64,000 bases of DNA, taken from NCBI GenBank assembly GCA_947450115.1, contig CANFUE010000004.1:1-64000 (forward strand), written 5' to 3'. Below the pieces are notes generated by a model. It did not search any database, had not been told where the DNA came from, and saw only the letters and a program-made list of their open reading frames with translations. A program made the translations under genes and the position numbers. Each line of letters opens with the position of its first letter. The stretch's first letter is position 1. Below, in pieces: positions 1 to 64,000 of this stretch. Source of the DNA: Acidimicrobiaceae bacterium (lineage in GTDB: Bacteria > Actinomycetota > Acidimicrobiia > Acidimicrobiales > Ilumatobacteraceae).

Positions 1-2
1 AA

Positions 3-1163
3 GGTTGGCCCGACACTTCTGCTTGCGCAGTTTTTGCCGACCGCATTGCCGAGCACACATCCATCATGGTGCAGCGTTTACAAAACGAAGGCGGCATGGT
101 TCCCTTTGGTCTCACCACGGCAAGTGAATTTGGTGGGGTTAATGTCACGCGCACTGTTTTGAACGGCGCAACACATAACCCGTGGCATCTGGGCCTCACC
201 CCTGGAGGTTCATCGGGTGGCAGTGCTGCTGCCGTTGCTGGCGGGTTATGCACCAGCGCAACAGCAGGCGATGGCGGCGGGTCTATTCGTATTCCCGCAG
301 GGTTCACTGGGCTCGTTGGTTTGAAAGCAACATATGGTCGCATTCCGCGTGCACCACAGCACTACATGGGAAACCTCACCACAACAACAGGGTGTGTTTC
401 ACGCAGCATTCGCGACACCGCTCGATGGTTCGACATTGCCAATGGCCACGATGCACGTGACCCATTCAGCTTGCCGCGCGATGCCGGGTGGGAAGATGCG
501 CTCGGCACGCTTTCACTGCGTGGACTACGCGTTGCAGTGGTTCCGAATTGGGGTGGCGCTGTTGTTTCACCTCACATGTGGGAAGTACTGAATGAGTGCG
601 CAGAGTGGCTCATTAGCTCTCAGGGTTTACGTCGCATCGATACTGTCAACACCGACTTGCCGAACATGGGCGCTGCTTGGTCGATTTCAGGAATGATTTC
701 TATTGCTGCTGAACTCGCTGAGTTCTGGCCCGAGTGCGCCGATGTTCTCACACCCGAAATTCGCATGGGCTTAGAGTTCACGAGCGGTCTCTATAGTGCA
801 GCAGCACGCGACAAAATTGAACAACGACGCATGAAATTAAATGAGCGTATGGCTGCCATTTTCTCTGAAGTCGATATTTTGCTCACTGCAAGTAATCCCG
901 ACATTGCCTTTGCAGCAGAAGGACCACTCCCCGATACTTTCGGCGGAGAAAAAGGCGGTGCAGTCAATAATGGCAAGCTCACTTTCCCGGCAAACCTGCA
1001 CGGCAACCCAGCACTGTCTGTTCCAGCAGGTCAAGTAGATGGTTTACCTGTTGGTCTACAAATTGTGGGCAAACATTTTCAAGAACAGATTCTTCTTGAG
1101 CTCGGTTTAGCAATTGAGCGAGCACGACCATGGCCACTAGTAGCTCCATCTGCAACGATATAA
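3..1163 (+). CDS. Amidase signature family amidase (5' truncated by window edge)
   Basis: Open frame continues upstream of the ORF-track Met to the window edge (GWPDTSACAVFADRIAEHTSIM...). Amidase signature motif TPGGSSGGSAAAVAGGLCTSATAGDGGGSIRIPAGFTGLVGLKATYGRIP. Confidence 0.93.
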   Translation, partial: GWPDTSACAVFADRIAEHTSIMVQRLQNEGGMVPFGLTTASEFGGVNVTRTVLNGATHNPWHLGLTPGGSSGGSAAAVAGGLCTSATAGDGGGSIRIPAGFTGLVGLKATYGRIPRAPQHYMGNLTTTTGCVSRSIRDTARWFDIANGHDARDPFSLPRDAGWEDALGTLSLRGLRVAVVPNWGGAVVSPHMWEVLNECAEWLISSQGLRRIDTVNTDLPNMGAAWSISGMISIAAELAEFWPECADVLTPEIRMGLEFTSGLYSAAARDKIEQRRMKLNERMAAIFSEVDILLTASNPDIAFAAEGPLPDTFGGEKGGAVNNGKLTFPANLHGNPALSVPAGQVDGLPVGLQIVGKHFQEQILLELGLAIERARPWPLVAPSATI

Positions 1164-1187
1164 AGAGTTTTACTTTTGGGGAGAGAA

Positions 1188-2375
1188 ATGACGACGAATA
1201 CAGGACCACTCGCAGGAATCAAAGTTGTCGACATGTCGGTAATGATTTCCGGACCACTCACCGCAATGATGCTTGCCGACTACGGTGCAGACGTCATCAA
1301 AGTGGAGTCTCCAGGTCTTGGCGACCTCATGCGATTTCTTGGCACCAGCAAAGGTGGTATGACCGGCCTGTTCTCACTCAACAACCGCGGCAAGCGCGCC
1401 ATTACGTTGAATGTGAAACAAGCTGAAGGTCTTGACGTTCTTAAAAAACTCATTGCCGATGCCGACGTATTCATTCAGAACTTCCGTCCTGGCGCAATGG
1501 ATCGTTTGGGTCTTGGTTATGACGACGTGAAGAAGTTCAACCCCAATCTCATCTACGTTTCCGTCAGCGGATACGGCCCTACCGGTCCAAATAGCCACCG
1601 TCGCGTGTACGACAATGTCATTCAAGCAGCAAGCGGTATGGCAGCAGTGCAAACCGACCCCGCAACCGGAGCGCCCGGCATGTTGCGCAACCTGGTGTGC
1701 GACAAGGTCACCTCGTACACCGCAATGCAAAGCATCACCTCTGCACTATTTGCCCGTGAGCGCGGCATTGCCAAGGGTCAACACCTCACCGTTGCCATGC
1801 TCGACTCTGCTGTTGCCTTCCTCTGGCCCGACGGCGGTATGGATGCGGCACTCCTCGACGACGACGTCACCCGAATGCCCACACTCGGCGCAAACTATTC
1901 AGTTACTACGTTGTCTGACGGATACTGCGCAGGGTCTGCAGTGAGCGACGCAGAATTCCGTGGCTGGTGCGCAGCGCTTGGTCATGAATCCATTGCCGAC
2001 GACCCGCGTTTTACTTCAGCAAAAAATCGCGGGCTCAATATAGACGCACTCGTCAGCACCATGGCGAAATATGCACTCGAGGCCAATCTCGACGATTTCC
2101 TTCGCGTTGCTGAGGAACACGATGTTCCTGCTTCACGCGTGAACTCCATTGCCGACTTGCCATCTGACCCACAGATTATGCACAACGAAGTGTTCGTAGA
2201 GCGTGCACACCACACTGCCGGCAATATGCGTGAAGTACGCCCAGCGGTTGTTTTCTCCGACACGAAGTTACGCGTGAGCCGCCCTGCTCCAATGGTGGGC
2301 GAACACAGCGATGAAATTGTGAGCGAACTTGGTCTCGATGCAGCGCACTTGCGCTCCATCGGCGCTATTTCGTAA
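1188..2375 (+). CDS. CaiB/BaiF family (class III) CoA-transferase
   Basis: PLAGIKVVDMSVMISGPLTAMMLADYGADVIKVESPGLGDLMR..., typical family III CoA transferase. ATG at 1188 preceded by GGGGAGAG; the ORF-track start at 1176 is a TTG. Confidence 0.92.
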   Translation: MTTNTGPLAGIKVVDMSVMISGPLTAMMLADYGADVIKVESPGLGDLMRFLGTSKGGMTGLFSLNNRGKRAITLNVKQAEGLDVLKKLIADADVFIQNFRPGAMDRLGLGYDDVKKFNPNLIYVSVSGYGPTGPNSHRRVYDNVIQAASGMAAVQTDPATGAPGMLRNLVCDKVTSYTAMQSITSALFARERGIAKGQHLTVAMLDSAVAFLWPDGGMDAALLDDDVTRMPTLGANYSVTTLSDGYCAGSAVSDAEFRGWCAALGHESIADDPRFTSAKNRGLNIDALVSTMAKYALEANLDDFLRVAEEHDVPASRVNSIADLPSDPQIMHNEVFVERAHHTAGNMREVRPAVVFSDTKLRVSRPAPMVGEHSDEIVSELGLDAAHLRSIGAIS

Positions 2376-3522
2376 TTGACCGACCCACAATTTCTTTCAT
2401 AATTTCGGTGGTGCCACCGTAAATGGTTTGGATACGGCTGTCGGCCCATGCCCGCGCAATGGGGTATTCCATCATGTAGCCATAGCCACCGTGCAACTGC
2501 AAGCAACGGTCGACCACTTTGTTTTGTAGTTCTGTGGTCCAGAACTTCGCCGCTGCTGCTTGTTCTGCAGACAGTTTGCCTTCACAGTGCAGTTCTACGC
2601 ACCGGTCGACGTACACCCGAGCAATTTGCACTTCGGTTGCGAGTTCGGCAAGTAAAAACTTACTGTTTTGGAACTGTGAAATGGACTGACCAAAGGCTTT
2701 GCGTTCTTTGGTGTAGTCGAGGGTCCAATGCAATGCTGCATCGGCAACTGCAACAGCACCAACAGCAATACCGAGACGCTCTTGGGCAAGGTTGGTCATG
2801 AGATACACGAACCCGTTGCCCTCTTCGCCTAAGAGGTTTTCCGCCGGTACTTCAACATCGGAAAAGAAAAGCTCTGCAGTGTCTTGAGCGTGCATCCCCA
2901 ACTTGTCGAGGTTGCGACCGCGTTCGAAACCTTTCATTCCCCGTTCAACAAGCAGCAATGAAATACCACGATGACCTTTTTCTGGGTCGGTACGACACAC
3001 CACAATGACCACATCGCTATTGATGCCATTCGAGATAAATGTTTTGGCACCGTTCACAACAAAGGCACCACCTTTTTTCAGACCTGTTGTGCGAATGCCG
3101 GCCACGTCACTTCCCGTATTGGGTTCGGTAATTCCGAGTGCTCCAATCACTTCACCAGACACCATGCCTGGCAAAAATCGTGCACGCTGTTCTTCGTTGG
3201 CAAGACCCAAGAAGTATGGCAACACGATGTCGTTGTGCAATGTGATTCCGTTCGCACTACCAATAACACCTGTGGCACCAATTTCTTCGGCCATGATTGC
3301 CGCAAAGTGATAATCGTCAGTGTCGCCACCGCCGTATGCACCCGGCACATTGAGACCAAGGAAACCTTGCTTGCCAGCATTGAGCCACAACTCGCGAGGC
3401 GTGATGCCAGCCTTTTCCCACTCTTCATGACGTGGCACAACTTCCTTATCGAGCCATGAGCGAAACGTGGAACGAAATTGCTGGTGGACATCATCAAAAA
3501 TTGTGCGTGGGAATGCTTCCAT
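2365..3522 (-). CDS. Acyl-CoA dehydrogenase
   Basis: Full-length ACAD: ALGITEPNTGSDVAGIRTTG, QERLGIAVGAVAVADAALHWTLDYTKERKAFGQSISQFQ, LQLHGGYGYMMEYPIARAWADSRIQTIYGGTTEIMKEIVGR. Confidence 0.95.
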   Translation of the reverse strand: MEAFPRTIFDDVHQQFRSTFRSWLDKEVVPRHEEWEKAGITPRELWLNAGKQGFLGLNVPGAYGGGDTDDYHFAAIMAEEIGATGVIGSANGITLHNDIVLPYFLGLANEEQRARFLPGMVSGEVIGALGITEPNTGSDVAGIRTTGLKKGGAFVVNGAKTFISNGINSDVVIVVCRTDPEKGHRGISLLLVERGMKGFERGRNLDKLGMHAQDTAELFFSDVEVPAENLLGEEGNGFVYLMTNLAQERLGIAVGAVAVADAALHWTLDYTKERKAFGQSISQFQNSKFLLAELATEVQIARVYVDRCVELHCEGKLSAEQAAAAKFWTTELQNKVVDRCLQLHGGYGYMMEYPIARAWADSRIQTIYGGTTEIMKEIVGRSITK

Positions 3523-3575
3523 TCCGACAACGCTAGATGTTCAAGGCAGCCGAAGAAAAACTGTGGGCGAAGTTC

Positions 3576-4334
3576 CTAGCCAGCAAGAACAGCACGTGCA
3601 ACAAGATCAACACCAAAAGCAGTGAGAATTGCCAAATACAAGAGCCCTGTTGCCGCCATGACTGCTGAATAACTACGTTCTTTCAATGCTGCTTTTGTGA
3701 CCACTACAAGAACTGCTGTCGCAACGACGCAGGCAATCCAGAACCAGCCGAGAGTTCCGTTCCAGCCATCGTCAATGGAGCCATTAATCACGCTCACCAT
3801 TCCTGTTGGCAACAGCATCGAAAGCACTTCAAGAGGCAATGCCCAATACATTACGTCAACGAGGTCGTTGAGAAGTTTGCGTGGCATTCCTGGTTGCACT
3901 AAGTACCAGTGACCCAAGAGCATGGCATCGGTAATAGCACCCAAAAACATTGCGCCAATCACGACACGAAACGACGCCAACAATGAATCGCCAAGACCAC
4001 TTGCAACATCGAGTGCTCCAGCAACTACTCCGATACCACCAATGAGCGGCGCGAGAAGTAATCGGTGCGGCGGAGTCTTACGCAATGTGAGCAGTGCAAG
4101 TAGCGCTACTACTAGCGATGCACCTTCGCGTACTGGCACCACACCCAAGGTGAGCCCACAGGCAAATGCACCTGCAGCCATTGCCGCAAACACGCCATGT
4201 AAGAGCCATGTATAGCCTCGGCCAATTTCGCTATTGCGGGTCGTGAGCCAGCAAAAAAGCAGACCTCCACTCGCCCATTGCAGAAGTACTGTGGCCGCAT
4301 CAAGTCGCATCACGTCATGCAACCTAGGCGACAC
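3576..4334 (-). CDS. Conserved polytopic membrane protein, unknown function
   Basis: 252 aa, multiple hydrophobic helices, no recognised catalytic motif. Confidence 0.7.
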   Translation of the reverse strand: MSPRLHDVMRLDAATVLLQWASGGLLFCWLTTRNSEIGRGYTWLLHGVFAAMAAGAFACGLTLGVVPVREGASLVVALLALLTLRKTPPHRLLLAPLIGGIGVVAGALDVASGLGDSLLASFRVVIGAMFLGAITDAMLLGHWYLVQPGMPRKLLNDLVDVMYWALPLEVLSMLLPTGMVSVINGSIDDGWNGTLGWFWIACVVATAVLVVVTKAALKERSYSAVMAATGLLYLAILTAFGVDLVARAVLAG

Positions 4335-4370
4335 AGCGTCACCAAGAGTGAATTTGTGACTAAAAACTCC

Positions 4371-6083
4371 TTAGCGAGCAGTAACGGTGTCGGTATCGCG
4401 ACCCGAGCGCAACAAGGTTCCGGGGCGTGAAGTGAGGATTTCACCATTTCGCACGGCTTCAACGCCGTTAATAAGTACGTGGTTAATTCCTTCAGCTTCC
4501 CCATAGACGCGTCCGGCGCCAGCAGGCATGTCGAACTTTGTGTACACGGGGCCAGGACCAACGGTGAGCGGGTCGAGCACCACAACGTCGGCACAATAAC
4601 CCACTTCAATACGACCGCGGTTGCGCAAGCCATACAAACGTGCTGGCTGCTCGGTGAGGTGGTACACCGCTTCTTCGAGATCCATCAGTTTTTCATCACG
4701 AACCGCGCGCGCAATGAGCGTTGTCGAGAAAGCGAAACTGTCGATCATGTCGAGGTGAGCACCTGCATCACTTGCACCAACAATGGCACGCTCGTCGCGC
4801 CACACTTCAACACGGCGCTTCCATGTTGCCGTGTCTTGACCTTTATCTTGGTTGGCAATAACCGTGCGCAAATTGTCGTCGATGACGATGTCGACCAACA
4901 GATCCCATGGCTCAACTTTGAGTTCTTTTGCGATGTCACCAATAAGGCGGCCAGCATATTTCTGCCACTTGTCGGTGAAGGTCTCGAGCAAAATATATGC
5001 GCCCCAGTTACCAATTGAGCGAGTAGGACCCTGTGTGCTTTGTGCCAAGCGATTCATTTCTTCACGACCCTTCGGGTCGCGCATCATGGTGAGCTTCACA
5101 TCATCGGGAAGCGCCATCAGCTCGTCCCAGCCGTTCAAAATATCGAGAATAAAACCGCTCTTAAAGTTCAAACGAATGCGGAAGGTGTCGGGCAAGGTGA
5201 GTGCTATAACTTTGCCGCCACGTTCAGCAGCAATGTCGAACCCCTTCAACTGATGTTGAACAAGGTCCCAGTTCTGGGCATACACCTGCAACAAGTTCCA
5301 ATTCAACGGACGGTTTGCTGCAGCACTCATGTCGCCCATGAGTTCAAAGGTTTCTTGGGCAAATTCACCAACGGCAGGAATGAACTCGAGTGTGGTGCCA
5401 GGGAACTCTTCTACCACTGCGCACAACGCAATGAGTTCTTTGCGTGAACCGTGACGTGACGGAACAGGAACACCAGTGTGGTCGTTATGGCTTGGTGACC
5501 ATGTGGAAGAAAAGCCCATGCCGCCTGCGCGTAAACCATCGCGCAACAAGTTGCACATTGCTTCAATTTCTTCATCGGTTGCTTCGCGTTGGTTGGCAGC
5601 ATCGTGCATGACTACACGGCGCAATGCACTGTGACCAACAAGGAAGCCTGCGTTCGGCATAAGGGTGCCATCGAGCGCATCGAGATACTCCGCAGTGGTG
5701 GTCCAGTCCCACGGGAGGCCTTGCTGCAACGACTCGAGCGGCATGCCTTCAACACGAGCCAACATGCGCATGAGGTAATCGCCATCTTGTGGAGTGAGTG
5801 GCGCAATGGTGAAACCGCAGTTACCACCAATGACAGTGGTAACACCGTGTAATGGCGAGGGGCTCAGTGAAGTGTCCCAAAATGCTTGCGCGTCGTAGTG
5901 CGTGTGCAAGTCGATGAAACCAGGGGTCACTACTTTGCCAGTGGCATCGATGGTTTGATGCGCCGATTCGGTGATGGTGCCCACTTGAGTAATGCGCCCA
6001 TCGACAATTCCTACGTCGGCACGTCGGCGCACTGCGCCTGTACCGTCAATAACATCGCCACCGGTAATTAGAACGTCGAGCAT
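4371..6083 (-). CDS. Amidohydrolase, N-acyl-D-amino-acid deacylase (D-aminoacylase)-like
   Basis: DVLITGGDVIDGTGAVRRRADVGIVDGRI, GKVVTPGFIDLHTHYDAQAFWD, ASDAGAHLDMIDSF, GRIEVGYCADVVVLDP. Confidence 0.9.
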   Translation of the reverse strand: MLDVLITGGDVIDGTGAVRRRADVGIVDGRITQVGTITESAHQTIDATGKVVTPGFIDLHTHYDAQAFWDTSLSPSPLHGVTTVIGGNCGFTIAPLTPQDGDYLMRMLARVEGMPLESLQQGLPWDWTTTAEYLDALDGTLMPNAGFLVGHSALRRVVMHDAANQREATDEEIEAMCNLLRDGLRAGGMGFSSTWSPSHNDHTGVPVPSRHGSRKELIALCAVVEEFPGTTLEFIPAVGEFAQETFELMGDMSAAANRPLNWNLLQVYAQNWDLVQHQLKGFDIAAERGGKVIALTLPDTFRIRLNFKSGFILDILNGWDELMALPDDVKLTMMRDPKGREEMNRLAQSTQGPTRSIGNWGAYILLETFTDKWQKYAGRLIGDIAKELKVEPWDLLVDIVIDDNLRTVIANQDKGQDTATWKRRVEVWRDERAIVGASDAGAHLDMIDSFAFSTTLIARAVRDEKLMDLEEAVYHLTEQPARLYGLRNRGRIEVGYCADVVVLDPLTVGPGPVYTKFDMPAGAGRVYGEAEGINHVLINGVEAVRNGEILTSRPGTLLRSGRDTDTVTAR

Positions 6084-6110
6084 GATTCCCCCATCTCTCA
6101 GGGTCTTAAT

Positions 6111-7235
6111 CTATGCGAGAACGACCAAATCATGCGAGACGAGGTTCATGGCCAGTGGGCCCTGGTCGGTTGCCACCACAATGTCTTCTAAACGCATGCC
6201 AAATCGACCCGGAATGTAGATGCCCGGCTCAATGCTAAATGCGTGCCCAGCAAGCAATGCTTCGGTATTGCCCGCCACGATGTATGGGTCTTCATGGGCT
6301 TCCATGCCAATTCCGTGGCCGGTGCGATGTACGAAATACTCACCGAAGCCAGCTTCAGTAATGACGCGCCGAGCAGCTTCATCGACCGATTCACAGGTTG
6401 CACCCACTTGGGCCGAAGCCACTGAAGCAGCTTGTGCTTCTTGCAACACTGCATATGCTTCCAAAATTTCTTGTGACGGCGTACCTAGATGCACACAACG
6501 CGTGATGTCGCTGCAGTAGTCGGCCATGGTTCCACCAAAATCGCACAACACAATTTCACCATGACGAATCACTCGTGCTCCTGGGTGATGATGTGGGCTT
6601 GCAGCATTCTCTCCCGATGCAACAATGGCGAAGTTCACTACATCGTGGCCCTCTTCTAAAAGTCGCGCAGAAATATCGGCCGACACTTGCGCTTCAGTGC
6701 GACCAATTAAGGGAATAAGACCCGCGTGCAACTGCGTAGCTACGCGGTCGGCAGCCGCACCCGCGCGTTGCAGTGCTTCAATTTCACTGAGCGTTTTTAC
6801 TTTGCGCAAAGGCCCCACAACATCAACAGCGCGCGAGTAGTGCGCAGATGGCGCAAAGGCAAGTAGTTCTACTAAAAAGCGCGCCCACATTTGGTCGCCG
6901 ACCGACACGGTGCGTGCACCCTTTGTGAGTTGTGCCACCAATGCCACTGGGTTGTCGGTTTCGTTCCATGCAGCCAGTGTGAAAACGGTGGGGTGCAATG
7001 CAACACGCGGTGCTTCCAAACGAGGGATAACCAAAGTGGCAAGACCCTCTTGCGGCACCACCAACATGGTGAGGCGTTCGAGTGGCATGGCGTGGTAACC
7101 CGTGAGATACGGCAGGTCGTGCCCAACAGACAACAGCAGCGCATCGATATTTTGCGCCTTCATCTCTTTTTGTACGCGAGCAACACGCTCTTCGTAAATA
7201 CGTGTTGGCAAAGTGTGAGATTCGCGAGAGTTCAT
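6111..7235 (-). CDS. M24 family aminopeptidase (Xaa-Pro peptidase-like)
   Basis: VLCDFGGTMADYCSDITRCVHLG, HRTGHGIGMEAHEDPYIV, FSIEPGIYIPGRFGMRLEDIVVAT. Confidence 0.93.
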   Translation of the reverse strand: MNSRESHTLPTRIYEERVARVQKEMKAQNIDALLLSVGHDLPYLTGYHAMPLERLTMLVVPQEGLATLVIPRLEAPRVALHPTVFTLAAWNETDNPVALVAQLTKGARTVSVGDQMWARFLVELLAFAPSAHYSRAVDVVGPLRKVKTLSEIEALQRAGAAADRVATQLHAGLIPLIGRTEAQVSADISARLLEEGHDVVNFAIVASGENAASPHHHPGARVIRHGEIVLCDFGGTMADYCSDITRCVHLGTPSQEILEAYAVLQEAQAASVASAQVGATCESVDEAARRVITEAGFGEYFVHRTGHGIGMEAHEDPYIVAGNTEALLAGHAFSIEPGIYIPGRFGMRLEDIVVATDQGPLAMNLVSHDLVVLA

Positions 7236-8083
7236 CGCACCAGTGTCCCGGCTTGGTATTCCTCAAAGGCTTGAACAATTTCTGCTTGCGTGTTCATGAC
7301 GAAAGGGCCGTAGCGAGCAACCGGCTCATTGAGTGGCTCACCACCGAGCAACAAAACACTGGCACCATTTTTGCTGCTCACGCGCACTTCACCTGCAGTG
7401 CGCTCCAACACCACCATTTGGCCATCAACAGCTGACTCACCGTTGACTTCTACTTCCCCACCAAACACATGCACCAATGCAGTGTGACCTTCTTCAGGGG
7501 CCCACACCACTTGGTCGCCTGCAGCAAGTTCGATATGCGCATAGGTCACTGGGCTTGTTGTGGCAACCTTGCCGCGCACACCTGCCACTTCGCCGGCAAC
7601 AACTTTCATCACACCACCATTGGCAAGAGTGTGCGCCACAATTTCTTCGGCGTCGAAACCTTGATAACGCGGAGCAATCATTTTCTTTGCTGCAGGAAGA
7701 TTCACCCACAGCTGAAAACCATGCATTTTGCCACCCAACTTCAACATTGATGCTGGTGGTAATTCGCTATGCACCACACCCGACCCCGCGGTCATCCATT
7801 GCACGCCACCTGGCGTGATGGTTCCGACCCCACCCGATGAGTCACGATGTTCCATGGCGCCATGCAACAGGTATGTGACTGTTTCAAAGCCGCGGTGCGG
7901 GTGCTCTGGGGCTCCTACTGCTTCACCTGGGCCGTATTCCACTGGTCCCATTTCATCGAGCAACAAAAACGGATCAATATGGTCGAGTGACGCGGTAGGA
8001 AATGGCCGACGAACAACAAAGCCACCGCCTTCCACTGTGCGATGTGCTTGAACTACTCCGGCAATTGCTCTCATGACACTCAC
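7232..8083 (-). CDS. Pirin family protein
   Basis: DHIDPFLLLDEMGPVEYGPGEAVGAPEHPHRGFETVTYLLHGAMEHRDSSGGVGTITPGGVQWMTAGSGVVHSE is the pirin N-domain. ATGA overlaps with both neighbours. Confidence 0.95.
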   Translation of the reverse strand: MSVMRAIAGVVQAHRTVEGGGFVVRRPFPTASLDHIDPFLLLDEMGPVEYGPGEAVGAPEHPHRGFETVTYLLHGAMEHRDSSGGVGTITPGGVQWMTAGSGVVHSELPPASMLKLGGKMHGFQLWVNLPAAKKMIAPRYQGFDAEEIVAHTLANGGVMKVVAGEVAGVRGKVATTSPVTYAHIELAAGDQVVWAPEEGHTALVHVFGGEVEVNGESAVDGQMVVLERTAGEVRVSSKNGASVLLLGGEPLNEPVARYGPFVMNTQAEIVQAFEEYQAGTLVR

Positions 8084-9777
8084 TTATGTGCTGGTTGGGG
8101 TTTGCGAGTTAAAGAAACCGCAGTATCGATACTTTTTTGTTCGGCTTCTTCTGCCGATTGGCGAGCGTGATAGCTGGAACGAGTAAGAGGGCTCGATTCC
8201 ACATGACTAATGCCTAATGCTTCGCCAAATTTTTTCAAGTGTTCAAACTCTGCAGGCGCTACCCAACGTGCAACAGGCAGGTGATGTGTGGTGGGACGCA
8301 AGTATTGGCCAATGGTGACGATGTCGACACCCACACCAGCAAGGTCGACCAGAGTTCCCTCGGCTTCTTCAAGAGTTTCACCCATTCCCATAATGAGACC
8401 CGACTTTGCTGTGAGATCAGCAGCCTTGGCACGTGCGAGCACCGACAAAGAGCGTGCATAGCCGGCGCTCGGGCGCACCGCACGCTGCAACCGTGCCACC
8501 GTTTCGATGTTGTGGTTCAGAACGTCGGGCTTGACGGCAAGCAAAATGTCGAGAGCATCGGTTCCCTTCACATCGGAAATGAGAGTTTCAATACGCGTCA
8601 GTGGCGATACTTTGCGAATTGCAGTAACACATTGCGCTACGTGCAACATGCCGCCATCGGCTAAATCGTCGCGTGCCACCATGGTGAGCACTGCATGCAA
8701 GAGACCCATACGTTGAATGGCCTCTGCAACACGGTCGGGTTCATCACTCGCAGGAATTTCTGGCTTTTGAGTATCGACCAAACAAAAGCCACAAGCGCGG
8801 GTGCAACGTTCACCGAGCACCATGAACGTTGCTGTGCGATCAGACCAGCATTCCGACAAGTTGGGGCAACCTGCTTCTTCACACACGGTGACAAGACCCA
8901 GATCGCGTACCACTTTTTTTGTTTCCATCACTTCTTCAGTGAGGCGCACTTTCGGGCGCAACCAATCGGGTTTACGTTCTTCAATTTTGAGGCCGTCGCC
9001 CACGCCTGCCTGAGCTAAACGCGAGATGAGTCGCACAGGTTCGCCTGCGCCTTCACCACGCGAGAACGCAGATAGATCTTCTGGGCGGTGATACCACGCA
9101 ACGTCTTGACGGGCAGTTTGCCCATCGGCGAAGGAAAGAGCTACGTGACGCGCCACCACTTCAGATACTTCTTGTAGCGACGATTCAATTCCTTCTTCAC
9201 GTAGCGAAGTGACCGGGTATTCAGCAATGCCACACGGAACAATGTGTTCGCGCATGTAAGTGAGATCGGTTTCCACATTGACTGCGAATCCATGCATGGT
9301 GCGGCCGCGACTGAGGCGCACACCAATGGCACAGATTTTTCGTGGCGCATTCGCTGCAACGCCTACCCACACACCGGGGTAACCAGCAAGACGACCCACG
9401 TCGCTCAGGCCTAATTCAGTGAGCGAGTCGATGAGCAGTTGCTCAACACGAAACACGTAGTCGCTGGTGTCGGCGGGCCCTGCATTGCCACCATGTTTTG
9501 GTTGCAAATTGAGAATGGGGTAACCCACCAATTGGCCAGGGCCGTGATACGTAATGTCGCCACCACGATTGACCTTGACAAAGTCGGCGCCTACTTCACT
9601 CGGCACGCATTTCAAGTTTTTGTTGAGGTCGGCACTTGGCCCATAGGTAAAGACGTGCGGGTGCTCGAGCAGCAACAGATGTTGTTCACGAGAGTGCTCA
9701 AAGAGTGAACGTTGCACTGCAAATGCTTCGCGATAAGGAACTTTTCCTAGCCAACGAACATGCAATGGTGATGTCAT
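8080..9777 (-). CDS. lipB-lipA: LipB-LipA fusion: octanoyltransferase (N-term) + lipoyl synthase (C-term)
   Basis: Single 565 aa frame. LipB motifs RGGDITYHGPGQ, GYPGVWV, KICAIGVRLSRG, HGFAVNV, IVPCGI. LipA motifs CEEAGCPNLSEC, CTRACGFC and terminal RSSYHA. Confidence 0.95.
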   Translation of the reverse strand: MTSPLHVRWLGKVPYREAFAVQRSLFEHSREQHLLLLEHPHVFTYGPSADLNKNLKCVPSEVGADFVKVNRGGDITYHGPGQLVGYPILNLQPKHGGNAGPADTSDYVFRVEQLLIDSLTELGLSDVGRLAGYPGVWVGVAANAPRKICAIGVRLSRGRTMHGFAVNVETDLTYMREHIVPCGIAEYPVTSLREEGIESSLQEVSEVVARHVALSFADGQTARQDVAWYHRPEDLSAFSRGEGAGEPVRLISRLAQAGVGDGLKIEERKPDWLRPKVRLTEEVMETKKVVRDLGLVTVCEEAGCPNLSECWSDRTATFMVLGERCTRACGFCLVDTQKPEIPASDEPDRVAEAIQRMGLLHAVLTMVARDDLADGGMLHVAQCVTAIRKVSPLTRIETLISDVKGTDALDILLAVKPDVLNHNIETVARLQRAVRPSAGYARSLSVLARAKAADLTAKSGLIMGMGETLEEAEGTLVDLAGVGVDIVTIGQYLRPTTHHLPVARWVAPAEFEHLKKFGEALGISHVESSPLTRSSYHARQSAEEAEQKSIDTAVSLTRKPQPAHK

Positions 9778-9791
9778 GATGAAGCGCTGAA

Positions 9792-11150
9792 TTACAGCTC
9801 TGCAGACCAGTCGCGGGTTTCAAGAATTTCTTTTGCACGCGAGAGGAAGCCAGCTGCGTATGCACCGTCGAAAGCGCGGTGATCCCAGCTCATTGCCAGC
9901 TTGCCCACCGGATGAATAGCAATACTTTCGCCACCATCTGGCAAATTCACCACCACTGGCTTACGCACAATGGCATCGGTAGAAATAATGCCAACTTGTG
10001 GTTGGTTAATAACGGCCATGGTGAGAACTGAACCTGCTGAACCATTGTTTGACAGGGTGAATGTTCCACCTTGAATTTCATCGGGTGACAACTTGCGTGC
10101 CTTTGCACGTGCGCCAAGATCGCTAATTTCACGAGCCAAAGCACGCAAACGCTTTGATTCGGCATCACGTACTACCGGCACCAACAGACCCTGGTAATCG
10201 AGGTCTACTGCAATGCCAAGGTCGACATATTGGTGAACAACGAGTTCATTGCCATCGAGTGAAGCATTGAGATGCGGGAACTCAACAAGAGCATCAACAA
10301 CTGCGCGTGAGATGAAAGGAAGATACGTGAGGCTGAAGCCTTCTGTTTTCTTCCATTCATTTTTTACACGTGAACGCACAACGTCGACATTTGCGTAGTC
10401 AACTTCAACCACGCTGAAGGTATGTGGGCTCACTGCCTTCGACATAATCATGTGCTCACCGGTGAGCTTGCGAATTTTCGACAACTTGATGCGCTTCTCA
10501 CGCTCGTTGCTGTCGCCAGCAGGTGCAGCTTTTGCCACAGCAGCAGGCTTTGCCGCAGCAGGTGCTGGAGCTGGCGCAGGAGCAGGAGCAGCGGCTGGCG
10601 CTGGAGCAGCAGCTGGGGCCGACTTGCCGGCTTGAGCATCGATGAGTGCCAACACGTCTTCACGTGTGATGCGCCCACCAGGTCCTGTACCCGCAATTTT
10701 TGCTGCATCGAGATTGTTTTCTGAAATGAGACGACGCACGACTGGCGACAACAATGGCGCATCGCCGGCACTGGGGGCAGCAGCAACCACAACCGTTGGT
10801 GCAGGAGCGGGTGCAGGCGCTGGAGCTGGGGCAGGTGCGGGTGCTGGCGCTGGTGCTGGAGCAGCAGCAGGCTCAGGTGTTGGTGCTGCAACAGGGGCTG
10901 GCGCAGGTGCGGCACCGGCATCGCCCACAACGGCAATGACTGCTCCAACAGGAACAGTGTCGCCTTCTTTTGCACGCACTTCTGTAAGAACACCCGATAC
11001 AGGCGAAGGGACTTCAGTATCGACCTTGTCGGTGGATACTTCGAAAAGTGGTTCATCGGCAGCAACGGCATCGCCCACTTTTTTGAACCACTTCGTAATG
11101 GTTCCTTCTGTCACTGTTTCGCCAAGTTGTGGAAGCTTCACTTCAGCCAT
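9792..11150 (-). CDS. sucB: 2-oxo acid dehydrogenase E2 (dihydrolipoamide acyltransferase), single lipoyl domain with long Ala-Pro linkers
   Basis: N-terminal lipoyl domain FEVSTDKVDTEVPSPVSG, peripheral-subunit-binding domain SPVVRRLISENNLDAAKIAGTGPGGRITREDV, catalytic HPVGKLAMSWDHRAFDGAYAAGFL. Pyruvate versus 2-oxoglutarate specificity not resolvable by eye. Confidence 0.93.
   Translation of the reverse strand: MAEVKLPQLGETVTEGTITKWFKKVGDAVAADEPLFEVSTDKVDTEVPSPVSGVLTEVRAKEGDTVPVGAVIAVVGDAGAAPAPAPVAAPTPEPAAAPAPAPAPAPAPAPAPAPAPAPTVVVAAAPSAGDAPLLSPVVRRLISENNLDAAKIAGTGPGGRITREDVLALIDAQAGKSAPAAAPAPAAAPAPAPAPAPAAAKPAAVAKAAPAGDSNEREKRIKLSKIRKLTGEHMIMSKAVSPHTFSVVEVDYANVDVVRSRVKNEWKKTEGFSLTYLPFISRAVVDALVEFPHLNASLDGNELVVHQYVDLGIAVDLDYQGLLVPVVRDAESKRLRALAREISDLGARAKARKLSPDEIQGGTFTLSNNGSAGSVLTMAVINQPQVGIISTDAIVRKPVVVNLPDGGESIAIHPVGKLAMSWDHRAFDGAYAAGFLSRAKEILETRDWSAEL
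10521..10637. repeat. Low-complexity tract encoding the second Ala-Pro linker of E2
   Basis: AGKSAPAAAPAPAAAPAPAPAPAPAAAKPAAVAKAAPAG. Confidence 0.85.
10779..10916. repeat. Low-complexity tract encoding the first Ala-Pro linker of E2
   Basis: Protein segment AGAAPAPAPVAAPTPEPAAAPAPAPAPAPAPAPAPAPAPAPTVVVAAAP; GC-rich near-repetitive hexamers on DNA. Confidence 0.85.
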
Positions 11151-11203
11151 GTCGCTGTGTCCTTAATGTATTGAGGTGTTCTAAAAAATAATGAGAAAAG
11201 GTA

Positions 11204-12604
11204 TTACGCGTTAATGCTACGCCCGGTCATGGAGAGCATCGTTTCACCAAACAATTCACTCAAACTTGGGTGAGGTTGGATGAACTCGGCGACTTCTGCC
11301 ACCGTTGCTTCCCAGTTGACGGCCAAGTAACCACCAGAGAGTTGCTCGGTGACCCATGGGCCAACCATCTGCACACCAAGAACCTGACCAGCAGTTCCGT
11401 CAGCATTCTTTTTAGCAATTACTTTCACGAGCCCGTCGGTGTCGCCAATAATCATGGCGCGACTGTTGGCGCGGAACTGGTGCTTACCTACAACTACGTC
11501 GTAGCCAGCTGCTTTTGCACTGTCTTCACTATGGCCAGCCCAAGCAACTTCAGGGTGACAATAAATTGCCCACGGCACACGGTCGTAGTTCACTGGCGCA
11601 ACAGGCTCGCCAAGAATGCGCTTCACCGCAAGAATTGCTTCTGCGTAGGCAACGTGTGCGAGTTGTGGCGTATTGATGATGTCGCCTACCGCATACACAC
11701 CAGGTTCAGCGGTGGTGCAGTACTCGTCGACTTCAATGAAGCCACGCTCGCTGAGTTTGACGGCAGTTCCTTGTAGGCCGAGTAGTTCAGCAGATGGACG
11801 ACGTCCAACTGACACCACAACTGCATCGACTTCAAGAGTTTCACCTTCTCCGAAGGAAACAACGGTTCCACCAGAACCATTGAGCGCGTGACCCTTGACA
11901 GCAACACCAGTTTTGATGTCGATGTTCTTTTTCTTAAAGCTCTTCACCACAACATTGGCAAGGTCGGCATCGAGACCAGGAAGAATTTTTGGCAAGCCCT
12001 CAAGAATGGTGACGGTGCTGCCCAAATCGGCGAATGTTGAAGCAAATTCACAACCAATGGCTCCACCACCAATAACGGCAACGCGTGCAGGCAAAGTACT
12101 GAGCATCAATACTTCATCTGAAGTCATGATGGGGCCGCCAACTTCGAAACCGGGAATGGTGCGCGGAACTGAGCCTGCAGCAAGGATGACATTTTTTCCT
12201 TGTACCTGCTGTGTGCTTCCATCGGCTGCAGTAACGGTGACTGTCTTGTTTGCGCCAAGTGAACCAACGCCCAAGAGGTAGGTCACTTTTTTCGATTTGG
12301 TTAAACCAGTAAGACCTTTCACCAAACCATCAACAATTTTCTGCTTACGAGCTTGAGTAATAGAAAAGTCGACACCGTTTTGAGTGGAGTTCACACCGAA
12401 CTCTGCAGAATGCAAAACGTGGCGGTTGACCGCTGCTGTTTCTAAGAATGCTTTTGCGGGAATACACCCACGGTTCAAGCATGTTCCGCCGATGGTGTCT
12501 TTTTCCACCAGCGCCACCGACAAACCTGCCGACGCCCCATAGAACGCCGCGGCGTATCCGCCGGGTCCACCACCAATTACAACAAGGTCATATGTTTCAG
12601 CCAT
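11204..12604 (-). CDS. lpdA: Dihydrolipoyl dehydrogenase (E3)
   Basis: YDLVVIGGGPGGYAAAFYGASAGLSVALVEKDTIGGTCLNRGCIPAKAFLETA; C-terminal HPSLSE active-site region. Confidence 0.97.
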   Translation of the reverse strand: MAETYDLVVIGGGPGGYAAAFYGASAGLSVALVEKDTIGGTCLNRGCIPAKAFLETAAVNRHVLHSAEFGVNSTQNGVDFSITQARKQKIVDGLVKGLTGLTKSKKVTYLLGVGSLGANKTVTVTAADGSTQQVQGKNVILAAGSVPRTIPGFEVGGPIMTSDEVLMLSTLPARVAVIGGGAIGCEFASTFADLGSTVTILEGLPKILPGLDADLANVVVKSFKKKNIDIKTGVAVKGHALNGSGGTVVSFGEGETLEVDAVVVSVGRRPSAELLGLQGTAVKLSERGFIEVDEYCTTAEPGVYAVGDIINTPQLAHVAYAEAILAVKRILGEPVAPVNYDRVPWAIYCHPEVAWAGHSEDSAKAAGYDVVVGKHQFRANSRAMIIGDTDGLVKVIAKKNADGTAGQVLGVQMVGPWVTEQLSGGYLAVNWEATVAEVAEFIQPHPSLSELFGETMLSMTGRSINA

Positions 12605-12625
12605 AGCAAGACAACCGTAACCGAA

Positions 12626-13054
12626 TTACCCCTCGGTACCCCACTGCTGTTGAGCCCCAGCCCGCAAGTAGGCCACGGTGGGGGTTGCTTTGGTGGGGTC
12701 GAAGCGCACCGTGCAGCGCACTTCGGCAGTTACAGAAACCTCTTGGCAGGCATCGGGTGCGGTCTGTTGTGTGAGGGGCGTGAACACCCTGCCCTCGGCC
12801 AGCATCCGCCACCCTTCAAAAGCCCCCTTGGCTATTGCGACGCCGCGCATGGTAACCGTGACCAATGTCGCGTCGGTAGTTTTTTGTACTGACTGCACCG
12901 CAACGGTCATGTCGCCCAAAGTTGCCGGCGTTCCCCACGCCAGCACCTCGACGCGCGGGTTATCGGTGGCTACCTGAAGCAATTTGAAACCACCGGCAAG
13001 CACAATTGCGATGCCGCAGACCAATGCAGTGAGAACGAGTTTGCGGGTGCTCAT
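12626..13054 (-). CDS. Small exported/membrane-anchored hypothetical protein
   Basis: N-terminal signal/anchor MSTRKLVLTALVCGIAIVLAGGFKLL followed by a beta-rich-looking domain. Confidence 0.6.
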   Translation of the reverse strand: MSTRKLVLTALVCGIAIVLAGGFKLLQVATDNPRVEVLAWGTPATLGDMTVAVQSVQKTTDATLVTVTMRGVAIAKGAFEGWRMLAEGRVFTPLTQQTAPDACQEVSVTAEVRCTVRFDPTKATPTVAYLRAGAQQQWGTEG

Positions 13055-13127
13055 GGGTTGACATCCTACGGCACTTCATTCCTCGCTCCATAACGCCACT
13101 AGTTGCGAAGAGGCATACTCTGTATTC

Positions 13128-14024
13128 ATGCGTATTGCTGTTACTGGTTCCACTGGCCTTATTGGAAAAGCACTTCTTTCTCATCTCCACGACAACGGAC
13201 ACGACATCGTTGCACTTGTGCGACGTGCGCCTCAATCGCCAGCAGAAATTCAGTGGGACCCAACACGTGGCACACTTGATGCGAAAGATCTTGAAGGTGT
13301 GCAGGGTGTGGTGCACCTGGCTGGCACAGGCATTGGCGACAAGCGTTGGACCGATTCATACAAGAAGGAAATTCTGGAAAGCCGCACAAAGAGCACTGCA
13401 CTCCTCGCAACGCGCCTCACAGAACTACAACAGCAACCAACAGTTTTTCTTTCGGGTTCCGCCATTGGCATTTACGGACCGCGCGACAGTGAAGTACTTG
13501 GTGAAGACGCAACACACGGCAACACGTTTCTCGCCAATGTGTGTGAAGAATGGGAAAACGCAGCAAGTCCTGCAGTTGCTGTCGGCATTCGCACTGCATT
13601 TTTGCGCACCGGAATTGTGCTGAGCCCCAAAGGTGGAGCACTGAAGAAACAACTTCCGCTCTTCAAAATAGGTGCAGGCGGAAAATTCGGTAATGGCAAA
13701 CAGTGGCAGAGTTGGATTTCCATTACCGATGAAGTGCGTGCCATTACACATTTACTGACGAGCACACTTGCCGGGCCAGTGAATCTCACTGCTCCTACAC
13801 CAGTGACCAATGCTGAGTTCACCAAAACATTGGCGAAAGTGCTTCACAAACCTGCCTTTATGGCAATTCCCCCTGTTGGTCCAAAACTTTTACTCGGCTC
13901 TGAACTTGCCGATGCATTGCTCTTCACCGGCCAGCGCGTTGTTCCGAATGCATTGCTTGCCGATGGCTTTCGCTTTTCGCACAGCACGTTGGAAGAAGCT
14001 CTGCGCAACTTGTTGCTCTCGTAA
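13128..14024 (+). CDS. TIGR01777-type NAD-dependent epimerase (YfcH/SulA-like)
   Basis: MRIAVTGSTGLIGKALLSHLHDNGHDIVALVRR; VVHLAGTGIGDKRWTDSYKKEILESR. Confidence 0.93.
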   Translation: MRIAVTGSTGLIGKALLSHLHDNGHDIVALVRRAPQSPAEIQWDPTRGTLDAKDLEGVQGVVHLAGTGIGDKRWTDSYKKEILESRTKSTALLATRLTELQQQPTVFLSGSAIGIYGPRDSEVLGEDATHGNTFLANVCEEWENAASPAVAVGIRTAFLRTGIVLSPKGGALKKQLPLFKIGAGGKFGNGKQWQSWISITDEVRAITHLLTSTLAGPVNLTAPTPVTNAEFTKTLAKVLHKPAFMAIPPVGPKLLLGSELADALLFTGQRVVPNALLADGFRFSHSTLEEALRNLLLS

Positions 14025-14033
14025 TCTCCGCCT

Positions 14034-15296
14034 ATGACCTCTGAACATTCCGAGCAGCGCCCCGACCTCGACGTCATCATTGTTGGTGCCGGACTCGCGG
14101 GGATGTCGTGCGCGAAGCACTTGCAACGTGCTGGCAAAAACGTGGCAATTTATGAAGCAAGCGATGGAGTGGGTGGGCGCGTTCGCACCGATGAACTAGA
14201 TGGATATCTGCTCGACAGAGGCTTTCAAGTACTGCTCACTGCGTACCCTGAAATTGAGACCGAAGTAGACCTTGCCGCGCTCGACATGAAGTACTTCTCA
14301 CCAGGTGCTCTGGTACGCGTAGGCAGCAAGAATCATGTTGTGGGCGACCCACTGCGCGAACCATCAACACTTTTCTCTACAACGTTTGCCCCCATTGGAA
14401 ACGTGTTCGACAAAGTACGCATTGCGGCCTTGCGGTGGAAACTCATGCGTGGCCCTGCGCGCCGACTACTCCAGGGCCAAGATATGTCGACCGCCAAGGC
14501 GCTACGCGAACAAGGTTTTTCACAGCGCATGGTGAGTACTTTCTTCACTCCACTCGTGGGTGGAATACAACTTGACCCCGATTTGTCTACATCACGGCGC
14601 ATGTTTGACATTATTTTCCGCACGCTCAGCAGCGGAGAAACAGGGGTTCCTGCCCGTGGCATGGGCGAGCTGAGCAATTACCTCGCGGCTCAACTACTGA
14701 ACGGCACTGTGCACCTACAGTCACCCGTCAGCGAAGTAACAAGTACATCTGTCACCTTGCATAATGGTGAGAAAGTCCATGCTCGCAGCGTGGTGGTCGC
14801 CGCTGAAGGACCTGCTGCATCGGAACTCTTGAATCTTCCAACAGTTGCATCACGTTCCGTGAGCTGTGTCTATTTTTCTGCCGACACCGCTCCTACTCAG
14901 GAAAAACTCATTGCGTTAGATGGTTCGCACAGTGGCCCAGTACTCAACATGGCGGTCATGAGCAATATTTCACCGCACTACGCACCACAAGGGAAACACC
15001 TCATTGCCGCCGCATGCCCTGGAATGACCGCAGAGTCAGAGCCAGAACTACTGAGCAAAGTGACGCAACAGCTTCTGGAGTGGTGGGGGCCACAAGTAAA
15101 TACTTGGAAACACTTGCGCACCTACAGCATTGTTCATGGGCAACCCGACCAATCACCTCCGTTCGCCCCAAAAAAACCAGTAACTCTTGCCAACAAAGTT
15201 TTTGTCTGTGGCGATCACCGCGATACCGGCTCAATACAAGGAGCAATGTACTCAGGTAGACGCTGCGCGGTTTCTGTGCTCAAATGCTTGGCATGA
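14034..15296 (+). CDS. FAD-dependent amine oxidase / phytoene-desaturase-like oxidoreductase
   Basis: DVIIVGAGLAGMSCAKHLQRAGKNVAIYEASDGVGGRVRTDELDGYLLDRGFQVLLTAYPE; VFVCGDHRDTGSIQGAMYSGRRCA. Confidence 0.9.
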   Translation: MTSEHSEQRPDLDVIIVGAGLAGMSCAKHLQRAGKNVAIYEASDGVGGRVRTDELDGYLLDRGFQVLLTAYPEIETEVDLAALDMKYFSPGALVRVGSKNHVVGDPLREPSTLFSTTFAPIGNVFDKVRIAALRWKLMRGPARRLLQGQDMSTAKALREQGFSQRMVSTFFTPLVGGIQLDPDLSTSRRMFDIIFRTLSSGETGVPARGMGELSNYLAAQLLNGTVHLQSPVSEVTSTSVTLHNGEKVHARSVVVAAEGPAASELLNLPTVASRSVSCVYFSADTAPTQEKLIALDGSHSGPVLNMAVMSNISPHYAPQGKHLIAAACPGMTAESEPELLSKVTQQLLEWWGPQVNTWKHLRTYSIVHGQPDQSPPFAPKKPVTLANKVFVCGDHRDTGSIQGAMYSGRRCAVSVLKCLA

Positions 15297-15766
15297 GCAA
15301 TTTCTTTCTTGAGAGCACACACGACAGCAGCGGAAAAATTGCGCGGGTGAGCGCAGTCATTAGTGCAAGCCCACAAGATATTTTTGCACTGCTTGCTGAC
15401 CCTGCTCAGCACGCAACCATTGATGGTTCAGGAAGTGTGAAGTCAGCTCGCGATGAACACCCAGCGAGACTTGAACTCGGAACAAAATTTGGCATGGAGA
15501 TGAAAGTAGGCGTTCCCTACAAAATCACCAACGAAGTAGTGGAGTTCATTGAAGGCGAACGTATTGCTTGGCGTCACTTCGGCGGACACATTTGGCGTTA
15601 CATCTTGGTTGCCGATGGTGCCAACACCTGCGTTACCGAAGAGTTCGACTACGCCCACGCCAAGTCGCCATTTTTTCTCAAACTGATGGGCTACCCCGAT
15701 AAAAATCGCAAGTCGATGGAAAAGACTCTGGAACGGATGCAGAAGTATTTCACCACTCCCCGGTAG
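15293..15766 (+). CDS. SRPBCC/polyketide-cyclase-like family protein
   Basis: VSAVISASPQDIFALLADPAQHATIDGSGSV; START-like fold pattern. ATGA overlap with the upstream gene. Confidence 0.8.
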   Translation: MSNFFLESTHDSSGKIARVSAVISASPQDIFALLADPAQHATIDGSGSVKSARDEHPARLELGTKFGMEMKVGVPYKITNEVVEFIEGERIAWRHFGGHIWRYILVADGANTCVTEEFDYAHAKSPFFLKLMGYPDKNRKSMEKTLERMQKYFTTPR

Positions 15767-15781
15767 GAAAAATGAAATAGT

Positions 15782-16954
15782 GTGAGCAAGGTGAGCACCA
15801 ACATCAGCCTTCCCCTCGGGTTTCATTCATATGTCGCCAACATTGGGGTCAAAGACAACTCGCAAGATTTCACGCTCGTTGTAGCCGATGCTTCATGTGC
15901 CTCCGCAGGAGTGTTCACACAAAGTCGTTTTGCTGGCCCCAGCGTCACCGTCAGCCAAACTCATCTCAAAAATCTTGAAGCTCGCGCCATTGTTGTCATT
16001 AGCAAAAATGCAAACGTTGCCAATGGCCCCGATGGTTTAAGCGATGCGCTCGAAGTAGTGCAAGGTGTCGCCAAGGTCCTGAACTGCGACCCTCACGACG
16101 TACTCATTGCCTCTACCGGCGTCATTGGTCGCCGCTACCCCATTGAACGTATTCGTGCTGGCTTGGCAGCCATACCTACAGCAATTACTGGCAACGATGC
16201 AGTAGCTGTTGCACTAGGAATTATGACCACCGATACGGTGCACAAAATTGCAGAGGCCTCTATTGCCGGAAGCAACGCACGCATTGTTGGTGTTGCCAAG
16301 GGGGTAGGAATGATTGAGCCCAATATGGCAACACTCATCACCATGCTGTTTACCGATGCCGATGTGCCAAAAGAAGAGCTCAATGTCATCTTTCGACGCG
16401 TGATGAACAAAACCTTCAACTGCGTGTCGGTCGATACCGACACTTCTACCAGCGATACCGCAACCATCATGGCCAGCGGTGCCAGCGGTGCAGTTGACAA
16501 CACTGCGTTTGAAAATGCTCTTTACGCAGTGGCTTTATCGCTCACTAAACAAGTTGCCCGCGACGGCGAAGGCGCAGAAACACTCATTGAAGTACGTGTG
16601 GATTCCGCCGCAACCGATGAACAAGCAAAACGTGTTGCAAAAGCAATTGTTAATTCACCACTCGTCAAAACTGCTGTACACGGCGCAGACCCCAACTGGG
16701 GCCGCGTTGCCATGGCCGTGGGTAAGTGCAACGACACGAATATTAATCAAGACAACGTCGTCATTCGCTTTGGCGCACAAGAGGTGTACCCACACCCTGT
16801 TTCAGAAAGTGGTCTTGCGCAGTTGAGCGAGTACATGAAGGGCAGCGATGTTCTCATTCATGTTTCACTCAACAACGGCTCAAGTTCCGCAACAGTGTGG
16901 GGATGCGACCTCACCGATGGCTACGTGCGCATTAACGCCGACTACACCACCTAG
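15782..16954 (+). CDS. argJ: Bifunctional glutamate N-acetyltransferase/amino-acid acetyltransferase ArgJ
   Basis: GVIGRRYPIERIRAGL, GVGMIEPNMATLITMLFTDA with the autocleavage Thr, HGADPNWGRVAMAVG. Confidence 0.95.
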   Translation: MSKVSTNISLPLGFHSYVANIGVKDNSQDFTLVVADASCASAGVFTQSRFAGPSVTVSQTHLKNLEARAIVVISKNANVANGPDGLSDALEVVQGVAKVLNCDPHDVLIASTGVIGRRYPIERIRAGLAAIPTAITGNDAVAVALGIMTTDTVHKIAEASIAGSNARIVGVAKGVGMIEPNMATLITMLFTDADVPKEELNVIFRRVMNKTFNCVSVDTDTSTSDTATIMASGASGAVDNTAFENALYAVALSLTKQVARDGEGAETLIEVRVDSAATDEQAKRVAKAIVNSPLVKTAVHGADPNWGRVAMAVGKCNDTNINQDNVVIRFGAQEVYPHPVSESGLAQLSEYMKGSDVLIHVSLNNGSSSATVWGCDLTDGYVRINADYTT

Positions 16955-16966
16955 ATCACACAAATG

Positions 16967-17000
16967 AAAAGACCCCCGAGCATCTGCCCAGGGGTCTTTT
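16967..17000. terminator. Bidirectional intrinsic terminator between argJ and the SDR gene
   Basis: Perfect 10-bp inverted repeat AAAAGACCCC (16967-16976) / GGGGTCTTTT (16991-17000), 14-nt loop, A/T tracts on both sides. Confidence 0.88.
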
Positions 17001-17016
17001 ACAAATACCGAGTGAA

Positions 17017-17793
17017 TTATTTAGGTGGCATACGAATGCCACCGTCTACACGAATGCTCTCTGCGTTCATGTAGCTATTGGTAATGCATTCAATGACCAT
17101 TGAAGCGAGTTCTTCTGGGGCGCCGAGGCGCTGTGGGAAGAGCACACCTTTTTGCAAGTTTGCTTTGAAAGCTTCGCTGTTTTCACCATCACCGTAAATA
17201 GGTGTGTCGATGAGGCCCGGTGCCACTGTGTTCACGCGAACACCAATAGCTGCAAGGTCACGAGCAATAGGAAGTGTCATTCCTACAATGCCACCTTTTG
17301 ATGCGGAGTATGAGGCCTGACCAATTTGTCCGTCGAATGCTGCAACTGATGCGATGTTCACAATTGCACCGCGCTCACCATGTTCAAGTGGCTCAGTAAC
17401 ACTCATGGCAGTTGCTGCCAAACGAATACAGTCGAAAGAACCAATGAGGTTGATGGCAATTACTTTTTTAAATACATCGAGGTTGGCTGCTGAGTCGTAC
17501 GAACCATCTTTACCAACGGTGCGTTGTGCCCAACCAATGCCAGCAGAGTTCACAAGTACGCGAAGTGGGCCCATGGACTTTGCCATCTCCACTGCGTTGA
17601 TGATGTCTTCAGTCTTTGTGACATCAACCTTGCAAAATGCTCCCCCAATTTCTTTTGCTAATTCTTGTCCCTTGTCTTCTTGAAGGTCGGCTACGACGAC
17701 CTTCGCGCCACGCTTGGCGAGAAGACGGGCTGAGGCGGCACCAATTCCTGATGCTCCACCGGTCACTATTGCGCTTGCTCCTGAAATGTCCAT
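17017..17793 (-). CDS. SDR family oxidoreductase (3-hydroxyacyl-CoA dehydrogenase type-2-like)
   Basis: SAIVTGGASGIGAASARLLAKRGAKVVVADLQ; QASYSASKGGIVGMTLPIARDLAAIGVRVNTVAPGLIDTP. Confidence 0.93.
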   Translation of the reverse strand: MDISGASAIVTGGASGIGAASARLLAKRGAKVVVADLQEDKGQELAKEIGGAFCKVDVTKTEDIINAVEMAKSMGPLRVLVNSAGIGWAQRTVGKDGSYDSAANLDVFKKVIAINLIGSFDCIRLAATAMSVTEPLEHGERGAIVNIASVAAFDGQIGQASYSASKGGIVGMTLPIARDLAAIGVRVNTVAPGLIDTPIYGDGENSEAFKANLQKGVLFPQRLGAPEELASMVIECITNSYMNAESIRVDGGIRMPPK

Positions 17794-17802
17794 GGTGCGA
17801 GG

Positions 17803-18348
17803 CTATGCCGACGCAGCAGCAACTGCCAAAGCGTCGACCAAATCATTCATGGGTTCCCCAGAATGACCCTTCACCCAGGTGAAAAAGGTCTTTTCTGGCC
17901 CACGTTTCACCACCTCGGCGAGTAATTGCTCCCAGAGGTCTTGGTTTGCCACGGCCTGGCGTTGGGAGTTCTTCCAGCCTCGAGTGAGCCAACCCTGCCA
18001 CCATTTGTCGGTAAAGCACTTCACCACATAGATGCTATCGGAGCGCACTTCCACCACGCCGTTGATGTGGTGCAAAGAACGCAGGGCATCAATCACGGCG
18101 TACAACTCCATGCGCTGGTTGGTGCTTGGCTTTTCGGCCCCTGAGCCGTTAGGCACACCAGACGGTGAGATTGCCCATGCCCAGCCGCCGGGCCCTGGGT
18201 TTCCCGAGCATGCGCCATCGGTATAGACCACGGTGGCATTTTCTGGCACCCTGCTCGCCAAAGGCGTTGCCCGCAGCGCGTTCAACAGTTCCTTTGTGTT
18301 CATTGCAGAGGCACCAAAACCTAAATCAAGTTCCGTTGGAGTATCCAT
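17803..18348 (-). CDS. rnhA: Ribonuclease HI
   Basis: VVYTDGACSGNPGPGGWAW, NQRMELYAVIDAL, VRSDSIYVVKCFTDKWWQGWLTRGWKNS, FTWVKGHSGEPMNDLVDALA. Confidence 0.96.
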   Translation of the reverse strand: MDTPTELDLGFGASAMNTKELLNALRATPLASRVPENATVVYTDGACSGNPGPGGWAWAISPSGVPNGSGAEKPSTNQRMELYAVIDALRSLHHINGVVEVRSDSIYVVKCFTDKWWQGWLTRGWKNSQRQAVANQDLWEQLLAEVVKRGPEKTFFTWVKGHSGEPMNDLVDALAVAAASA

Positions 18349-18415
18349 TGATATAGATCATTACCTATTTCTGCTCTAACGCTCGGTATCACGCTTCGCC
18401 TGCGAGAATAGACAC

Positions 18416-21124
18416 ATGATCTTCGACGGCTCCATGCACCAGCTTCCCGATATCGACCCCACCGAGACGAATGAGTGGATGGAGTCTCTCGACGCCGTCA
18501 TCGATTCGCACGGCAAAACACGCGCTCGGTATTTGCTTTCACGTTTGTTGGAACGCGCGCAACAGAACCAAGTCAGTTTTCCCGCCACCGTCTCTACCCC
18601 TTATGTGAACTCCATCCCGCGCGAACAAGAACCTTGGTTTCCTGGTGATGAGCATTTAGAGCGGCGCATTCGTGCTTACATCCGCTGGAACGCTGCTGTC
18701 ATGGTCATTCGCGCCAACACACGTGCCGAAGGAATTGGTGGACACCTGTCTACCTTTGCAAGTTCTGCATCGCTATACGAAATTGGTTTCAACCACTTCT
18801 TTCGAGGTAAAGACGATGGGCAAGCCGGCGACCACATTTATTTCCAAGGACACGCCGCACCAGGTGTTTATGCACGTGCATTTCTTGAAGGGCGCCTCAG
18901 CACCGACGACCTCGACCACTACCGCCGCGAAATTGGTCGCGAAGGAAAAGGTCTCTCGAGTTATCCGCATCCACGCTTAATGCCCGACTTCTGGGAATAC
19001 CCAACAGTGTCTATGGGTCTTGGCCCCATTACCGCTTTGTACCATGCGCGTTTTAATCGTTACTTGTTGAATCGCAAACTCGACGACACGTCAGCAAGTC
19101 GCGTATGGGCTTTTCTTGGCGACGGCGAATGTGATGAGCCAGAAACACTTGGCGCATTGTCGCTTGCGTCACGTGAACAACTCGACAACTTAGTTTTTGT
19201 GGTGAACTGCAACCTGCAACGCCTCGATGGCCCAGTACGTGGCAACGGCAAAATCATTCAAGAACTTGAAGCAACCTTTCGTGGTGCCGGGTGGAATGTC
19301 ATCAAGGTCATTTGGGGTTCCAAGTGGGACGATCTGCTTGCTCGCGACGTCGACGGTGTATTGCTGAATCAAATGAACACCACGGTTGATGGTGAATTCC
19401 AGCGCTACACGGTGGAAGACGGCTCATACATTCGTGAAAACTTCTTTGGCCCCGACCCACGCTTGCGCCAAATGGTGTCGCATCTCACCGATGAAGACCT
19501 CAGTGTGTTGCCACGTGGCGGCCACGACTACCGCAAGCTGTATGCCGCTTATCGCTCAGCTGCAGAAAATTTAGGTTCGGGTCGGCCAACTGCCATTTTG
19601 TGCAAGACCGTGAAGGGTTGGACCCTTGGTCCGTCCATTGAAGGCCGTAACGCTACGCATCAAATTAAAAAGATGAATGCCGATCAGTTGCGCGTGTTGC
19701 GCGATCGCTTGTACCTCCAAGATGAAATTCCCGATAGCGCATTAGAAGCCGACGAGCCACCGTATTTCCGCCCCGCTGAAACAAGTGTGGAATACCAATA
19801 CATGATGGAGCGCCGTCGTGCACTGGGAGGGCCCGTGCCCAAACGTGTTGTTATTGCGCGTCGCCCATTGTCGTTGCCCGCACCAGAAGTATTTGAAGAA
19901 CTGCGTGCAGGAAGTGGCGAGCAAGCGGTGAGCACCACCATGAGCTTTACGCGTTTACTACGCAACCTGGCTCGCGATGAAAACTTTGGTGCACGCGTTG
20001 TGCCCATCATTCCCGACGAAGCACGCACCTTTGGCATGGATGCCCTCTTTCGTGAGTTGCGCATTTATGCAAGCCAAGGGCAAAAGTACGAACCAGTCGA
20101 CCACGACCTCTTGTTGTCGTACGCCGAATCGGCCGACGGACAAATTCTTGAAGAAGGCATTACTGAAGCAGGAAGTTTGGCTTCCTTCATTGCCGCCGGC
20201 ACAAGTTATGCAACTCGTGGAGTTCCCATGGTGCCGTTCTACACGTTCTATTCCATGTTCGGATTCCAACGAGTAGGTGACCTCATTTGGCAAGCAGCCG
20301 ATGCCCGCACGCGAGGCTTCCTTCTTGGCGCAACTGCTGGGCGCACAACACTGATGGGCGAAGGCCTGCAACATCAAGATGGCCACAGTTTGGTACTAGC
20401 AAGCACGGTGCCGCCATGTCAGTCGTATGACCCCGCCTTTGCGTACGAAGTTGGTGCAATTATCGAAGACGGCCTCGAGCGCATGTATGGCAGCAACCCA
20501 GAAGACATTTTCTATTACATCACTTTGTACAACGAGAACTACCCCATGCCCGCTCAACCGAAATCTGTTGAATCACAGCACATCACACGAGGGCTCTACA
20601 AGTTTGCCGACGCACCTGAGGCACCACTACAAGCAACAATTCTTTTCTCGGGAAGCGCACATACCGCTGCTCGCGAAGCAGCAAAAGAACTTCTTGAGAA
20701 CTACGGCGTTGGAGTTGAGTTGTGGTCAGCAACTTCATACAAAAACTTGCGCGAAGAGGCAATGAACTGCGAGCGCATTGCTCGCCTCAACCCCACACAC
20801 CCGCCAGCAATTCCGCTTGTTACGCGTTTACTCAACGATGCCCCAGGGCCCATTGTTGCTGTTACCGACTTCATGCGTATTGTCCCCGAGCAAGTTGCTC
20901 GCTATATTCCCAACAAAACATTTGTGCCATTAGGAACTGATGGAATGGGCCGCAGCGACACTCGCGAAGCGCTACGCCAATACTTTGAGAACGACATGCC
21001 AAGCATTGTGGTCACTGTTTTGCATGCTTTGCAGCAAGATGGAAAAGTAACTGCAGACGTAGTAGAAAAAGCATTGAATAAATACAACATTGCACCCAAT
21101 AGCCCTTCACCCTTTTTGCACTAA
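18416..21124 (+). CDS. aceE: Pyruvate dehydrogenase E1 component, homodimeric type
   Basis: 902 aa: GHLSTFASSASLYEIGFNHFFRG, GDGECDEPETLGALSLASREQLDNLVFVVNCNLQRLDGPVRGNGKIIQELE; C-terminal FVPLGTDGMGRSDTREALRQYFE. Confidence 0.97.
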   Translation: MIFDGSMHQLPDIDPTETNEWMESLDAVIDSHGKTRARYLLSRLLERAQQNQVSFPATVSTPYVNSIPREQEPWFPGDEHLERRIRAYIRWNAAVMVIRANTRAEGIGGHLSTFASSASLYEIGFNHFFRGKDDGQAGDHIYFQGHAAPGVYARAFLEGRLSTDDLDHYRREIGREGKGLSSYPHPRLMPDFWEYPTVSMGLGPITALYHARFNRYLLNRKLDDTSASRVWAFLGDGECDEPETLGALSLASREQLDNLVFVVNCNLQRLDGPVRGNGKIIQELEATFRGAGWNVIKVIWGSKWDDLLARDVDGVLLNQMNTTVDGEFQRYTVEDGSYIRENFFGPDPRLRQMVSHLTDEDLSVLPRGGHDYRKLYAAYRSAAENLGSGRPTAILCKTVKGWTLGPSIEGRNATHQIKKMNADQLRVLRDRLYLQDEIPDSALEADEPPYFRPAETSVEYQYMMERRRALGGPVPKRVVIARRPLSLPAPEVFEELRAGSGEQAVSTTMSFTRLLRNLARDENFGARVVPIIPDEARTFGMDALFRELRIYASQGQKYEPVDHDLLLSYAESADGQILEEGITEAGSLASFIAAGTSYATRGVPMVPFYTFYSMFGFQRVGDLIWQAADARTRGFLLGATAGRTTLMGEGLQHQDGHSLVLASTVPPCQSYDPAFAYEVGAIIEDGLERMYGSNPEDIFYYITLYNENYPMPAQPKSVESQHITRGLYKFADAPEAPLQATILFSGSAHTAAREAAKELLENYGVGVELWSATSYKNLREEAMNCERIARLNPTHPPAIPLVTRLLNDAPGPIVAVTDFMRIVPEQVARYIPNKTFVPLGTDGMGRSDTREALRQYFENDMPSIVVTVLHALQQDGKVTADVVEKALNKYNIAPNSPSPFLH

Positions 21125-21133
21125 GAGAACATC

Positions 21134-21739
21134 ATGAGCACAGGAACCCTCTACATCACCGGAGACACCGCAGCCGACAAGTTGCTGAATACCAATGGAA
21201 CCGCACTGCTCATTGGCATGTTGCTCGATCAGCAAGTGCCCATGGAATGGGCGTTCAAAGGTCCTGCCACCATCAAAGCGCGCTTGGGCCACCTTGACCC
21301 AAAGAAAATTTCACTCATCGACGTAGAAGATTTTGTTGCCATGTGTTGTGAAAAGCCAGCCATTCATCGTTTCCCGGCATCAATGAGCAGGCGCATTCAC
21401 GAACTGTGCTGCATCATCGCCCGCGACTACAAGAACAAGGGTGAAAACATGTGGGCAGGCGTCACCGACGCAGCAGTACTCACCGAACGCCTGCGCATTC
21501 TTCCTGGGTTCGGCGAAGAAAAAGCACAAATATTTATTGCACTCCTCGGCAAACGCATGGGTGTTATTCCTAAAAATTGGAAAACTGAAGCCGGTGTATT
21601 CAGCGACACCAACCCCCGCACTGTTGCCGACATCACATCGCCCGAAACGCTGCTGATGGTGCGTACCTGGAAAAAGGCCGAGAAGGCAGCTGCACGCGAT
21701 AAGCAGAGCCGCCCCTTGAAAGCTAAAACCAGCAAATGA
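21134..21739 (+). CDS. HhH-GPD superfamily base-excision repair protein
   Basis: LLIGMLLDQQVPMEWAFKGPATIKARLG; ERLRILPGFGEEKAQIFIALLGKR. Confidence 0.85.
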   Translation: MSTGTLYITGDTAADKLLNTNGTALLIGMLLDQQVPMEWAFKGPATIKARLGHLDPKKISLIDVEDFVAMCCEKPAIHRFPASMSRRIHELCCIIARDYKNKGENMWAGVTDAAVLTERLRILPGFGEEKAQIFIALLGKRMGVIPKNWKTEAGVFSDTNPRTVADITSPETLLMVRTWKKAEKAAARDKQSRPLKAKTSK

Positions 21740-22719
21740 CCACCCTCGTCACTGGTGGTGCTGGCTATATCGGTTCGCATACCGTTCGACAGCTGGTGAG
21801 CGCCGGACGCGACGTAGTTGTATTCGACTCGCTGGAACTCGGTCACCGCGAATCTTTGCTTGGTACCGAGTTAGTTGTGGGCAATATCGCCAATCAAGAG
21901 CTCGTTACATCGGTGTGCAAGAAGTACGACATTACCGAAGTCATTCACTTTGCCGCATACAAAAGTGTCGGCGAATCGATGAGTAACCCTGGTCGTTATT
22001 TTTCGAATAATGTCACTGGCTCAACACTTCTTGTAGAAGCCCTCGCACAAGCCGGCGTCAATCAAATTGTTTTCTCATCATCTGCCTCGGTGTATGGAAC
22101 ACCCGATTCTGTACCTGTGTGCGAAGATGCGCCTCTTCACCCCGAGAGCGTGTACGCCGAAACGAAATTCATGACTGAACGCATGTTGCATTGGTTTAGC
22201 GAAACCCATGGCGTGCGTTCCGTGAGCCTTCGCTACTTCAACGCCGCTGGCGACTCATTCGATTCGCTCATCGGAGAAGACTGGTCGGTCACCACCAACC
22301 TCGTACCGGTTGTTATGAAAGCAACTCTGGGCAAGCGTGATGCTCTAGAAGTTTTTGGTAACGACTACCCCACCCGCGACGGCACCGGCATTCGCGACTA
22401 CATTCACGTTGTTGACCTTGCCGATGCTCACATCAAGGCTTTGGACTATCTCGCAGTAGGCAAACCCACTATTGCATGCAATGTGGGCACCGGAACGGGT
22501 ACAACAGTGCTCGAAGTCATTCAGGCAACTGAACGCATTTCTGGCCGCAAAGTTCCATACGTCATGTCACCGCGTCGTTCCGGCGACCCCGTTGAGGTGT
22601 ACGCCGACCCCGCTTTTTCTGCGCAAACTCTTGGATGGCAAGCGCAGTATTCACTCGACGACATCATTTCCACTGCGTGGCAATGGCACAGCACCCATAT
22701 TGACGGTTACGCCAAATAG
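21736..22719 (+). CDS. galE: UDP-glucose 4-epimerase
   Basis: TLVTGGAGYIGSHTVRQL; VIHFAAYKSVGESMSNPGRYFSNNVTGS; SSSASVYGTPDSVPVCEDAPLHPESVYAETKFMTERML. ATGA overlap with the upstream gene. Confidence 0.95.
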   Translation: MTTLVTGGAGYIGSHTVRQLVSAGRDVVVFDSLELGHRESLLGTELVVGNIANQELVTSVCKKYDITEVIHFAAYKSVGESMSNPGRYFSNNVTGSTLLVEALAQAGVNQIVFSSSASVYGTPDSVPVCEDAPLHPESVYAETKFMTERMLHWFSETHGVRSVSLRYFNAAGDSFDSLIGEDWSVTTNLVPVVMKATLGKRDALEVFGNDYPTRDGTGIRDYIHVVDLADAHIKALDYLAVGKPTIACNVGTGTGTTVLEVIQATERISGRKVPYVMSPRRSGDPVEVYADPAFSAQTLGWQAQYSLDDIISTAWQWHSTHIDGYAK

Positions 22720-23520
22720 TTAGGAAGCTAAGCGCGATCTTTCGCGATCAAGCCATCCGAACAAAACAGCAAGTGCTCGCGGGTCGTGACGCAAGCGGTG
22801 CCCGGCACCAGCAATAATGCGCAACTCTGCCGAGCCATGAGCCTGAGCTAGCGCACGTGCGTCGGCTGTTGGCACGCTTTCGTCATCGTCACCGTGCAGC
22901 ACCATGAGCGGACGCGGTGCAAACCGACGTGCCGCATCGATGGGGCGAAACCGCCTGAGTTCTCTGCTCCACTCATCGAAGTTCTGCGGAAACCCCGCAC
23001 GTCGAATTGCCCCAATATCTCGTGCATGTTCTAAAAATCGACGAGGCTGCTCGGCCCAGTCATCGAAGTCGGCGCGACCACTGAGCGATACACAACCATT
23101 CACTCGGGGGTCGTCGGCCGCAACACACAAAGCCACCGAAGCCCCCGTGTTGGTGCCTACCAACCACACGCTGTCGACATTGCCAATAGCTACTAAGTGA
23201 TCAATAGCTGCTCGCAGGTCGTCAACCCAACCTTGTAATGAGAAGTCGCCTTCACTTGCACCACATCCGCGAAAGGTAAAAGTTAATGCTGCACACCCCA
23301 CTTCATTTGCCATGCGGTCGATGACTTGAGGGAATGTGCCAGCCGACTGGCGAGCATCTAATGGCCCAATGGGAAAACCGTGACACAAAATAACGCCAGG
23401 CAACGGACCAAAGACACCATGAGGTCGAGCAAAATAACTAGACAGTGTTAACCCGCTCGACAAAAACGTCGAGTTGCTCACCATTGTGTTCACTGCACCA
23501 GAGTTTTCGCCTGCAGCCAT
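22720..23520 (-). CDS. Alpha/beta hydrolase-fold protein with Asn at the nucleophile position
   Basis: PGVILCHGFPIGP; VWLVGTNTGASVALCVAA (G-x-N-x-G); MVLHGDDDESVP; IAGAGHRLRHDP. Exact start uncertain. Confidence 0.85.
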   Translation of the reverse strand: MAAGENSGAVNTMVSNSTFLSSGLTLSSYFARPHGVFGPLPGVILCHGFPIGPLDARQSAGTFPQVIDRMANEVGCAALTFTFRGCGASEGDFSLQGWVDDLRAAIDHLVAIGNVDSVWLVGTNTGASVALCVAADDPRVNGCVSLSGRADFDDWAEQPRRFLEHARDIGAIRRAGFPQNFDEWSRELRRFRPIDAARRFAPRPLMVLHGDDDESVPTADARALAQAHGSAELRIIAGAGHRLRHDPRALAVLFGWLDRERSRLAS

Positions 23521-23528
23521 ATAAAGAG

Positions 23529-23753
23529 TTAGGCGCGGGGAGCGCGCATCCGGCGAGTTTTACCTGGGGTTGCCAGTGTGTAACCACGATTGCGTGCTTC
23601 TATTTCAGAGTCGGGTCCAAAACACAAACCCACTTCACTAGCCACAATGTCGTTGATGATGGTGGGGTCATTCCAGTTGTCGAGGTCATAAACAAGCTGT
23701 GTTCGTTTGTCTCCGAGATAGCGCGTATGTTCAAACTTGATGGGTCTCTCCAT
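23529..23753 (-). CDS. Small conserved-looking hypothetical protein (~74 aa)
   Basis: MERPIKFEHTRYLGDKRTQLVYDLDNWNDPTIINDIVASEVGLCFGPDSEIEARNRGYTLATPGKTRRMRAPRA; the longer ORF-track version reads into the divergent promoter and gene. Confidence 0.6.
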   Translation of the reverse strand: MERPIKFEHTRYLGDKRTQLVYDLDNWNDPTIINDIVASEVGLCFGPDSEIEARNRGYTLATPGKTRRMRAPRA

Positions 23754-23807
23754 GCACCCAAGAGTAGCGGCACTAGGCTCTGTGCTGTGGCGCCAAGCGA
23801 GAACGAC

Positions 23808-24050
23808 ATGAAAGAGTTTCTGACGCAACTTCAAGAAACCGACGCCCTTCTTGGTGAAACGGCCCAAAAGCGTGTGCGCGAATATCAGCTACTCAACGGA
23901 ATGCCCGTTGAGACATACAAGTTCCCCACCTACAAGTCTGCCGAGGAACAAAAGGTCTGGGTCCATCACTGGTGGGTACGTCCATTGCGTTTCATTTACC
24001 GTCACCTTCCCCAAGGCATCCGTTCCCACATCAAACGAGTGGCAACATGA
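23808..24050 (+). CDS. Small hypothetical protein coupled to the downstream glycosyltransferase
   Basis: 80 aa MKEFLTQLQETDALLGETAQKRVREYQLLNGMPVETYKFPTYKSAEEQKVWVHHWWVRPLRFIYRHLPQGIRSHIKRVAT; its stop overlaps the next ATG (ATGA at 24047-24050). Confidence 0.6.
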   Translation: MKEFLTQLQETDALLGETAQKRVREYQLLNGMPVETYKFPTYKSAEEQKVWVHHWWVRPLRFIYRHLPQGIRSHIKRVAT

Positions 24051-25426
24051 CCACGACCGCTCGACGCATGGGGCCCTACATCGCTTTTGTTCCAGCACAT
24101 TGCAAGTTGGAACGAGAATTCCGCACAGAGATGGGCAAATGGTTGAGGGCTTCAACATACGACATGGTGTATGGCGACTCGTTGCACCCCACCGACGACA
24201 AATATGAAGAACCTATTCAGGTACTGCGCCCGGGTTGGTCGCCTGAACGACTCCGTGGTCATTGTTACGTCGGTGAAGTGGTTCTGGCGACATCTGCTCT
24301 TGTTGCGCGAGCAGGTGGTGCCGACGCGCTGTGCTCATTGTCGGCACACCACCGTGCGTTACTTCTCAGCGAACATGCTTCGTCAATTGGTCGCATGCCG
24401 CTCTTTTTGTATAGCGCACCATGGGAACACAGGTTCCCTAGCGCCGATCTTGACGCGGTGAAGTCTCACTGCTTACGTACTGGAATTGATGCTCAGTGTT
24501 CCCTCAACGACAGTGGCTCTGGGGTTGTCGTCAAACGCACGCGCAATAATGACCCCTCAGTAACTGTCATCATTCCTACACGCGGCACCGAAGCAGAAGT
24601 ACGTGGCAAGAAGCATGTCTTAGCGGCACATGCCATTGCACAGTTGGTAGAACACTCAACATTTCAAAATTTCGACATCATTGTTGTTGTCGATGAAGCA
24701 ACTCCAGAACATGCACTGCAGGAAATCATTCAAGCTGCACCCGGCCGTGTTCGCATTGTCCCTTTTGATCGCCCTTTTAATTTTGCTGAAAAAGTGAACC
24801 TCGGTGCCGCACACACCACAGCTGATTATTTGCTGCTACTCAACGACGACACAGAGCCGAGCAATCCACACCTCATAGAAACTCTGTTGAGTTATTTCAC
24901 TGATGAGACTGTGGGTCTCGTTGGACCAAAACTTCTCTATGAAGATGGCTCCATTCAAAGTGCCGGACATTTTTTTAATCCGGTTCCCTACGACACTTAT
25001 CGTGGTTTTCCTGGAAATTGTGCCGGTGCATACAACATGCTCACCGTTGCACGAGAAGTTTCCAGCGTTATTGCGGCATGCGCACTCACCCCCCGAAAGG
25101 TTTTTGTTGAAGTGGGTGGGCTCAGCACACAATTTCCTGGCGATTACAACGACATCGACTTTGCACTCAAGATGCAACTACTCGGTAAACGAGTCATCTA
25201 TACCCCGCATACCGATTGCTTCCATTTTGAGTCAAAGACTCGCGAAGCAAAACTCAACCCAGCACATGTTGCGCTCTTAGGCGAACGGTGGCGCGACCAA
25301 TTGGAAAATGAAACCTACGGGCACCCTGCACTGCAGAAGTACCAGGTGACGTGGAAGTCAAACCGTCCGGGTCAGAGATCTGTCGATGAAGCAGTGGGCC
25401 CCACTGCGCCAATCGCATCGAAATAA
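24047..25426 (+). CDS. Family 2 glycosyltransferase
   Basis: PSVTVIIPTRGTEAEVRGKKHVLAAHAIAQLVEHSTFQNFDIIVVVDEA; ADYLLLLNDDTEPSNPHLIETLLSYF; DYNDIDFALKMQLLGKRVIYTPHTDCFHFES. Confidence 0.92.
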   Translation: MTTTARRMGPYIAFVPAHCKLEREFRTEMGKWLRASTYDMVYGDSLHPTDDKYEEPIQVLRPGWSPERLRGHCYVGEVVLATSALVARAGGADALCSLSAHHRALLLSEHASSIGRMPLFLYSAPWEHRFPSADLDAVKSHCLRTGIDAQCSLNDSGSGVVVKRTRNNDPSVTVIIPTRGTEAEVRGKKHVLAAHAIAQLVEHSTFQNFDIIVVVDEATPEHALQEIIQAAPGRVRIVPFDRPFNFAEKVNLGAAHTTADYLLLLNDDTEPSNPHLIETLLSYFTDETVGLVGPKLLYEDGSIQSAGHFFNPVPYDTYRGFPGNCAGAYNMLTVAREVSSVIAACALTPRKVFVEVGGLSTQFPGDYNDIDFALKMQLLGKRVIYTPHTDCFHFESKTREAKLNPAHVALLGERWRDQLENETYGHPALQKYQVTWKSNRPGQRSVDEAVGPTAPIASK

Positions 25427-25824
25427 GCCAGGTGTGCTTGCACCACATAGACCACATCGACATCTTCAAGGAGTTCCACTCCCGCTTTGCCTGCTTCTGC
25501 AAGTAAATAACCGGTGAGTTGATCTTCGGTAATGAGCACTACATCGTGAATCTCTTGTGGCCGGTCTACTACCTTGTCGGGCTGTAAACCTTGCGCGTGT
25601 AACCAGCGCATATGCAGCACCAACATCTCACGCAATTCATCGGGGGTGAGGCGACCTTGCGTTGAGGATGGCAAAAGGTCTGCGACAAACTCCGTTGCCT
25701 CTACGAGGTCATAAACGGCACGAGGCGCAACGGCGTCAAGCCGTCGCGCCTCGCGACCAACTACCAATGCAGCAATCAGAAATACTGATAGAGCTGCTGC
25801 AACTATGAAAAGAGCGAGAATCAA
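25372..25824 (-). CDS. Single-pass membrane hypothetical protein
   Basis: N-terminal TM MILALFIVAAALSVFLIAALVVGREARRL plus soluble domain; ATGA overlap with the upstream acyl-CoA dehydrogenase gene. Confidence 0.65.
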   Translation of the reverse strand: MILALFIVAAALSVFLIAALVVGREARRLDAVAPRAVYDLVEATEFVADLLPSSTQGRLTPDELREMLVLHMRWLHAQGLQPDKVVDRPQEIHDVVLITEDQLTGYLLAEAGKAGVELLEDVDVVYVVQAHLAYFDAIGAVGPTASSTDL

Positions 25825-26936
25825 ATGCCGATGCGCTGAGCAAGAAGCTCGCGATGGTAGGTGGGGTCACCAAACATCAATTCGCTCGACTTTGCACGCT
25901 TGAAGTACAGGTGTGCTGGGTGTTCCCAGGTGAAACCAATACCACCGTGAATTTGAATATTCTCTGCTGTTGCGTGGAAATATGCTTCTGAGCAATAGGC
26001 CTTGGCAAGTGATGCAACCGAAGCAAGTTCCTCGTTCATTTCACTTGCACACCACATGCCGTAGTAAGCAGCTGACTTAGCTGACTCCACTTCAAGCAAC
26101 ATGTCTGCACACTTGTGCTTAATTGCTTGGAATGAACCAATGGGGCGACCAAATTGAACGCGCACCTTGGCGTACTCCACAGCCATTTCCAAAACTTTTT
26201 GCGCTCCGCCAACTTGCTCTGCAGCAAGACCAACAGCAACAAGGTCGAACACAGTAGAGAGAACTTTCCAACCAGAACCTTCAGCGCCAATGAGGCGAGC
26301 AGGTGTGTTGTTGAATTCAAGCTTTGACTGCTTGCGTGTTTGGTCCATGGTGGAAAGTGCGGTGCGGGTGAGGCCAGCTGCATCGCCGCTTACTGCGAAA
26401 AGGCTCACGCCCTTTGCTGTACGAGCAGCAACAATGATGAGCGACGCCGTATTGCCATCGATCACGAACGACTTTGTACCAGAGAGTTTCCAGTCGGAGC
26501 CTGAACCAGTTGCAGCCATCTGAATGCCTGCTTCGTCCCACTTGCCTGATGGCTCAGCAGTTGCCAAGGTGGCAATTGTTGTTCCAGCAGCGATACCTGG
26601 GAGATACTCTTTTTTCGCAGCTTCATCACCGCTGTGCAACAAGGTGTTGGCAGCAAGAACCACGGTTGCGAAATATGGAGCACACAAGAGTGCGCGTCCC
26701 ATTTCTTCGAGCACAACTCCGAGTTCGACGTAGCCGTAGCCAGAGCCGCCGTACTCTTCAGGAATGTGCAAGCCCTGGAGACCCATTTGCTCACCCATTT
26801 GGCTCCACACTGCTGCGTCGTAGCCATTGCTGGTTTCCATCTGTTCACGAACGGCACCCTCGGCAGATTTTGCATCGAGAAACGCACGGACAGTTTTACG
26901 GAGTTCTTCTTGTTCTTCACTAAAGGCAAAATTCAT
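25821..26936 (-). CDS. Acyl-CoA dehydrogenase
   Basis: MNFAFSEEQEELRKTVRAFL; LQGLHIPEEYGGSGYGYVELGVVLEEMGRALL; IQIHGGIGFTWEHPAHLYFKRAKSSE. Confidence 0.94.
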   Translation of the reverse strand: MNFAFSEEQEELRKTVRAFLDAKSAEGAVREQMETSNGYDAAVWSQMGEQMGLQGLHIPEEYGGSGYGYVELGVVLEEMGRALLCAPYFATVVLAANTLLHSGDEAAKKEYLPGIAAGTTIATLATAEPSGKWDEAGIQMAATGSGSDWKLSGTKSFVIDGNTASLIIVAARTAKGVSLFAVSGDAAGLTRTALSTMDQTRKQSKLEFNNTPARLIGAEGSGWKVLSTVFDLVAVGLAAEQVGGAQKVLEMAVEYAKVRVQFGRPIGSFQAIKHKCADMLLEVESAKSAAYYGMWCASEMNEELASVASLAKAYCSEAYFHATAENIQIHGGIGFTWEHPAHLYFKRAKSSELMFGDPTYHRELLAQRIGI

Positions 26937-26980
26937 GGAGAGATTCTGCCCTACCAACACTGCACGACGCCACTCCTATT

Positions 26981-26998
26981 GTGTACACCTGTGTACAC
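26981..26998. promoter_or_regulatory. Tandem perfect palindromes GTGTACAC-CT-GTGTACAC, candidate TA autoregulatory operator
   Basis: Two copies of the self-complementary octamer GTGTACAC at 26981-26988 and 26991-26998 (10-bp periodicity), ending 7 bp before the antitoxin ATG. Confidence 0.75.
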
Positions 26999-27005
26999 TA
27001 ATGAG

Positions 27006-27302
27006 ATGACCACACAGCCACCTCGCCTTGGCACACGAGAACTGCGCCTTTCCCTGGCGAGTTCGCTGCGCCGCGCGGCGGCAGGAGAACGGATCGTGGT
27101 CACCGATGCGGGGCGGCCACTTGCGCAATTGGGGCCTCTCGACTCCCCTGGCCACAACAGCATGGATGAACTCGTTGCCCGTGGCCTTGTCATTGCTCCG
27201 CGGCGAGCACAAGGAAATCGGCCATTGCAGGCCCTAGTCGATCACCCCATTGACGTTTTCAGTGGAATGCGCCTCGACCAAATGGTGAGAGACCTGCGAT
27301 GA
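27006..27302 (+). CDS. Type II antitoxin, Phd/YefM-like
   Basis: MTTQPPRLGTRELRLSLASSLRRAAAGERIVVTDAGRPLAQLGPL is a Phd-like N-terminal domain; immediately precedes a PIN-domain gene with an ATGA overlap. Confidence 0.85.
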   Translation: MTTQPPRLGTRELRLSLASSLRRAAAGERIVVTDAGRPLAQLGPLDSPGHNSMDELVARGLVIAPRRAQGNRPLQALVDHPIDVFSGMRLDQMVRDLR

Positions 27303-27703
27303 CTCTCGTACTCGATACCACAGCGCTTCTTGCGTTACACATCACGTCACCCCACCACCGGGCAGTTGCTCAAGCCATGTCTGATGACCCCACATGGTGT
27401 GCGTCAGCAATGGCTCTTGCAGAATCGCTTGCCGGCATCGACCGTCTCACGGAAGAACCGTTCTTACGTGAGGAAATTGAAGATGCCATTCGTCGCACGT
27501 GGGACTACGTACACGTCATTCCTGTCGACCAGCGATGCATCGATGAAGCTTCTCTCATTTCACGCACGCAACCAGTTTCTCTTGGCTCTGCGCTTCATCT
27601 CGCAGCAGCACAACGGCTTCCTCGGCCAGTTTCATTTGCCACTCTCGATGCTGCGCAACTGACAGTGGCTCTCGGTCTTGGTTTCAACGTCATTTCTGCA
27701 TGA
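27299..27703 (+). CDS. PIN-domain (VapC-like) toxin
   Basis: 134 aa: TLVLDTTALLALHITS, CASAMALAESLAGIDRL, SLGSALHLAAAQRL, FATLDAAQLTVALGLGFNVI; acidic PIN residues present. Confidence 0.85.
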   Translation: MTLVLDTTALLALHITSPHHRAVAQAMSDDPTWCASAMALAESLAGIDRLTEEPFLREEIEDAIRRTWDYVHVIPVDQRCIDEASLISRTQPVSLGSALHLAAAQRLPRPVSFATLDAAQLTVALGLGFNVISA

Positions 27704-27754
27704 ACATTTTCCACAATTCCGCAAAATACAGAGCACTTCTGCAAGACTCAACGC

Positions 27755-28390
27755 GTGAATAACGACGGCTCTCTCACCGACACTTTGCATTGGTCAAATA
27801 GCGACTTAGAAGTGCACAAAGTAGTAGTGGGACCATACGAGAACAATGTCTTCGTGCTGCGTTGCAAGGCATCTGGCGAAGGTGTGCTCATCGATGCAGC
27901 TAATGAACACGAACGCCTCCTTGAACTCTGTGAACAACTCGGGGTCAAGCGAGTGCTTGAAACCCATGGTCACTGGGATCACATTCAAGCAATACCAGCA
28001 ATGCGCGAAGCAGGCTATGAAGTTGCTGTAACCCGCGCCGATGCACCACGGCTGGTCGATGTGGGATACGACGTATTTCTTGACGATAAAGAAGTAGTGG
28101 AAATCGGTCGTTTACGTTTGCACACCATTCATAACCCTGGCCACACCGAAGGTTCCATCTCCTTCCATGTGGCAAATACGCCACTGTTATTCACGGGCGA
28201 CACATTGTTTCCCGGAGGCCCAGGAAACGCAACGTTCGAAGGTGGCGACTTTGCCACCATCATCGAGTCAGTTGATCAAAAACTTTTTGTATTTCCCGAC
28301 GACACCATTGTTTTGCCTGGCCACGGAACAAACACCACCATTGGAACTGAGCGTCCACACCTACAAGAATGGGTCGACCGAGGATGGTAG
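27755..28390 (+). CDS. MBL-fold metallo-hydrolase
   Basis: VLETHGHWDHIQAIPAM; IHNPGHTEGSISF; LFTGDTLFPGGPGN; VLPGHGTNTTIGTERPHLQEW. Confidence 0.92.
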   Translation: MNNDGSLTDTLHWSNSDLEVHKVVVGPYENNVFVLRCKASGEGVLIDAANEHERLLELCEQLGVKRVLETHGHWDHIQAIPAMREAGYEVAVTRADAPRLVDVGYDVFLDDKEVVEIGRLRLHTIHNPGHTEGSISFHVANTPLLFTGDTLFPGGPGNATFEGGDFATIIESVDQKLFVFPDDTIVLPGHGTNTTIGTERPHLQEWVDRGW

Positions 28391-30102
28391 AAGAAATCGA
28401 AACCACAAAGCCAGAGCCAACGCTCTTCACCACTCGCTTTGTATGGGTAAGCGCATTCCTCACTTTTTGCGTTGCGGCGTATATTGCACTGCACGTTTAC
28501 GGACCCTCTGTTCGCCCTGACGAACTGGGTTTTCTCGTCAACGGGCAGCTAATCATTGGGCGAAATGAGACCCCCTTTAGTGAGGGGTTTCGTTCCTTCT
28601 ACCCAATCGGATTCAGTTTCGTTACCGCGTTTGCTTCGCTCATCGGCCGAACAATCTCTCGTGAATTTCGCATTACCTTGTTCTTTAACTTTGCATTCGT
28701 TGCACTCACCGCCCACACTCTGAGTCTTTTTACACGCAAATTCTTTGCGTTATCTCGCAGCTACTCCCGTGTGGTGGCTATTTCTGTTTCGCTCATGCCG
28801 CTCGTTGCCGCGAATGCACTCTTTGCATGGTCAGAATCACTGAACATCCTGGGTTTCACTGCTCTTATTTACTGGGCTTTCAACTATTGCACCGACAACA
28901 CTCGAAGTTCTGCAATTGCACTTGCGCTCATTGCCCCATTTTTGGCAATTACACACGGCCGATTCACATTGGTTTTACCTTTCACGCTGCTCCTTCTTGT
29001 CATCGCTCCTGTAACAACCAAATCATTTCGCTCATCAGTTAAAACCATTATTGGCTCTGCTCTGATGATGGCGCTCGCATACCTCGTTCTTGCAAAAGCA
29101 AACTTGTGGCTACGCAATCAGCTCTACCAAGGTGCCGCAGGTAAAGAAGGGCGGATGAAAGACAAGCTCTTGAATAGCGCCAACTGGGGGAATATCGTTC
29201 GTGCCTTAGGCGGCCAGAACTGGTACCTACTAGCCACTTCGTTTGGGCTGGCCTTTGTTGGTGCCATCATACTTTTCAAGTTATTTGCTACTTCACAGCG
29301 GCGCATACGTCCCGACCTCGCCATTGCATCACTTTTCACGCTGGGTGCAATTGGCATCGTTGAACTCACTTCTGCGCTCAATATGGTGAAAGTCATTCGC
29401 CCCGACCATGTTGTTTATGGTCGCTATTCCGGGGTAGTCGCACCCCTTCTGATTGCCATTGCAGTAAGTGCACTCGTCACTTCGCCTCGCCAAACACGCG
29501 CGCTGTGGTGGAAAAGTATTCTGCTCATTCCTTCCACAGCACTCTTTCTCATTATTTTAAGTCGCGGCGACGTGATGCACCGCATGTTGAAAAATGGTGA
29601 CTTCTTTGCTCGACCAAATGCCATCGGACTCGACTGGGCGATAAAAACCACTAAACCCAGCAGCCTTTTTGTATTAAGTGGAATCTTTGCTGTGCTTGCA
29701 ATTGTGATGTACTTCATTCATCGGTTTGCAGCAAAATCATTTATTCCCTTTTTCGTAGTCGTCGCACTTTTCTTTACTGGCTACACCATTACCCAAACCG
29801 TGCGGACCTATCGTGACTACCTCCCCAAACTAGTTCTCGACAATGAAGCCATTAATCGTGGCGCAAAAGTAGTGGGTTTCGACTCTGGGGCTTTTGGTGG
29901 ACAAAGCTTCTACGACTATCGATACCTCTTACATCCCGCTCAAGTAAGACGATTTGATCTTGTTTATGGTGTGCCCGATGACATCAACTGTTTCATCGGA
30001 GCAAAGGAACGTCCCCCTTACGAGGGGAATTGGGCAGTTGGGCCAAGCGAACCTTCAACGGGTCTCATTTTGTGGCTGCGTGACGGTCTAGATTCGTGTT
30101 GA
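28384..30102 (+). CDS. Large polytopic membrane protein, possible GT-C-type glycosyltransferase
   Basis: ~573 aa with many TM segments; early motif GPSVRPDELGFLVNGQLIIG resembles the acidic first-loop motif of GT-C proteins. Followed immediately by a GT2. Confidence 0.6.
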   Translation: MVEEIETTKPEPTLFTTRFVWVSAFLTFCVAAYIALHVYGPSVRPDELGFLVNGQLIIGRNETPFSEGFRSFYPIGFSFVTAFASLIGRTISREFRITLFFNFAFVALTAHTLSLFTRKFFALSRSYSRVVAISVSLMPLVAANALFAWSESLNILGFTALIYWAFNYCTDNTRSSAIALALIAPFLAITHGRFTLVLPFTLLLLVIAPVTTKSFRSSVKTIIGSALMMALAYLVLAKANLWLRNQLYQGAAGKEGRMKDKLLNSANWGNIVRALGGQNWYLLATSFGLAFVGAIILFKLFATSQRRIRPDLAIASLFTLGAIGIVELTSALNMVKVIRPDHVVYGRYSGVVAPLLIAIAVSALVTSPRQTRALWWKSILLIPSTALFLIILSRGDVMHRMLKNGDFFARPNAIGLDWAIKTTKPSSLFVLSGIFAVLAIVMYFIHRFAAKSFIPFFVVVALFFTGYTITQTVRTYRDYLPKLVLDNEAINRGAKVVGFDSGAFGGQSFYDYRYLLHPAQVRRFDLVYGVPDDINCFIGAKERPPYEGNWAVGPSEPSTGLILWLRDGLDSC

Positions 30103-30103
30103 T

Positions 30104-31006
30104 ATGGAAACGATCGCAAAAGAACTTGACGTCAGTGTCATCTTGCCGGTGTATAACGAACGCGGTCACCTCAAAGCCGAAATCGATCGAGTACGCACGG
30201 CGCTGAGCGCATCTTCTTACTCATTTGAAATCATCGTGATTGACGATGGCTCTAACGATGGCTCAGAACTAGACCTGCCGCTCATTCCCGATATTCGCCT
30301 CATCCGGCATTCAGTGAACCGTGGTTCAGGTGCTGCACGTCGTACCGGAACTCGAGCCGCGTATGGCCGCGTTGTGGTGTGGACCGATGTTGACATGACG
30401 TACCCGAACGATGAGATTCCCTGGCTTGTTGACCAGTTAGAAGGGTCCGATCACGTAGTAGGCGCACGGCGCACTGAAGAGGGAACCCTCAAACTATTGC
30501 GCATGCCAGCAAAGTGGTTTATTCGTAAACTTGCGAGTTACCTCACCGAAACCGATATTAAAGATCTCAATTCAGGTTTACGTGCTTTTCGTCGCGATGT
30601 TGCATTGCAATACATCCACCATCTGCCAAATGGTTTTTCGTGCGTCACCACCCTCACCATGTCGTTTTTAGCAAATGGCTACTCAGTCACCTACGTGCCT
30701 ATCGACTATTTCCCACGTGCGGGGCGTTCCAAGTTCCATTGGCTCAAAGACACTCGGCGATACATCTTGCAGGTTATTCGAATGACACTTTCGTATAACC
30801 CTCTGAAAGTTTTTCTCCCCGTCGGTGGATTCTTGTTTGTCATCGGTGCAGGAAAGCTTGGCTTCGATTGGACGAGACGAGACTTCCATTTATCCACAAA
30901 TACCCTGCTGGTCTTTTTTGCTACGCTTCAAGTGACAACTATCGGGCTACTTGCAGATCTTGTTGTGCGGTCTACCAAAACACCACAAAGCGTTGAACCT
31001 GTATAA
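30104..31006 (+). CDS. Family 2 glycosyltransferase, dolichol-phosphate mannosyltransferase-like with C-terminal TM
   Basis: DVSVILPVYNERGHLKAEIDRVRTAL; EIIVIDDGSNDGSELDLPLI; RHSVNRGSGAARRTGTRAAYGRVVVWTDVDMTYPNDEIPWLVDQL. Confidence 0.92.
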   Translation: METIAKELDVSVILPVYNERGHLKAEIDRVRTALSASSYSFEIIVIDDGSNDGSELDLPLIPDIRLIRHSVNRGSGAARRTGTRAAYGRVVVWTDVDMTYPNDEIPWLVDQLEGSDHVVGARRTEEGTLKLLRMPAKWFIRKLASYLTETDIKDLNSGLRAFRRDVALQYIHHLPNGFSCVTTLTMSFLANGYSVTYVPIDYFPRAGRSKFHWLKDTRRYILQVIRMTLSYNPLKVFLPVGGFLFVIGAGKLGFDWTRRDFHLSTNTLLVFFATLQVTTIGLLADLVVRSTKTPQSVEPV

Positions 31007-31036
31007 CTTCCTCGCACACCGAAAGGCGTCAGCCCT

Positions 31037-32821
31037 ATGCATGGAGTAATTGCATACACCGGAAGCAATGCAGAGCGATTCCAGCAACTATGTCGTGCAG
31101 CTGAACACTTTGGAGCGAACAAAGTAGATACGCGTAATATTGCTAACAACTGGATTGGCTCATTTGGCTCAGTCAATGTTGTTGCGACCTTCAGCGATAC
31201 AACTGGCGATGGTGTTGTATATGGCTCAGCTGCTTCCACTGTTCATTATCACTCTGAGAATTTCTTAGATGAAGCACCAGATGATGTAGTTGGTTGCGCT
31301 ATCCATCGCGAAGCTGGCCTCATCGTTGCAGCTAGTCGTGGCAACCATAAAATGTTTGTTCATCATCTCTCTGAGCACGAAATGATGGCCAGCAGTTCCT
31401 TATCGGTACTTGCCTATGCGCTACGCGACACCACCAGTATCGATAGAAGTTACGAAGACTTCGCACTGGGATTTGGTTTTTTACCAGGTGTCCACACGGT
31501 ATTTAAGGGAATCCAATCGCTTCCTCCAGGAACACGCTACTTTGCAGCAACTACCCACTCAGAGACAACCACCGCTTTCCCTGTAAGCGTTCCTCCGACG
31601 ACGAGTTTTGAACAAGCGATACCGCAGCTTTACGACCTGTTCATCAAAGCAGTAACAGAGCAAGCAGGAAATCGCACAAAGCATGCTGTCCTTCTCGGTG
31701 GATTCGACTCCATGCTGGTTGCAGCAACTTTAAGAAAACTTGGGCACGAAGTGCATACATACACTTTTTCTTTTGGAGACCCCAATTTTGAACAAAGAAA
31801 TATTAGTGAATTTGTCGGCTCTCTGGGTATCACACATCATCCAGTAGTAATTACCCCTGAACTCATTGAAAAAAATCTCCGAACATTTGGCTCACACTTT
31901 TATCAACTCGGTGCCCAATCTCACTATCAAATTCTTACTCTTATTGGGAGTCAACAAATTGCCAACGATGGGTTCAACGCAATATCCAATGGCGACGGTT
32001 GTGATGCCATTTTCCTGAGTTTCCCCACGGTTAATAGGCGTGCAACAATTTCTACACGAGTTGCCAATGCTCCTCATCTTTTGAAAAAACTCGCACTGCT
32101 CCCATTGCAAACTTCTTTAGCTGAAAGGCAACTCGGGCACGTTGGTCGAGTTATGCGCAGCGTGCTGAACAATGCATTGCTGCCTCAGCCTGCGCGTGGC
32201 CACCTCCCCACGCGATACCTCGACGACTACGCATTGTCGCGACTGCGCATCGGTGCACAACCCAAACAAGCCGAAAGAATGCTTACATTGCGTATGCGCC
32301 TCGCCGAACCCACTGCGCAGATGGACGCCCCACGAAGAGCTTTCAATGGCAATGGGCTTACCGCGCAAAGCAGGGTAAAAGTTGACGGTGCGGTATGCAC
32401 TACTGGCCTACCTCACTTCAGCCCCTACACACATCCAGAGTTTCGCGCCTTTGTCTCTTCCTTACCTATTGAATATCTTAAAAATCAAAATGATTCGCCT
32501 TCGGCAAAGGGTAAAGAACTCCTCGTTGCAATGGTGCGTCGCTACGACCTCTTGCCTGATCTCTTCATTGAACAACCCAAGCAGTCTCCCAGTGATTCAC
32601 CTGTTGATAACTGGTATATGACCTGCCTCAAAGATCAGATCATGAGCCAGATAAAAGATCTTCCTTTCACAGTGAATACGAAATACGTGAATACCATCTT
32701 GCGGAAAAAATACGCAGAAAAGTGGTACCGCAACAATGTTTCCATCGGCCATCACACGATGCAAGCCGTCGGTCTGCTCGCGTCATATGCCTCTTTCAAT
32801 CGATTGCTCCATGAAGAATAA
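31037..32821 (+). CDS. Divergent asparagine synthase-like protein lacking the N-terminal Cys nucleophile
   Basis: MHGVIAYTGS (Cys2 of AsnB replaced by His); PP-loop region HAVLLGGFDSMLVAATLRKLG; NGDGCDAIFLSF corresponding to the GDGADE region. Confidence 0.75.
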   Translation: MHGVIAYTGSNAERFQQLCRAAEHFGANKVDTRNIANNWIGSFGSVNVVATFSDTTGDGVVYGSAASTVHYHSENFLDEAPDDVVGCAIHREAGLIVAASRGNHKMFVHHLSEHEMMASSSLSVLAYALRDTTSIDRSYEDFALGFGFLPGVHTVFKGIQSLPPGTRYFAATTHSETTTAFPVSVPPTTSFEQAIPQLYDLFIKAVTEQAGNRTKHAVLLGGFDSMLVAATLRKLGHEVHTYTFSFGDPNFEQRNISEFVGSLGITHHPVVITPELIEKNLRTFGSHFYQLGAQSHYQILTLIGSQQIANDGFNAISNGDGCDAIFLSFPTVNRRATISTRVANAPHLLKKLALLPLQTSLAERQLGHVGRVMRSVLNNALLPQPARGHLPTRYLDDYALSRLRIGAQPKQAERMLTLRMRLAEPTAQMDAPRRAFNGNGLTAQSRVKVDGAVCTTGLPHFSPYTHPEFRAFVSSLPIEYLKNQNDSPSAKGKELLVAMVRRYDLLPDLFIEQPKQSPSDSPVDNWYMTCLKDQIMSQIKDLPFTVNTKYVNTILRKKYAEKWYRNNVSIGHHTMQAVGLLASYASFNRLLHEE

Positions 32822-32824
32822 AGT

Positions 32825-33772
32825 ATGAAAAAACTTGCCAGGAATGTGCTTTCTTTTGTTCTCGTGGCTCTTCTTTTCCTACTGGTGTGGCAACGACGAC
32901 ATGAACTCGCTCCCATTTTCAAAAACCCCTCGTCAGATCTTCTGCTTTTGGGTGCTCTCATTGTTATTGGGCATTTTCTCAATTCATCGGAGTTTTGGGT
33001 GGTCTACCGCGCCACGAACGTACGCATCGGGTTCTTCGAGAACTGGATGGTATTCACTTCAGGGTTGCTAGGAAACCTTCTACCCGGGCAAATGGGGACT
33101 CTTTACAAATTTCGCTACATGAAACAAGTCCATCACTTGCCCTATGCAAAAAGCGGAAGTAACTACGGCGCAAACCTCATTATCTCGCTCGGTTCGTCGG
33201 CAATTGTTGGCTTCATTGGTGTCTTCGGCAACAGAATCAGAGGTGGATCATTTTCATGGGTGATGCTCATTTGTTTTTCATTGCTCGGTATTGTTTGCAT
33301 CGCGACACTTCGGTTGTCACTTCCCACTTGGAAAGTATTACGCGGAAAACCAGCAAAGATTTTTTCTACCTTTAGCGAGGGCTGGGATGAAATACGTCGT
33401 AACCCACGCACAACCCTGCAAGTCATTGCCATTGACGTAACCAAATATCTCATCACCGCTTGGCGTTTCCAAATCGCTTTTGGTCTCCTTGGATTCCACC
33501 AATCCTTTTGGTACTTCCTCGTCATTGCGCCTGCAGCAGCAATTGCAGGGATCATCGCATTTACGCCTGGGGGTCTTGGCATTCGAGAACTTTTCATCAC
33601 AGGGACTGCAGTTGCGATGGGCTCGAGTTTTAATACTGGATTACTGGCAGCAACCACCGACCGCGGGGTCATGCTTGCATCTGCAGTAGTGCTGGGAAGT
33701 ATTGGCTTTCTCTACAGCGTCCCACGCTTACGACGCGCCACAACAACCCAACCCACCCCAACCGAGGTGTGA
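32825..33772 (+). CDS. Lysylphosphatidylglycerol synthase TM region/UPF0104-like membrane protein
   Basis: ~8 TM; FENWMVFTSGLLGNLLPGQMGTLYKFRYMKQVHHLPYAKSGSNYGANLIISLG; AFTPGGLGIRELFITGTAVAMG (PGGLGxRE motif). Confidence 0.8.
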   Translation: MKKLARNVLSFVLVALLFLLVWQRRHELAPIFKNPSSDLLLLGALIVIGHFLNSSEFWVVYRATNVRIGFFENWMVFTSGLLGNLLPGQMGTLYKFRYMKQVHHLPYAKSGSNYGANLIISLGSSAIVGFIGVFGNRIRGGSFSWVMLICFSLLGIVCIATLRLSLPTWKVLRGKPAKIFSTFSEGWDEIRRNPRTTLQVIAIDVTKYLITAWRFQIAFGLLGFHQSFWYFLVIAPAAAIAGIIAFTPGGLGIRELFITGTAVAMGSSFNTGLLAATTDRGVMLASAVVLGSIGFLYSVPRLRRATTTQPTPTEV

Positions 33773-35598
33773 AGAAACGGGCGCTGCATGAACTTCATGG
33801 GTGCAGCGATTGCAGAAATGGCCTTTCCCCCCAGTCTTGAGTTGGGCTGGAACAAACGCCCACTGGCGGAAGTTGCCAAGTCCATTGATGCAACTTTCCC
33901 ACTGCGCTGCCTTAAAAGTCCGTTGCGAACAAACTCTAAAGCGTGTCCACCTACTGCCCCGTACGGATAGACAGCTACAACTTCCAGGTGAGAGGCATCG
34001 ATTAACTGATCAATGTCTATTCGGTCGTATCGACGGTGGTGCCCCACAGCGATATCTGCTGCACCAAATCGTTTTTGATGTGCAGGGAAACTCACAATGA
34101 GAGAACCAAATTCATTGATATGTTCCACCCAAGAACGCAGCGCTTCAACATCATCTTCAATGTGTTCAAGAACTTCAAAAGCACACACAAGATCAAAAGT
34201 CTCATATGGCCGAATTTGTTCAAGACCTCCCGAACGAAATTCTGCATCAGGAAAGTGTGAAAGGCGCTCTGCGGCAACCACACCCGATGCGGGGTCGGGC
34301 TCTATTCCAACATATTGCCCCCATTGGGCAAGCCGGGTGGAAAAAGCTCCCTGTCCAATTCCTATTTCTAAAATGCTTTTTGGCTGTAGCAAGAGCAACG
34401 CCCTCTGTACCAGTGGGGCGCGCAGTTGCGCCATTGCAGTGAGCGGCGCTTCTCTTGACACCGGCACTTTGCCACTTGCTGCACGCAATGCCTCCATCAA
34501 CAATGGCGCTACTTTGGCGTCCTCGTAATTTTCAAGAAATAGTTTTCTGCCCGACATTTCTAACTCACGCAAACGTGCGTCATCTGTCAAGAGCGCAACT
34601 ATGGCTTGCGACAACGCTTGTGGGTCGCCTGCTGGAACTGTGGCAACCGCATTACCAATATGATTACGGATAGCCGGTGTATCGGCAGTAATAACAGCTT
34701 TACCCATTGCTATGCACTGGAAAACCTTATTAGGAATTACCCGCGATGATTTTGCGCCTGTTCCGAAAATACCAAGACACACCGATGCCTCAGCAATTTT
34801 TGCGGGGAGATCACTCTCTGAAATGGAATGAAGTAATTCAATAGGTGCATCGAGTTCACGAATAATCTTTTCAATGCGAGGTCTCTCTTGACCATCGCCT
34901 ATGAGACGAACGCGATATTCCTTTGGCAGCAAAAGCGATGCACGCACAATGAAATCAATTCCTTGTAATGGAATATAGGTTCCATAGAAAAGAACAACTT
35001 TTTCTGAAGATGGTGTGATGGGTACTGGCTTGTAGATATCGCTGTCTGCACCCACCCATACCGTTCTCCATTTGCTGGGCGCGGTCGATGTTTCTTTGGC
35101 AAATGCGTCAATGTCTTCTGGGGTGTCGGTGAGTACGAGAGTTGCCAGCTTTACCGACAACGCATCGACACTGCGCAATACCTTCGCTGTCAGTGATGTT
35201 GACGAAACTATATTTCTGTCGTCTACAACTGTCTCGTGCAAAGACACAAAGTAGTCAATCACCATTGGCACACGAACAACACGACATAGCGCACCCACCA
35301 CTACAGCATCGAATTGACATGGGTGTGGAACAAGAACTACCGATGGACGACGACGTGGATTGAGCGTATGACCTAGGAGCACTACAGCCATTTGCCCGTA
35401 TACAACTACAGCACGTAAAGCACGTTGAATTTTTCCTTGGCGGACATCTGCAACCTTGTTTGAAGACCACAAAGAGAAATTCTTCACTGTTACTTTGGCA
35501 TTGCGAGATTTCATCAAGCGCATGAGCTGGCGATTCCGTGGAAAGCTGGGGTCGAAAGTTCCGCACATCAACACCGACATTGATTTATTTTTTGACAT
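33712..35598 (-). CDS. Fusion protein: GT4-type glycosyltransferase + C-terminal SAM-dependent methyltransferase
   Basis: GT part: EKVVLFYGTYIPLQGIDFIVRASLLLPKEYRVRLIGDGQERPRIEKII. Methyltransferase: SILEIGIGQGAFSTRLAQWGQYVGIEPDPASG, FDLVCAFEVLEHIEDDVEALRSWVEHI. Confidence 0.88.
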   Translation of the reverse strand: MSKNKSMSVLMCGTFDPSFPRNRQLMRLMKSRNAKVTVKNFSLWSSNKVADVRQGKIQRALRAVVVYGQMAVVLLGHTLNPRRRPSVVLVPHPCQFDAVVVGALCRVVRVPMVIDYFVSLHETVVDDRNIVSSTSLTAKVLRSVDALSVKLATLVLTDTPEDIDAFAKETSTAPSKWRTVWVGADSDIYKPVPITPSSEKVVLFYGTYIPLQGIDFIVRASLLLPKEYRVRLIGDGQERPRIEKIIRELDAPIELLHSISESDLPAKIAEASVCLGIFGTGAKSSRVIPNKVFQCIAMGKAVITADTPAIRNHIGNAVATVPAGDPQALSQAIVALLTDDARLRELEMSGRKLFLENYEDAKVAPLLMEALRAASGKVPVSREAPLTAMAQLRAPLVQRALLLLQPKSILEIGIGQGAFSTRLAQWGQYVGIEPDPASGVVAAERLSHFPDAEFRSGGLEQIRPYETFDLVCAFEVLEHIEDDVEALRSWVEHINEFGSLIVSFPAHQKRFGAADIAVGHHRRYDRIDIDQLIDASHLEVVAVYPYGAVGGHALEFVRNGLLRQRSGKVASMDLATSASGRLFQPNSRLGGKAISAIAAPMKFMQRPFLHTSVGVGWVVVARRKRGTL

Positions 35599-35600
35599 CT

Positions 35601-36833
35601 TTATTTCACGCTCCTACGAACTATGTCAGCAACTGCGCCTGAGGTACGTGAAGCAACCTCTCGTAATACAACTTGTGCCACTTCTAAACGAGCAGATAGG
35701 TCGGCTCGCACTGCGAGCAACTCTCGTGCCTTTGCCTGAACTACTTCTACACTCACATCATCAATTGATAAAACAGCATCGGGAACTCCCGCCGCTTGCA
35801 ATACTCCAGTGGCCTTGTGTTCATAAGCAATACATAGCACCGGCACCGCCGCTGATACCGCAAATACCGCAGGGTGGTAGCGACCAGCAATAACCCAATC
35901 GGCTGCAGCAAACAAAGCACGTTGTTCGTTGCTCGACTTCGTGTCGCTCAATACTTCACACGAAATATCGGAGGGCAATTTGCGTGCGAGACCTTCCAAA
36001 TACGGAGTATCACGATGCACTGAACCATACAACTGAGGGACAAAGACCACATGCGTGGGTCGTCCATCGGCAAAAATCTTGATCGCTTCAATAACCGACG
36101 AGTCATATTCTTTTTGACGTAGTTGCGGTGAGGGGTCATTTGTATACGGCCAGTGAATTGCTGAAACAACGATGAGTTGATCTTCGCCTTTCCGACGTTC
36201 TATTGGGGCAACAGCAACCTGTAATGCAGAGTCAACTGATACTTCTATGTTGACTCCATGTCGACGCCCTGTAAAGAGTTGACGAATATGCCCAGCAGAA
36301 ATTTCTTCGCGAACAAAAAGACGCTCAAAGCAACGATACGTGTAACGACGAAACGGGTTTGCCCATTTTTTCTGAAAAGGCCCGGCAGAAGTGGCATACA
36401 ACATTGTGGGCACACGATGTAGCTTCGCAATCCATACATACAGCCAGTGCACAGCCTCGTGGCCAATATAGAGGTCACCAAAATATGGTCCACCTGGTGC
36501 AGACACCACAACGTCGGCACTTTCATATGCATGAATTGTTTTAAGACCGCGAGAACCTAAAACGAAATGTGGTCGCAGACCAAAAATGCGTAAACCGAGA
36601 TAGACGAGAAAGCGAATGGCTTCACCAATGGGGAGTTTGAGCGTGATCCACTCAGCATCGGGGCGCAACTTTGGCCCCGCTGCAGCATTATTGAACTGAT
36701 GAATGACCGTGAACTGTGTGGGTCCAAGCTCGGCCTCGATGCCAGAACACATTGCTAATAGAGCTGCTTCATCTCCGCGATTATCGCCGTGCTGGTTCAC
36801 TACGAGCACATGAGGTTTGTCTCGCTTGGTCAC
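35601..36833 (-). CDS. Polysaccharide pyruvyl transferase family protein
   Basis: VLVVNQHGDNRGDEAALLAMCSGIEAEL; VVVSAPGGPYFGDLYIGHEAVHWLYVWIAKLHRVPTMLYATSAGPF; ALFAAADWVIAGRYHPAVFAVSAAVPVLCIAYEHKATGVL. Confidence 0.88.
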   Translation of the reverse strand: MTKRDKPHVLVVNQHGDNRGDEAALLAMCSGIEAELGPTQFTVIHQFNNAAAGPKLRPDAEWITLKLPIGEAIRFLVYLGLRIFGLRPHFVLGSRGLKTIHAYESADVVVSAPGGPYFGDLYIGHEAVHWLYVWIAKLHRVPTMLYATSAGPFQKKWANPFRRYTYRCFERLFVREEISAGHIRQLFTGRRHGVNIEVSVDSALQVAVAPIERRKGEDQLIVVSAIHWPYTNDPSPQLRQKEYDSSVIEAIKIFADGRPTHVVFVPQLYGSVHRDTPYLEGLARKLPSDISCEVLSDTKSSNEQRALFAAADWVIAGRYHPAVFAVSAAVPVLCIAYEHKATGVLQAAGVPDAVLSIDDVSVEVVQAKARELLAVRADLSARLEVAQVVLREVASRTSGAVADIVRRSVK

Positions 36834-36887
36834 ATGGAAAGCCTACTGCCCACCAAAGTTCTTCAAATGAGATGCAATACTGAGACT

Positions 36888-37877
36888 GTGAGCAAAGAAA
36901 CTGCTTCCTTTTACCGCACAGGCGGACTCGCGCCATCGGCCACTGTTTTACCCCAAACTGCTCCAACGGAGTTCATTCAACATGACGGTAAACCCACCCC
37001 ATCGTTTCGTCAGTCGCTCAGAAAAATTCCCAACTATCGCAATGCACTGAGCGTTTTTTCTGTCTATATCCAAACCTTCGCCATATTGGCCCTAGCGGTT
37101 AATTTTCATCATTCAGTTACGTGGGTTATTGCTTTCTTACTCATGGGCCGCGCTCACGCGCAATTTGCATCGCTCATGCATGAATCAGCGCATCGCTTGC
37201 TCTTTTCGAAAACTGCAATCAATGACTTCGTGGGAACATGGTTCTTAGGCTTTGTTGGCTTCACCAGCACTGCGGCATATCGCAGAGTACACATGGCACA
37301 TCACCGAATAGAGTTCGGCCCAGATGAACCCGACCTCCCTTTGTATGCTAACTACCCCGTTTCCGCTGCCAGTTTTCGACGCAAACTCACGCGCGATGCA
37401 CTTGGGCGCACCGGCGTCAAACTATTGCGTCAACAATTACGCGGGCTGCGCTCGCCCGAAGCGCGCGTTCGACGCACACAAGTGAAAATTCTTGTTGTGC
37501 AATTAGTTCTCTTTGCGATGTGCATTGCATTGGGCGTTCCCCTGCTCTACCCGCTCATGTGGTTGCTCCCATATCTCACGGTGTGGCGTGTCATCAACCG
37601 GTTGCGTTCCATTGCTGAACACGGTGGGATGACAGCCGATGCCGACCGGCGCCGCACCACGCACAGCGTGCGCCAACATGTGCTCGCCCGGTTTTTTCTG
37701 GTCCCGTTCAATATTGGCTTTCACCTTGCCCACCATGTTGATGCCGGGGTTCCTTTTCGGCACCTTCCGCGATTCCACGAGGAACTGCGCCGCGCCCATT
37801 ACGTCACCGAGACGAGCGAATTCCCCCATTACCGCGCCATGTGGCGGGCGGCTCATGAATTACCACTATCTACGTAG
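36888..37877 (+). CDS. Fatty acid desaturase family protein
   Basis: Histidine boxes HESAHRLLF, RRVHMAHHRIEFG, GFHLAHHVDAGVPFRHLPRFH. GTG start at 36888 preferred. Confidence 0.88.
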   Translation: MSKETASFYRTGGLAPSATVLPQTAPTEFIQHDGKPTPSFRQSLRKIPNYRNALSVFSVYIQTFAILALAVNFHHSVTWVIAFLLMGRAHAQFASLMHESAHRLLFSKTAINDFVGTWFLGFVGFTSTAAYRRVHMAHHRIEFGPDEPDLPLYANYPVSAASFRRKLTRDALGRTGVKLLRQQLRGLRSPEARVRRTQVKILVVQLVLFAMCIALGVPLLYPLMWLLPYLTVWRVINRLRSIAEHGGMTADADRRRTTHSVRQHVLARFFLVPFNIGFHLAHHVDAGVPFRHLPRFHEELRRAHYVTETSEFPHYRAMWRAAHELPLST

Positions 37878-37911
37878 TAATAAACCGAACCCGCCCTTCT
37901 AGACTGATGCC

Positions 37912-38694
37912 GTGAGTGAGCTTTTTCGAATCAATTCCCTGTGCGTACAACCCCTTGTCGGGCTCGACGGCGACGAAAGCCAAAATAACGCCCCCTCCAT
38001 TTTGCGCAATTTTTCACTCACCATCAACGAAGGTGAAGTGCACGCAATTATGGGTCCGAATGGTTGTGGCAAGTCCACCTTGGCCAGCACTTTGTTGGCC
38101 TCCCCTGAATATGAAGTCACGAGTGGAAACATCTTTTACCGCGGTGAGGACATCACCGATTGGGCAACCGATGTACGCGCTAAAGCAGGCATCTTTCTCG
38201 CCTTCCAATACCCACAAGAAATAGCTGGCGTATCGGTCATTCAATTTCTTCGCCAGGCACTTTCTGCTCGCAAGGGAATAGACCTCTCTGTGCTTGAACT
38301 ACGCCTATCCATCATGGATTGGATGAAGCGTTTGGGTATGGATTCATCTTTCGTCGATCGCTACCTCAATGAAGGTTTTTCGGGCGGCGAGAAAAAGCGT
38401 AATGAAATTATGCAAATGGCCATTCTTGAACCCGAAATTGCCATTCTCGACGAAACCGACTCTGGTCTCGACATCGACGCTTTGCGCATTGTTGCAAAAG
38501 GCATTCGTGAAGTGCGTGCCGACCGCGACAAACTCGGCATCTTGCTCATTACTCACTACCAACGACTTCTCGACGAACTACAACCCGACTTTGTCCACAT
38601 CATGATTGATGGGCGCATTGTTGCTTCGGGCGGCATGGAACTCGCAGAAGAACTAGAGCGGTCTGGCTATGAGGCCTACCGCTTAGAGAAGTAG
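37912..38694 (+). CDS. sufC: SufC-type Fe-S assembly ATPase, copy 1
   Basis: GEVHAIMGPNGCGKSTLASTLL, GFSGGEKKRNEIMQMAILEPEIAILDETDSGLDIDALRIV, LITHYQRLLDELQPDFVHIMIDGRIVASGG. Confidence 0.92.
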   Translation: MSELFRINSLCVQPLVGLDGDESQNNAPSILRNFSLTINEGEVHAIMGPNGCGKSTLASTLLASPEYEVTSGNIFYRGEDITDWATDVRAKAGIFLAFQYPQEIAGVSVIQFLRQALSARKGIDLSVLELRLSIMDWMKRLGMDSSFVDRYLNEGFSGGEKKRNEIMQMAILEPEIAILDETDSGLDIDALRIVAKGIREVRADRDKLGILLITHYQRLLDELQPDFVHIMIDGRIVASGGMELAEELERSGYEAYRLEK

Positions 38695-38703
38695 ACATTC
38701 CCT

Positions 38704-39936
38704 ATGAGTTTTGACGTCGCACTCATCAAGAAGGACTTCCCTCTCTTGCAGCGCGTCATTAATAACAAGCCATTGGTGTACCTCGACTCTGCCAATACTT
38801 CGCAAAAACCTCGCCAAGTCATCGACGCGATGTCGCACTTCATGGAAACAAGCTATGCGCCTATTAACCGCAGTGCTTACCAACTCGCAGCCGAGTCAAC
38901 CGATGCATTCGAACATGCTCGCGGCCTATGCCGCACCTTCATCAATGCACCGCGTACTAATGAAATTATTTTCACGAAAAATGCAACAGAAGCATTAAAT
39001 CTCGTAGCCCATTCATGGGGCGGCGCGAATCTCCATCGGGGCGATGTTGTAGTGCTCACGCAAATGGAACACCATGCAAACATTGTTCCATGGCACATGC
39101 TTGCCGCATCACACGGCATTGAACTGCGCTGGGTGCCACTCACCGACGATGGACAACTCGACCTCACCAATCTCGACTCATTACTCAAAGGCGCCAAGGC
39201 ATTTTCTTTTACTGCAATGAGCAACGTGCTTGGCACCATTACTCCTGTGCAACAACTGTGTGCTGCTGCTCATGCTGCTGGCGCAATTGCCATTGTCGAT
39301 GGTTGCCAATACGTTCCGCACAACGTCACCGACGTTGTTGCATGGGGTGCAGATTTCCTCACCTTTTCCTCACACAAAATGTGTGGCCCATCAGGCATCG
39401 GCGTGCTCTGGGGCCGCGAAGAGTTACTGAATGCCATGCCACCCTTTTTAGGCGGCGGCAACATGATCGCCGATGTACGCCTCGATGGTTTCACCTGCGC
39501 AGAACTGCCCGCAAAGTTCGAAGCGGGCACGCCCCCCATTACTGAGGTCATTGGCCTTGGTGCCGCCATTTCCTATCTCACAGCCATTGGCATGAGCAAT
39601 ATCCGCCAGCATGAAAAAGAAACTGTGACGTATGCCCTCTCGGCGCTCAACGACCGTTATGGAAACGACATCACAATCCACGGCCCGAGCGACCCCGAAG
39701 TGCGCGGAGCCACGCTGAGCTTCAAGTTCAAAGACGTACACCCGCACGACCTCAGCCAGGTACTCGACCAGTCCAATATCTGTGTCCGCGCGGGTCACCA
39801 CTGCGCCAAGCCCCTCATGCGCCTCCTTGGCGCCAACGCCACGGCGCGGGCTAGCTTCTACCTCTACAATTCACTAGACGACGTCGACGCATTAGTTAAT
39901 GCGTTAGAAGGCGCCGGCGACTTGTTCAGTTTGTAA
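38704..39936 (+). CDS. sufS: SufS cysteine desulfurase
   Basis: LVYLDSANTSQKPRQVIDAM; FTKNATEALNLVAHSWG; TFSSHKMCGPSGIGVLWGR; NICVRAGHHCAKPLMRLLG (catalytic Cys). Confidence 0.96.
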   Translation: MSFDVALIKKDFPLLQRVINNKPLVYLDSANTSQKPRQVIDAMSHFMETSYAPINRSAYQLAAESTDAFEHARGLCRTFINAPRTNEIIFTKNATEALNLVAHSWGGANLHRGDVVVLTQMEHHANIVPWHMLAASHGIELRWVPLTDDGQLDLTNLDSLLKGAKAFSFTAMSNVLGTITPVQQLCAAAHAAGAIAIVDGCQYVPHNVTDVVAWGADFLTFSSHKMCGPSGIGVLWGREELLNAMPPFLGGGNMIADVRLDGFTCAELPAKFEAGTPPITEVIGLGAAISYLTAIGMSNIRQHEKETVTYALSALNDRYGNDITIHGPSDPEVRGATLSFKFKDVHPHDLSQVLDQSNICVRAGHHCAKPLMRLLGANATARASFYLYNSLDDVDALVNALEGAGDLFSL

Positions 39937-39970
39937 TTTTTATTCACCACTCGAATTACTTGGAGATCCG

Positions 39971-40414
39971 ATGCCAGGCTTAGAAGACCTCTACCGCGAG
40001 ATCATTCTCGACCACTACCGGACCCCACGCAACCGCGGTGAACTCGCTCCACCTGCATCCAAAGCAGAAGGCCACAACCCATTGTGCGGCGACGAGATCC
40101 AGGTGTACATCGATGTTGCCGACGGAGTGGTGCGCGATATCAAAATTGGCGGGCAAGGTTGCTCTATTAGCCAAAGTTCAGCGTCAATGATGAGTGCTGC
40201 GGTCAAAGGCAAGTCCATCGACGACATTCGCAATCTTGTACGCCGCTTTAAACACATGATGTCCATTGAAGAGGAAGGGAACGATTCACCCATCGACGAA
40301 TCACAATCCCTTGGCGACCTTGAAGCGTTGCAGGGCGTAGTGAAGTTTCCTGTGCGCATTAAATGTGCGGTGCTCTCGTGGAACACCTTGCTCGACGCGC
40401 TCAACAACGCCTAA
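39971..40414 (+). CDS. sufU: SufU Fe-S assembly protein / sulfur-transfer protein
   Basis: LEDLYREIILDHYRTPRNRGEL; NPLCGDEIQVYIDVADGVVRDIKIGGQGCSISQSSASMMS; FPVRIKCAVLSWNTL. Confidence 0.96.
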   Translation: MPGLEDLYREIILDHYRTPRNRGELAPPASKAEGHNPLCGDEIQVYIDVADGVVRDIKIGGQGCSISQSSASMMSAAVKGKSIDDIRNLVRRFKHMMSIEEEGNDSPIDESQSLGDLEALQGVVKFPVRIKCAVLSWNTLLDALNNA

Positions 40415-40445
40415 CTCACTCAATTCTGCAATCGGGGGATTTGCT

Positions 40446-41546
40446 ATGACTTATATTCCATCTCAAGTTGCCGACATCACCGTCGAATGGCTCAATGATG
40501 TTTTGCCAAAGAACGTGGGCAGAGTCCAGAGTTTCACTATTACCCGATTTGGAACCGGTGTAGGCATTCTCGGAGAACTTGCTCGCTTGCACATCACCTA
40601 TACCGATGGCCCACAAGCTGGCCCAGCAACCATTGTTGCAAAATGTCAATCACCTGCAGTAGAAAATCAATTTCTTGCTCAAGCAATGGGCTTCTACTTA
40701 AGAGAAGTGAACTTCTACCGCGAGATATCGGCGCACCTCGATGTACGCGTGCCTCAGTCGTACTACGCCGATGCCGGCACAGAAGGTTTGCCTTTCATTA
40801 TTTTGATTGAAGACATCACCGATGCATATTGCCCCGATCAAGTGAAGGGCCTCACACTCAATGAAACAGAACGCATTCTCGACACCGTTGCCGTGCTGCA
40901 TGCAGAGTTTTGGGAAACTCCACAGCTCTACGAGCTCACGTGGTTACCACCCATGAACAACCCGCTGTACAAGGCGGGCAAAATGATGGCCGAAGCGCAG
41001 TGGCCTACCTTTGTTGAACACTTTGGCGAACGACTTGGCGGCGACATGCTCGACACATTGAAGCTGGCCTGTGAGAAATATCCAGACATGCTCGATTGGT
41101 GGGTGCAACAAGGTCATCAAACCTTTACCCACACTGACTGTCGTGCGGAGAACTACCTCTTTGGCGGAAGTGCCGGGGCAGACACCATCACCATGATCGA
41201 CTTTCAACTCAGCACACGCCACGTTGGTGCATGGGACGTATGCAACTTGCTTGCTGCTTCCATTACGCCTGAACTACGCCGCGAACACGAAGGTGCACTT
41301 CTTCAGCGTTACTTCAACCGCGTCAGCGAACTGGCCGGCGATAAGCCTGGTTTTGCCGGATACTCACTCGATCGTCTCTGGTACGACTATCGCGCATCAC
41401 TTTTGCAACAAGGAGTTGCCCAGGTCATCACCTCAAACCTGCAAGGTGGCAACGAACGTGGCAATGAATTACTCGAACAGTTGCATATGCGCCCATTACT
41501 TGCCGCAATCGACCACAACGTCGGCGATATTTTGAAAGATTTCTAA
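40446..41546 (+). CDS. APH/CHK (ecdysteroid kinase-like) family phosphotransferase
   Basis: LPFIILIEDITDAYCPDQVKGLTLNETERILDTVAVLHAEFW; TFTHTDCRAENYLFGGSAGADTITMIDFQLSTRHVGAWDVCNLLA. Confidence 0.85.
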   Translation: MTYIPSQVADITVEWLNDVLPKNVGRVQSFTITRFGTGVGILGELARLHITYTDGPQAGPATIVAKCQSPAVENQFLAQAMGFYLREVNFYREISAHLDVRVPQSYYADAGTEGLPFIILIEDITDAYCPDQVKGLTLNETERILDTVAVLHAEFWETPQLYELTWLPPMNNPLYKAGKMMAEAQWPTFVEHFGERLGGDMLDTLKLACEKYPDMLDWWVQQGHQTFTHTDCRAENYLFGGSAGADTITMIDFQLSTRHVGAWDVCNLLAASITPELRREHEGALLQRYFNRVSELAGDKPGFAGYSLDRLWYDYRASLLQQGVAQVITSNLQGGNERGNELLEQLHMRPLLAAIDHNVGDILKDF

Positions 41547-41559
41547 ATAAAGAAAGACC

Positions 41560-42228
41560 ATGACAGAACTTCTCCCTCCTCCAATTGACAGCACTTTAGA
41601 AGAAATCCACGAACGCACGTATTTAGTGAAGGCGTATTACAAATCGAAAGATTCCATGATTGTTCGTGGCGCGGTACGTGACTATAAACCCGCTGGTTTA
41701 TATGTACCCGACGACCCCGAACCACTCCCCGTACATCACATGATTGTTGCTCTTGAAATTTCATACCCAAACATGGTCATTACCGATGCAACGGTCGAGC
41801 TTGAAGTAACTCCCCATCTTGGCTGCCAGCGCATTACCGACCACTACAAAAATCTCATCGGTCTTAGCATTGCGCGTGGTTTTACTCATAAGGTGCGTGA
41901 ACTTTTTGGTGGCCCGCGCGGCTGCACACACACCACCGCACTCCTGCAAGCAATGGCACCTGTTGCCATTCAAAGCGTGTGGTCAATGAACGCCGTTGGC
42001 GTGCGCGACGGTGTCGACTTACCAGCAGTTCCGCGTGGCACTCGTGAAGAACGCCTTGCCGCAATGCGATTCAACCTCAACACCTGCCATATTTGGGATG
42101 AAAATGGCGAGATGGCCAACATCGTTGCCGACGGCGGCGACATTGGGCTTCCACTGTGGATTGAAGATCGCTACGCCAAACTGGGGCGCAACCCTATTGA
42201 GTGGCGTAAGCGCATGGGTAACGACTAA
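41560..42228 (+). CDS. DUF2889-like protein
   Basis: EEIHERTYLVKAYYKSKDSMIVRGAVRDYKP; ALEISYPNMVITDATVELEVTPHLGCQRITDHYKNLIGLSIARGFTHKVRELFGGPRGCTHTTALLQAMAPVAIQS. Confidence 0.8.
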   Translation: MTELLPPPIDSTLEEIHERTYLVKAYYKSKDSMIVRGAVRDYKPAGLYVPDDPEPLPVHHMIVALEISYPNMVITDATVELEVTPHLGCQRITDHYKNLIGLSIARGFTHKVRELFGGPRGCTHTTALLQAMAPVAIQSVWSMNAVGVRDGVDLPAVPRGTREERLAAMRFNLNTCHIWDENGEMANIVADGGDIGLPLWIEDRYAKLGRNPIEWRKRMGND

Positions 42229-42236
42229 GTCTTTAT

Positions 42237-43334
42237 TTAGAAAACAAAAACTGGCTTAATTGTGACACCTGTTTCACTATCGTGTTGGGCTTCGTTAATT
42301 TGATCGAGCCGATACGTCTTAATGAGTTTCTCAATAGGAAACTGCCCGCGACGATGCCACTCAATCATCTTGGGAATGAATTCACCGGGGAATGCATCGC
42401 CTTCAATGACTCCCATCACTGTTTTCCCAAAGAGAAAACCGCTTCCTTCAAGTGTGAACTCGGCAAGACCCGCACCCACTAGACAACACACACCTGTGGG
42501 CCGCAACGCATCAACGGCACCACGCACCACCGACTGCACACCAGTGGTATCGAATGCATACTGCGCACCACCAGCAGTGATTTGCTGTACCGACTCCACA
42601 ATGTTGGTTGTGGATTTCGCGTTCAAGGTATGTGTTGCGCCGAGTTCATGGGCAAGAGCCAACCGAGAGTCGTGCAAGTCGACTGCAATGATGGTGCTGC
42701 AGCCAGCAATTTTTGCTGCCATCACTGCTGCTAATCCCACAGCGCCTGCACCATAAATTGCTATGGAAGTTCCAGCACGTACCTTGAGCGAATTAATAAC
42801 CGCGCCTGCTCCTGTTTGGAATCCACAACCAAGTGGTCCGAGAAGTTCTAGTTTTACGTCGTCTGCAGTGACCTTCACTACGTTACGTTCACTTGCCATT
42901 GCATAATTTGCAAAACTTGATTGCCCAAACCAGCAACATGCCATGTTGGTGCCATCAGTTGAAGTGAGCGGAGTAGAACCGTCCATACGCGTACCCATGA
43001 AGTTCAACGGATAAAAAAGATCGCAATATTGTGGGAAGCCAGTTGAGCAGTTGGTGCATTTCCCACAGCTCGCATACGACATCACCACTTTGTCGCCAGG
43101 CGCAACCGAGGTCACCCCTGCACCTACCGCTTCCACGATGCCTGAACCTTCATGACCCAAAACAACAGGCAGAGGGAAAGGTGCCCCTGGAGTACGCGCC
43201 AGCAAGTCGGTATGGCACATTCCTGCGCCCACAACTCGCACAAGAACCTCACCAGGGCGAGGGTCAGATATTTCTAGCTCACGCACCTCAAATGCTCCGT
43301 CATGGCTGGGTAATACTGCGGCAGAAATTTTCAT
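42237..43334 (-). CDS. Zn-dependent alcohol dehydrogenase (MDR)
   Basis: MKISAAVLPSHDGAFEVRELEISDPRPGEVLVRVVGAGMCHTDLLAR; LGHEGSGIVEAVGAGV; CGKCTNCSTGFPQYC; IYGAGAVGLAAVMAAKIAG. Confidence 0.93.
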   Translation of the reverse strand: MKISAAVLPSHDGAFEVRELEISDPRPGEVLVRVVGAGMCHTDLLARTPGAPFPLPVVLGHEGSGIVEAVGAGVTSVAPGDKVVMSYASCGKCTNCSTGFPQYCDLFYPLNFMGTRMDGSTPLTSTDGTNMACCWFGQSSFANYAMASERNVVKVTADDVKLELLGPLGCGFQTGAGAVINSLKVRAGTSIAIYGAGAVGLAAVMAAKIAGCSTIIAVDLHDSRLALAHELGATHTLNAKSTTNIVESVQQITAGGAQYAFDTTGVQSVVRGAVDALRPTGVCCLVGAGLAEFTLEGSGFLFGKTVMGVIEGDAFPGEFIPKMIEWHRRGQFPIEKLIKTYRLDQINEAQHDSETGVTIKPVFVF

Positions 43335-43463
43335 AAATTCATCATGCCATGTCTTGGCAATTCGTGCGAGAGCGTCTAGAGTAAAAAACGAAGGGGAGTA
43401 TCCCATAAGTACTGTTGTCGTCATCACGGTAAAAGTGAGCAATCACTCTTACCCGGCACGGTT

Positions 43464-43476
43464 GCCCAATTTGGGC
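43464..43476. promoter_or_regulatory. 13-bp palindrome GCCCAA-T-TTGGGC upstream of htpX
   Basis: Perfect 6-bp inverted repeat around one central base in the ADH/htpX divergent intergenic region. Confidence 0.4.
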
Positions 43477-43484
43477 GGGAGAGA

Positions 43485-43529
43485 CTTTCGACGAAGTCAA
43501 CGTGTTCGCTCGCGAGCACCCGTCGAAAG
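43485..43529 (+). promoter_or_regulatory. Nested hairpin leader of htpX occluding the candidate ribosome binding site
   Basis: Outer perfect 9-bp stem CTTTCGACG (43485-43493)/CGTCGAAAG (43521-43529); inner stem GTGTTCG (43502-43508)/CGAGCAC (43513-43519, one G-U). The AAAGG SD-like sequence (43526-43530) lies in the 3' arm, 8 nt before the ATG at 43539. Confidence 0.55.
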
Positions 43530-43538
43530 GTAGTACTC

Positions 43539-44414
43539 ATGTTGAAAAACACCATCAAAACATCCGTTCTTCTCGCTGGGCTCGGTGGCCTCATTGTCAC
43601 CATCGCCGGTGTCTTAGGTGGAGGAAGTTCTAGTTCGCTCACCTTTGGTCTCTTCATTGCCTTCGCAATGGTGGGCGGCTCATATTGGTTCAGCGACAAG
43701 CTCGCCCTGAAAAGCGCCAAAGCACGTATTGTGACCGAAGCAGATGCCCCCCTCTTCTTCGGCATGGTGAAAGAACTCACCGAGCGCGCCAGCATGCCCA
43801 TGCCACGTGTTGCCATTGCTCCGAGTGAACAGCCCAACGCTTTTGCTACAGGTCGTAATCCTCGCCACGCGGTGGTGTGTGCAACAGAGGGCCTCTTACG
43901 CACCATGCCTGAAGATGAACTACGTGGCGTGATGGCGCACGAGTTAATGCATGTGAAGCATCGCGACATTCTCATTGGCTCGGTTGCTGCTGCTATTGCT
44001 ACAGCAATTTCCTTCATTGCGAACATGGCAATGTGGGCGGCCATGTTTGGCGGCCGCGGAAATAACGACAACGAACGAGCAAACCCATTTGCATTACTCC
44101 TCGTCTCGATGCTTGCCCCTATTGCCGCATCACTCTTGCAAATGGCGGTTTCGCGATCACGTGAATTTGAAGCCGACCGTGGAGCTGCCGAGCTTCTCGG
44201 CGATGGCAAATCCCTCGCCAATGCTCTCGAACGTATTGAGGCAACTGCAAAGCAAACGCCGATGCAAGTTGCACCAGCGCAGGCATATGCATATATCCAC
44301 AACCCTCTTGCAGAATTCCAGCAGAAAAAGGGCGGCCCCAATATGGCGCGACTCTTTTCCACCCACCCCAGCACCGATGAGCGCATTGCTCGTCTTCGCT
44401 CAATGAGCTTCTAA
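43539..44414 (+). CDS. htpX: HtpX-type M48 membrane metalloprotease
   Basis: ARIVTEADAPLFFGMVKELTERASMPMPRVAI; GVMAHELMHVKHRDILIGS (HExxH); SREFEADRGAAEL. Confidence 0.95.
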   Translation: MLKNTIKTSVLLAGLGGLIVTIAGVLGGGSSSSLTFGLFIAFAMVGGSYWFSDKLALKSAKARIVTEADAPLFFGMVKELTERASMPMPRVAIAPSEQPNAFATGRNPRHAVVCATEGLLRTMPEDELRGVMAHELMHVKHRDILIGSVAAAIATAISFIANMAMWAAMFGGRGNNDNERANPFALLLVSMLAPIAASLLQMAVSRSREFEADRGAAELLGDGKSLANALERIEATAKQTPMQVAPAQAYAYIHNPLAEFQQKKGGPNMARLFSTHPSTDERIARLRSMSF

Positions 44415-44416
44415 AC

Positions 44417-47158
44417 ATGCCAGACACAACTAAAGACGCAGCAAGCAGCAACCTCCTCTCGCGCGCACATGCCACGAGTATTGAGGAAGTCGCCTCTGCC
44501 TTAGGAACCAGCCCCACCGACGGCATCACTTCCGCTGAGGCCACCGCGCGTCTCACCACTTATGGCGCAAACGAACTTGCTGCGCCCGCAGTGATTCCGG
44601 CGTGGCGAAAGTTGCTCGCACAATTTCAAGACTTGCTCATACTCATTCTCATTGGTGCAGCAATAGTTTCTTTTGCCATCTCAGGGGAACTCAAAACACC
44701 TCTCGTGGTGTTAGTAGTTGTGGTGTTCAATGCAACCCTCGGATTCATCCAAGAAAATCGCGCAGAGAAATCACTTGATGCACTGCGCAAAATGCTCAGT
44801 GCACAAGTGCGGGTCCGGCGCGATCATGCAATTCAACTCATCAACACTTCCCACATTGTTCCCGGCGACATTGTTTTGGTGGAAGCCGGTGACCGCCTCC
44901 CCGCCGATGGTCGCATTGTTTTCGCCAATAACGTAGAGGTAGACGAGTCTGCTATCACGGGTGAAAGTCACCCGGTTGCGAAACATCATGAAATCATTGC
45001 CGAGGCCAATGCCTCATTGGGCGACCGCCATTGCATGGCATATATGAACTCCACCGTCACACGTGGTCGCGCTGAAGTTCTTATTACTCACACCGGAATG
45101 ACCACTGAAATCGGGCGCATTGCCGGATTGCTTGCCTCAACACCCACCGAAAAGACTCCCCTGCAAAAGCAACTCGATGGGCTTGCCCATCAGCTCATCA
45201 TCTTGGCTGGCGTCATCGTCGGCCTCGTTATGGTGGCAAACCTGTTACGTGGAGAATCATTGAGTGATGTACTTCTCACTGCCGTCGCACTTGCAGTTGC
45301 TGCTATTCCTGAGGGCCTCCCTGCGGTCACCGTCGTCACCCTTGCTATTGGAGTAAATCAACTCGCCGGACGCAATGCCATCATTAAACGCCTCGCTGCG
45401 GTGGAAACACTCGGTTGTACCAGCGTCATCTGCAGTGACAAAACAGGAACGCTCACCTTGAACCAGATGACTGCTACTCATTTAGTTTTTGAGGGAAAAA
45501 CTTTTGAAGTATCAGGTGGCGGATACTCTCGCATCGGGTCAATTACAGACATCGCACCAGTAACCGACACACTCATCATCACTGCTCGTGGGCTCGCACT
45601 ATGTGCCGATGCAATGGTGCATCACCGTGGAGAATCTGATGACCTTGTTGGCGACCCAACAGAGGGGGCCCTTGTTGTTCTTGCTGAAAAGCTGCATATA
45701 GAGATTGCCGAAACGCGACGCCAATTCCCTCGAGAAAATGAAGTTCCCTTCGACTCCTCATACAAGTACATGGCAACGGCACATTTCACCACCTCTCCCG
45801 TAGGTGGTCGCACCATGCGCATTTACGTTAAAGGCGCCCCCGATGTGCTCATGGCGCGCTCACAAACTTGCTTGTGGACAAATTCTCGGCCTGTCGATAT
45901 CAACAGTGTTGCCAACGAACTCAATACAACTTATGACTCCATGGCAAGTGAAGGACTTCGGGTGCTTGCCTTAGCAATGCGCGAACTTCCCGAAGAAGAA
46001 TACGAAGAGTTTCTCAGCAATGGAGGTTCACTTTATGACCTCATCAACGAGCTCACCTTGCTCGCACTGGTGGGAATCGTCGACCCACCGCGCCCTGAAG
46101 CTCGTGTTGCTATTGCAGAAGCCCACGCCGCGGGTATTGATGTCAAAATGATTACTGGCGACCATGCAGTTACCGCTGCGAGCATTGGTCGCCAACTAGG
46201 TATTACCGGCCGCGCAATGACTGGCGCAGAGCTCAACGAACTCAGTGACGAAGATCTTGCAGCACAAATTGATGACATCGGTGTCTTTGCAAGAGTGGCT
46301 CCTGAACACAAAATGCGCCTTGTTGCTCAACTCCAGGCAAATGGAAAAGTTGTTGCTATGACCGGTGACGGCGTGAACGATGCCCCTGCTCTCAAAAAAT
46401 CCGACATGGGCATTGCAATGGGCATTACAGGAACGGAAGTATCGAAGGAAGCCGCCACCATGGTGCTCACCGACGATAACTTCGCCACCATCGTTGGTGC
46501 GGTGCGTCAAGGCCGCGCGATTTACCACAACATCATTTCTTTTGTTCGCTTCCAACTGTCCACAGCAATCGGCTTTGCAATGCTCTTTCTTGCAGCTTCA
46601 GTCTTTGGAATTGCCAACGGAAAACCCTTCGCCGCAATCGCTATCTTGTGGGTGAACATCATCATGGATGGGCCGCCCGCAATGGCGCTGGCCTTCGACA
46701 GCCCCACGGCCAATGTGATGCAGAAACTCCCACGTCCTCCCGAGGAACCTATTCTCACGAAACAGCGCTGGATGGCGGTTCTCATATCGTCATTCACCAT
46801 GGCTGCCGGAACGCTTGCGGTTTTGCAGTTGGCACCTGGTGACCCCGCTTACGATGGGTCATCTACTGCCACCACTATGGCCTTTGTGACATTCGTCTTC
46901 TTCCAATTCTTCAACATCTTGAATTCCCGCATGGAGACACACAGCGTCTTGAGCAAAAGAACACTCTCCAACTGGCGACTGTGGGCGGCACTTGCCGCAG
47001 TGGGAGTAATTCAAATTCTGGTCACCATCGTGTCTCCGCTACAAAATCTCTTCCACACCACCAGCATCAGTGTTGGGCAGTGGCTCATCTGTGCACTCGT
47101 TGCGAGCAGCGTGGTCGTCGTGGAAGAAATACGTAAGTTCCTTGCTCGCAGCATGTGA
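44417..47158 (+). CDS. P-type cation-transporting ATPase (P-II, Ca2+-ATPase-like)
   Basis: CSDKTGTLTLNQMTATHLVFEG; VDESAITGESHPV; MTGDGVNDAPALKKSDMGIAMGITGTEVSKEAATMVLTDDNFATIVGAV. Confidence 0.95.
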   Translation: MPDTTKDAASSNLLSRAHATSIEEVASALGTSPTDGITSAEATARLTTYGANELAAPAVIPAWRKLLAQFQDLLILILIGAAIVSFAISGELKTPLVVLVVVVFNATLGFIQENRAEKSLDALRKMLSAQVRVRRDHAIQLINTSHIVPGDIVLVEAGDRLPADGRIVFANNVEVDESAITGESHPVAKHHEIIAEANASLGDRHCMAYMNSTVTRGRAEVLITHTGMTTEIGRIAGLLASTPTEKTPLQKQLDGLAHQLIILAGVIVGLVMVANLLRGESLSDVLLTAVALAVAAIPEGLPAVTVVTLAIGVNQLAGRNAIIKRLAAVETLGCTSVICSDKTGTLTLNQMTATHLVFEGKTFEVSGGGYSRIGSITDIAPVTDTLIITARGLALCADAMVHHRGESDDLVGDPTEGALVVLAEKLHIEIAETRRQFPRENEVPFDSSYKYMATAHFTTSPVGGRTMRIYVKGAPDVLMARSQTCLWTNSRPVDINSVANELNTTYDSMASEGLRVLALAMRELPEEEYEEFLSNGGSLYDLINELTLLALVGIVDPPRPEARVAIAEAHAAGIDVKMITGDHAVTAASIGRQLGITGRAMTGAELNELSDEDLAAQIDDIGVFARVAPEHKMRLVAQLQANGKVVAMTGDGVNDAPALKKSDMGIAMGITGTEVSKEAATMVLTDDNFATIVGAVRQGRAIYHNIISFVRFQLSTAIGFAMLFLAASVFGIANGKPFAAIAILWVNIIMDGPPAMALAFDSPTANVMQKLPRPPEEPILTKQRWMAVLISSFTMAAGTLAVLQLAPGDPAYDGSSTATTMAFVTFVFFQFFNILNSRMETHSVLSKRTLSNWRLWAALAAVGVIQILVTIVSPLQNLFHTTSISVGQWLICALVASSVVVVEEIRKFLARSM

Positions 47159-47215
47159 TGTACCGCAAATACGCAGTTTCGTTCCGATGAGGCTCCATCT
47201 GACAACATAGGAGTA

Positions 47216-47647
47216 ATGGCTGATGGAATCGTTCGCGCTGCTGGTGGAGTTGTTTGGCGTACCAACGGTAACAACCGCGTTGAACTGCTCCTCGTACATC
47301 GCCCTGGCGAAGGTTACGACGACTGGACCTTTCCCAAGGGGAAACGTGACGACATCGATTCAAGTGAGGAAGACTGTGCCATTCGTGAAGTGTGGGAAGA
47401 AACCGGTTACCACTGCCGGCTCGGGCACGAGATTGCTCGCATTAACTACATCGACCGTAAAGGTCGCCCCAAGCGTGTGCGTTACTGGACCATGACCGTG
47501 TCGGGTGGAGCAGAGAGCTACTCAAATGAAGTAGACGCCATGATGTGGATGCCTATCGACCGTGCGCGTAAGAAGATTACTTACGAACGCGACCTACTTG
47601 TTATTGACTGTTTTGAAAACTTCTTACGCTCGGGTCTTACTGAGTAA
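47216..47647 (+). CDS. NUDIX hydrolase
   Basis: WTFPKGKRDDIDSSEEDCAIREVWEETGYHC approximates the Nudix box. Confidence 0.92.
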   Translation: MADGIVRAAGGVVWRTNGNNRVELLLVHRPGEGYDDWTFPKGKRDDIDSSEEDCAIREVWEETGYHCRLGHEIARINYIDRKGRPKRVRYWTMTVSGGAESYSNEVDAMMWMPIDRARKKITYERDLLVIDCFENFLRSGLTE

Positions 47648-48365
47648 GACCGGCATAACCGGTTGTTTCCAATTCGTCTGCAAGCTCGGGTCCGCCTGAT
47701 TTCACAATTTTGCCGGCGGCCAAAATATGCACCACGTCGGGACGAAGTTCTTCCAAGAGCCGCGCATAGTGAGTAATCACCAAGACGCCGAGATTGTCTT
47801 CTTGAGTAGCAGCTTCAACTCGACGTGCGCAGTCGCGTAGTGCGTCGATATCGAGCCCCGAGTCGAGTTCATCGAGAATGGCGAACTTTGGTTTCAATAA
47901 TGCCAACTGCAGTGTTTCATTACGCTTCTTCTCGCCGCCTGAAAGATCGACGTTCATAGAACGCTCTACCAGAGCCATGTCGAAATGAATACGAGCAGCT
48001 TCTGCAACAATTTCGGCGTCGAGTGTTGACGTATTACGACCCCGCGAAGCGTAGGCCTCACGAATGACGTCGTCGAGATGCACTCCAGGTACTTCTGTGG
48101 GGTACTGCATAATGAGATGCAATCCAGCTTGCGCCCGCTGCCATGCAGGCAAAGCGAGAAGGTCTTCACCGTCGAGTGTGACACTTCCACTATGCACGAC
48201 GTAGCCAGGCTTTCCCATGACAACACCCGACAAGGTTGACTTACCGGCACCGTTCGGACCCATGATGGCATGTACTTCACCTGAGCTCAGCGTGAGGTTG
48301 ATGCCATTTAAAATTTGCTTGCCCGGAATACCAGCAACGAGATTTTCGATTTTCAACGTGCTCAT
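47637..48365 (-). CDS. sufC: SufC Fe-S assembly ATPase, copy 2
   Basis: GEVHAIMGPNGAGKSTLSGVVMGKPGY; VDLSGGEKKRNETLQLALLKPKFAILDELDSGLDIDALRDCA; VITHYARLLEELRPDVVHILAAGKIVKSGG. Confidence 0.96.
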   Translation of the reverse strand: MSTLKIENLVAGIPGKQILNGINLTLSSGEVHAIMGPNGAGKSTLSGVVMGKPGYVVHSGSVTLDGEDLLALPAWQRAQAGLHLIMQYPTEVPGVHLDDVIREAYASRGRNTSTLDAEIVAEAARIHFDMALVERSMNVDLSGGEKKRNETLQLALLKPKFAILDELDSGLDIDALRDCARRVEAATQEDNLGVLVITHYARLLEELRPDVVHILAAGKIVKSGGPELADELETTGYAGLTQ

Positions 48366-48697
48366 GACGCTTCTCCATTTTCTGCGCGACGCGTAACGAA
48401 AACTTCGTCGCCATTGGTGCTCACACTAAAAACTTCTACTGGTTGAGTAGCCGGAAAGGTGCTGGGTACACCTGTTTCCAAACTAAATGCACTGCCGTGT
48501 TTCCAACATTCCAATTCCTTTTTTCCACAATGCACTTCACCTTCAGATAAAGAGATGTTGGCGTGGCTGCAACGATCGGCAATGGCATAGAGCGTTTCAT
48601 CGATGCGAATGACCGCAACCGCAACTCCATTGACGTCGACTTTCACTGCAACTCCTTGGCCAAAGTCTTGCGCTAAACCAACGCGTACCGCGCTCAC
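48362..48697 (-). CDS. Rieske-type [2Fe-2S] ferredoxin in the suf operon
   Basis: ADRCSHANISLSEG (CxH) and KKELECWKHGSAFSLETG (CxxH). Confidence 0.92.
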   Translation of the reverse strand: MSAVRVGLAQDFGQGVAVKVDVNGVAVAVIRIDETLYAIADRCSHANISLSEGEVHCGKKELECWKHGSAFSLETGVPSTFPATQPVEVFSVSTNGDEVFVTRRAENGEAS

Positions 48698-49803
48698 TGC
48701 GCACCCGCGTGCAACTTTGCAGCAACTTTGGCCCGCAAGCCCGAGACCACGTCAATTTGTGGCAAGCGCTCAAGAACTTCGTTGAAAAAACCAAGTACTA
48801 CGAGACGTTCCGCAATGTCGGGGTGAATACCACGACTTTCCAAATAGAAACGCTGCTCATCGTCAATTGGCCCAACTGTGCTGGCATGGCTGCATTTCAC
48901 ATCGTTTGTTTCAATTTCTAGGTTCGGCACGCTTTCAGCCCACGCGCCATGCGACAACGTGAGGTTGCGGTTCGTTTGGTAGGCCTGTGACCCATGAGCT
49001 TCATGCTCAATGCGAATGAGGCCCGTGTACACGCTCTTTGCAGTGTCTTGAACTGCACCCTTGAAGAGCAAGTCGCTCGATGTGCGCGGAGCAATGTGAG
49101 TTTGCAATGTACGGAAATCGTGCATTTGAGTTTTGTCGGCGAAGTAGAGCGCAACTTGTTGTGTTGTTGCACCAATACCTACCAAGCGAGCTTCCGTGCG
49201 CACGCGGGCGTAATCGCCACCAAGCGCAACGGTAAACAACCGTGTGGTGGAATCTCGCTCACCCAAAGACTGTTGATGAGCAATTTTCCATGTTTTATTG
49301 CCGAGTTCATTAATGGCAATGTAAGTAACACGTGCTGATTGTGCAGCACGAATTTCAACAACAGGCGCGATGAGCGACGAAATATCGTCTGCCGATAAGA
49401 AATGCTCAACCACTGTGACTTCGCTGTTTTCTGCAGCGTCGATGATAAGCCGCGGAGCAGCAAGTACACCTGAAATGGAAAGCGTTCGTGTAATAACAAT
49501 GGGGCTGGCATACGACTTACCACGAGCAGTTTTAACAGTGATGATGTCGGCATGTGCCCCACTGCAATGGATGGCGTTAATTTCTGCAAATGCATCGACA
49601 GGAATGGGCATGGCGATTCCGCACTCGCCCACCGCTGCGCCTTGCACAACAATGCCGGCAACATCGGCTGGCGCATCAACGCGATTTTCTACTGACCCTG
49701 CAACAAAAGAGTCGAGGCTCAGTTCTTCAATACGGCTATAACGCCATATTTCTTCTTCGGCTGTAGGCAATACCACGCCTGGGTAGTGAGCAGTGCTGCT
49801 CAT
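48694..49803 (-). CDS. sufD: SufD Fe-S assembly scaffold
   Basis: SufBD-family C-terminus: DLLFKGAVQDTAKSVYTGLIRIEHEAHGSQAYQTNRNLTLSHGAWAESVPNLEIETNDVKCSHASTVGPIDDEQRFYLESRGI. Confidence 0.95.
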   Translation of the reverse strand: MSSTAHYPGVVLPTAEEEIWRYSRIEELSLDSFVAGSVENRVDAPADVAGIVVQGAAVGECGIAMPIPVDAFAEINAIHCSGAHADIITVKTARGKSYASPIVITRTLSISGVLAAPRLIIDAAENSEVTVVEHFLSADDISSLIAPVVEIRAAQSARVTYIAINELGNKTWKIAHQQSLGERDSTTRLFTVALGGDYARVRTEARLVGIGATTQQVALYFADKTQMHDFRTLQTHIAPRTSSDLLFKGAVQDTAKSVYTGLIRIEHEAHGSQAYQTNRNLTLSHGAWAESVPNLEIETNDVKCSHASTVGPIDDEQRFYLESRGIHPDIAERLVVLGFFNEVLERLPQIDVVSGLRAKVAAKLHAGAQ

Positions 49804-50138
49804 TTTTTTCCTCCAAATCGCCACCAGCGGCGACGCTTTTTGTCGTGTGAAAACTCTTCTATATAACTGCGCCCTACGGCATTAATAATTTCCTCTGCCG
49901 CATCGAGTACTGCCGCAGCTGTTCCGTCGTCGAGACCTGGCGGTTCAGTAGGAGTACGTGGTGCGATAGCACTTCCGTGAACCCAAGCGACGTCGGCTAG
50001 ACGCCGTTCATAACATGCACAATTTTCTGGGCAACGCCACGGGGCATCGGGAGCCATGTCGAGGGTGCACTTACGTACTGCATCGCCATTTGAATAGGTA
50101 CGTGTTTCGTAGTGCTTGCATTCGGTTCGCATTGGCAT
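49800..50138 (-). CDS. Cysteine-rich small protein encoded between sufB and sufD
   Basis: ~112 aa from MPMRTECKHYETRTYSNGDAVRKCTLDMAPDAPWRCPENCACYERRLADVAW. TGATG junction with sufB and ATGA overlap with sufD. Cys spacing C-x16-C-x11-C-x3-C-x1-C. Confidence 0.8.
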   Translation of the reverse strand: MPMRTECKHYETRTYSNGDAVRKCTLDMAPDAPWRCPENCACYERRLADVAWVHGSAIAPRTPTEPPGLDDGTAAAVLDAAEEIINAVGRSYIEEFSHDKKRRRWWRFGGKK

Positions 50139-51538
50139 CAGCCAACCGAACCTTCCATCTGCAACTCGATGAGTCGGCTCCATTCCACTGCATATTCCAT
50201 AGGCAATGTACGAGTGACGGGTTCGATGAATCCGTTGACCACCATGCTCATGGCTTGCTCTTGTGAGAGGCCACGGCTTTGGAGGTAAAAGAGTTGCTCA
50301 TCGGCAATTTTCGACACGGTGGCTTCATGGCCAATTTGTGCGTCGCGCTCGCCCACTTCCATGTAAGGCAAGGTGCGTGATTCGCTTTCTTCATCGAGAA
50401 TGAGTGCGTCACATTGCACATGGCTCTTGCAGCCATAAGCGCCTTCTTCAATACGGACTAAGCCGCGATACGTGGTGACGCCACCATCTTTTGAAATAGA
50501 CTTCGACACAATTTTTGATGAGGTCTCTGGTGCTGCGTGCACCATTTTTGCTCCAGCATCTTGATGTTGGCCAGCGCCGGCATAGGCAACCGACAACACT
50601 TCACCCGTTGCTTTTGGCCCCACCAAGTACACGCTTGGGTACTTCATGGTGAGCTTTGAACCAATGTTGCCATCGATCCACTCCATGTGACCTTCTGCCT
50701 CAACACGTGCGCGCTTAGTAACCAAGTTATAAACGTTTGGTGACCAGTTCTGAATGGTGGTGTAGGTAACGCGAGCACTTGGCTTCACCACAATTTCCAC
50801 AACTGCCGAGTGCAGCGAATCGCTGGTGTAAACAGGCGCAGAGCAACCTTCGATGTAATGCACTTTTGAACCTTCGTCGGCAATGATGAGCGTGCGCTCA
50901 AATTGACCGGCATTTTCCGAGTTAATACGGAAGTACGCCTGCAATGGCATTTCACATTCCACGCCTGGTGGAACATAAATGAATGAGCCACCCGACCATA
51001 CCGATGTGTTCAAGGCAGAGAACTTGTTGTCGCCTGGAGGAATAACGGTGCCGAAGTACTGCTTCACGAGGTCTGGATACTCACGCAATGCGGTATCCAT
51101 GTCGCAGAACAAAATGCCCTGAGCTTCAAGGTCTTCGCGGTTGCGGTGAAAAACCACTTCTGATTCGTACTGTGCTGTAACACCAGCGAGGTACTTGCGT
51201 TCCGCTTCAGGGATACCAAGCTTTTCGTAAGTGAGCTTCATTTGTTCAGGAAGATCGTCCCACTCATCAACTTGCTCGGTGGCGGGCTTCAAGTAGTAGT
51301 AAATATCTTGGAAATCGATGTCGGGCATGTTGTCGGCAAACCACTTCGCCATTGGCTTGCGGTCGAACATCTTGAGCGAACGCAGGCGCATTTCGCGCAT
51401 CCATTCAGGTTCGCCCTTCCACCATGAAATTTGCTCAACAACACCATCGTCTAAGCCCTTGGCTGGCTGGAAGGCATATTCAACGTTGTCGCTCCAACCC
51501 AATTGGTATTTGCTGAGATCAAGATCGAATGTACTCAT
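50138..51538 (-). CDS. sufB: SufB Fe-S assembly scaffold
   Basis: FRINSENAGQFERTLIIADEGSKVHYIEGCSAPVYTSDSLHSAVVEIVVKPSARVTYTTIQNWSPNVYNLVTKRA; SRTLPYMEVGERDAQIGHEATVSKIADEQLFYLQSRGL. Confidence 0.97.
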   Translation of the reverse strand: MSTFDLDLSKYQLGWSDNVEYAFQPAKGLDDGVVEQISWWKGEPEWMREMRLRSLKMFDRKPMAKWFADNMPDIDFQDIYYYLKPATEQVDEWDDLPEQMKLTYEKLGIPEAERKYLAGVTAQYESEVVFHRNREDLEAQGILFCDMDTALREYPDLVKQYFGTVIPPGDNKFSALNTSVWSGGSFIYVPPGVECEMPLQAYFRINSENAGQFERTLIIADEGSKVHYIEGCSAPVYTSDSLHSAVVEIVVKPSARVTYTTIQNWSPNVYNLVTKRARVEAEGHMEWIDGNIGSKLTMKYPSVYLVGPKATGEVLSVAYAGAGQHQDAGAKMVHAAPETSSKIVSKSISKDGGVTTYRGLVRIEEGAYGCKSHVQCDALILDEESESRTLPYMEVGERDAQIGHEATVSKIADEQLFYLQSRGLSQEQAMSMVVNGFIEPVTRTLPMEYAVEWSRLIELQMEGSVG

Positions 51539-51624
51539 GGGGGACTCCTCGACTGCCGCGACCTACGCGGCTACATCTCTAATTAACACTACGGCCATAG
51601 TAACAATTCAGCGCAACGACTACA

Positions 51625-51636
51625 CCACTCAAGTGG
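51625..51636. promoter_or_regulatory. Short palindrome CCACT-CA-AGTGG in the sufB/ychF divergent region
   Basis: Perfect 5-bp inverted repeat with 2-bp centre, about 90 bp upstream of sufB; possible regulator site. Confidence 0.3.
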
Positions 51637-51704
51637 GCTTATTTTGCACCAATGTCCTCATCAACCTGAACCGACCGGAAGATCGTTAGCCTGCCACGAC
51701 CACT

Positions 51705-52802
51705 ATGGAACGCTTCGGACTTGTTGGTCTCCCCAACGCAGGTAAATCATCTCTCTACAACGCCCTCACGGGAGGCGGCGCATTAGCTGCTCCCTATGCC
51801 TTTGCGACGAAAGACCCCAATATTGGAGTGGCCCGCGTGCCCGACACCCGTCTCGACCAACTGGCCATCATGTCGAAGACCCAAAAGACCGTTCATGCCA
51901 CGGTGCAGGTGGTCGACATTGGAGGCATTGTTGAAGGCGCAAGCAAAGGTGAAGGCCTCGGCAACAAATTCCTTGCCAACATCCGCGAGGTTGAAGCAAC
52001 TGTATTTGTGTTGCGAGCCTTTGAAGACGACGACGTGCCTGGGCCATCTGACCCACTTGAACATTTGCGCATCGTCGAGCTTGAACTGGCACTTGCCGAC
52101 CTCGAAACTGTGGAATCGCGTTTACCGCGTTTGCAAAAATCTTCAAAACTCGATAAATCGGTATTAGAAGAAGTTGCGGCACTCGAAGTTGCGCTCACCT
52201 CACTCAGTGAAGGTATTCCGCTCTACCGTGCCGGGCTCAGTGCAGATATTCGATTGGCTCTTGCACCACACTTCTTGCTCACTAACCGTCGCGTACTTGC
52301 AGTGGTCAATGTTGGCGAAAATGAACTCGACAAAATTCCCGAAGCAGAAGCAAGCGTTCGTGCCGAGCTGGCTCCCCCGGGTTCTGCAAGTGCTGCAGAA
52401 GTAGAAGTCCTTGGCATGAGTGTGCAACTAGAAGCAGAAGCAGCACAACTCGACGAGGCAGACCGCGCAGAGATGCTTGGCGAACTTGGTCTGGGTGAAG
52501 GAGCTTTGCCACGCATGGTACGTAGTGCCTACCACTTGCTCGGTCTGCGCACATTTATTACTACTGGCGAAAAAGAAACCCGTGCCTGGACCTTTAATGC
52601 GGGGGCAAAAGCACCCGAATGTGCAGGAAAAATCCACTCCGACCTGCAACGTGGATTCATTCGCGCCGAGGTCATTGCCTGGGATGAACTTTTAGAAATT
52701 GGTTCATGGAATGGGGCAAAAGATCTTGGCAAAATTCGTTCTGAAGGCAAAGAATACGAAGTAATTGACGGAGACGTCATGGAAATTCGCTTCAACGTTT
52801 AG
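51705..52802 (+). CDS. ychF: Redox-regulated ATPase YchF (OLA1-like)
   Basis: [88 protein letters not shown]. Confidence 0.96.
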
Positions 52803-52804
52803 AT

Positions 52805-53512
52805 CTATTTACACGCACCTAAAACTGCTGCATACGCTTCGCCACCACGTTGATACTGGCCATAATCAAGCAATGCTCGGTACCACGTTCCTTGAATTTT
52901 CAAGTTGTAACACGTCGCAAAATTGGGAATTGTCGCTGTAAATTTCCCTGCAATGTAAGCACCTTTTGTTACAGCAACACGCACAGTTACCTTTGCGCGA
53001 GCATATTTTTTCCACACTTCAGAATAAATGCGTGGGTGATACCCCGAGCATGACCAGCCATCGCAACCACCGATATACGGCTTGCCCTCAGCTACAAAAT
53101 TTTTACCATTCGACAAACTCCATAGCGCGCCAACATCAACCGCAAATTGTTGAGCGATTTCCATTGGGGCTCCCTTCGGAGCTTTCCCTAATTGGGGAAT
53201 GCTCACCACATCCCACTCCAATGCACTCGTTACTACTCGCGCTCGGGTGGCATAAATATAGTCACATTGCATATTCCAAAACTTCTGGAGGCGCTTGTTG
53301 CAATCGGCGCCCCAAGCAGGGAGCCAAATTTTCTGTGTTGGATCTAACAGCGAAGTACTGCAGGTCAGACCACTCGACTTTTGTGAACTCCCCAGCGCTG
53401 TACACGCGGATCCCACTATGGGTTTTGCCATTACAACATGCTCCATGCACACAATGCTGGTAGCTGCAATCACTACGCAGGCAAGCGGCTTTGTGAATTT
53501 CACCTTTCGTAC
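52805..53512 (-). CDS. Secreted hypothetical protein, multiple Cys
   Basis: Signal-like N-terminus KFTKPLACVVIAATSIVCMEHVVMA followed by a Cys-containing exported domain; start codon uncertain (a GTG near 53503/53512, or the ATG at 53569). Confidence 0.6.
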   Translation of the reverse strand, partial: VRKVKFTKPLACVVIAATSIVCMEHVVMAKPIVGSACTALGSSQKSSGLTCSTSLLDPTQKIWLPAWGADCNKRLQKFWNMQCDYIYATRARVVTSALEWDVVSIPQLGKAPKGAPMEIAQQFAVDVGALWSLSNGKNFVAEGKPYIGGCDGWSCSGYHPRIYSEVWKKYARAKVTVRVAVTKGAYIAGKFTATIPNFATCYNLKIQGTWYRALLDYGQYQRGGEAYAAVLGACK

Positions 53513-53567
53513 GGTATCGGCAGGAAGAACACCCGTGCGACTAACCTCGTAAGAAAGCAAGAGTCTC

Positions 53568-53972
53568 ATGAGAAAAAATTCCTCCCCACAATCACCTTCT
53601 TCACGAGAAGCACTCACCACCGGATGGCTCATGCTCGACGACAAAGTGCTAGCGAGCATTTCATCTGCTGAGTCACGCAAAGCACGCCGTATTGGGCTTC
53701 GCGGTGTGGAACGCATCAACACCCCACTTTTCCTTCAGCCATGCAGATGGGTCCACACTTTTGGCATGAAAACTCCACTCTCTGTCCTTTACATCAACAA
53801 CGGTGGTGAAGTTGTCAAAATTCAGGAACTCAAAAAGAATCGTTTACCACTGCCCGTCGTAAAGGCACGTTGTGTTCTCGAAGCCGACGCCGATGCTCCA
53901 CGACGGTGGAATCTCCACGTAGGCGACGTTGTGGAAATTCGATTTGCTCAAGATGCGCGAGTTGCATCATGA
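53568..53972 (+). CDS. DUF192 family protein
   Basis: GLRGVERINTPLFLQPCRWVHTFGMKTPLSVLYINNGGEVVKIQELKKNRLPLPVVKARCVLEAD. Confidence 0.8.
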   Translation: MRKNSSPQSPSSREALTTGWLMLDDKVLASISSAESRKARRIGLRGVERINTPLFLQPCRWVHTFGMKTPLSVLYINNGGEVVKIQELKKNRLPLPVVKARCVLEADADAPRRWNLHVGDVVEIRFAQDARVAS

Positions 53973-54823
53973 GTGGACAACTCATCCTTGTTGCAACTCC
54001 CATCGGGAACCTCGGTGACATTTCTGAACGAATGAAGGTGGTGCTTGAACAATCCGACATCATTGCTTGTGAAGATTCACGCCACTCAGGTCGCCTCGTC
54101 AAACACATGGGCATCACTTCCCCCAAATACATTGTGGTGAACGACCACACCGAACGCGATGCCTGCAATGGCATCATTGAGGCCATCGCAAGCGGGAAAA
54201 CAGTCGCCCTCATCACCGATGCAGGTACACCCGGTATCAGCGATCCGGGAAGCGTTGTTGTGCAAGCAGTCATCGCAGCTGGACTTTCTGTATCTGCAGT
54301 GCCTGGGCCAGCTGCCCTCATTATGGCTCTCATCATTAGTGGTATTCCCACTACCCGATTTGTGTTTGAAGGTTTTCTTCCCCGCTCGGGCCGCGACCGC
54401 GCAGAACGCCTTGCCGACATTGCCAACGAAATGCGTACTGTCATCTTTTACGAAGCCCCCCATCGCATCTCTCGCACACTCAACGACCTAGCAATTGCAT
54501 GCCACCCCAATCGCCTCATTGCCGTTACACGAGAACTCACCAAAATGCATGAAGAGGTGTGGCGTGGTTCAGTAAGTGCAGCAGCACAACATTTTGCAAC
54601 CGTTGAAGCAATGGGTGAATTCGTTGTTGTTTTAGCGGCAGCAGAAGCACCGCTACCAGCTGATGAAGAGGCCATTAAGGAAGCACTTGTTCACGAATTC
54701 TCCAACGGTGTGTCTACACGCGATGCAGTAGACGCCGTCATGAAAAAAACTCATGCCCCAAAGCGAGTGGTATATGCACTTGCGCTTCTTTTAAACAACA
54801 AAGAAGTCACTCATGACAAGTAA
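53969..54823 (+). CDS. rsmI: 16S rRNA (cytidine1402-2'-O)-methyltransferase RsmI
   Basis: GQLILVATPIGNLGDISERMKVVLEQSDIIACEDSRHSGRLVKHMGI; LITDAGTPGISDPGSVVVQA; FEGFLPRSGRDRAERL. ATGA overlap with the DUF192 gene. Confidence 0.95.
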   Translation: MSGQLILVATPIGNLGDISERMKVVLEQSDIIACEDSRHSGRLVKHMGITSPKYIVVNDHTERDACNGIIEAIASGKTVALITDAGTPGISDPGSVVVQAVIAAGLSVSAVPGPAALIMALIISGIPTTRFVFEGFLPRSGRDRAERLADIANEMRTVIFYEAPHRISRTLNDLAIACHPNRLIAVTRELTKMHEEVWRGSVSAAAQHFATVEAMGEFVVVLAAAEAPLPADEEAIKEALVHEFSNGVSTRDAVDAVMKKTHAPKRVVYALALLLNNKEVTHDK

Positions 54824-55487
54824 CAAGGGCATCCTCTTTTTCGACCTCGATGGAACAGTTGCCGATTCTGGAAGTGGAATCCTCGCTTCAATGAACCATG
54901 TTCTTGACGCACGAAAACTGCAACCACTCACCCGCGAAGAACTCACTCATGTCGTTGGCCCTCCTTTGTCAGTTTCATTCCCAAAAGTTTTTGCTCCGCG
55001 TGGTGTACCCAACGAAGAAATGCATATGTTCATTACGGAATACCGTGCCATCTATGGAGCCACCCATCTTCCACAAACTCCACTGAACCCTGGGATGGGT
55101 GATGCGCTCGTTGAGCTCAAAAAAACTTGGCGTTTAGCAATCGTTACCTCGAAGCCAGAGCCTCAAGCTCTCATAGCCATTCAAGCAACCGGCGTGCGCC
55201 ACTACTTCGACATCGTTGTTGGTCCTCACGACGATTCAGAAATTCCCAAAGCACAACTTCTGCAACGTGCACTGCGCGAAATGAAAGCGTTGCACGGTGA
55301 ACTCCCACCACTCACTTCATGTTGGATGATTGGCGATCGTCATCACGACATCGACGCAGGTGTTGAAGTAGGCACTCGCTCTGCTGGAGTGCTGTGGGGT
55401 TTTGGCTCGCGTGAAGAACTGAGTTCTGCTGGGGCTACTGCAATTGTGGAAACACCACAAGAACTTGTTGCAGTTCTCAACAACTAA
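54813..55487 (+). CDS. HAD-superfamily hydrolase, phosphoglycolate phosphatase-like
   Basis: GILFFDLDGTVADSGSGILASMNHVL; LAIVTSKPEPQALIAI; SCWMIGDRHHDIDAG. Confidence 0.9.
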   Translation: MTSNKGILFFDLDGTVADSGSGILASMNHVLDARKLQPLTREELTHVVGPPLSVSFPKVFAPRGVPNEEMHMFITEYRAIYGATHLPQTPLNPGMGDALVELKKTWRLAIVTSKPEPQALIAIQATGVRHYFDIVVGPHDDSEIPKAQLLQRALREMKALHGELPPLTSCWMIGDRHHDIDAGVEVGTRSAGVLWGFGSREELSSAGATAIVETPQELVAVLNN

Positions 55488-56305
55488 GCAACACGCGGTG
55501 CAACAGCCATTTGGCGACTCAGGGCAACAAGCGTTCCCGACTCATCCCAAATTTCGCCATCTTCTTCAATGAGCCCACCTTGCACAACTTTTGTGCGAAA
55601 TGAACACGCGAGTCTTTTGCCAACGGGCACCGCACGCACATGCACGGTAAGTTCCAACGTTGGTACCCAACCTTTCTCATAAGGCAAGTTAAATAACGGC
55701 GGCGGCATTGCATCGACTGCGAGCAACAAGGCCAGCGTGTCGATGGGTCGTCCATCGGGAAATTCAATCCATCCGCGCATTTGTGCAGTACCCGATGGCG
55801 TACCCGTAATGAAAGTGGAGTCGTCTGGATGCAATCGGTTGGTGACATTTTGCAACAGACCAATGGTGAACTCTCCGCCATCACTATTGCGGCTTGTGCA
55901 TTCGTCAAAGGGAGGCAAATCGGGCGGTGTTGCTGTCACTATTTGCGGTTCAACAGCTGCCATTTCACCCCACGCCCCCAAAACACGCATGATGTTGCGA
56001 TCGCCGCGACGCATTGTTGCATTCATCGTGGTCACAAGCTTCCCGGTCTTCACTGTGTCGACTTCTATTTCCAAGGCGCCCGCGGGTGCAGGTGCAAGAT
56101 AATGAGCAGTTACCGTGAACGGGTCGCGGCGCCCTGAGTGTTGCTGCATGGCACGGCCCATCATGGCGAGCAAATAGCCCCCGTTGGCATTTCCCATAAT
56201 GTCCCAGCCATCAAAAACTTCAGCCGAAAAGGTGGTGAGGCCATTTTTTTCTGCAATTGACGTCACAGCCGTTGCAGTATCGAAGCGGAAAGTCACGGTC
56301 AGCAT
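55484..56305 (-). CDS. Acyl-CoA thioesterase-like (hotdog) family protein
   Basis: WDIMGNANGGYLLAMMGRAMQQHSGRRDPFTVTAHYLAPAPAGALEIEVDTVKTGKLVTTMNATMRRGDRNIMRVLGAWG. Confidence 0.8.
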   Translation of the reverse strand: MLTVTFRFDTATAVTSIAEKNGLTTFSAEVFDGWDIMGNANGGYLLAMMGRAMQQHSGRRDPFTVTAHYLAPAPAGALEIEVDTVKTGKLVTTMNATMRRGDRNIMRVLGAWGEMAAVEPQIVTATPPDLPPFDECTSRNSDGGEFTIGLLQNVTNRLHPDDSTFITGTPSGTAQMRGWIEFPDGRPIDTLALLLAVDAMPPPLFNLPYEKGWVPTLELTVHVRAVPVGKRLACSFRTKVVQGGLIEEDGEIWDESGTLVALSRQMAVAPRVA

Positions 56306-56328
56306 CGTATTGCTCGTATCCTCATGTT

Positions 56329-57834
56329 GTGGCGCGATTTTCTCTCACAACCCCCATTTATTACGTCAATGCGCAGCCGCACCTCGGCCATGCCTACACC
56401 ACCATCGTTGCCGATGCCCTTGCTCGCTGGCACAGGCTCTCGGGCGACGACGTGCACCTCCTCACCGGCACCGACGAGCACGGCCTGAAAATTCAACAAG
56501 CAGCCGACGCCAAGGGCGTGACACCTCAAGAGTTTGCCGACTCCATCGCGCCTCTCTTTGCTCAGGCCTGGGACAAACTCAACATTCAGTACGACGACTT
56601 CATTCGCACCACTGAAGATCGCCACAAGCGCGGCGTCGCCAAACTCTTGCAAGCCTGTTACGACGCTGGCGATATTGAACTCGACACCTATTCAGGTTTG
56701 TACTGCGTTGCATGTGAGGCGTACTTCACTGAAGAAGAAATCGACAATGGCAACTGTCCCATTCACAAACGCCCAGTAGAGCACGTAGAAGAAGAAAACT
56801 ATTTCTTCCGTCTGTCGCGCTTCGAAGACCGACTATTGAAATGGTACGCAGACCACCCCAACTCCATTTCGCCACATTTCAGAATGAATGAAGTCACGAG
56901 CTTCATCAAACAGGGCCTGCGAGATTTTTCCGTGAGCCGCAACAGTTTGAAATGGGGCATCCCCATTCCGTGGGACACCAGCCATGTTGCTTACGTATGG
57001 TTCGACGCACTAGCGAACTACATCACTGCTGTTGGTTATGGAACTGACGACGCCGCATTTGCAAAGAACTGGCCTGTATCGGTGCATCTCATTGGCAAAG
57101 ACATCATTCGCTTCCACTGCGTGTATTGGCCAGCCATGCTGATGTCAGCAGGCATTGAGCCACCAGAACACTGGGCCGTTGGCGGCTGGCTACTTGTGGG
57201 TGGCGAGAAAATGAGCAAAACCGCCGGCAACGTAGTGAACCCGCTCGATCTCATTGACGAATTCGGTGTCGATGGGTTCCGTTACTACGTTTTGTCCGAC
57301 ACGCAATACGGCAACGACGGCGACTTCACCTACGAAGGTTTAGTAGCGCGTTACAACAACGACCTCGCCAACAACCTCGGCAACTTGTGTTCACGAGTCA
57401 CCACGGTTGTGCAAAAAAAGTGTGACGGCGTTAGCGCTGCTCCGCGTGCCGACAGCCCTCTTCGCGAACATGCAGAAAATGCAGTGCGTGACACCATTGA
57501 AGGGTGGAATTCATTCCAACCAGGAAAAGCACTCGATGCAACTTGGTCACTTATTCGCGCCACCAACTCATTTCTTGAAAACCATGAGCCGTGGAAAGCA
57601 GAACCCAGTGCGGAACTGAACGCCATTATGGGCGATGCATTAGAAGCACTGCGTATTGTTGCCATCTTGTGTGTTCCTGCCATTCCCACTACCGCGCAAA
57701 TGGTGTGGGAACGCATTGGCCTCACGGGCGATGTAAGCCACGAACGTATTCCTACAAGCGTTTCATGGGGTCTGTACCCTGCTGGCCTCACCGTGGAAAA
57801 GGGTGAACCTCTGTTCCCACGTAAAGCAAAGTAA
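56329..57834 (+). CDS. metG: Methionyl-tRNA synthetase
   Basis: TTPIYYVNAQPHLGHAYTTIVADALARWHRLSGDDVHLLTGTDEHGLKIQQ; LVGGEKMSKTAGNVVNPLDLIDEFGVDGFRYYVL (KMSKT). GTG start at 56329 preferred. Confidence 0.96.
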   Translation: MARFSLTTPIYYVNAQPHLGHAYTTIVADALARWHRLSGDDVHLLTGTDEHGLKIQQAADAKGVTPQEFADSIAPLFAQAWDKLNIQYDDFIRTTEDRHKRGVAKLLQACYDAGDIELDTYSGLYCVACEAYFTEEEIDNGNCPIHKRPVEHVEEENYFFRLSRFEDRLLKWYADHPNSISPHFRMNEVTSFIKQGLRDFSVSRNSLKWGIPIPWDTSHVAYVWFDALANYITAVGYGTDDAAFAKNWPVSVHLIGKDIIRFHCVYWPAMLMSAGIEPPEHWAVGGWLLVGGEKMSKTAGNVVNPLDLIDEFGVDGFRYYVLSDTQYGNDGDFTYEGLVARYNNDLANNLGNLCSRVTTVVQKKCDGVSAAPRADSPLREHAENAVRDTIEGWNSFQPGKALDATWSLIRATNSFLENHEPWKAEPSAELNAIMGDALEALRIVAILCVPAIPTTAQMVWERIGLTGDVSHERIPTSVSWGLYPAGLTVEKGEPLFPRKAK

Positions 57835-57845
57835 CGATTCTTTCT

Positions 57846-58610
57846 ATGTGGACCGACACTCACTGCCACCTCACCGACGCACGCATGCCAGGCGGTGCCG
57901 ATGAAGCCGTTCGTGCAGCCATTTCTGGCGGCGTCACCACCATGGTGAGCATCGGTACCGATGCAGAAACGTCAGCCGATGCAATAGCAATTGCAGGGCG
58001 CCACGAAGAAGTATGGGCAACTGTTGGTCTACACCCGCACGATGCTCAACATGGCGTTGCACAACTGCTGCCCTATTTGAATGCAAACAAAGTAGTAGCA
58101 ATTGGCGAATGCGGTCTCGACTACTACTACGAACATTCCGATCGCCCTTCACAGCGCACGGCATTTGCGGAACAAATACAACTTGCACATGAGCACCAAC
58201 TCTCACTCGTTATTCATACACGTGATGCGTGGGATGAAACATTTGAGATTCTCGACGCAGAAGGTATTCCCACAAACACCATCATGCACTGCTTTAGTGG
58301 CGATGAAATACGGGCCCGCCAATGCGTTGACCGCGGGTTATTTCTTTCCTTTTCCGGCATTATTACATTCAAAAATGCCAATGACTTACGCGAAGCAGCA
58401 CTCTTTTGCCCCGATGAAAATCTTCTCGTCGAAACCGATAGCCCATACTTAGCGCCAGTGCCGCACCGCGGAAAAATGAACCAACCTGCCCTCGTTTCGG
58501 TTGTAGGAACTTCCATTGCTGAACTGCGCAATTCGTCTTCAGAAGACATTGCACATATCACTTCAGCAAACGCACTACGTGCTTTTCCCAAAATGCGAGC
58601 TGCAGCGTGA
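57846..58610 (+). CDS. TatD family hydrolase
   Basis: MWTDTHCHLTDARMPGGADEAV; VAIGECGLDYYYEHSDRPSQRTAFAEQIQLAHEHQLSLVIHTRDAWDE; LLVETDSPYLAPVPHRGKMNQPA. Confidence 0.95.
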   Translation: MWTDTHCHLTDARMPGGADEAVRAAISGGVTTMVSIGTDAETSADAIAIAGRHEEVWATVGLHPHDAQHGVAQLLPYLNANKVVAIGECGLDYYYEHSDRPSQRTAFAEQIQLAHEHQLSLVIHTRDAWDETFEILDAEGIPTNTIMHCFSGDEIRARQCVDRGLFLSFSGIITFKNANDLREAALFCPDENLLVETDSPYLAPVPHRGKMNQPALVSVVGTSIAELRNSSSEDIAHITSANALRAFPKMRAAA

Positions 58611-59134
58611 ACCTCTCTATTTACGAGCGCCGTCGCCTCACCGTGCTCGCAGCAGTGAGCACCATCATTGTTTTACTCGTCGTCACTCTCGGTGGAAATT
58701 CTTCCTCTCAAAACACTGCATCGCCTTCAAGCATTGCTGCCACCACTACTTCTACTCCTCTCAAAAACAGTGATGCGGTTGGCCCACTTGCCGAAGACGC
58801 ATCGAAGCCAGTGAACCTCGACGGCCCGCTTTCATTGCAACCCAATGGTCAATCGCGCATTGCCTACCCGGGCCCTGGTGAAATGAAACGCATTAATGCA
58901 AAAGCTTCTTACCGCACATTTCCTAGCTATAACTCCACCATTTGCTATAGCGCCGCTGCTCCCTTGGGCGCAGAACTCACGGTCATCAATTTAAATAACG
59001 GGAAATCGGTGAAGTGCGACAACGTGTTTGCCATTTTGCTTCCTGCCGGGGTCGACATTGTTCTTCACTCTCCGCTCTTTTTGCGCATTGCCAACTTGGT
59101 CGATGCGCCTCTTCCCGTCACGGTGAGCTGGTGA
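58607..59134 (+). CDS. Signal-anchored exported hypothetical protein
   Basis: N-terminal TM RRLTVLAAVSTIIVLLVVTLGG then Ser/Thr-rich stretch; GTGA overlaps with both tatD-like and rsmA genes. Confidence 0.65.
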   Translation: MNLSIYERRRLTVLAAVSTIIVLLVVTLGGNSSSQNTASPSSIAATTTSTPLKNSDAVGPLAEDASKPVNLDGPLSLQPNGQSRIAYPGPGEMKRINAKASYRTFPSYNSTICYSAAAPLGAELTVINLNNGKSVKCDNVFAILLPAGVDIVLHSPLFLRIANLVDAPLPVTVSW

Positions 59135-59985
59135 CACTCAACCGGCCGCAAGCAGCGGCTCTTCTTGCCGATAACGGTCTTGCCCCGCAACGCTCGCTTG
59201 GTCAGAACTTTGTAGTTGACCCCAATACCGTGCGCAAGATCGCTCGCATTGCCGATGTACACAGCGGCGACATTGTTTTGGAAATTGGCGCAGGCCTCGG
59301 CTCACTCACTGCAGCACTCGCCGAAACTGGTGCGCAAGTGATTGCTGTTGAAGTAGACCGCGGCATTGTTCCTGTGCTGCGCGAGCAAATGGCAAACATT
59401 CCCAATGTTGAAGTGGTGGAAGCCGATGCCATGACACTGAATTGGCATGAATTCCTCGCCGATATCAACACTCGCCACAACAGAAGCGCCGATGCCACAT
59501 TTCACCTCGTGGCAAACCTGCCGTACAACATTGCAACTCCACTCGTTGCCGACCTGCTCGACGGGGTACCTGCAATTCAGTCCATGCTCGTCATGGTGCA
59601 GTCTGAAGTGGGTGAAAGACTCTGCGCCCCCGCAGGCACCGAGGCCTACGGTGCGCTCAGTGTGAAAATTGCCTATTGGGCTAACGCACAAATTGCTGGC
59701 TCTGTTCCACCAACAGTTTTTCTTCCGCGACCAAAGGTCGATTCTGCACTGGTCAAAATTGTGCGCCACGCAACACTTCCACTCGGCGATGTTGCGCCTG
59801 AGGCACTCTTTCAACTCGTACGCACTGGGTTTGCAAAGCGCCGCAAGATGCTGCGGTCTGCACTTGCTGGTGTCGTTACTGCCGAACAGTTCGTTGAGGC
59901 TGATGTTGAGGCCACCTTGCGGGCAGAGCAACTCGATCTTGCCGCATGGGGTCGTTTAGCGCGCGTCACTCACCCATTACGGTAG
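59131..59985 (+). CDS. rsmA: 16S rRNA (A1518/A1519-N6)-dimethyltransferase
   Basis: PQRSLGQNFVVDPNTVRKIARIADVHSGDIVLEIGAGLGSLTAALAE; HLVANLPYNIATPLVADLL; PRPKVDSALVKI. GTG start. Confidence 0.96.
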   Translation: MTLNRPQAAALLADNGLAPQRSLGQNFVVDPNTVRKIARIADVHSGDIVLEIGAGLGSLTAALAETGAQVIAVEVDRGIVPVLREQMANIPNVEVVEADAMTLNWHEFLADINTRHNRSADATFHLVANLPYNIATPLVADLLDGVPAIQSMLVMVQSEVGERLCAPAGTEAYGALSVKIAYWANAQIAGSVPPTVFLPRPKVDSALVKIVRHATLPLGDVAPEALFQLVRTGFAKRRKMLRSALAGVVTAEQFVEADVEATLRAEQLDLAAWGRLARVTHPLR

Positions 59986-59989
59986 AAAC

Positions 59990-60724
59990 ATGAAAGCTCC
60001 TGCCAAACTCACGCTCAACTTGCGTGTTACCGGTGTGCGCACCGATGGCTTTCACCTCATTAACGCCGAGATGGTGTCACTCGACTTGGCAGATGAAATC
60101 ACCATTGAAGAATGCAGCGGGCCAAGTTCACTCACCATCGACGGCCCCTTTGGTGATGGGCTCACCAACGACGCAAACAATCTTGTACTGCGCGCGCTCG
60201 CACTTGCGCAACGCAGTGCTCATGTGCATCTCACCAAAAACATTCCCCATGGTGGCGGCTTGGGTGGTGGCTCCACCGATGCCGCTGCAGTTTTGCGATG
60301 GGCGTCATTCACCAACATGCACGCTGCGTCTCAACTGGGAGCCGACATCCCTTTTTGTATACACGGTGGTCGAGCATGTGTGGAAGGAATTGGTGAAGTT
60401 CTCACCCCTCTCCCTTTTGAGCCACTCGACATCACGCTCGTGATTCCCCCATTTGGGGTCTCCACCCCCAAGGTCTATGCAACCTGGGATGCGCTCGACG
60501 GGCCTCGCGGCAATGAGGGTCCACACGGCTTTAACGACCTTGAGCCTGCTGCGTTGGTGGCCGAACCTCGCCTGGTGCGGTGGCGCGACAAAATTAGCGA
60601 CGTGGCAGGAAGTACCCCAACTTTGGCCGGAAGCGGCTCAACATGGTTTCTCCGTGGTGCATTTCCGTGGTTGGCAGAAGCACTGCCAGAAGCGACAGTG
60701 ATATGTACCAGGACGGCAAATTAG
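59990..60724 (+). CDS. ispE: 4-diphosphocytidyl-2-C-methyl-D-erythritol kinase
   Basis: MKAPAKLTLNLRVTGVRTDGFHLINAEMVSLDLADEI; KNIPHGGGLGGGSTDAAAVLRW; LAGSGSTWFLRGAF. Confidence 0.94.
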   Translation: MKAPAKLTLNLRVTGVRTDGFHLINAEMVSLDLADEITIEECSGPSSLTIDGPFGDGLTNDANNLVLRALALAQRSAHVHLTKNIPHGGGLGGGSTDAAAVLRWASFTNMHAASQLGADIPFCIHGGRACVEGIGEVLTPLPFEPLDITLVIPPFGVSTPKVYATWDALDGPRGNEGPHGFNDLEPAALVAEPRLVRWRDKISDVAGSTPTLAGSGSTWFLRGAFPWLAEALPEATVICTRTAN

Positions 60725-60817
60725 CTATTTACGACGTTGATGGCGCGTACGGCGCAGCATTTTTTTGTGCTTCTTCTTGCGCATCCGCTTGCGGCGTTTT
60801 TTGATCAGAGAACCCAT
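60725..60817 (-). CDS. Small ribosomal subunit protein bS22 (AURKAIP1/COX24-domain miniprotein)
   Basis: 30 aa ORF not in the supplied track: MGSLIKKRRKRMRKKKHKKMLRRTRHQRRK, the characteristic actinobacterial AURKAIP1/COX24 / bS22 sequence. Confidence 0.9.
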   Translation of the reverse strand: MGSLIKKRRKRMRKKKHKKMLRRTRHQRRK

Positions 60818-60842
60818 AAGACTGGAGACGCTATCGGTTTTG

Positions 60843-60869
60843 TTGGCAAAAAAGAAAATCCGCTACCGT
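60843..60869 (+). promoter_or_regulatory. Possible promoter for tRNA-Gln/prs
   Basis: TTGGCA (60843-60848), 15-nt spacer, TACCGT (60864-60869), 13 bp before the tRNA; spacer is short. Confidence 0.3.
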
Positions 60870-60882
60870 AGGGGTTGATCCT

Positions 60883-60953
60883 TCCGGGGTCGTTCAATGG
60901 CAGGACAACGGGTTTTGGTCCCGTATATAGGGGTTCGAGTCCTCTCCCCGGAG
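60883..60953 (+). tRNA. tRNA-Gln (anticodon TTG)
   Basis: TCCGGGG...CCCCGGA acceptor stem, anticodon arm ACGGG-TTTTGGT-CCCGT, T-arm GGGG-TTCGAGT-CCTC; 71 nt, CCA not encoded. Confidence 0.95.
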
Positions 60954-60956
60954 CAC

Positions 60957-61988
60957 ATGAAAAAATCCAGCAGTCAGTCAAGCAACCAGTTCAACATCGA
61001 CAAAGTCACTACCAAGCGACTGTCGCTCTTTACTGGACGCACTCATCCAGAACTCGCTGCTGAAGTTTCTGAACACTTAGGCATTCGACTTGGCGATGCA
61101 AACATCGTTGAATTTTCTAACGGTGAAGTGCGCCCACGTTATGCCGACAGTATTCGTGGTGGCGATGTGTTCGTCATGCAAACGCATTACGGCGCAAATG
61201 GATACTCCATTAACGACTCCATCATGGAACAGCTCATCATGATCGATGCTGCGTATCGCGCATCGGCAAAACGTATTACTGCAGTGTGCCCATTTTATGG
61301 TTACGCACGTCAAGATCGTAAGGCTGAAGGCCGCGAACCTATTACAGCACGCTTAATTGCCGACATGTTTCGTGCAGCTGGCGCAGGGCGAATGATCTCT
61401 ATCGACTTGCACAGCGGACAAATTCAAGGCTTCTTCGATGGGCCAGTAGACCACCTCACAGCAATGCCAGTTTTGGAGCGTTACGTGCGTGCGAATGCTG
61501 GCGAAGGAATGGTCATTGTTTCTCCCGATGCAGGCCGTGTGAAAGTTGCTGAACGATTCGCACAACATCTCTCCGATAAAAATGCCGACGTTGCATTCAT
61601 CAACAAGCGTCGTCCGAAGGGCACCACAAACGTTGCGGTGGCAAAAGAAGTCATTGGTGAAGTGGAAGGTCGTCTCTGCATCCTCACCGACGACATGATC
61701 GATACCGGTGGCACTATTTGCTCGGCAGCCGAACTCCTCCTCGAGCGCGGAGCCACCGAAGTATGGGCAATGGCCACCCACGGCGTTTTGTCGGGCCCAG
61801 CCTGTGAGCGCCTCGAAAAGAGCCCCATCTCACGCGTGGTACTCACCAACACCCTTCCCCTTCCTGCCGAGAAGCGCCTGGCCAAAATTGAGGTTTTGTC
61901 GGTGGCGAAAATCATTGCCGACGCTTTAGCCGCCGTTTTCGATGAAACCAGCGTGAGCGAGCTCTTCGATGGGGAAAATCAGGCGTAG
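60957..61988 (+). CDS. prs: Ribose-phosphate pyrophosphokinase
   Basis: LSLFTGRTHPELAAEVSEHLGIRLGDANIVEFSNGEVRPRYADSIRGGDVFVMQT; YGYARQDRKAEGREPITARLIADM; ILTDDMIDTGGTICSAAELL. Start at the ATG 3 nt after the tRNA, not at the ORF-track start inside the tRNA. Confidence 0.96.
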   Translation: MKKSSSQSSNQFNIDKVTTKRLSLFTGRTHPELAAEVSEHLGIRLGDANIVEFSNGEVRPRYADSIRGGDVFVMQTHYGANGYSINDSIMEQLIMIDAAYRASAKRITAVCPFYGYARQDRKAEGREPITARLIADMFRAAGAGRMISIDLHSGQIQGFFDGPVDHLTAMPVLERYVRANAGEGMVIVSPDAGRVKVAERFAQHLSDKNADVAFINKRRPKGTTNVAVAKEVIGEVEGRLCILTDDMIDTGGTICSAAELLLERGATEVWAMATHGVLSGPACERLEKSPISRVVLTNTLPLPAEKRLAKIEVLSVAKIIADALAAVFDETSVSELFDGENQA

Positions 61989-62022
61989 GTTTCCCTATTG
62001 CGCGCCCATACACTCCAAGACC

Positions 62023-62049
62023 GGCTGTTCTTCATCTGAACGGGTAGCC
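62023..62049 (+). promoter_or_regulatory. Bulged hairpin in the rplY leader
   Basis: GGCTGTTC (62023-62030) / GAAC (62038-62041) + AGCC (62046-62049) with a 4-nt bulge; located in the 97-nt prs-rplY gap. Confidence 0.3.
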
Positions 62050-62085
62050 CAACTCATCATTTCCGACACCAGCCAGGAGCCGACC

Positions 62086-62709
62086 ATGGCAAATACAACA
62101 CTCTCTGCAGAAATTGGCCGCACCACAGGTAGCGCCGCATCACGCCGCTTGCGCAGCACCGACGTCATTCCTGGCGTTCTTTATGGCCACGGCATGAGCC
62201 CCATCTCTTTGTCTGTTGCTCGTCGCGACCTGCGCGTTGCATTGTCGGGCCCAGCGGGCTTCAACACCATTCTCGATCTCACAGTTGATGGCAAGAGCTA
62301 CCCCGCCATTGTGAAAGAACTGCAGCGCCACCCAGTGCGTCGCACAGTGAGCCACATCGACTTCCAGCAAATCAACATGTCAGAAGAAATTGTTGTGAGC
62401 GTGCCTATTCGTCTCGAAGGAACTGCAAAAGCAGTTATTGCTGAAGGCGCAATGGTTGACCCAGCAGTTGACAGCATTGAAATTCGCACCACTCCTGCAG
62501 CGATGCCAAACGAAATTGTTATCGACATCACCAACATGACCATCCACGACGTCATCCGCCTCGACCAAGTTGCTCTGCCAAAGGGCGCAGTTGCTGTTGG
62601 CGATCCAGAAATGGCCGTGGTCACTGTTCTTACTTCACGCGTTGAGGCTGCTCGTCCTGTTGCTGTAGATCCTGCAGCACCTGCAGGCGATGCACCTGCT
62701 GCGTCGTAA
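62086..62709 (+). CDS. rplY: 50S ribosomal protein L25/general stress protein Ctc (bL25)
   Basis: MANTTLSAEIGRTTGSAASRRLRSTDVIPGVLYGHG; PAIVKELQRHPVRRTVSHIDFQQINMSEEIVVSVPIRLEG. Confidence 0.95.
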   Translation: MANTTLSAEIGRTTGSAASRRLRSTDVIPGVLYGHGMSPISLSVARRDLRVALSGPAGFNTILDLTVDGKSYPAIVKELQRHPVRRTVSHIDFQQINMSEEIVVSVPIRLEGTAKAVIAEGAMVDPAVDSIEIRTTPAAMPNEIVIDITNMTIHDVIRLDQVALPKGAVAVGDPEMAVVTVLTSRVEAARPVAVDPAAPAGDAPAAS

Positions 62710-62724
62710 TCACGCAGTTCATTG

Positions 62725-63324
62725 ATGTTGTGGCTCGTCGTTGGGCTCGGTAACCCCGGTAAAAAGTACGAGCAAACACGCCACAATGTTGGTCAGTGCG
62801 CCATTGACGAATTATGCCGTAGATGGAATGTTTCTTTGCGCGAAGGCAAAGACAAAGCACGTGTAGGTGAAACGACTTTGCGCGACACAGCCGGTAACGA
62901 CCACAAAGTGGTGTTTGCCATCCCCACAACATTCATGAACGAGTCAGGGCAGGCAGTGCGGCTACTCATGAAACGCCACAACTTGAAATTTGATTCTGAT
63001 ATTTCCCAACTCATTGTTGTTCACGATGAGCTCGATCTTGAACCAGGTGTGGTGCGAGCAAAAGTAGGTGGTGGTCTTGCAGGCCATAACGGATTGCGTT
63101 CCATCACCTCGCATCTTTCAACCCAAGACTATGCACGAGTGCGCATTGGCGTGGGCAAACCTCCCTCAGCCGATGAAGGAGCAGACCACGTGCTTCGTAA
63201 AGTTGCCCCAGCAGACCGCGTTGTGCTCGATGCTGCAGTTGCTGTTGCAGCAGACGTTGCAGAGTCTTTTATTTTGCGCGGAAGCGCAGTAACAATGAAT
63301 ACGTATAACACGGCTACTTCGTGA
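62725..63324 (+). CDS. pth: Peptidyl-tRNA hydrolase
   Basis: MLWLVVGLGNPGKKYEQTRHNVGQCAIDELCRRW; TFMNESGQAVRLLMKRHNL; VHDELDLEPGVVRAKVGGGLAGHNGLRSITSHL. Confidence 0.96.
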   Translation: MLWLVVGLGNPGKKYEQTRHNVGQCAIDELCRRWNVSLREGKDKARVGETTLRDTAGNDHKVVFAIPTTFMNESGQAVRLLMKRHNLKFDSDISQLIVVHDELDLEPGVVRAKVGGGLAGHNGLRSITSHLSTQDYARVRIGVGKPPSADEGADHVLRKVAPADRVVLDAAVAVAADVAESFILRGSAVTMNTYNTATS

Positions 63325-64000
63325 ATTTGCATCGCATCCCCGCACTCGTTGCACAAGATCCCACAGTTGCGGGTGCATTCACTGGCAAGAACGGCACACT
63401 TGGCTGCCCCGAAGTTGCCCGCCCGGTTGTACTTGCTGCAATGGCATCACTTCACCCGCATGCAACGTTTGTTATTGCGACTGCAACGGGTTCATCTGCT
63501 GCACAACTAGTAGACGACCTCCAGGTCTACCTACCCGCAAACGATGTGGTGCTATACCCAGCGTGGGAAACACTTCCCTTCGAACGCATCAGCCCGAACG
63601 TGGAAACAATGGGCAAGCGCATGGAAGCCTTGTGGCGTTTACGCACACCCGAACATCGCCCCCGCATCGTTGTTGCTGGCGCACGTGCACTTCTCCAAAA
63701 AATTGCACCACAGCCCAATATTTCTACTCACTACCCATGGCCCCTGCACATCAAAGTGGGCATGACTATTGACCCCGATTCACTGATGTCAGACCTTGTC
63801 ACAATTGGCTACCGCCGTGAAGACCTCGTTGAACTACGTGGACACGTTGCACGTCGTGGCGCAATTGTCGACGTCTTTCCTTCTACAGCCGATACGCCTG
63901 TGCGCATTGAATTGTGGGGCGACGAAGTAGAACGTCTGGTTACTTTCAATGTAAATGACCAACGCAGTGAAGGTGACATCACAGAAATTTGGATTCACCC
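63321..64000 (+). CDS. mfd: Transcription-repair coupling factor Mfd, N-terminal part (truncated by window edge)
   Basis: Not in ORF track because open at the edge. Translation from GTG 63321: VNLHRIPALVAQDPTVAGAFTGK...ANDVVLYPAWETLPFERISPNVETMGKRMEALWRL...YRREDLVELRGHVARRGAIVDVFP, as in Mfd/UvrB-like N-domains. Confidence 0.93.
   Translation, partial: MNLHRIPALVAQDPTVAGAFTGKNGTLGCPEVARPVVLAAMASLHPHATFVIATATGSSAAQLVDDLQVYLPANDVVLYPAWETLPFERISPNVETMGKRMEALWRLRTPEHRPRIVVAGARALLQKIAPQPNISTHYPWPLHIKVGMTIDPDSLMSDLVTIGYRREDLVELRGHVARRGAIVDVFPSTADTPVRIELWGDEVERLVTFNVNDQRSEGDITEIWIH

Follow-up and report, generated by a model that had tools for sequence, protein, structure and literature searches.

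A LipB-LipA fusion in a single reading frame, predicted to be bifunctional and characteristic of the class Acidimicrobiia

Introduction

Octanoyltransferase (LipB) and lipoyl synthase (LipA) are normally separate proteins that act consecutively on the same carrier domain. Catalysis by Mycobacterium tuberculosis LipB depends on a Cys/Lys dyad, Cys176/Lys142 (PMC9307952). LipA requires a radical-SAM motif (Cx3Cx2C), an auxiliary-cluster motif (Cx4Cx5C) and the serine of a C-terminal RSSY motif, and each turnover sacrifices the auxiliary cluster (PMC12246082). In E. coli K-12 the lipA and lipB genes are separate, with ybeF between them, while in the other Actinomycetota, the Chloroflexota and the Bacteroidota that we sampled the two separate genes are often adjacent. 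The nearest fused architecture is that of NF053790 (LplA_LipA_fuse, bifunctional lipoate--protein ligase/lipoyl synthase), in which a ligase of the same superfamily as LipB stands N-terminal to LipA. This LplA-LipA fusion is the only one that NCBI models; we found no NCBI model for a LipB-LipA fusion. Our literature search likewise returned no described LipB-LipA fusion and nothing relevant on lipoyl synthase in Acidimicrobiia, and a study of lipoate ligase fusions (PMC10332631) mentions Acidimicrobiia nowhere in its text. UniProt automatic annotation may already list such fusion proteins.

Here we describe a gene, which we call lipBA, in a stretch of 64,000 nucleotides (the window) from an Acidimicrobiaceae bacterium. 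We believe, with a probability of roughly 0.88, that it encodes a bifunctional LipB-LipA enzyme, that it descends from a fusion with a single origin in Acidimicrobiia, that it carries out octanoylation followed by sulfur insertion, and that the fusion was kept most likely for the coupling of these steps.

Results and discussion

One frame with two complete enzymes

The lipBA gene lies on the minus strand at 8080..9777 and was identified by frame translation, Pfam, NCBIfam and alignment. Read from 9777 down to 8080 it is one frame with an ATG start, 565 codons, a TGA end and no internal stop, while the plus strand over the same interval is riddled with stops. The 565-aa product consists of a LipB domain (residues 1-216, 9130..9777), an inter-domain linker of about 46 residues (217-262, 8992..9129) and a LipA domain (263-548, 8134..8991), all on the minus strand.

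Pfam finds LplA-B_cat (PF21948) at residues 14-212 (E 5e-36), Radical_SAM at 320-476 (E 3e-14) and a partial match to LIAS_N. Both halves score above the cut-offs of equivalog models: for LipB, NF010925 (residues 2-217) gives 174 against a cut-off of 155 and TIGR00214 gives 133 against 84; for LipA, TIGR00510 (residues 265-547) gives 338 against 310. The closest solved structures are M. tuberculosis LipB for the N-terminal half (1w66, query residues 3-214) and M. tuberculosis LipA for the C-terminal half (5exi, query residues 259-546; see also 5exk). The N-terminal half thus shares with standalone LipB the fold, the Cys/Lys dyad, the RGG-HGPGQ loop and the equivalog score, but it is the first domain of a larger protein and is followed by a linker and LipA. 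The C-terminal half has the Cx3Cx2C, Cx4Cx5C and RSSY motifs and the score of a standalone LipA, but its N-terminus runs on from LipB. We considered membership of NF053790 and rejected it: the model's cut-off is 800 and the window protein scored 334, matching only the LipA part (profile positions 328-605). The N-terminal half of lipBA is LipB and not LplA, so the architecture is different. The stop-free frame, the equivalog scores and the solved relatives of each half bear out the claim of an earlier note on this DNA that LipB and LipA are fused in a single 565-aa frame.

We judged residue invariance in an alignment of 38 fused members of the class from 30 families. In the LipB half, the RGGDITYHGPGQ loop (residues 71-82, 9532..9567, minus strand) has R71, G72, G73, D74, T76, H78, G81 and Q82 invariant in 38/38. 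By alignment with 1w66, Lys147 (9337..9339, minus strand) corresponds to Lys142 of the M. tuberculosis enzyme and Cys182 (9232..9234, minus strand) to Cys176, the two residues of its dyad (PMC9307952), and both are present in all 38. In the LipA half, the auxiliary-cluster motif (Cys299/Cys304/Cys310, 8848..8883, minus strand) and the radical-SAM motif (Cys325/Cys329/Cys332, 8782..8805, minus strand), as defined in PMC12246082, are equally invariant. The window protein reads R533-S534-S535-Y536 at the RSSY motif that supplies the serine ligand of the auxiliary cluster (8170..8181, minus strand; PMC12246082), and the R and both S are the positions invariant in 38/38. All the LipB and LipA motifs quoted in the earlier note are found in the frame, and both active sites are intact. 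All the known catalytic and cluster-binding residues are thus present in the two halves. The predicted activities are transfer of octanoyl from acyl carrier protein to lipoyl domains by the LipB half, and insertion of two sulfurs into octanoyl-lysine by the LipA half.

The window protein and a distant member (L104, about 49% identity), both modelled with AlphaFold, had mean pLDDT of 88 and 87, respectively, and a pTM of 0.90 in both cases, with low confidence confined to the core of the linker (230-247 in the window protein) and the C-terminal tail. The modelled halves resemble the M. tuberculosis structures, with a TM to the target of 0.91-0.94 for LipA and 0.85 for LipB. The pTM suggests that the two domains are placed with some confidence, but pTM alone proves no interface.

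The linker and the reality of the join

The linker is highly variable: its length across the class is 25-171 aa and no column is invariant, yet short motifs recur over many families (DVAW..PxDLSxFSRG and RLxxAGV; in other families xAFTRGQGR..VDRLLASGTFSP). The DVAW part is predicted to form a strand with which LipB ends. Compared with three congeners, the changed linker codons are synonymous in 10/10, 9/9 and 23/25 cases, and in more distant comparisons, where about 70% of the linker is identical, the estimated dN/dS was still no higher than 0.16 whenever it was computable. Since codon changes there are nearly all synonymous, we take the linker to be a translated sequence, under purifying selection within the genus.

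These data bear directly on two ways in which the fusion could be less than it seems. The window's assembly has 66 contigs and is about 90% complete, so we considered whether misassembly or a frameshift had joined two genes artificially. However, the same unbroken frame crosses the junction at 8950-9130, which the earlier note singled out for checking, in independently assembled genomes of the window's genus, many independent assemblies and single-contig genomes (e.g. G023, G053, G043, G060) carry it, and the linker changes against congeners are of the kind expected of translated sequence; we therefore rejected an artefact, to which we give almost no weight. Somewhat more credible, though still improbable, is that one ORF in the DNA yields two proteins in the cell, either by an internal start at an in-frame GTG of the linker (codons 248 and 259) or by proteolysis of the linker, whose low predicted confidence would leave it open to protease cutting. 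Against this, the window's linker contains no ATG and just 9/38 relatives have any Met in the linker, so there is no conserved internal ATG start, and a LipA half with its own start would leave the continuous open frame unneeded. The fused protein remains our preferred reading.

Three MAG copies of lipBA (L027 from G200, L015 from G011, and L111) have frameshifts in the LipA half, away from the junction, which are probably sequencing errors.

Distribution of the fusion

Matches to lipBA were found in 284/296 genomes of the window's GTDB class (Acidimicrobiia), and also in 16/16 members of the class that were drawn evenly around another centre. The 12 class genomes with no match are about the number expected from genome incompleteness, and true loss may also contribute. 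Inspection of the frame covered the loci that we opened: both halves lie in one frame, LipB first, in 94 opened class loci (some of them duplicates) from at least 30 GTDB families, with identity among the class fusions down to 43%. The earlier note named two separate ORFs in relatives as a finding that would refute the fusion; within the class this objection fails, since nearly every opened locus has the same fusion and it turned up in all the major branches that we examined. The exceptions among the opened class loci are pieces at contig ends, the three frameshifted MAG copies, a lone LipB in one genome (G123) and an extra pair in another (G088).

In G123, which is 85% complete, the lone LipB (L186, G123:C15) sits among unrelated neighbours, including a cytochrome P450-like gene, and no LipA was found in the genome; a split, a loss or a binning error are all possible. 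G088 has, alongside the fusion, lipB and lipA as two separate genes that follow an E2 gene on a contig of 5 kb; the loci concerned are L187 (G088:C83) and L045. This pair branches outside the fused clade, and transfer or contamination is possible.

Outside the class we found the two enzymes as separate proteins. In other classes of Actinomycetota LipA has its own frame, and the matches that span both genes contain stops. There was no stop-free fusion among the listed matches of 213 matching Chloroflexota genomes (a phylum sampled around an Anaerolineae genome), nor in 297 genomes of the Bacteroidota group (sampled around a Balneolota genome), where all 13 spanning matches have stops. A search of Bacillota, run without a positive control, returned nothing at the strict threshold. 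A locus titled 'Acidobacteria' (L119) was considered as a case from outside the class and rejected, both because its GTDB class returns genomes of the window's class (with identical match coordinates) and because it nests within the fused clade in our trees. The fusion is characteristic of Acidimicrobiia against the sampled Actinomycetota, Chloroflexota and Bacteroidota group, which falls short of proof that it is exclusive to the class. Another locus (L087) has a misleading title as well, Acidimicrobium ferrooxidans DSM 10331, but groups with the window's family.

Origin of the fusion

We built separate trees for the LipA part and the LipB part from 59 fused and 25 separate proteins, with the window represented by a congener (L010); the trees were built by a quick method, carry no bootstraps and are weak in their deep branching. 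In both, fused and separate proteins are divided by one branch (SH-aLRT 87 for LipA and 95 for LipB), with a single change between the fused and separate states in each tree against a shuffled mean of about 22. Because a single branch sets all the fused proteins apart in either tree, we conclude that the fusion arose once, before the Acidimicrobiia radiated.

The separate adjacent pairs of other bacteria encode the same two enzymes, often in the same order and near E2, but as two polypeptides with a stop codon or a different frame between them. Unfused relatives in the phylum are often ordered E2-lipB-lipA or E2-TIGR01777-lipB-lipA, and because lipB and lipA so often neighbour each other after E2 there, the fusion probably came about when adjacent lipB and lipA lost the intervening stop. 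In some of the adjacent unfused pairs the two genes share a frame and only one stop codon separates them. We had considered such pairs in other phyla a strong 'pre-fusion' signal and downgraded it, given that most outgroups were picked via matches that join the genes in the same frame; among lipB-to-lipA neighbours picked by LipA alone (L175, L176, L178, L179, L183, L184), only 1/6 is in the same frame.

Gene neighbourhood

Immediately beside lipBA is a gene for an E2 acyltransferase with one lipoyl domain (9792..11150, minus strand; PF00364), the adjoining client. Its best NCBIfam match is TIGR02927 (SucB_Actino), just below the cut-off (419 against 423). Next to it is an E3 dihydrolipoyl dehydrogenase gene (11204..12604, minus strand), which scores 483 against a cut-off of 409 for TIGR01350 and is conserved upstream of E2. 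Along the coding strand E3 (12604-11204) comes first, then E2 (11150-9792) and, after a gap of 14 bases, lipBA. E2 adjoins lipBA in most class loci and the E3-E2-lipBA order is conserved across the class. The earlier note was right to place lipBA beside the E2 and E3 genes, but it called the gene upstream of them, and it is downstream. The next listed frame, for a pirin-like protein, overlaps lipBA by 4 bases, assuming that the GTG at 8083 is its start. In many families of the class lipBA is followed by a conserved neighbour, a gene for an M24 (Xaa-Pro-type) peptidase (in the window at 6111..7235, minus strand).

What the fusion may be for

In the mechanism that we propose, the LipB half would take octanoyl from acyl carrier protein onto Cys182, with Lys147 as partner, and would then transfer it to a lipoyl-domain lysine. 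Into the octanoyl-lysine so formed, the radical-SAM LipA half would insert two sulfurs taken from its own auxiliary Fe-S cluster. Most likely, the fusion was kept for coupling in one polypeptide, which would give a fixed 1:1 dosage and shared docking of the same client domain. The two activities, the production of a single stable polypeptide and any kinetic benefit of proximity are all inferred.

Octanoyl-E2, like any octanoyl-lipoyl domain, is a stable protein-bound intermediate, and because of this stability channelling is not chemically required. The gain may be one of dosage and proximity instead of true channelling, and since LipA loses its auxiliary cluster at each turnover, recharging the cluster, not the handover, may limit the rate. 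Channelling between the LipB and LipA sites is plausible. The stronger proposal, a class-defining bifunctional enzyme in which both sites share one scaffold and the LipB site passes the lipoyl domain straight to the LipA site, we consider rather doubtful. The linker, variable in length and modelled with low confidence, does not point to a fixed docking geometry.

A more serious competitor concerns only the benefit of the fusion and leaves the identity of the enzyme as it is: the fusion could be a neutral join of two independent domains on a flexible linker, with no channelling or cooperation, which was kept only because a gene translated as one unit is unlikely to be split again. We give this a little less than even odds. 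It fits a linker that is long, variable and of low confidence; lipB and lipA are adjacent in many relatives, some in frame with a single stop, so that the join is one mutation away; and diffusion between the separate enzymes is enough elsewhere. On the other hand, nearly all genomes of the class have kept the fusion while diverging deeply (down to 43% identity), no case of re-splitting is confirmed, the linker is under strong purifying selection within the genus, and the overall fold is predicted confidently (pTM 0.90) in two distant members. On balance we favor retention for the coupling of the two steps.

As natural evidence, lipBA indicates that LipB and LipA act successively on the same client and can be tied together, and it is a ready-made construct with which to ask whether octanoyl-E2 is handed over directly. 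If direct passing is true, lipBA would be a natural enzyme that physically couples octanoylation to sulfur insertion, and could be used as a trap for the transfer complex. Being one ancient event, the fusion is also a molecular marker of an entire class of actinobacteria that are abundant in the environment and mostly uncultured. Where annotation pipelines give one name per protein, they may report LipB or LipA alone, so that the pathway looks incomplete.

Other clients and lipoylation genes

The earlier note also described the locus as a self-contained lipoylation block, which overstates the case. The window's genome has one GcvH, encoded on contig C8, outside the lipBA block; a further lipoyl-domain client is encoded elsewhere too, as is an LplA-like protein. 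With E2 beside lipBA and GcvH and the free-standing lipoyl domain elsewhere, at least two clients, of which just one is local, presumably depend on lipBA.

The free-standing lipoyl-domain protein has 83 residues and an ETDKV motif (L168, G000:C1:65316-65528) and is apparently unattached to an E2; it is a possible lipoyl carrier. Two further matches of the lipoyl-domain type in the window's genome carry the biotin motifs EAMKM and ESMKM. The LplA-like protein is a standalone PF21948 protein of about 215 aa (L188, G000:C18:11266-11757), encoded near an MraZ-like gene, and weak PF21948 matches like it also occur in other genomes of the order.
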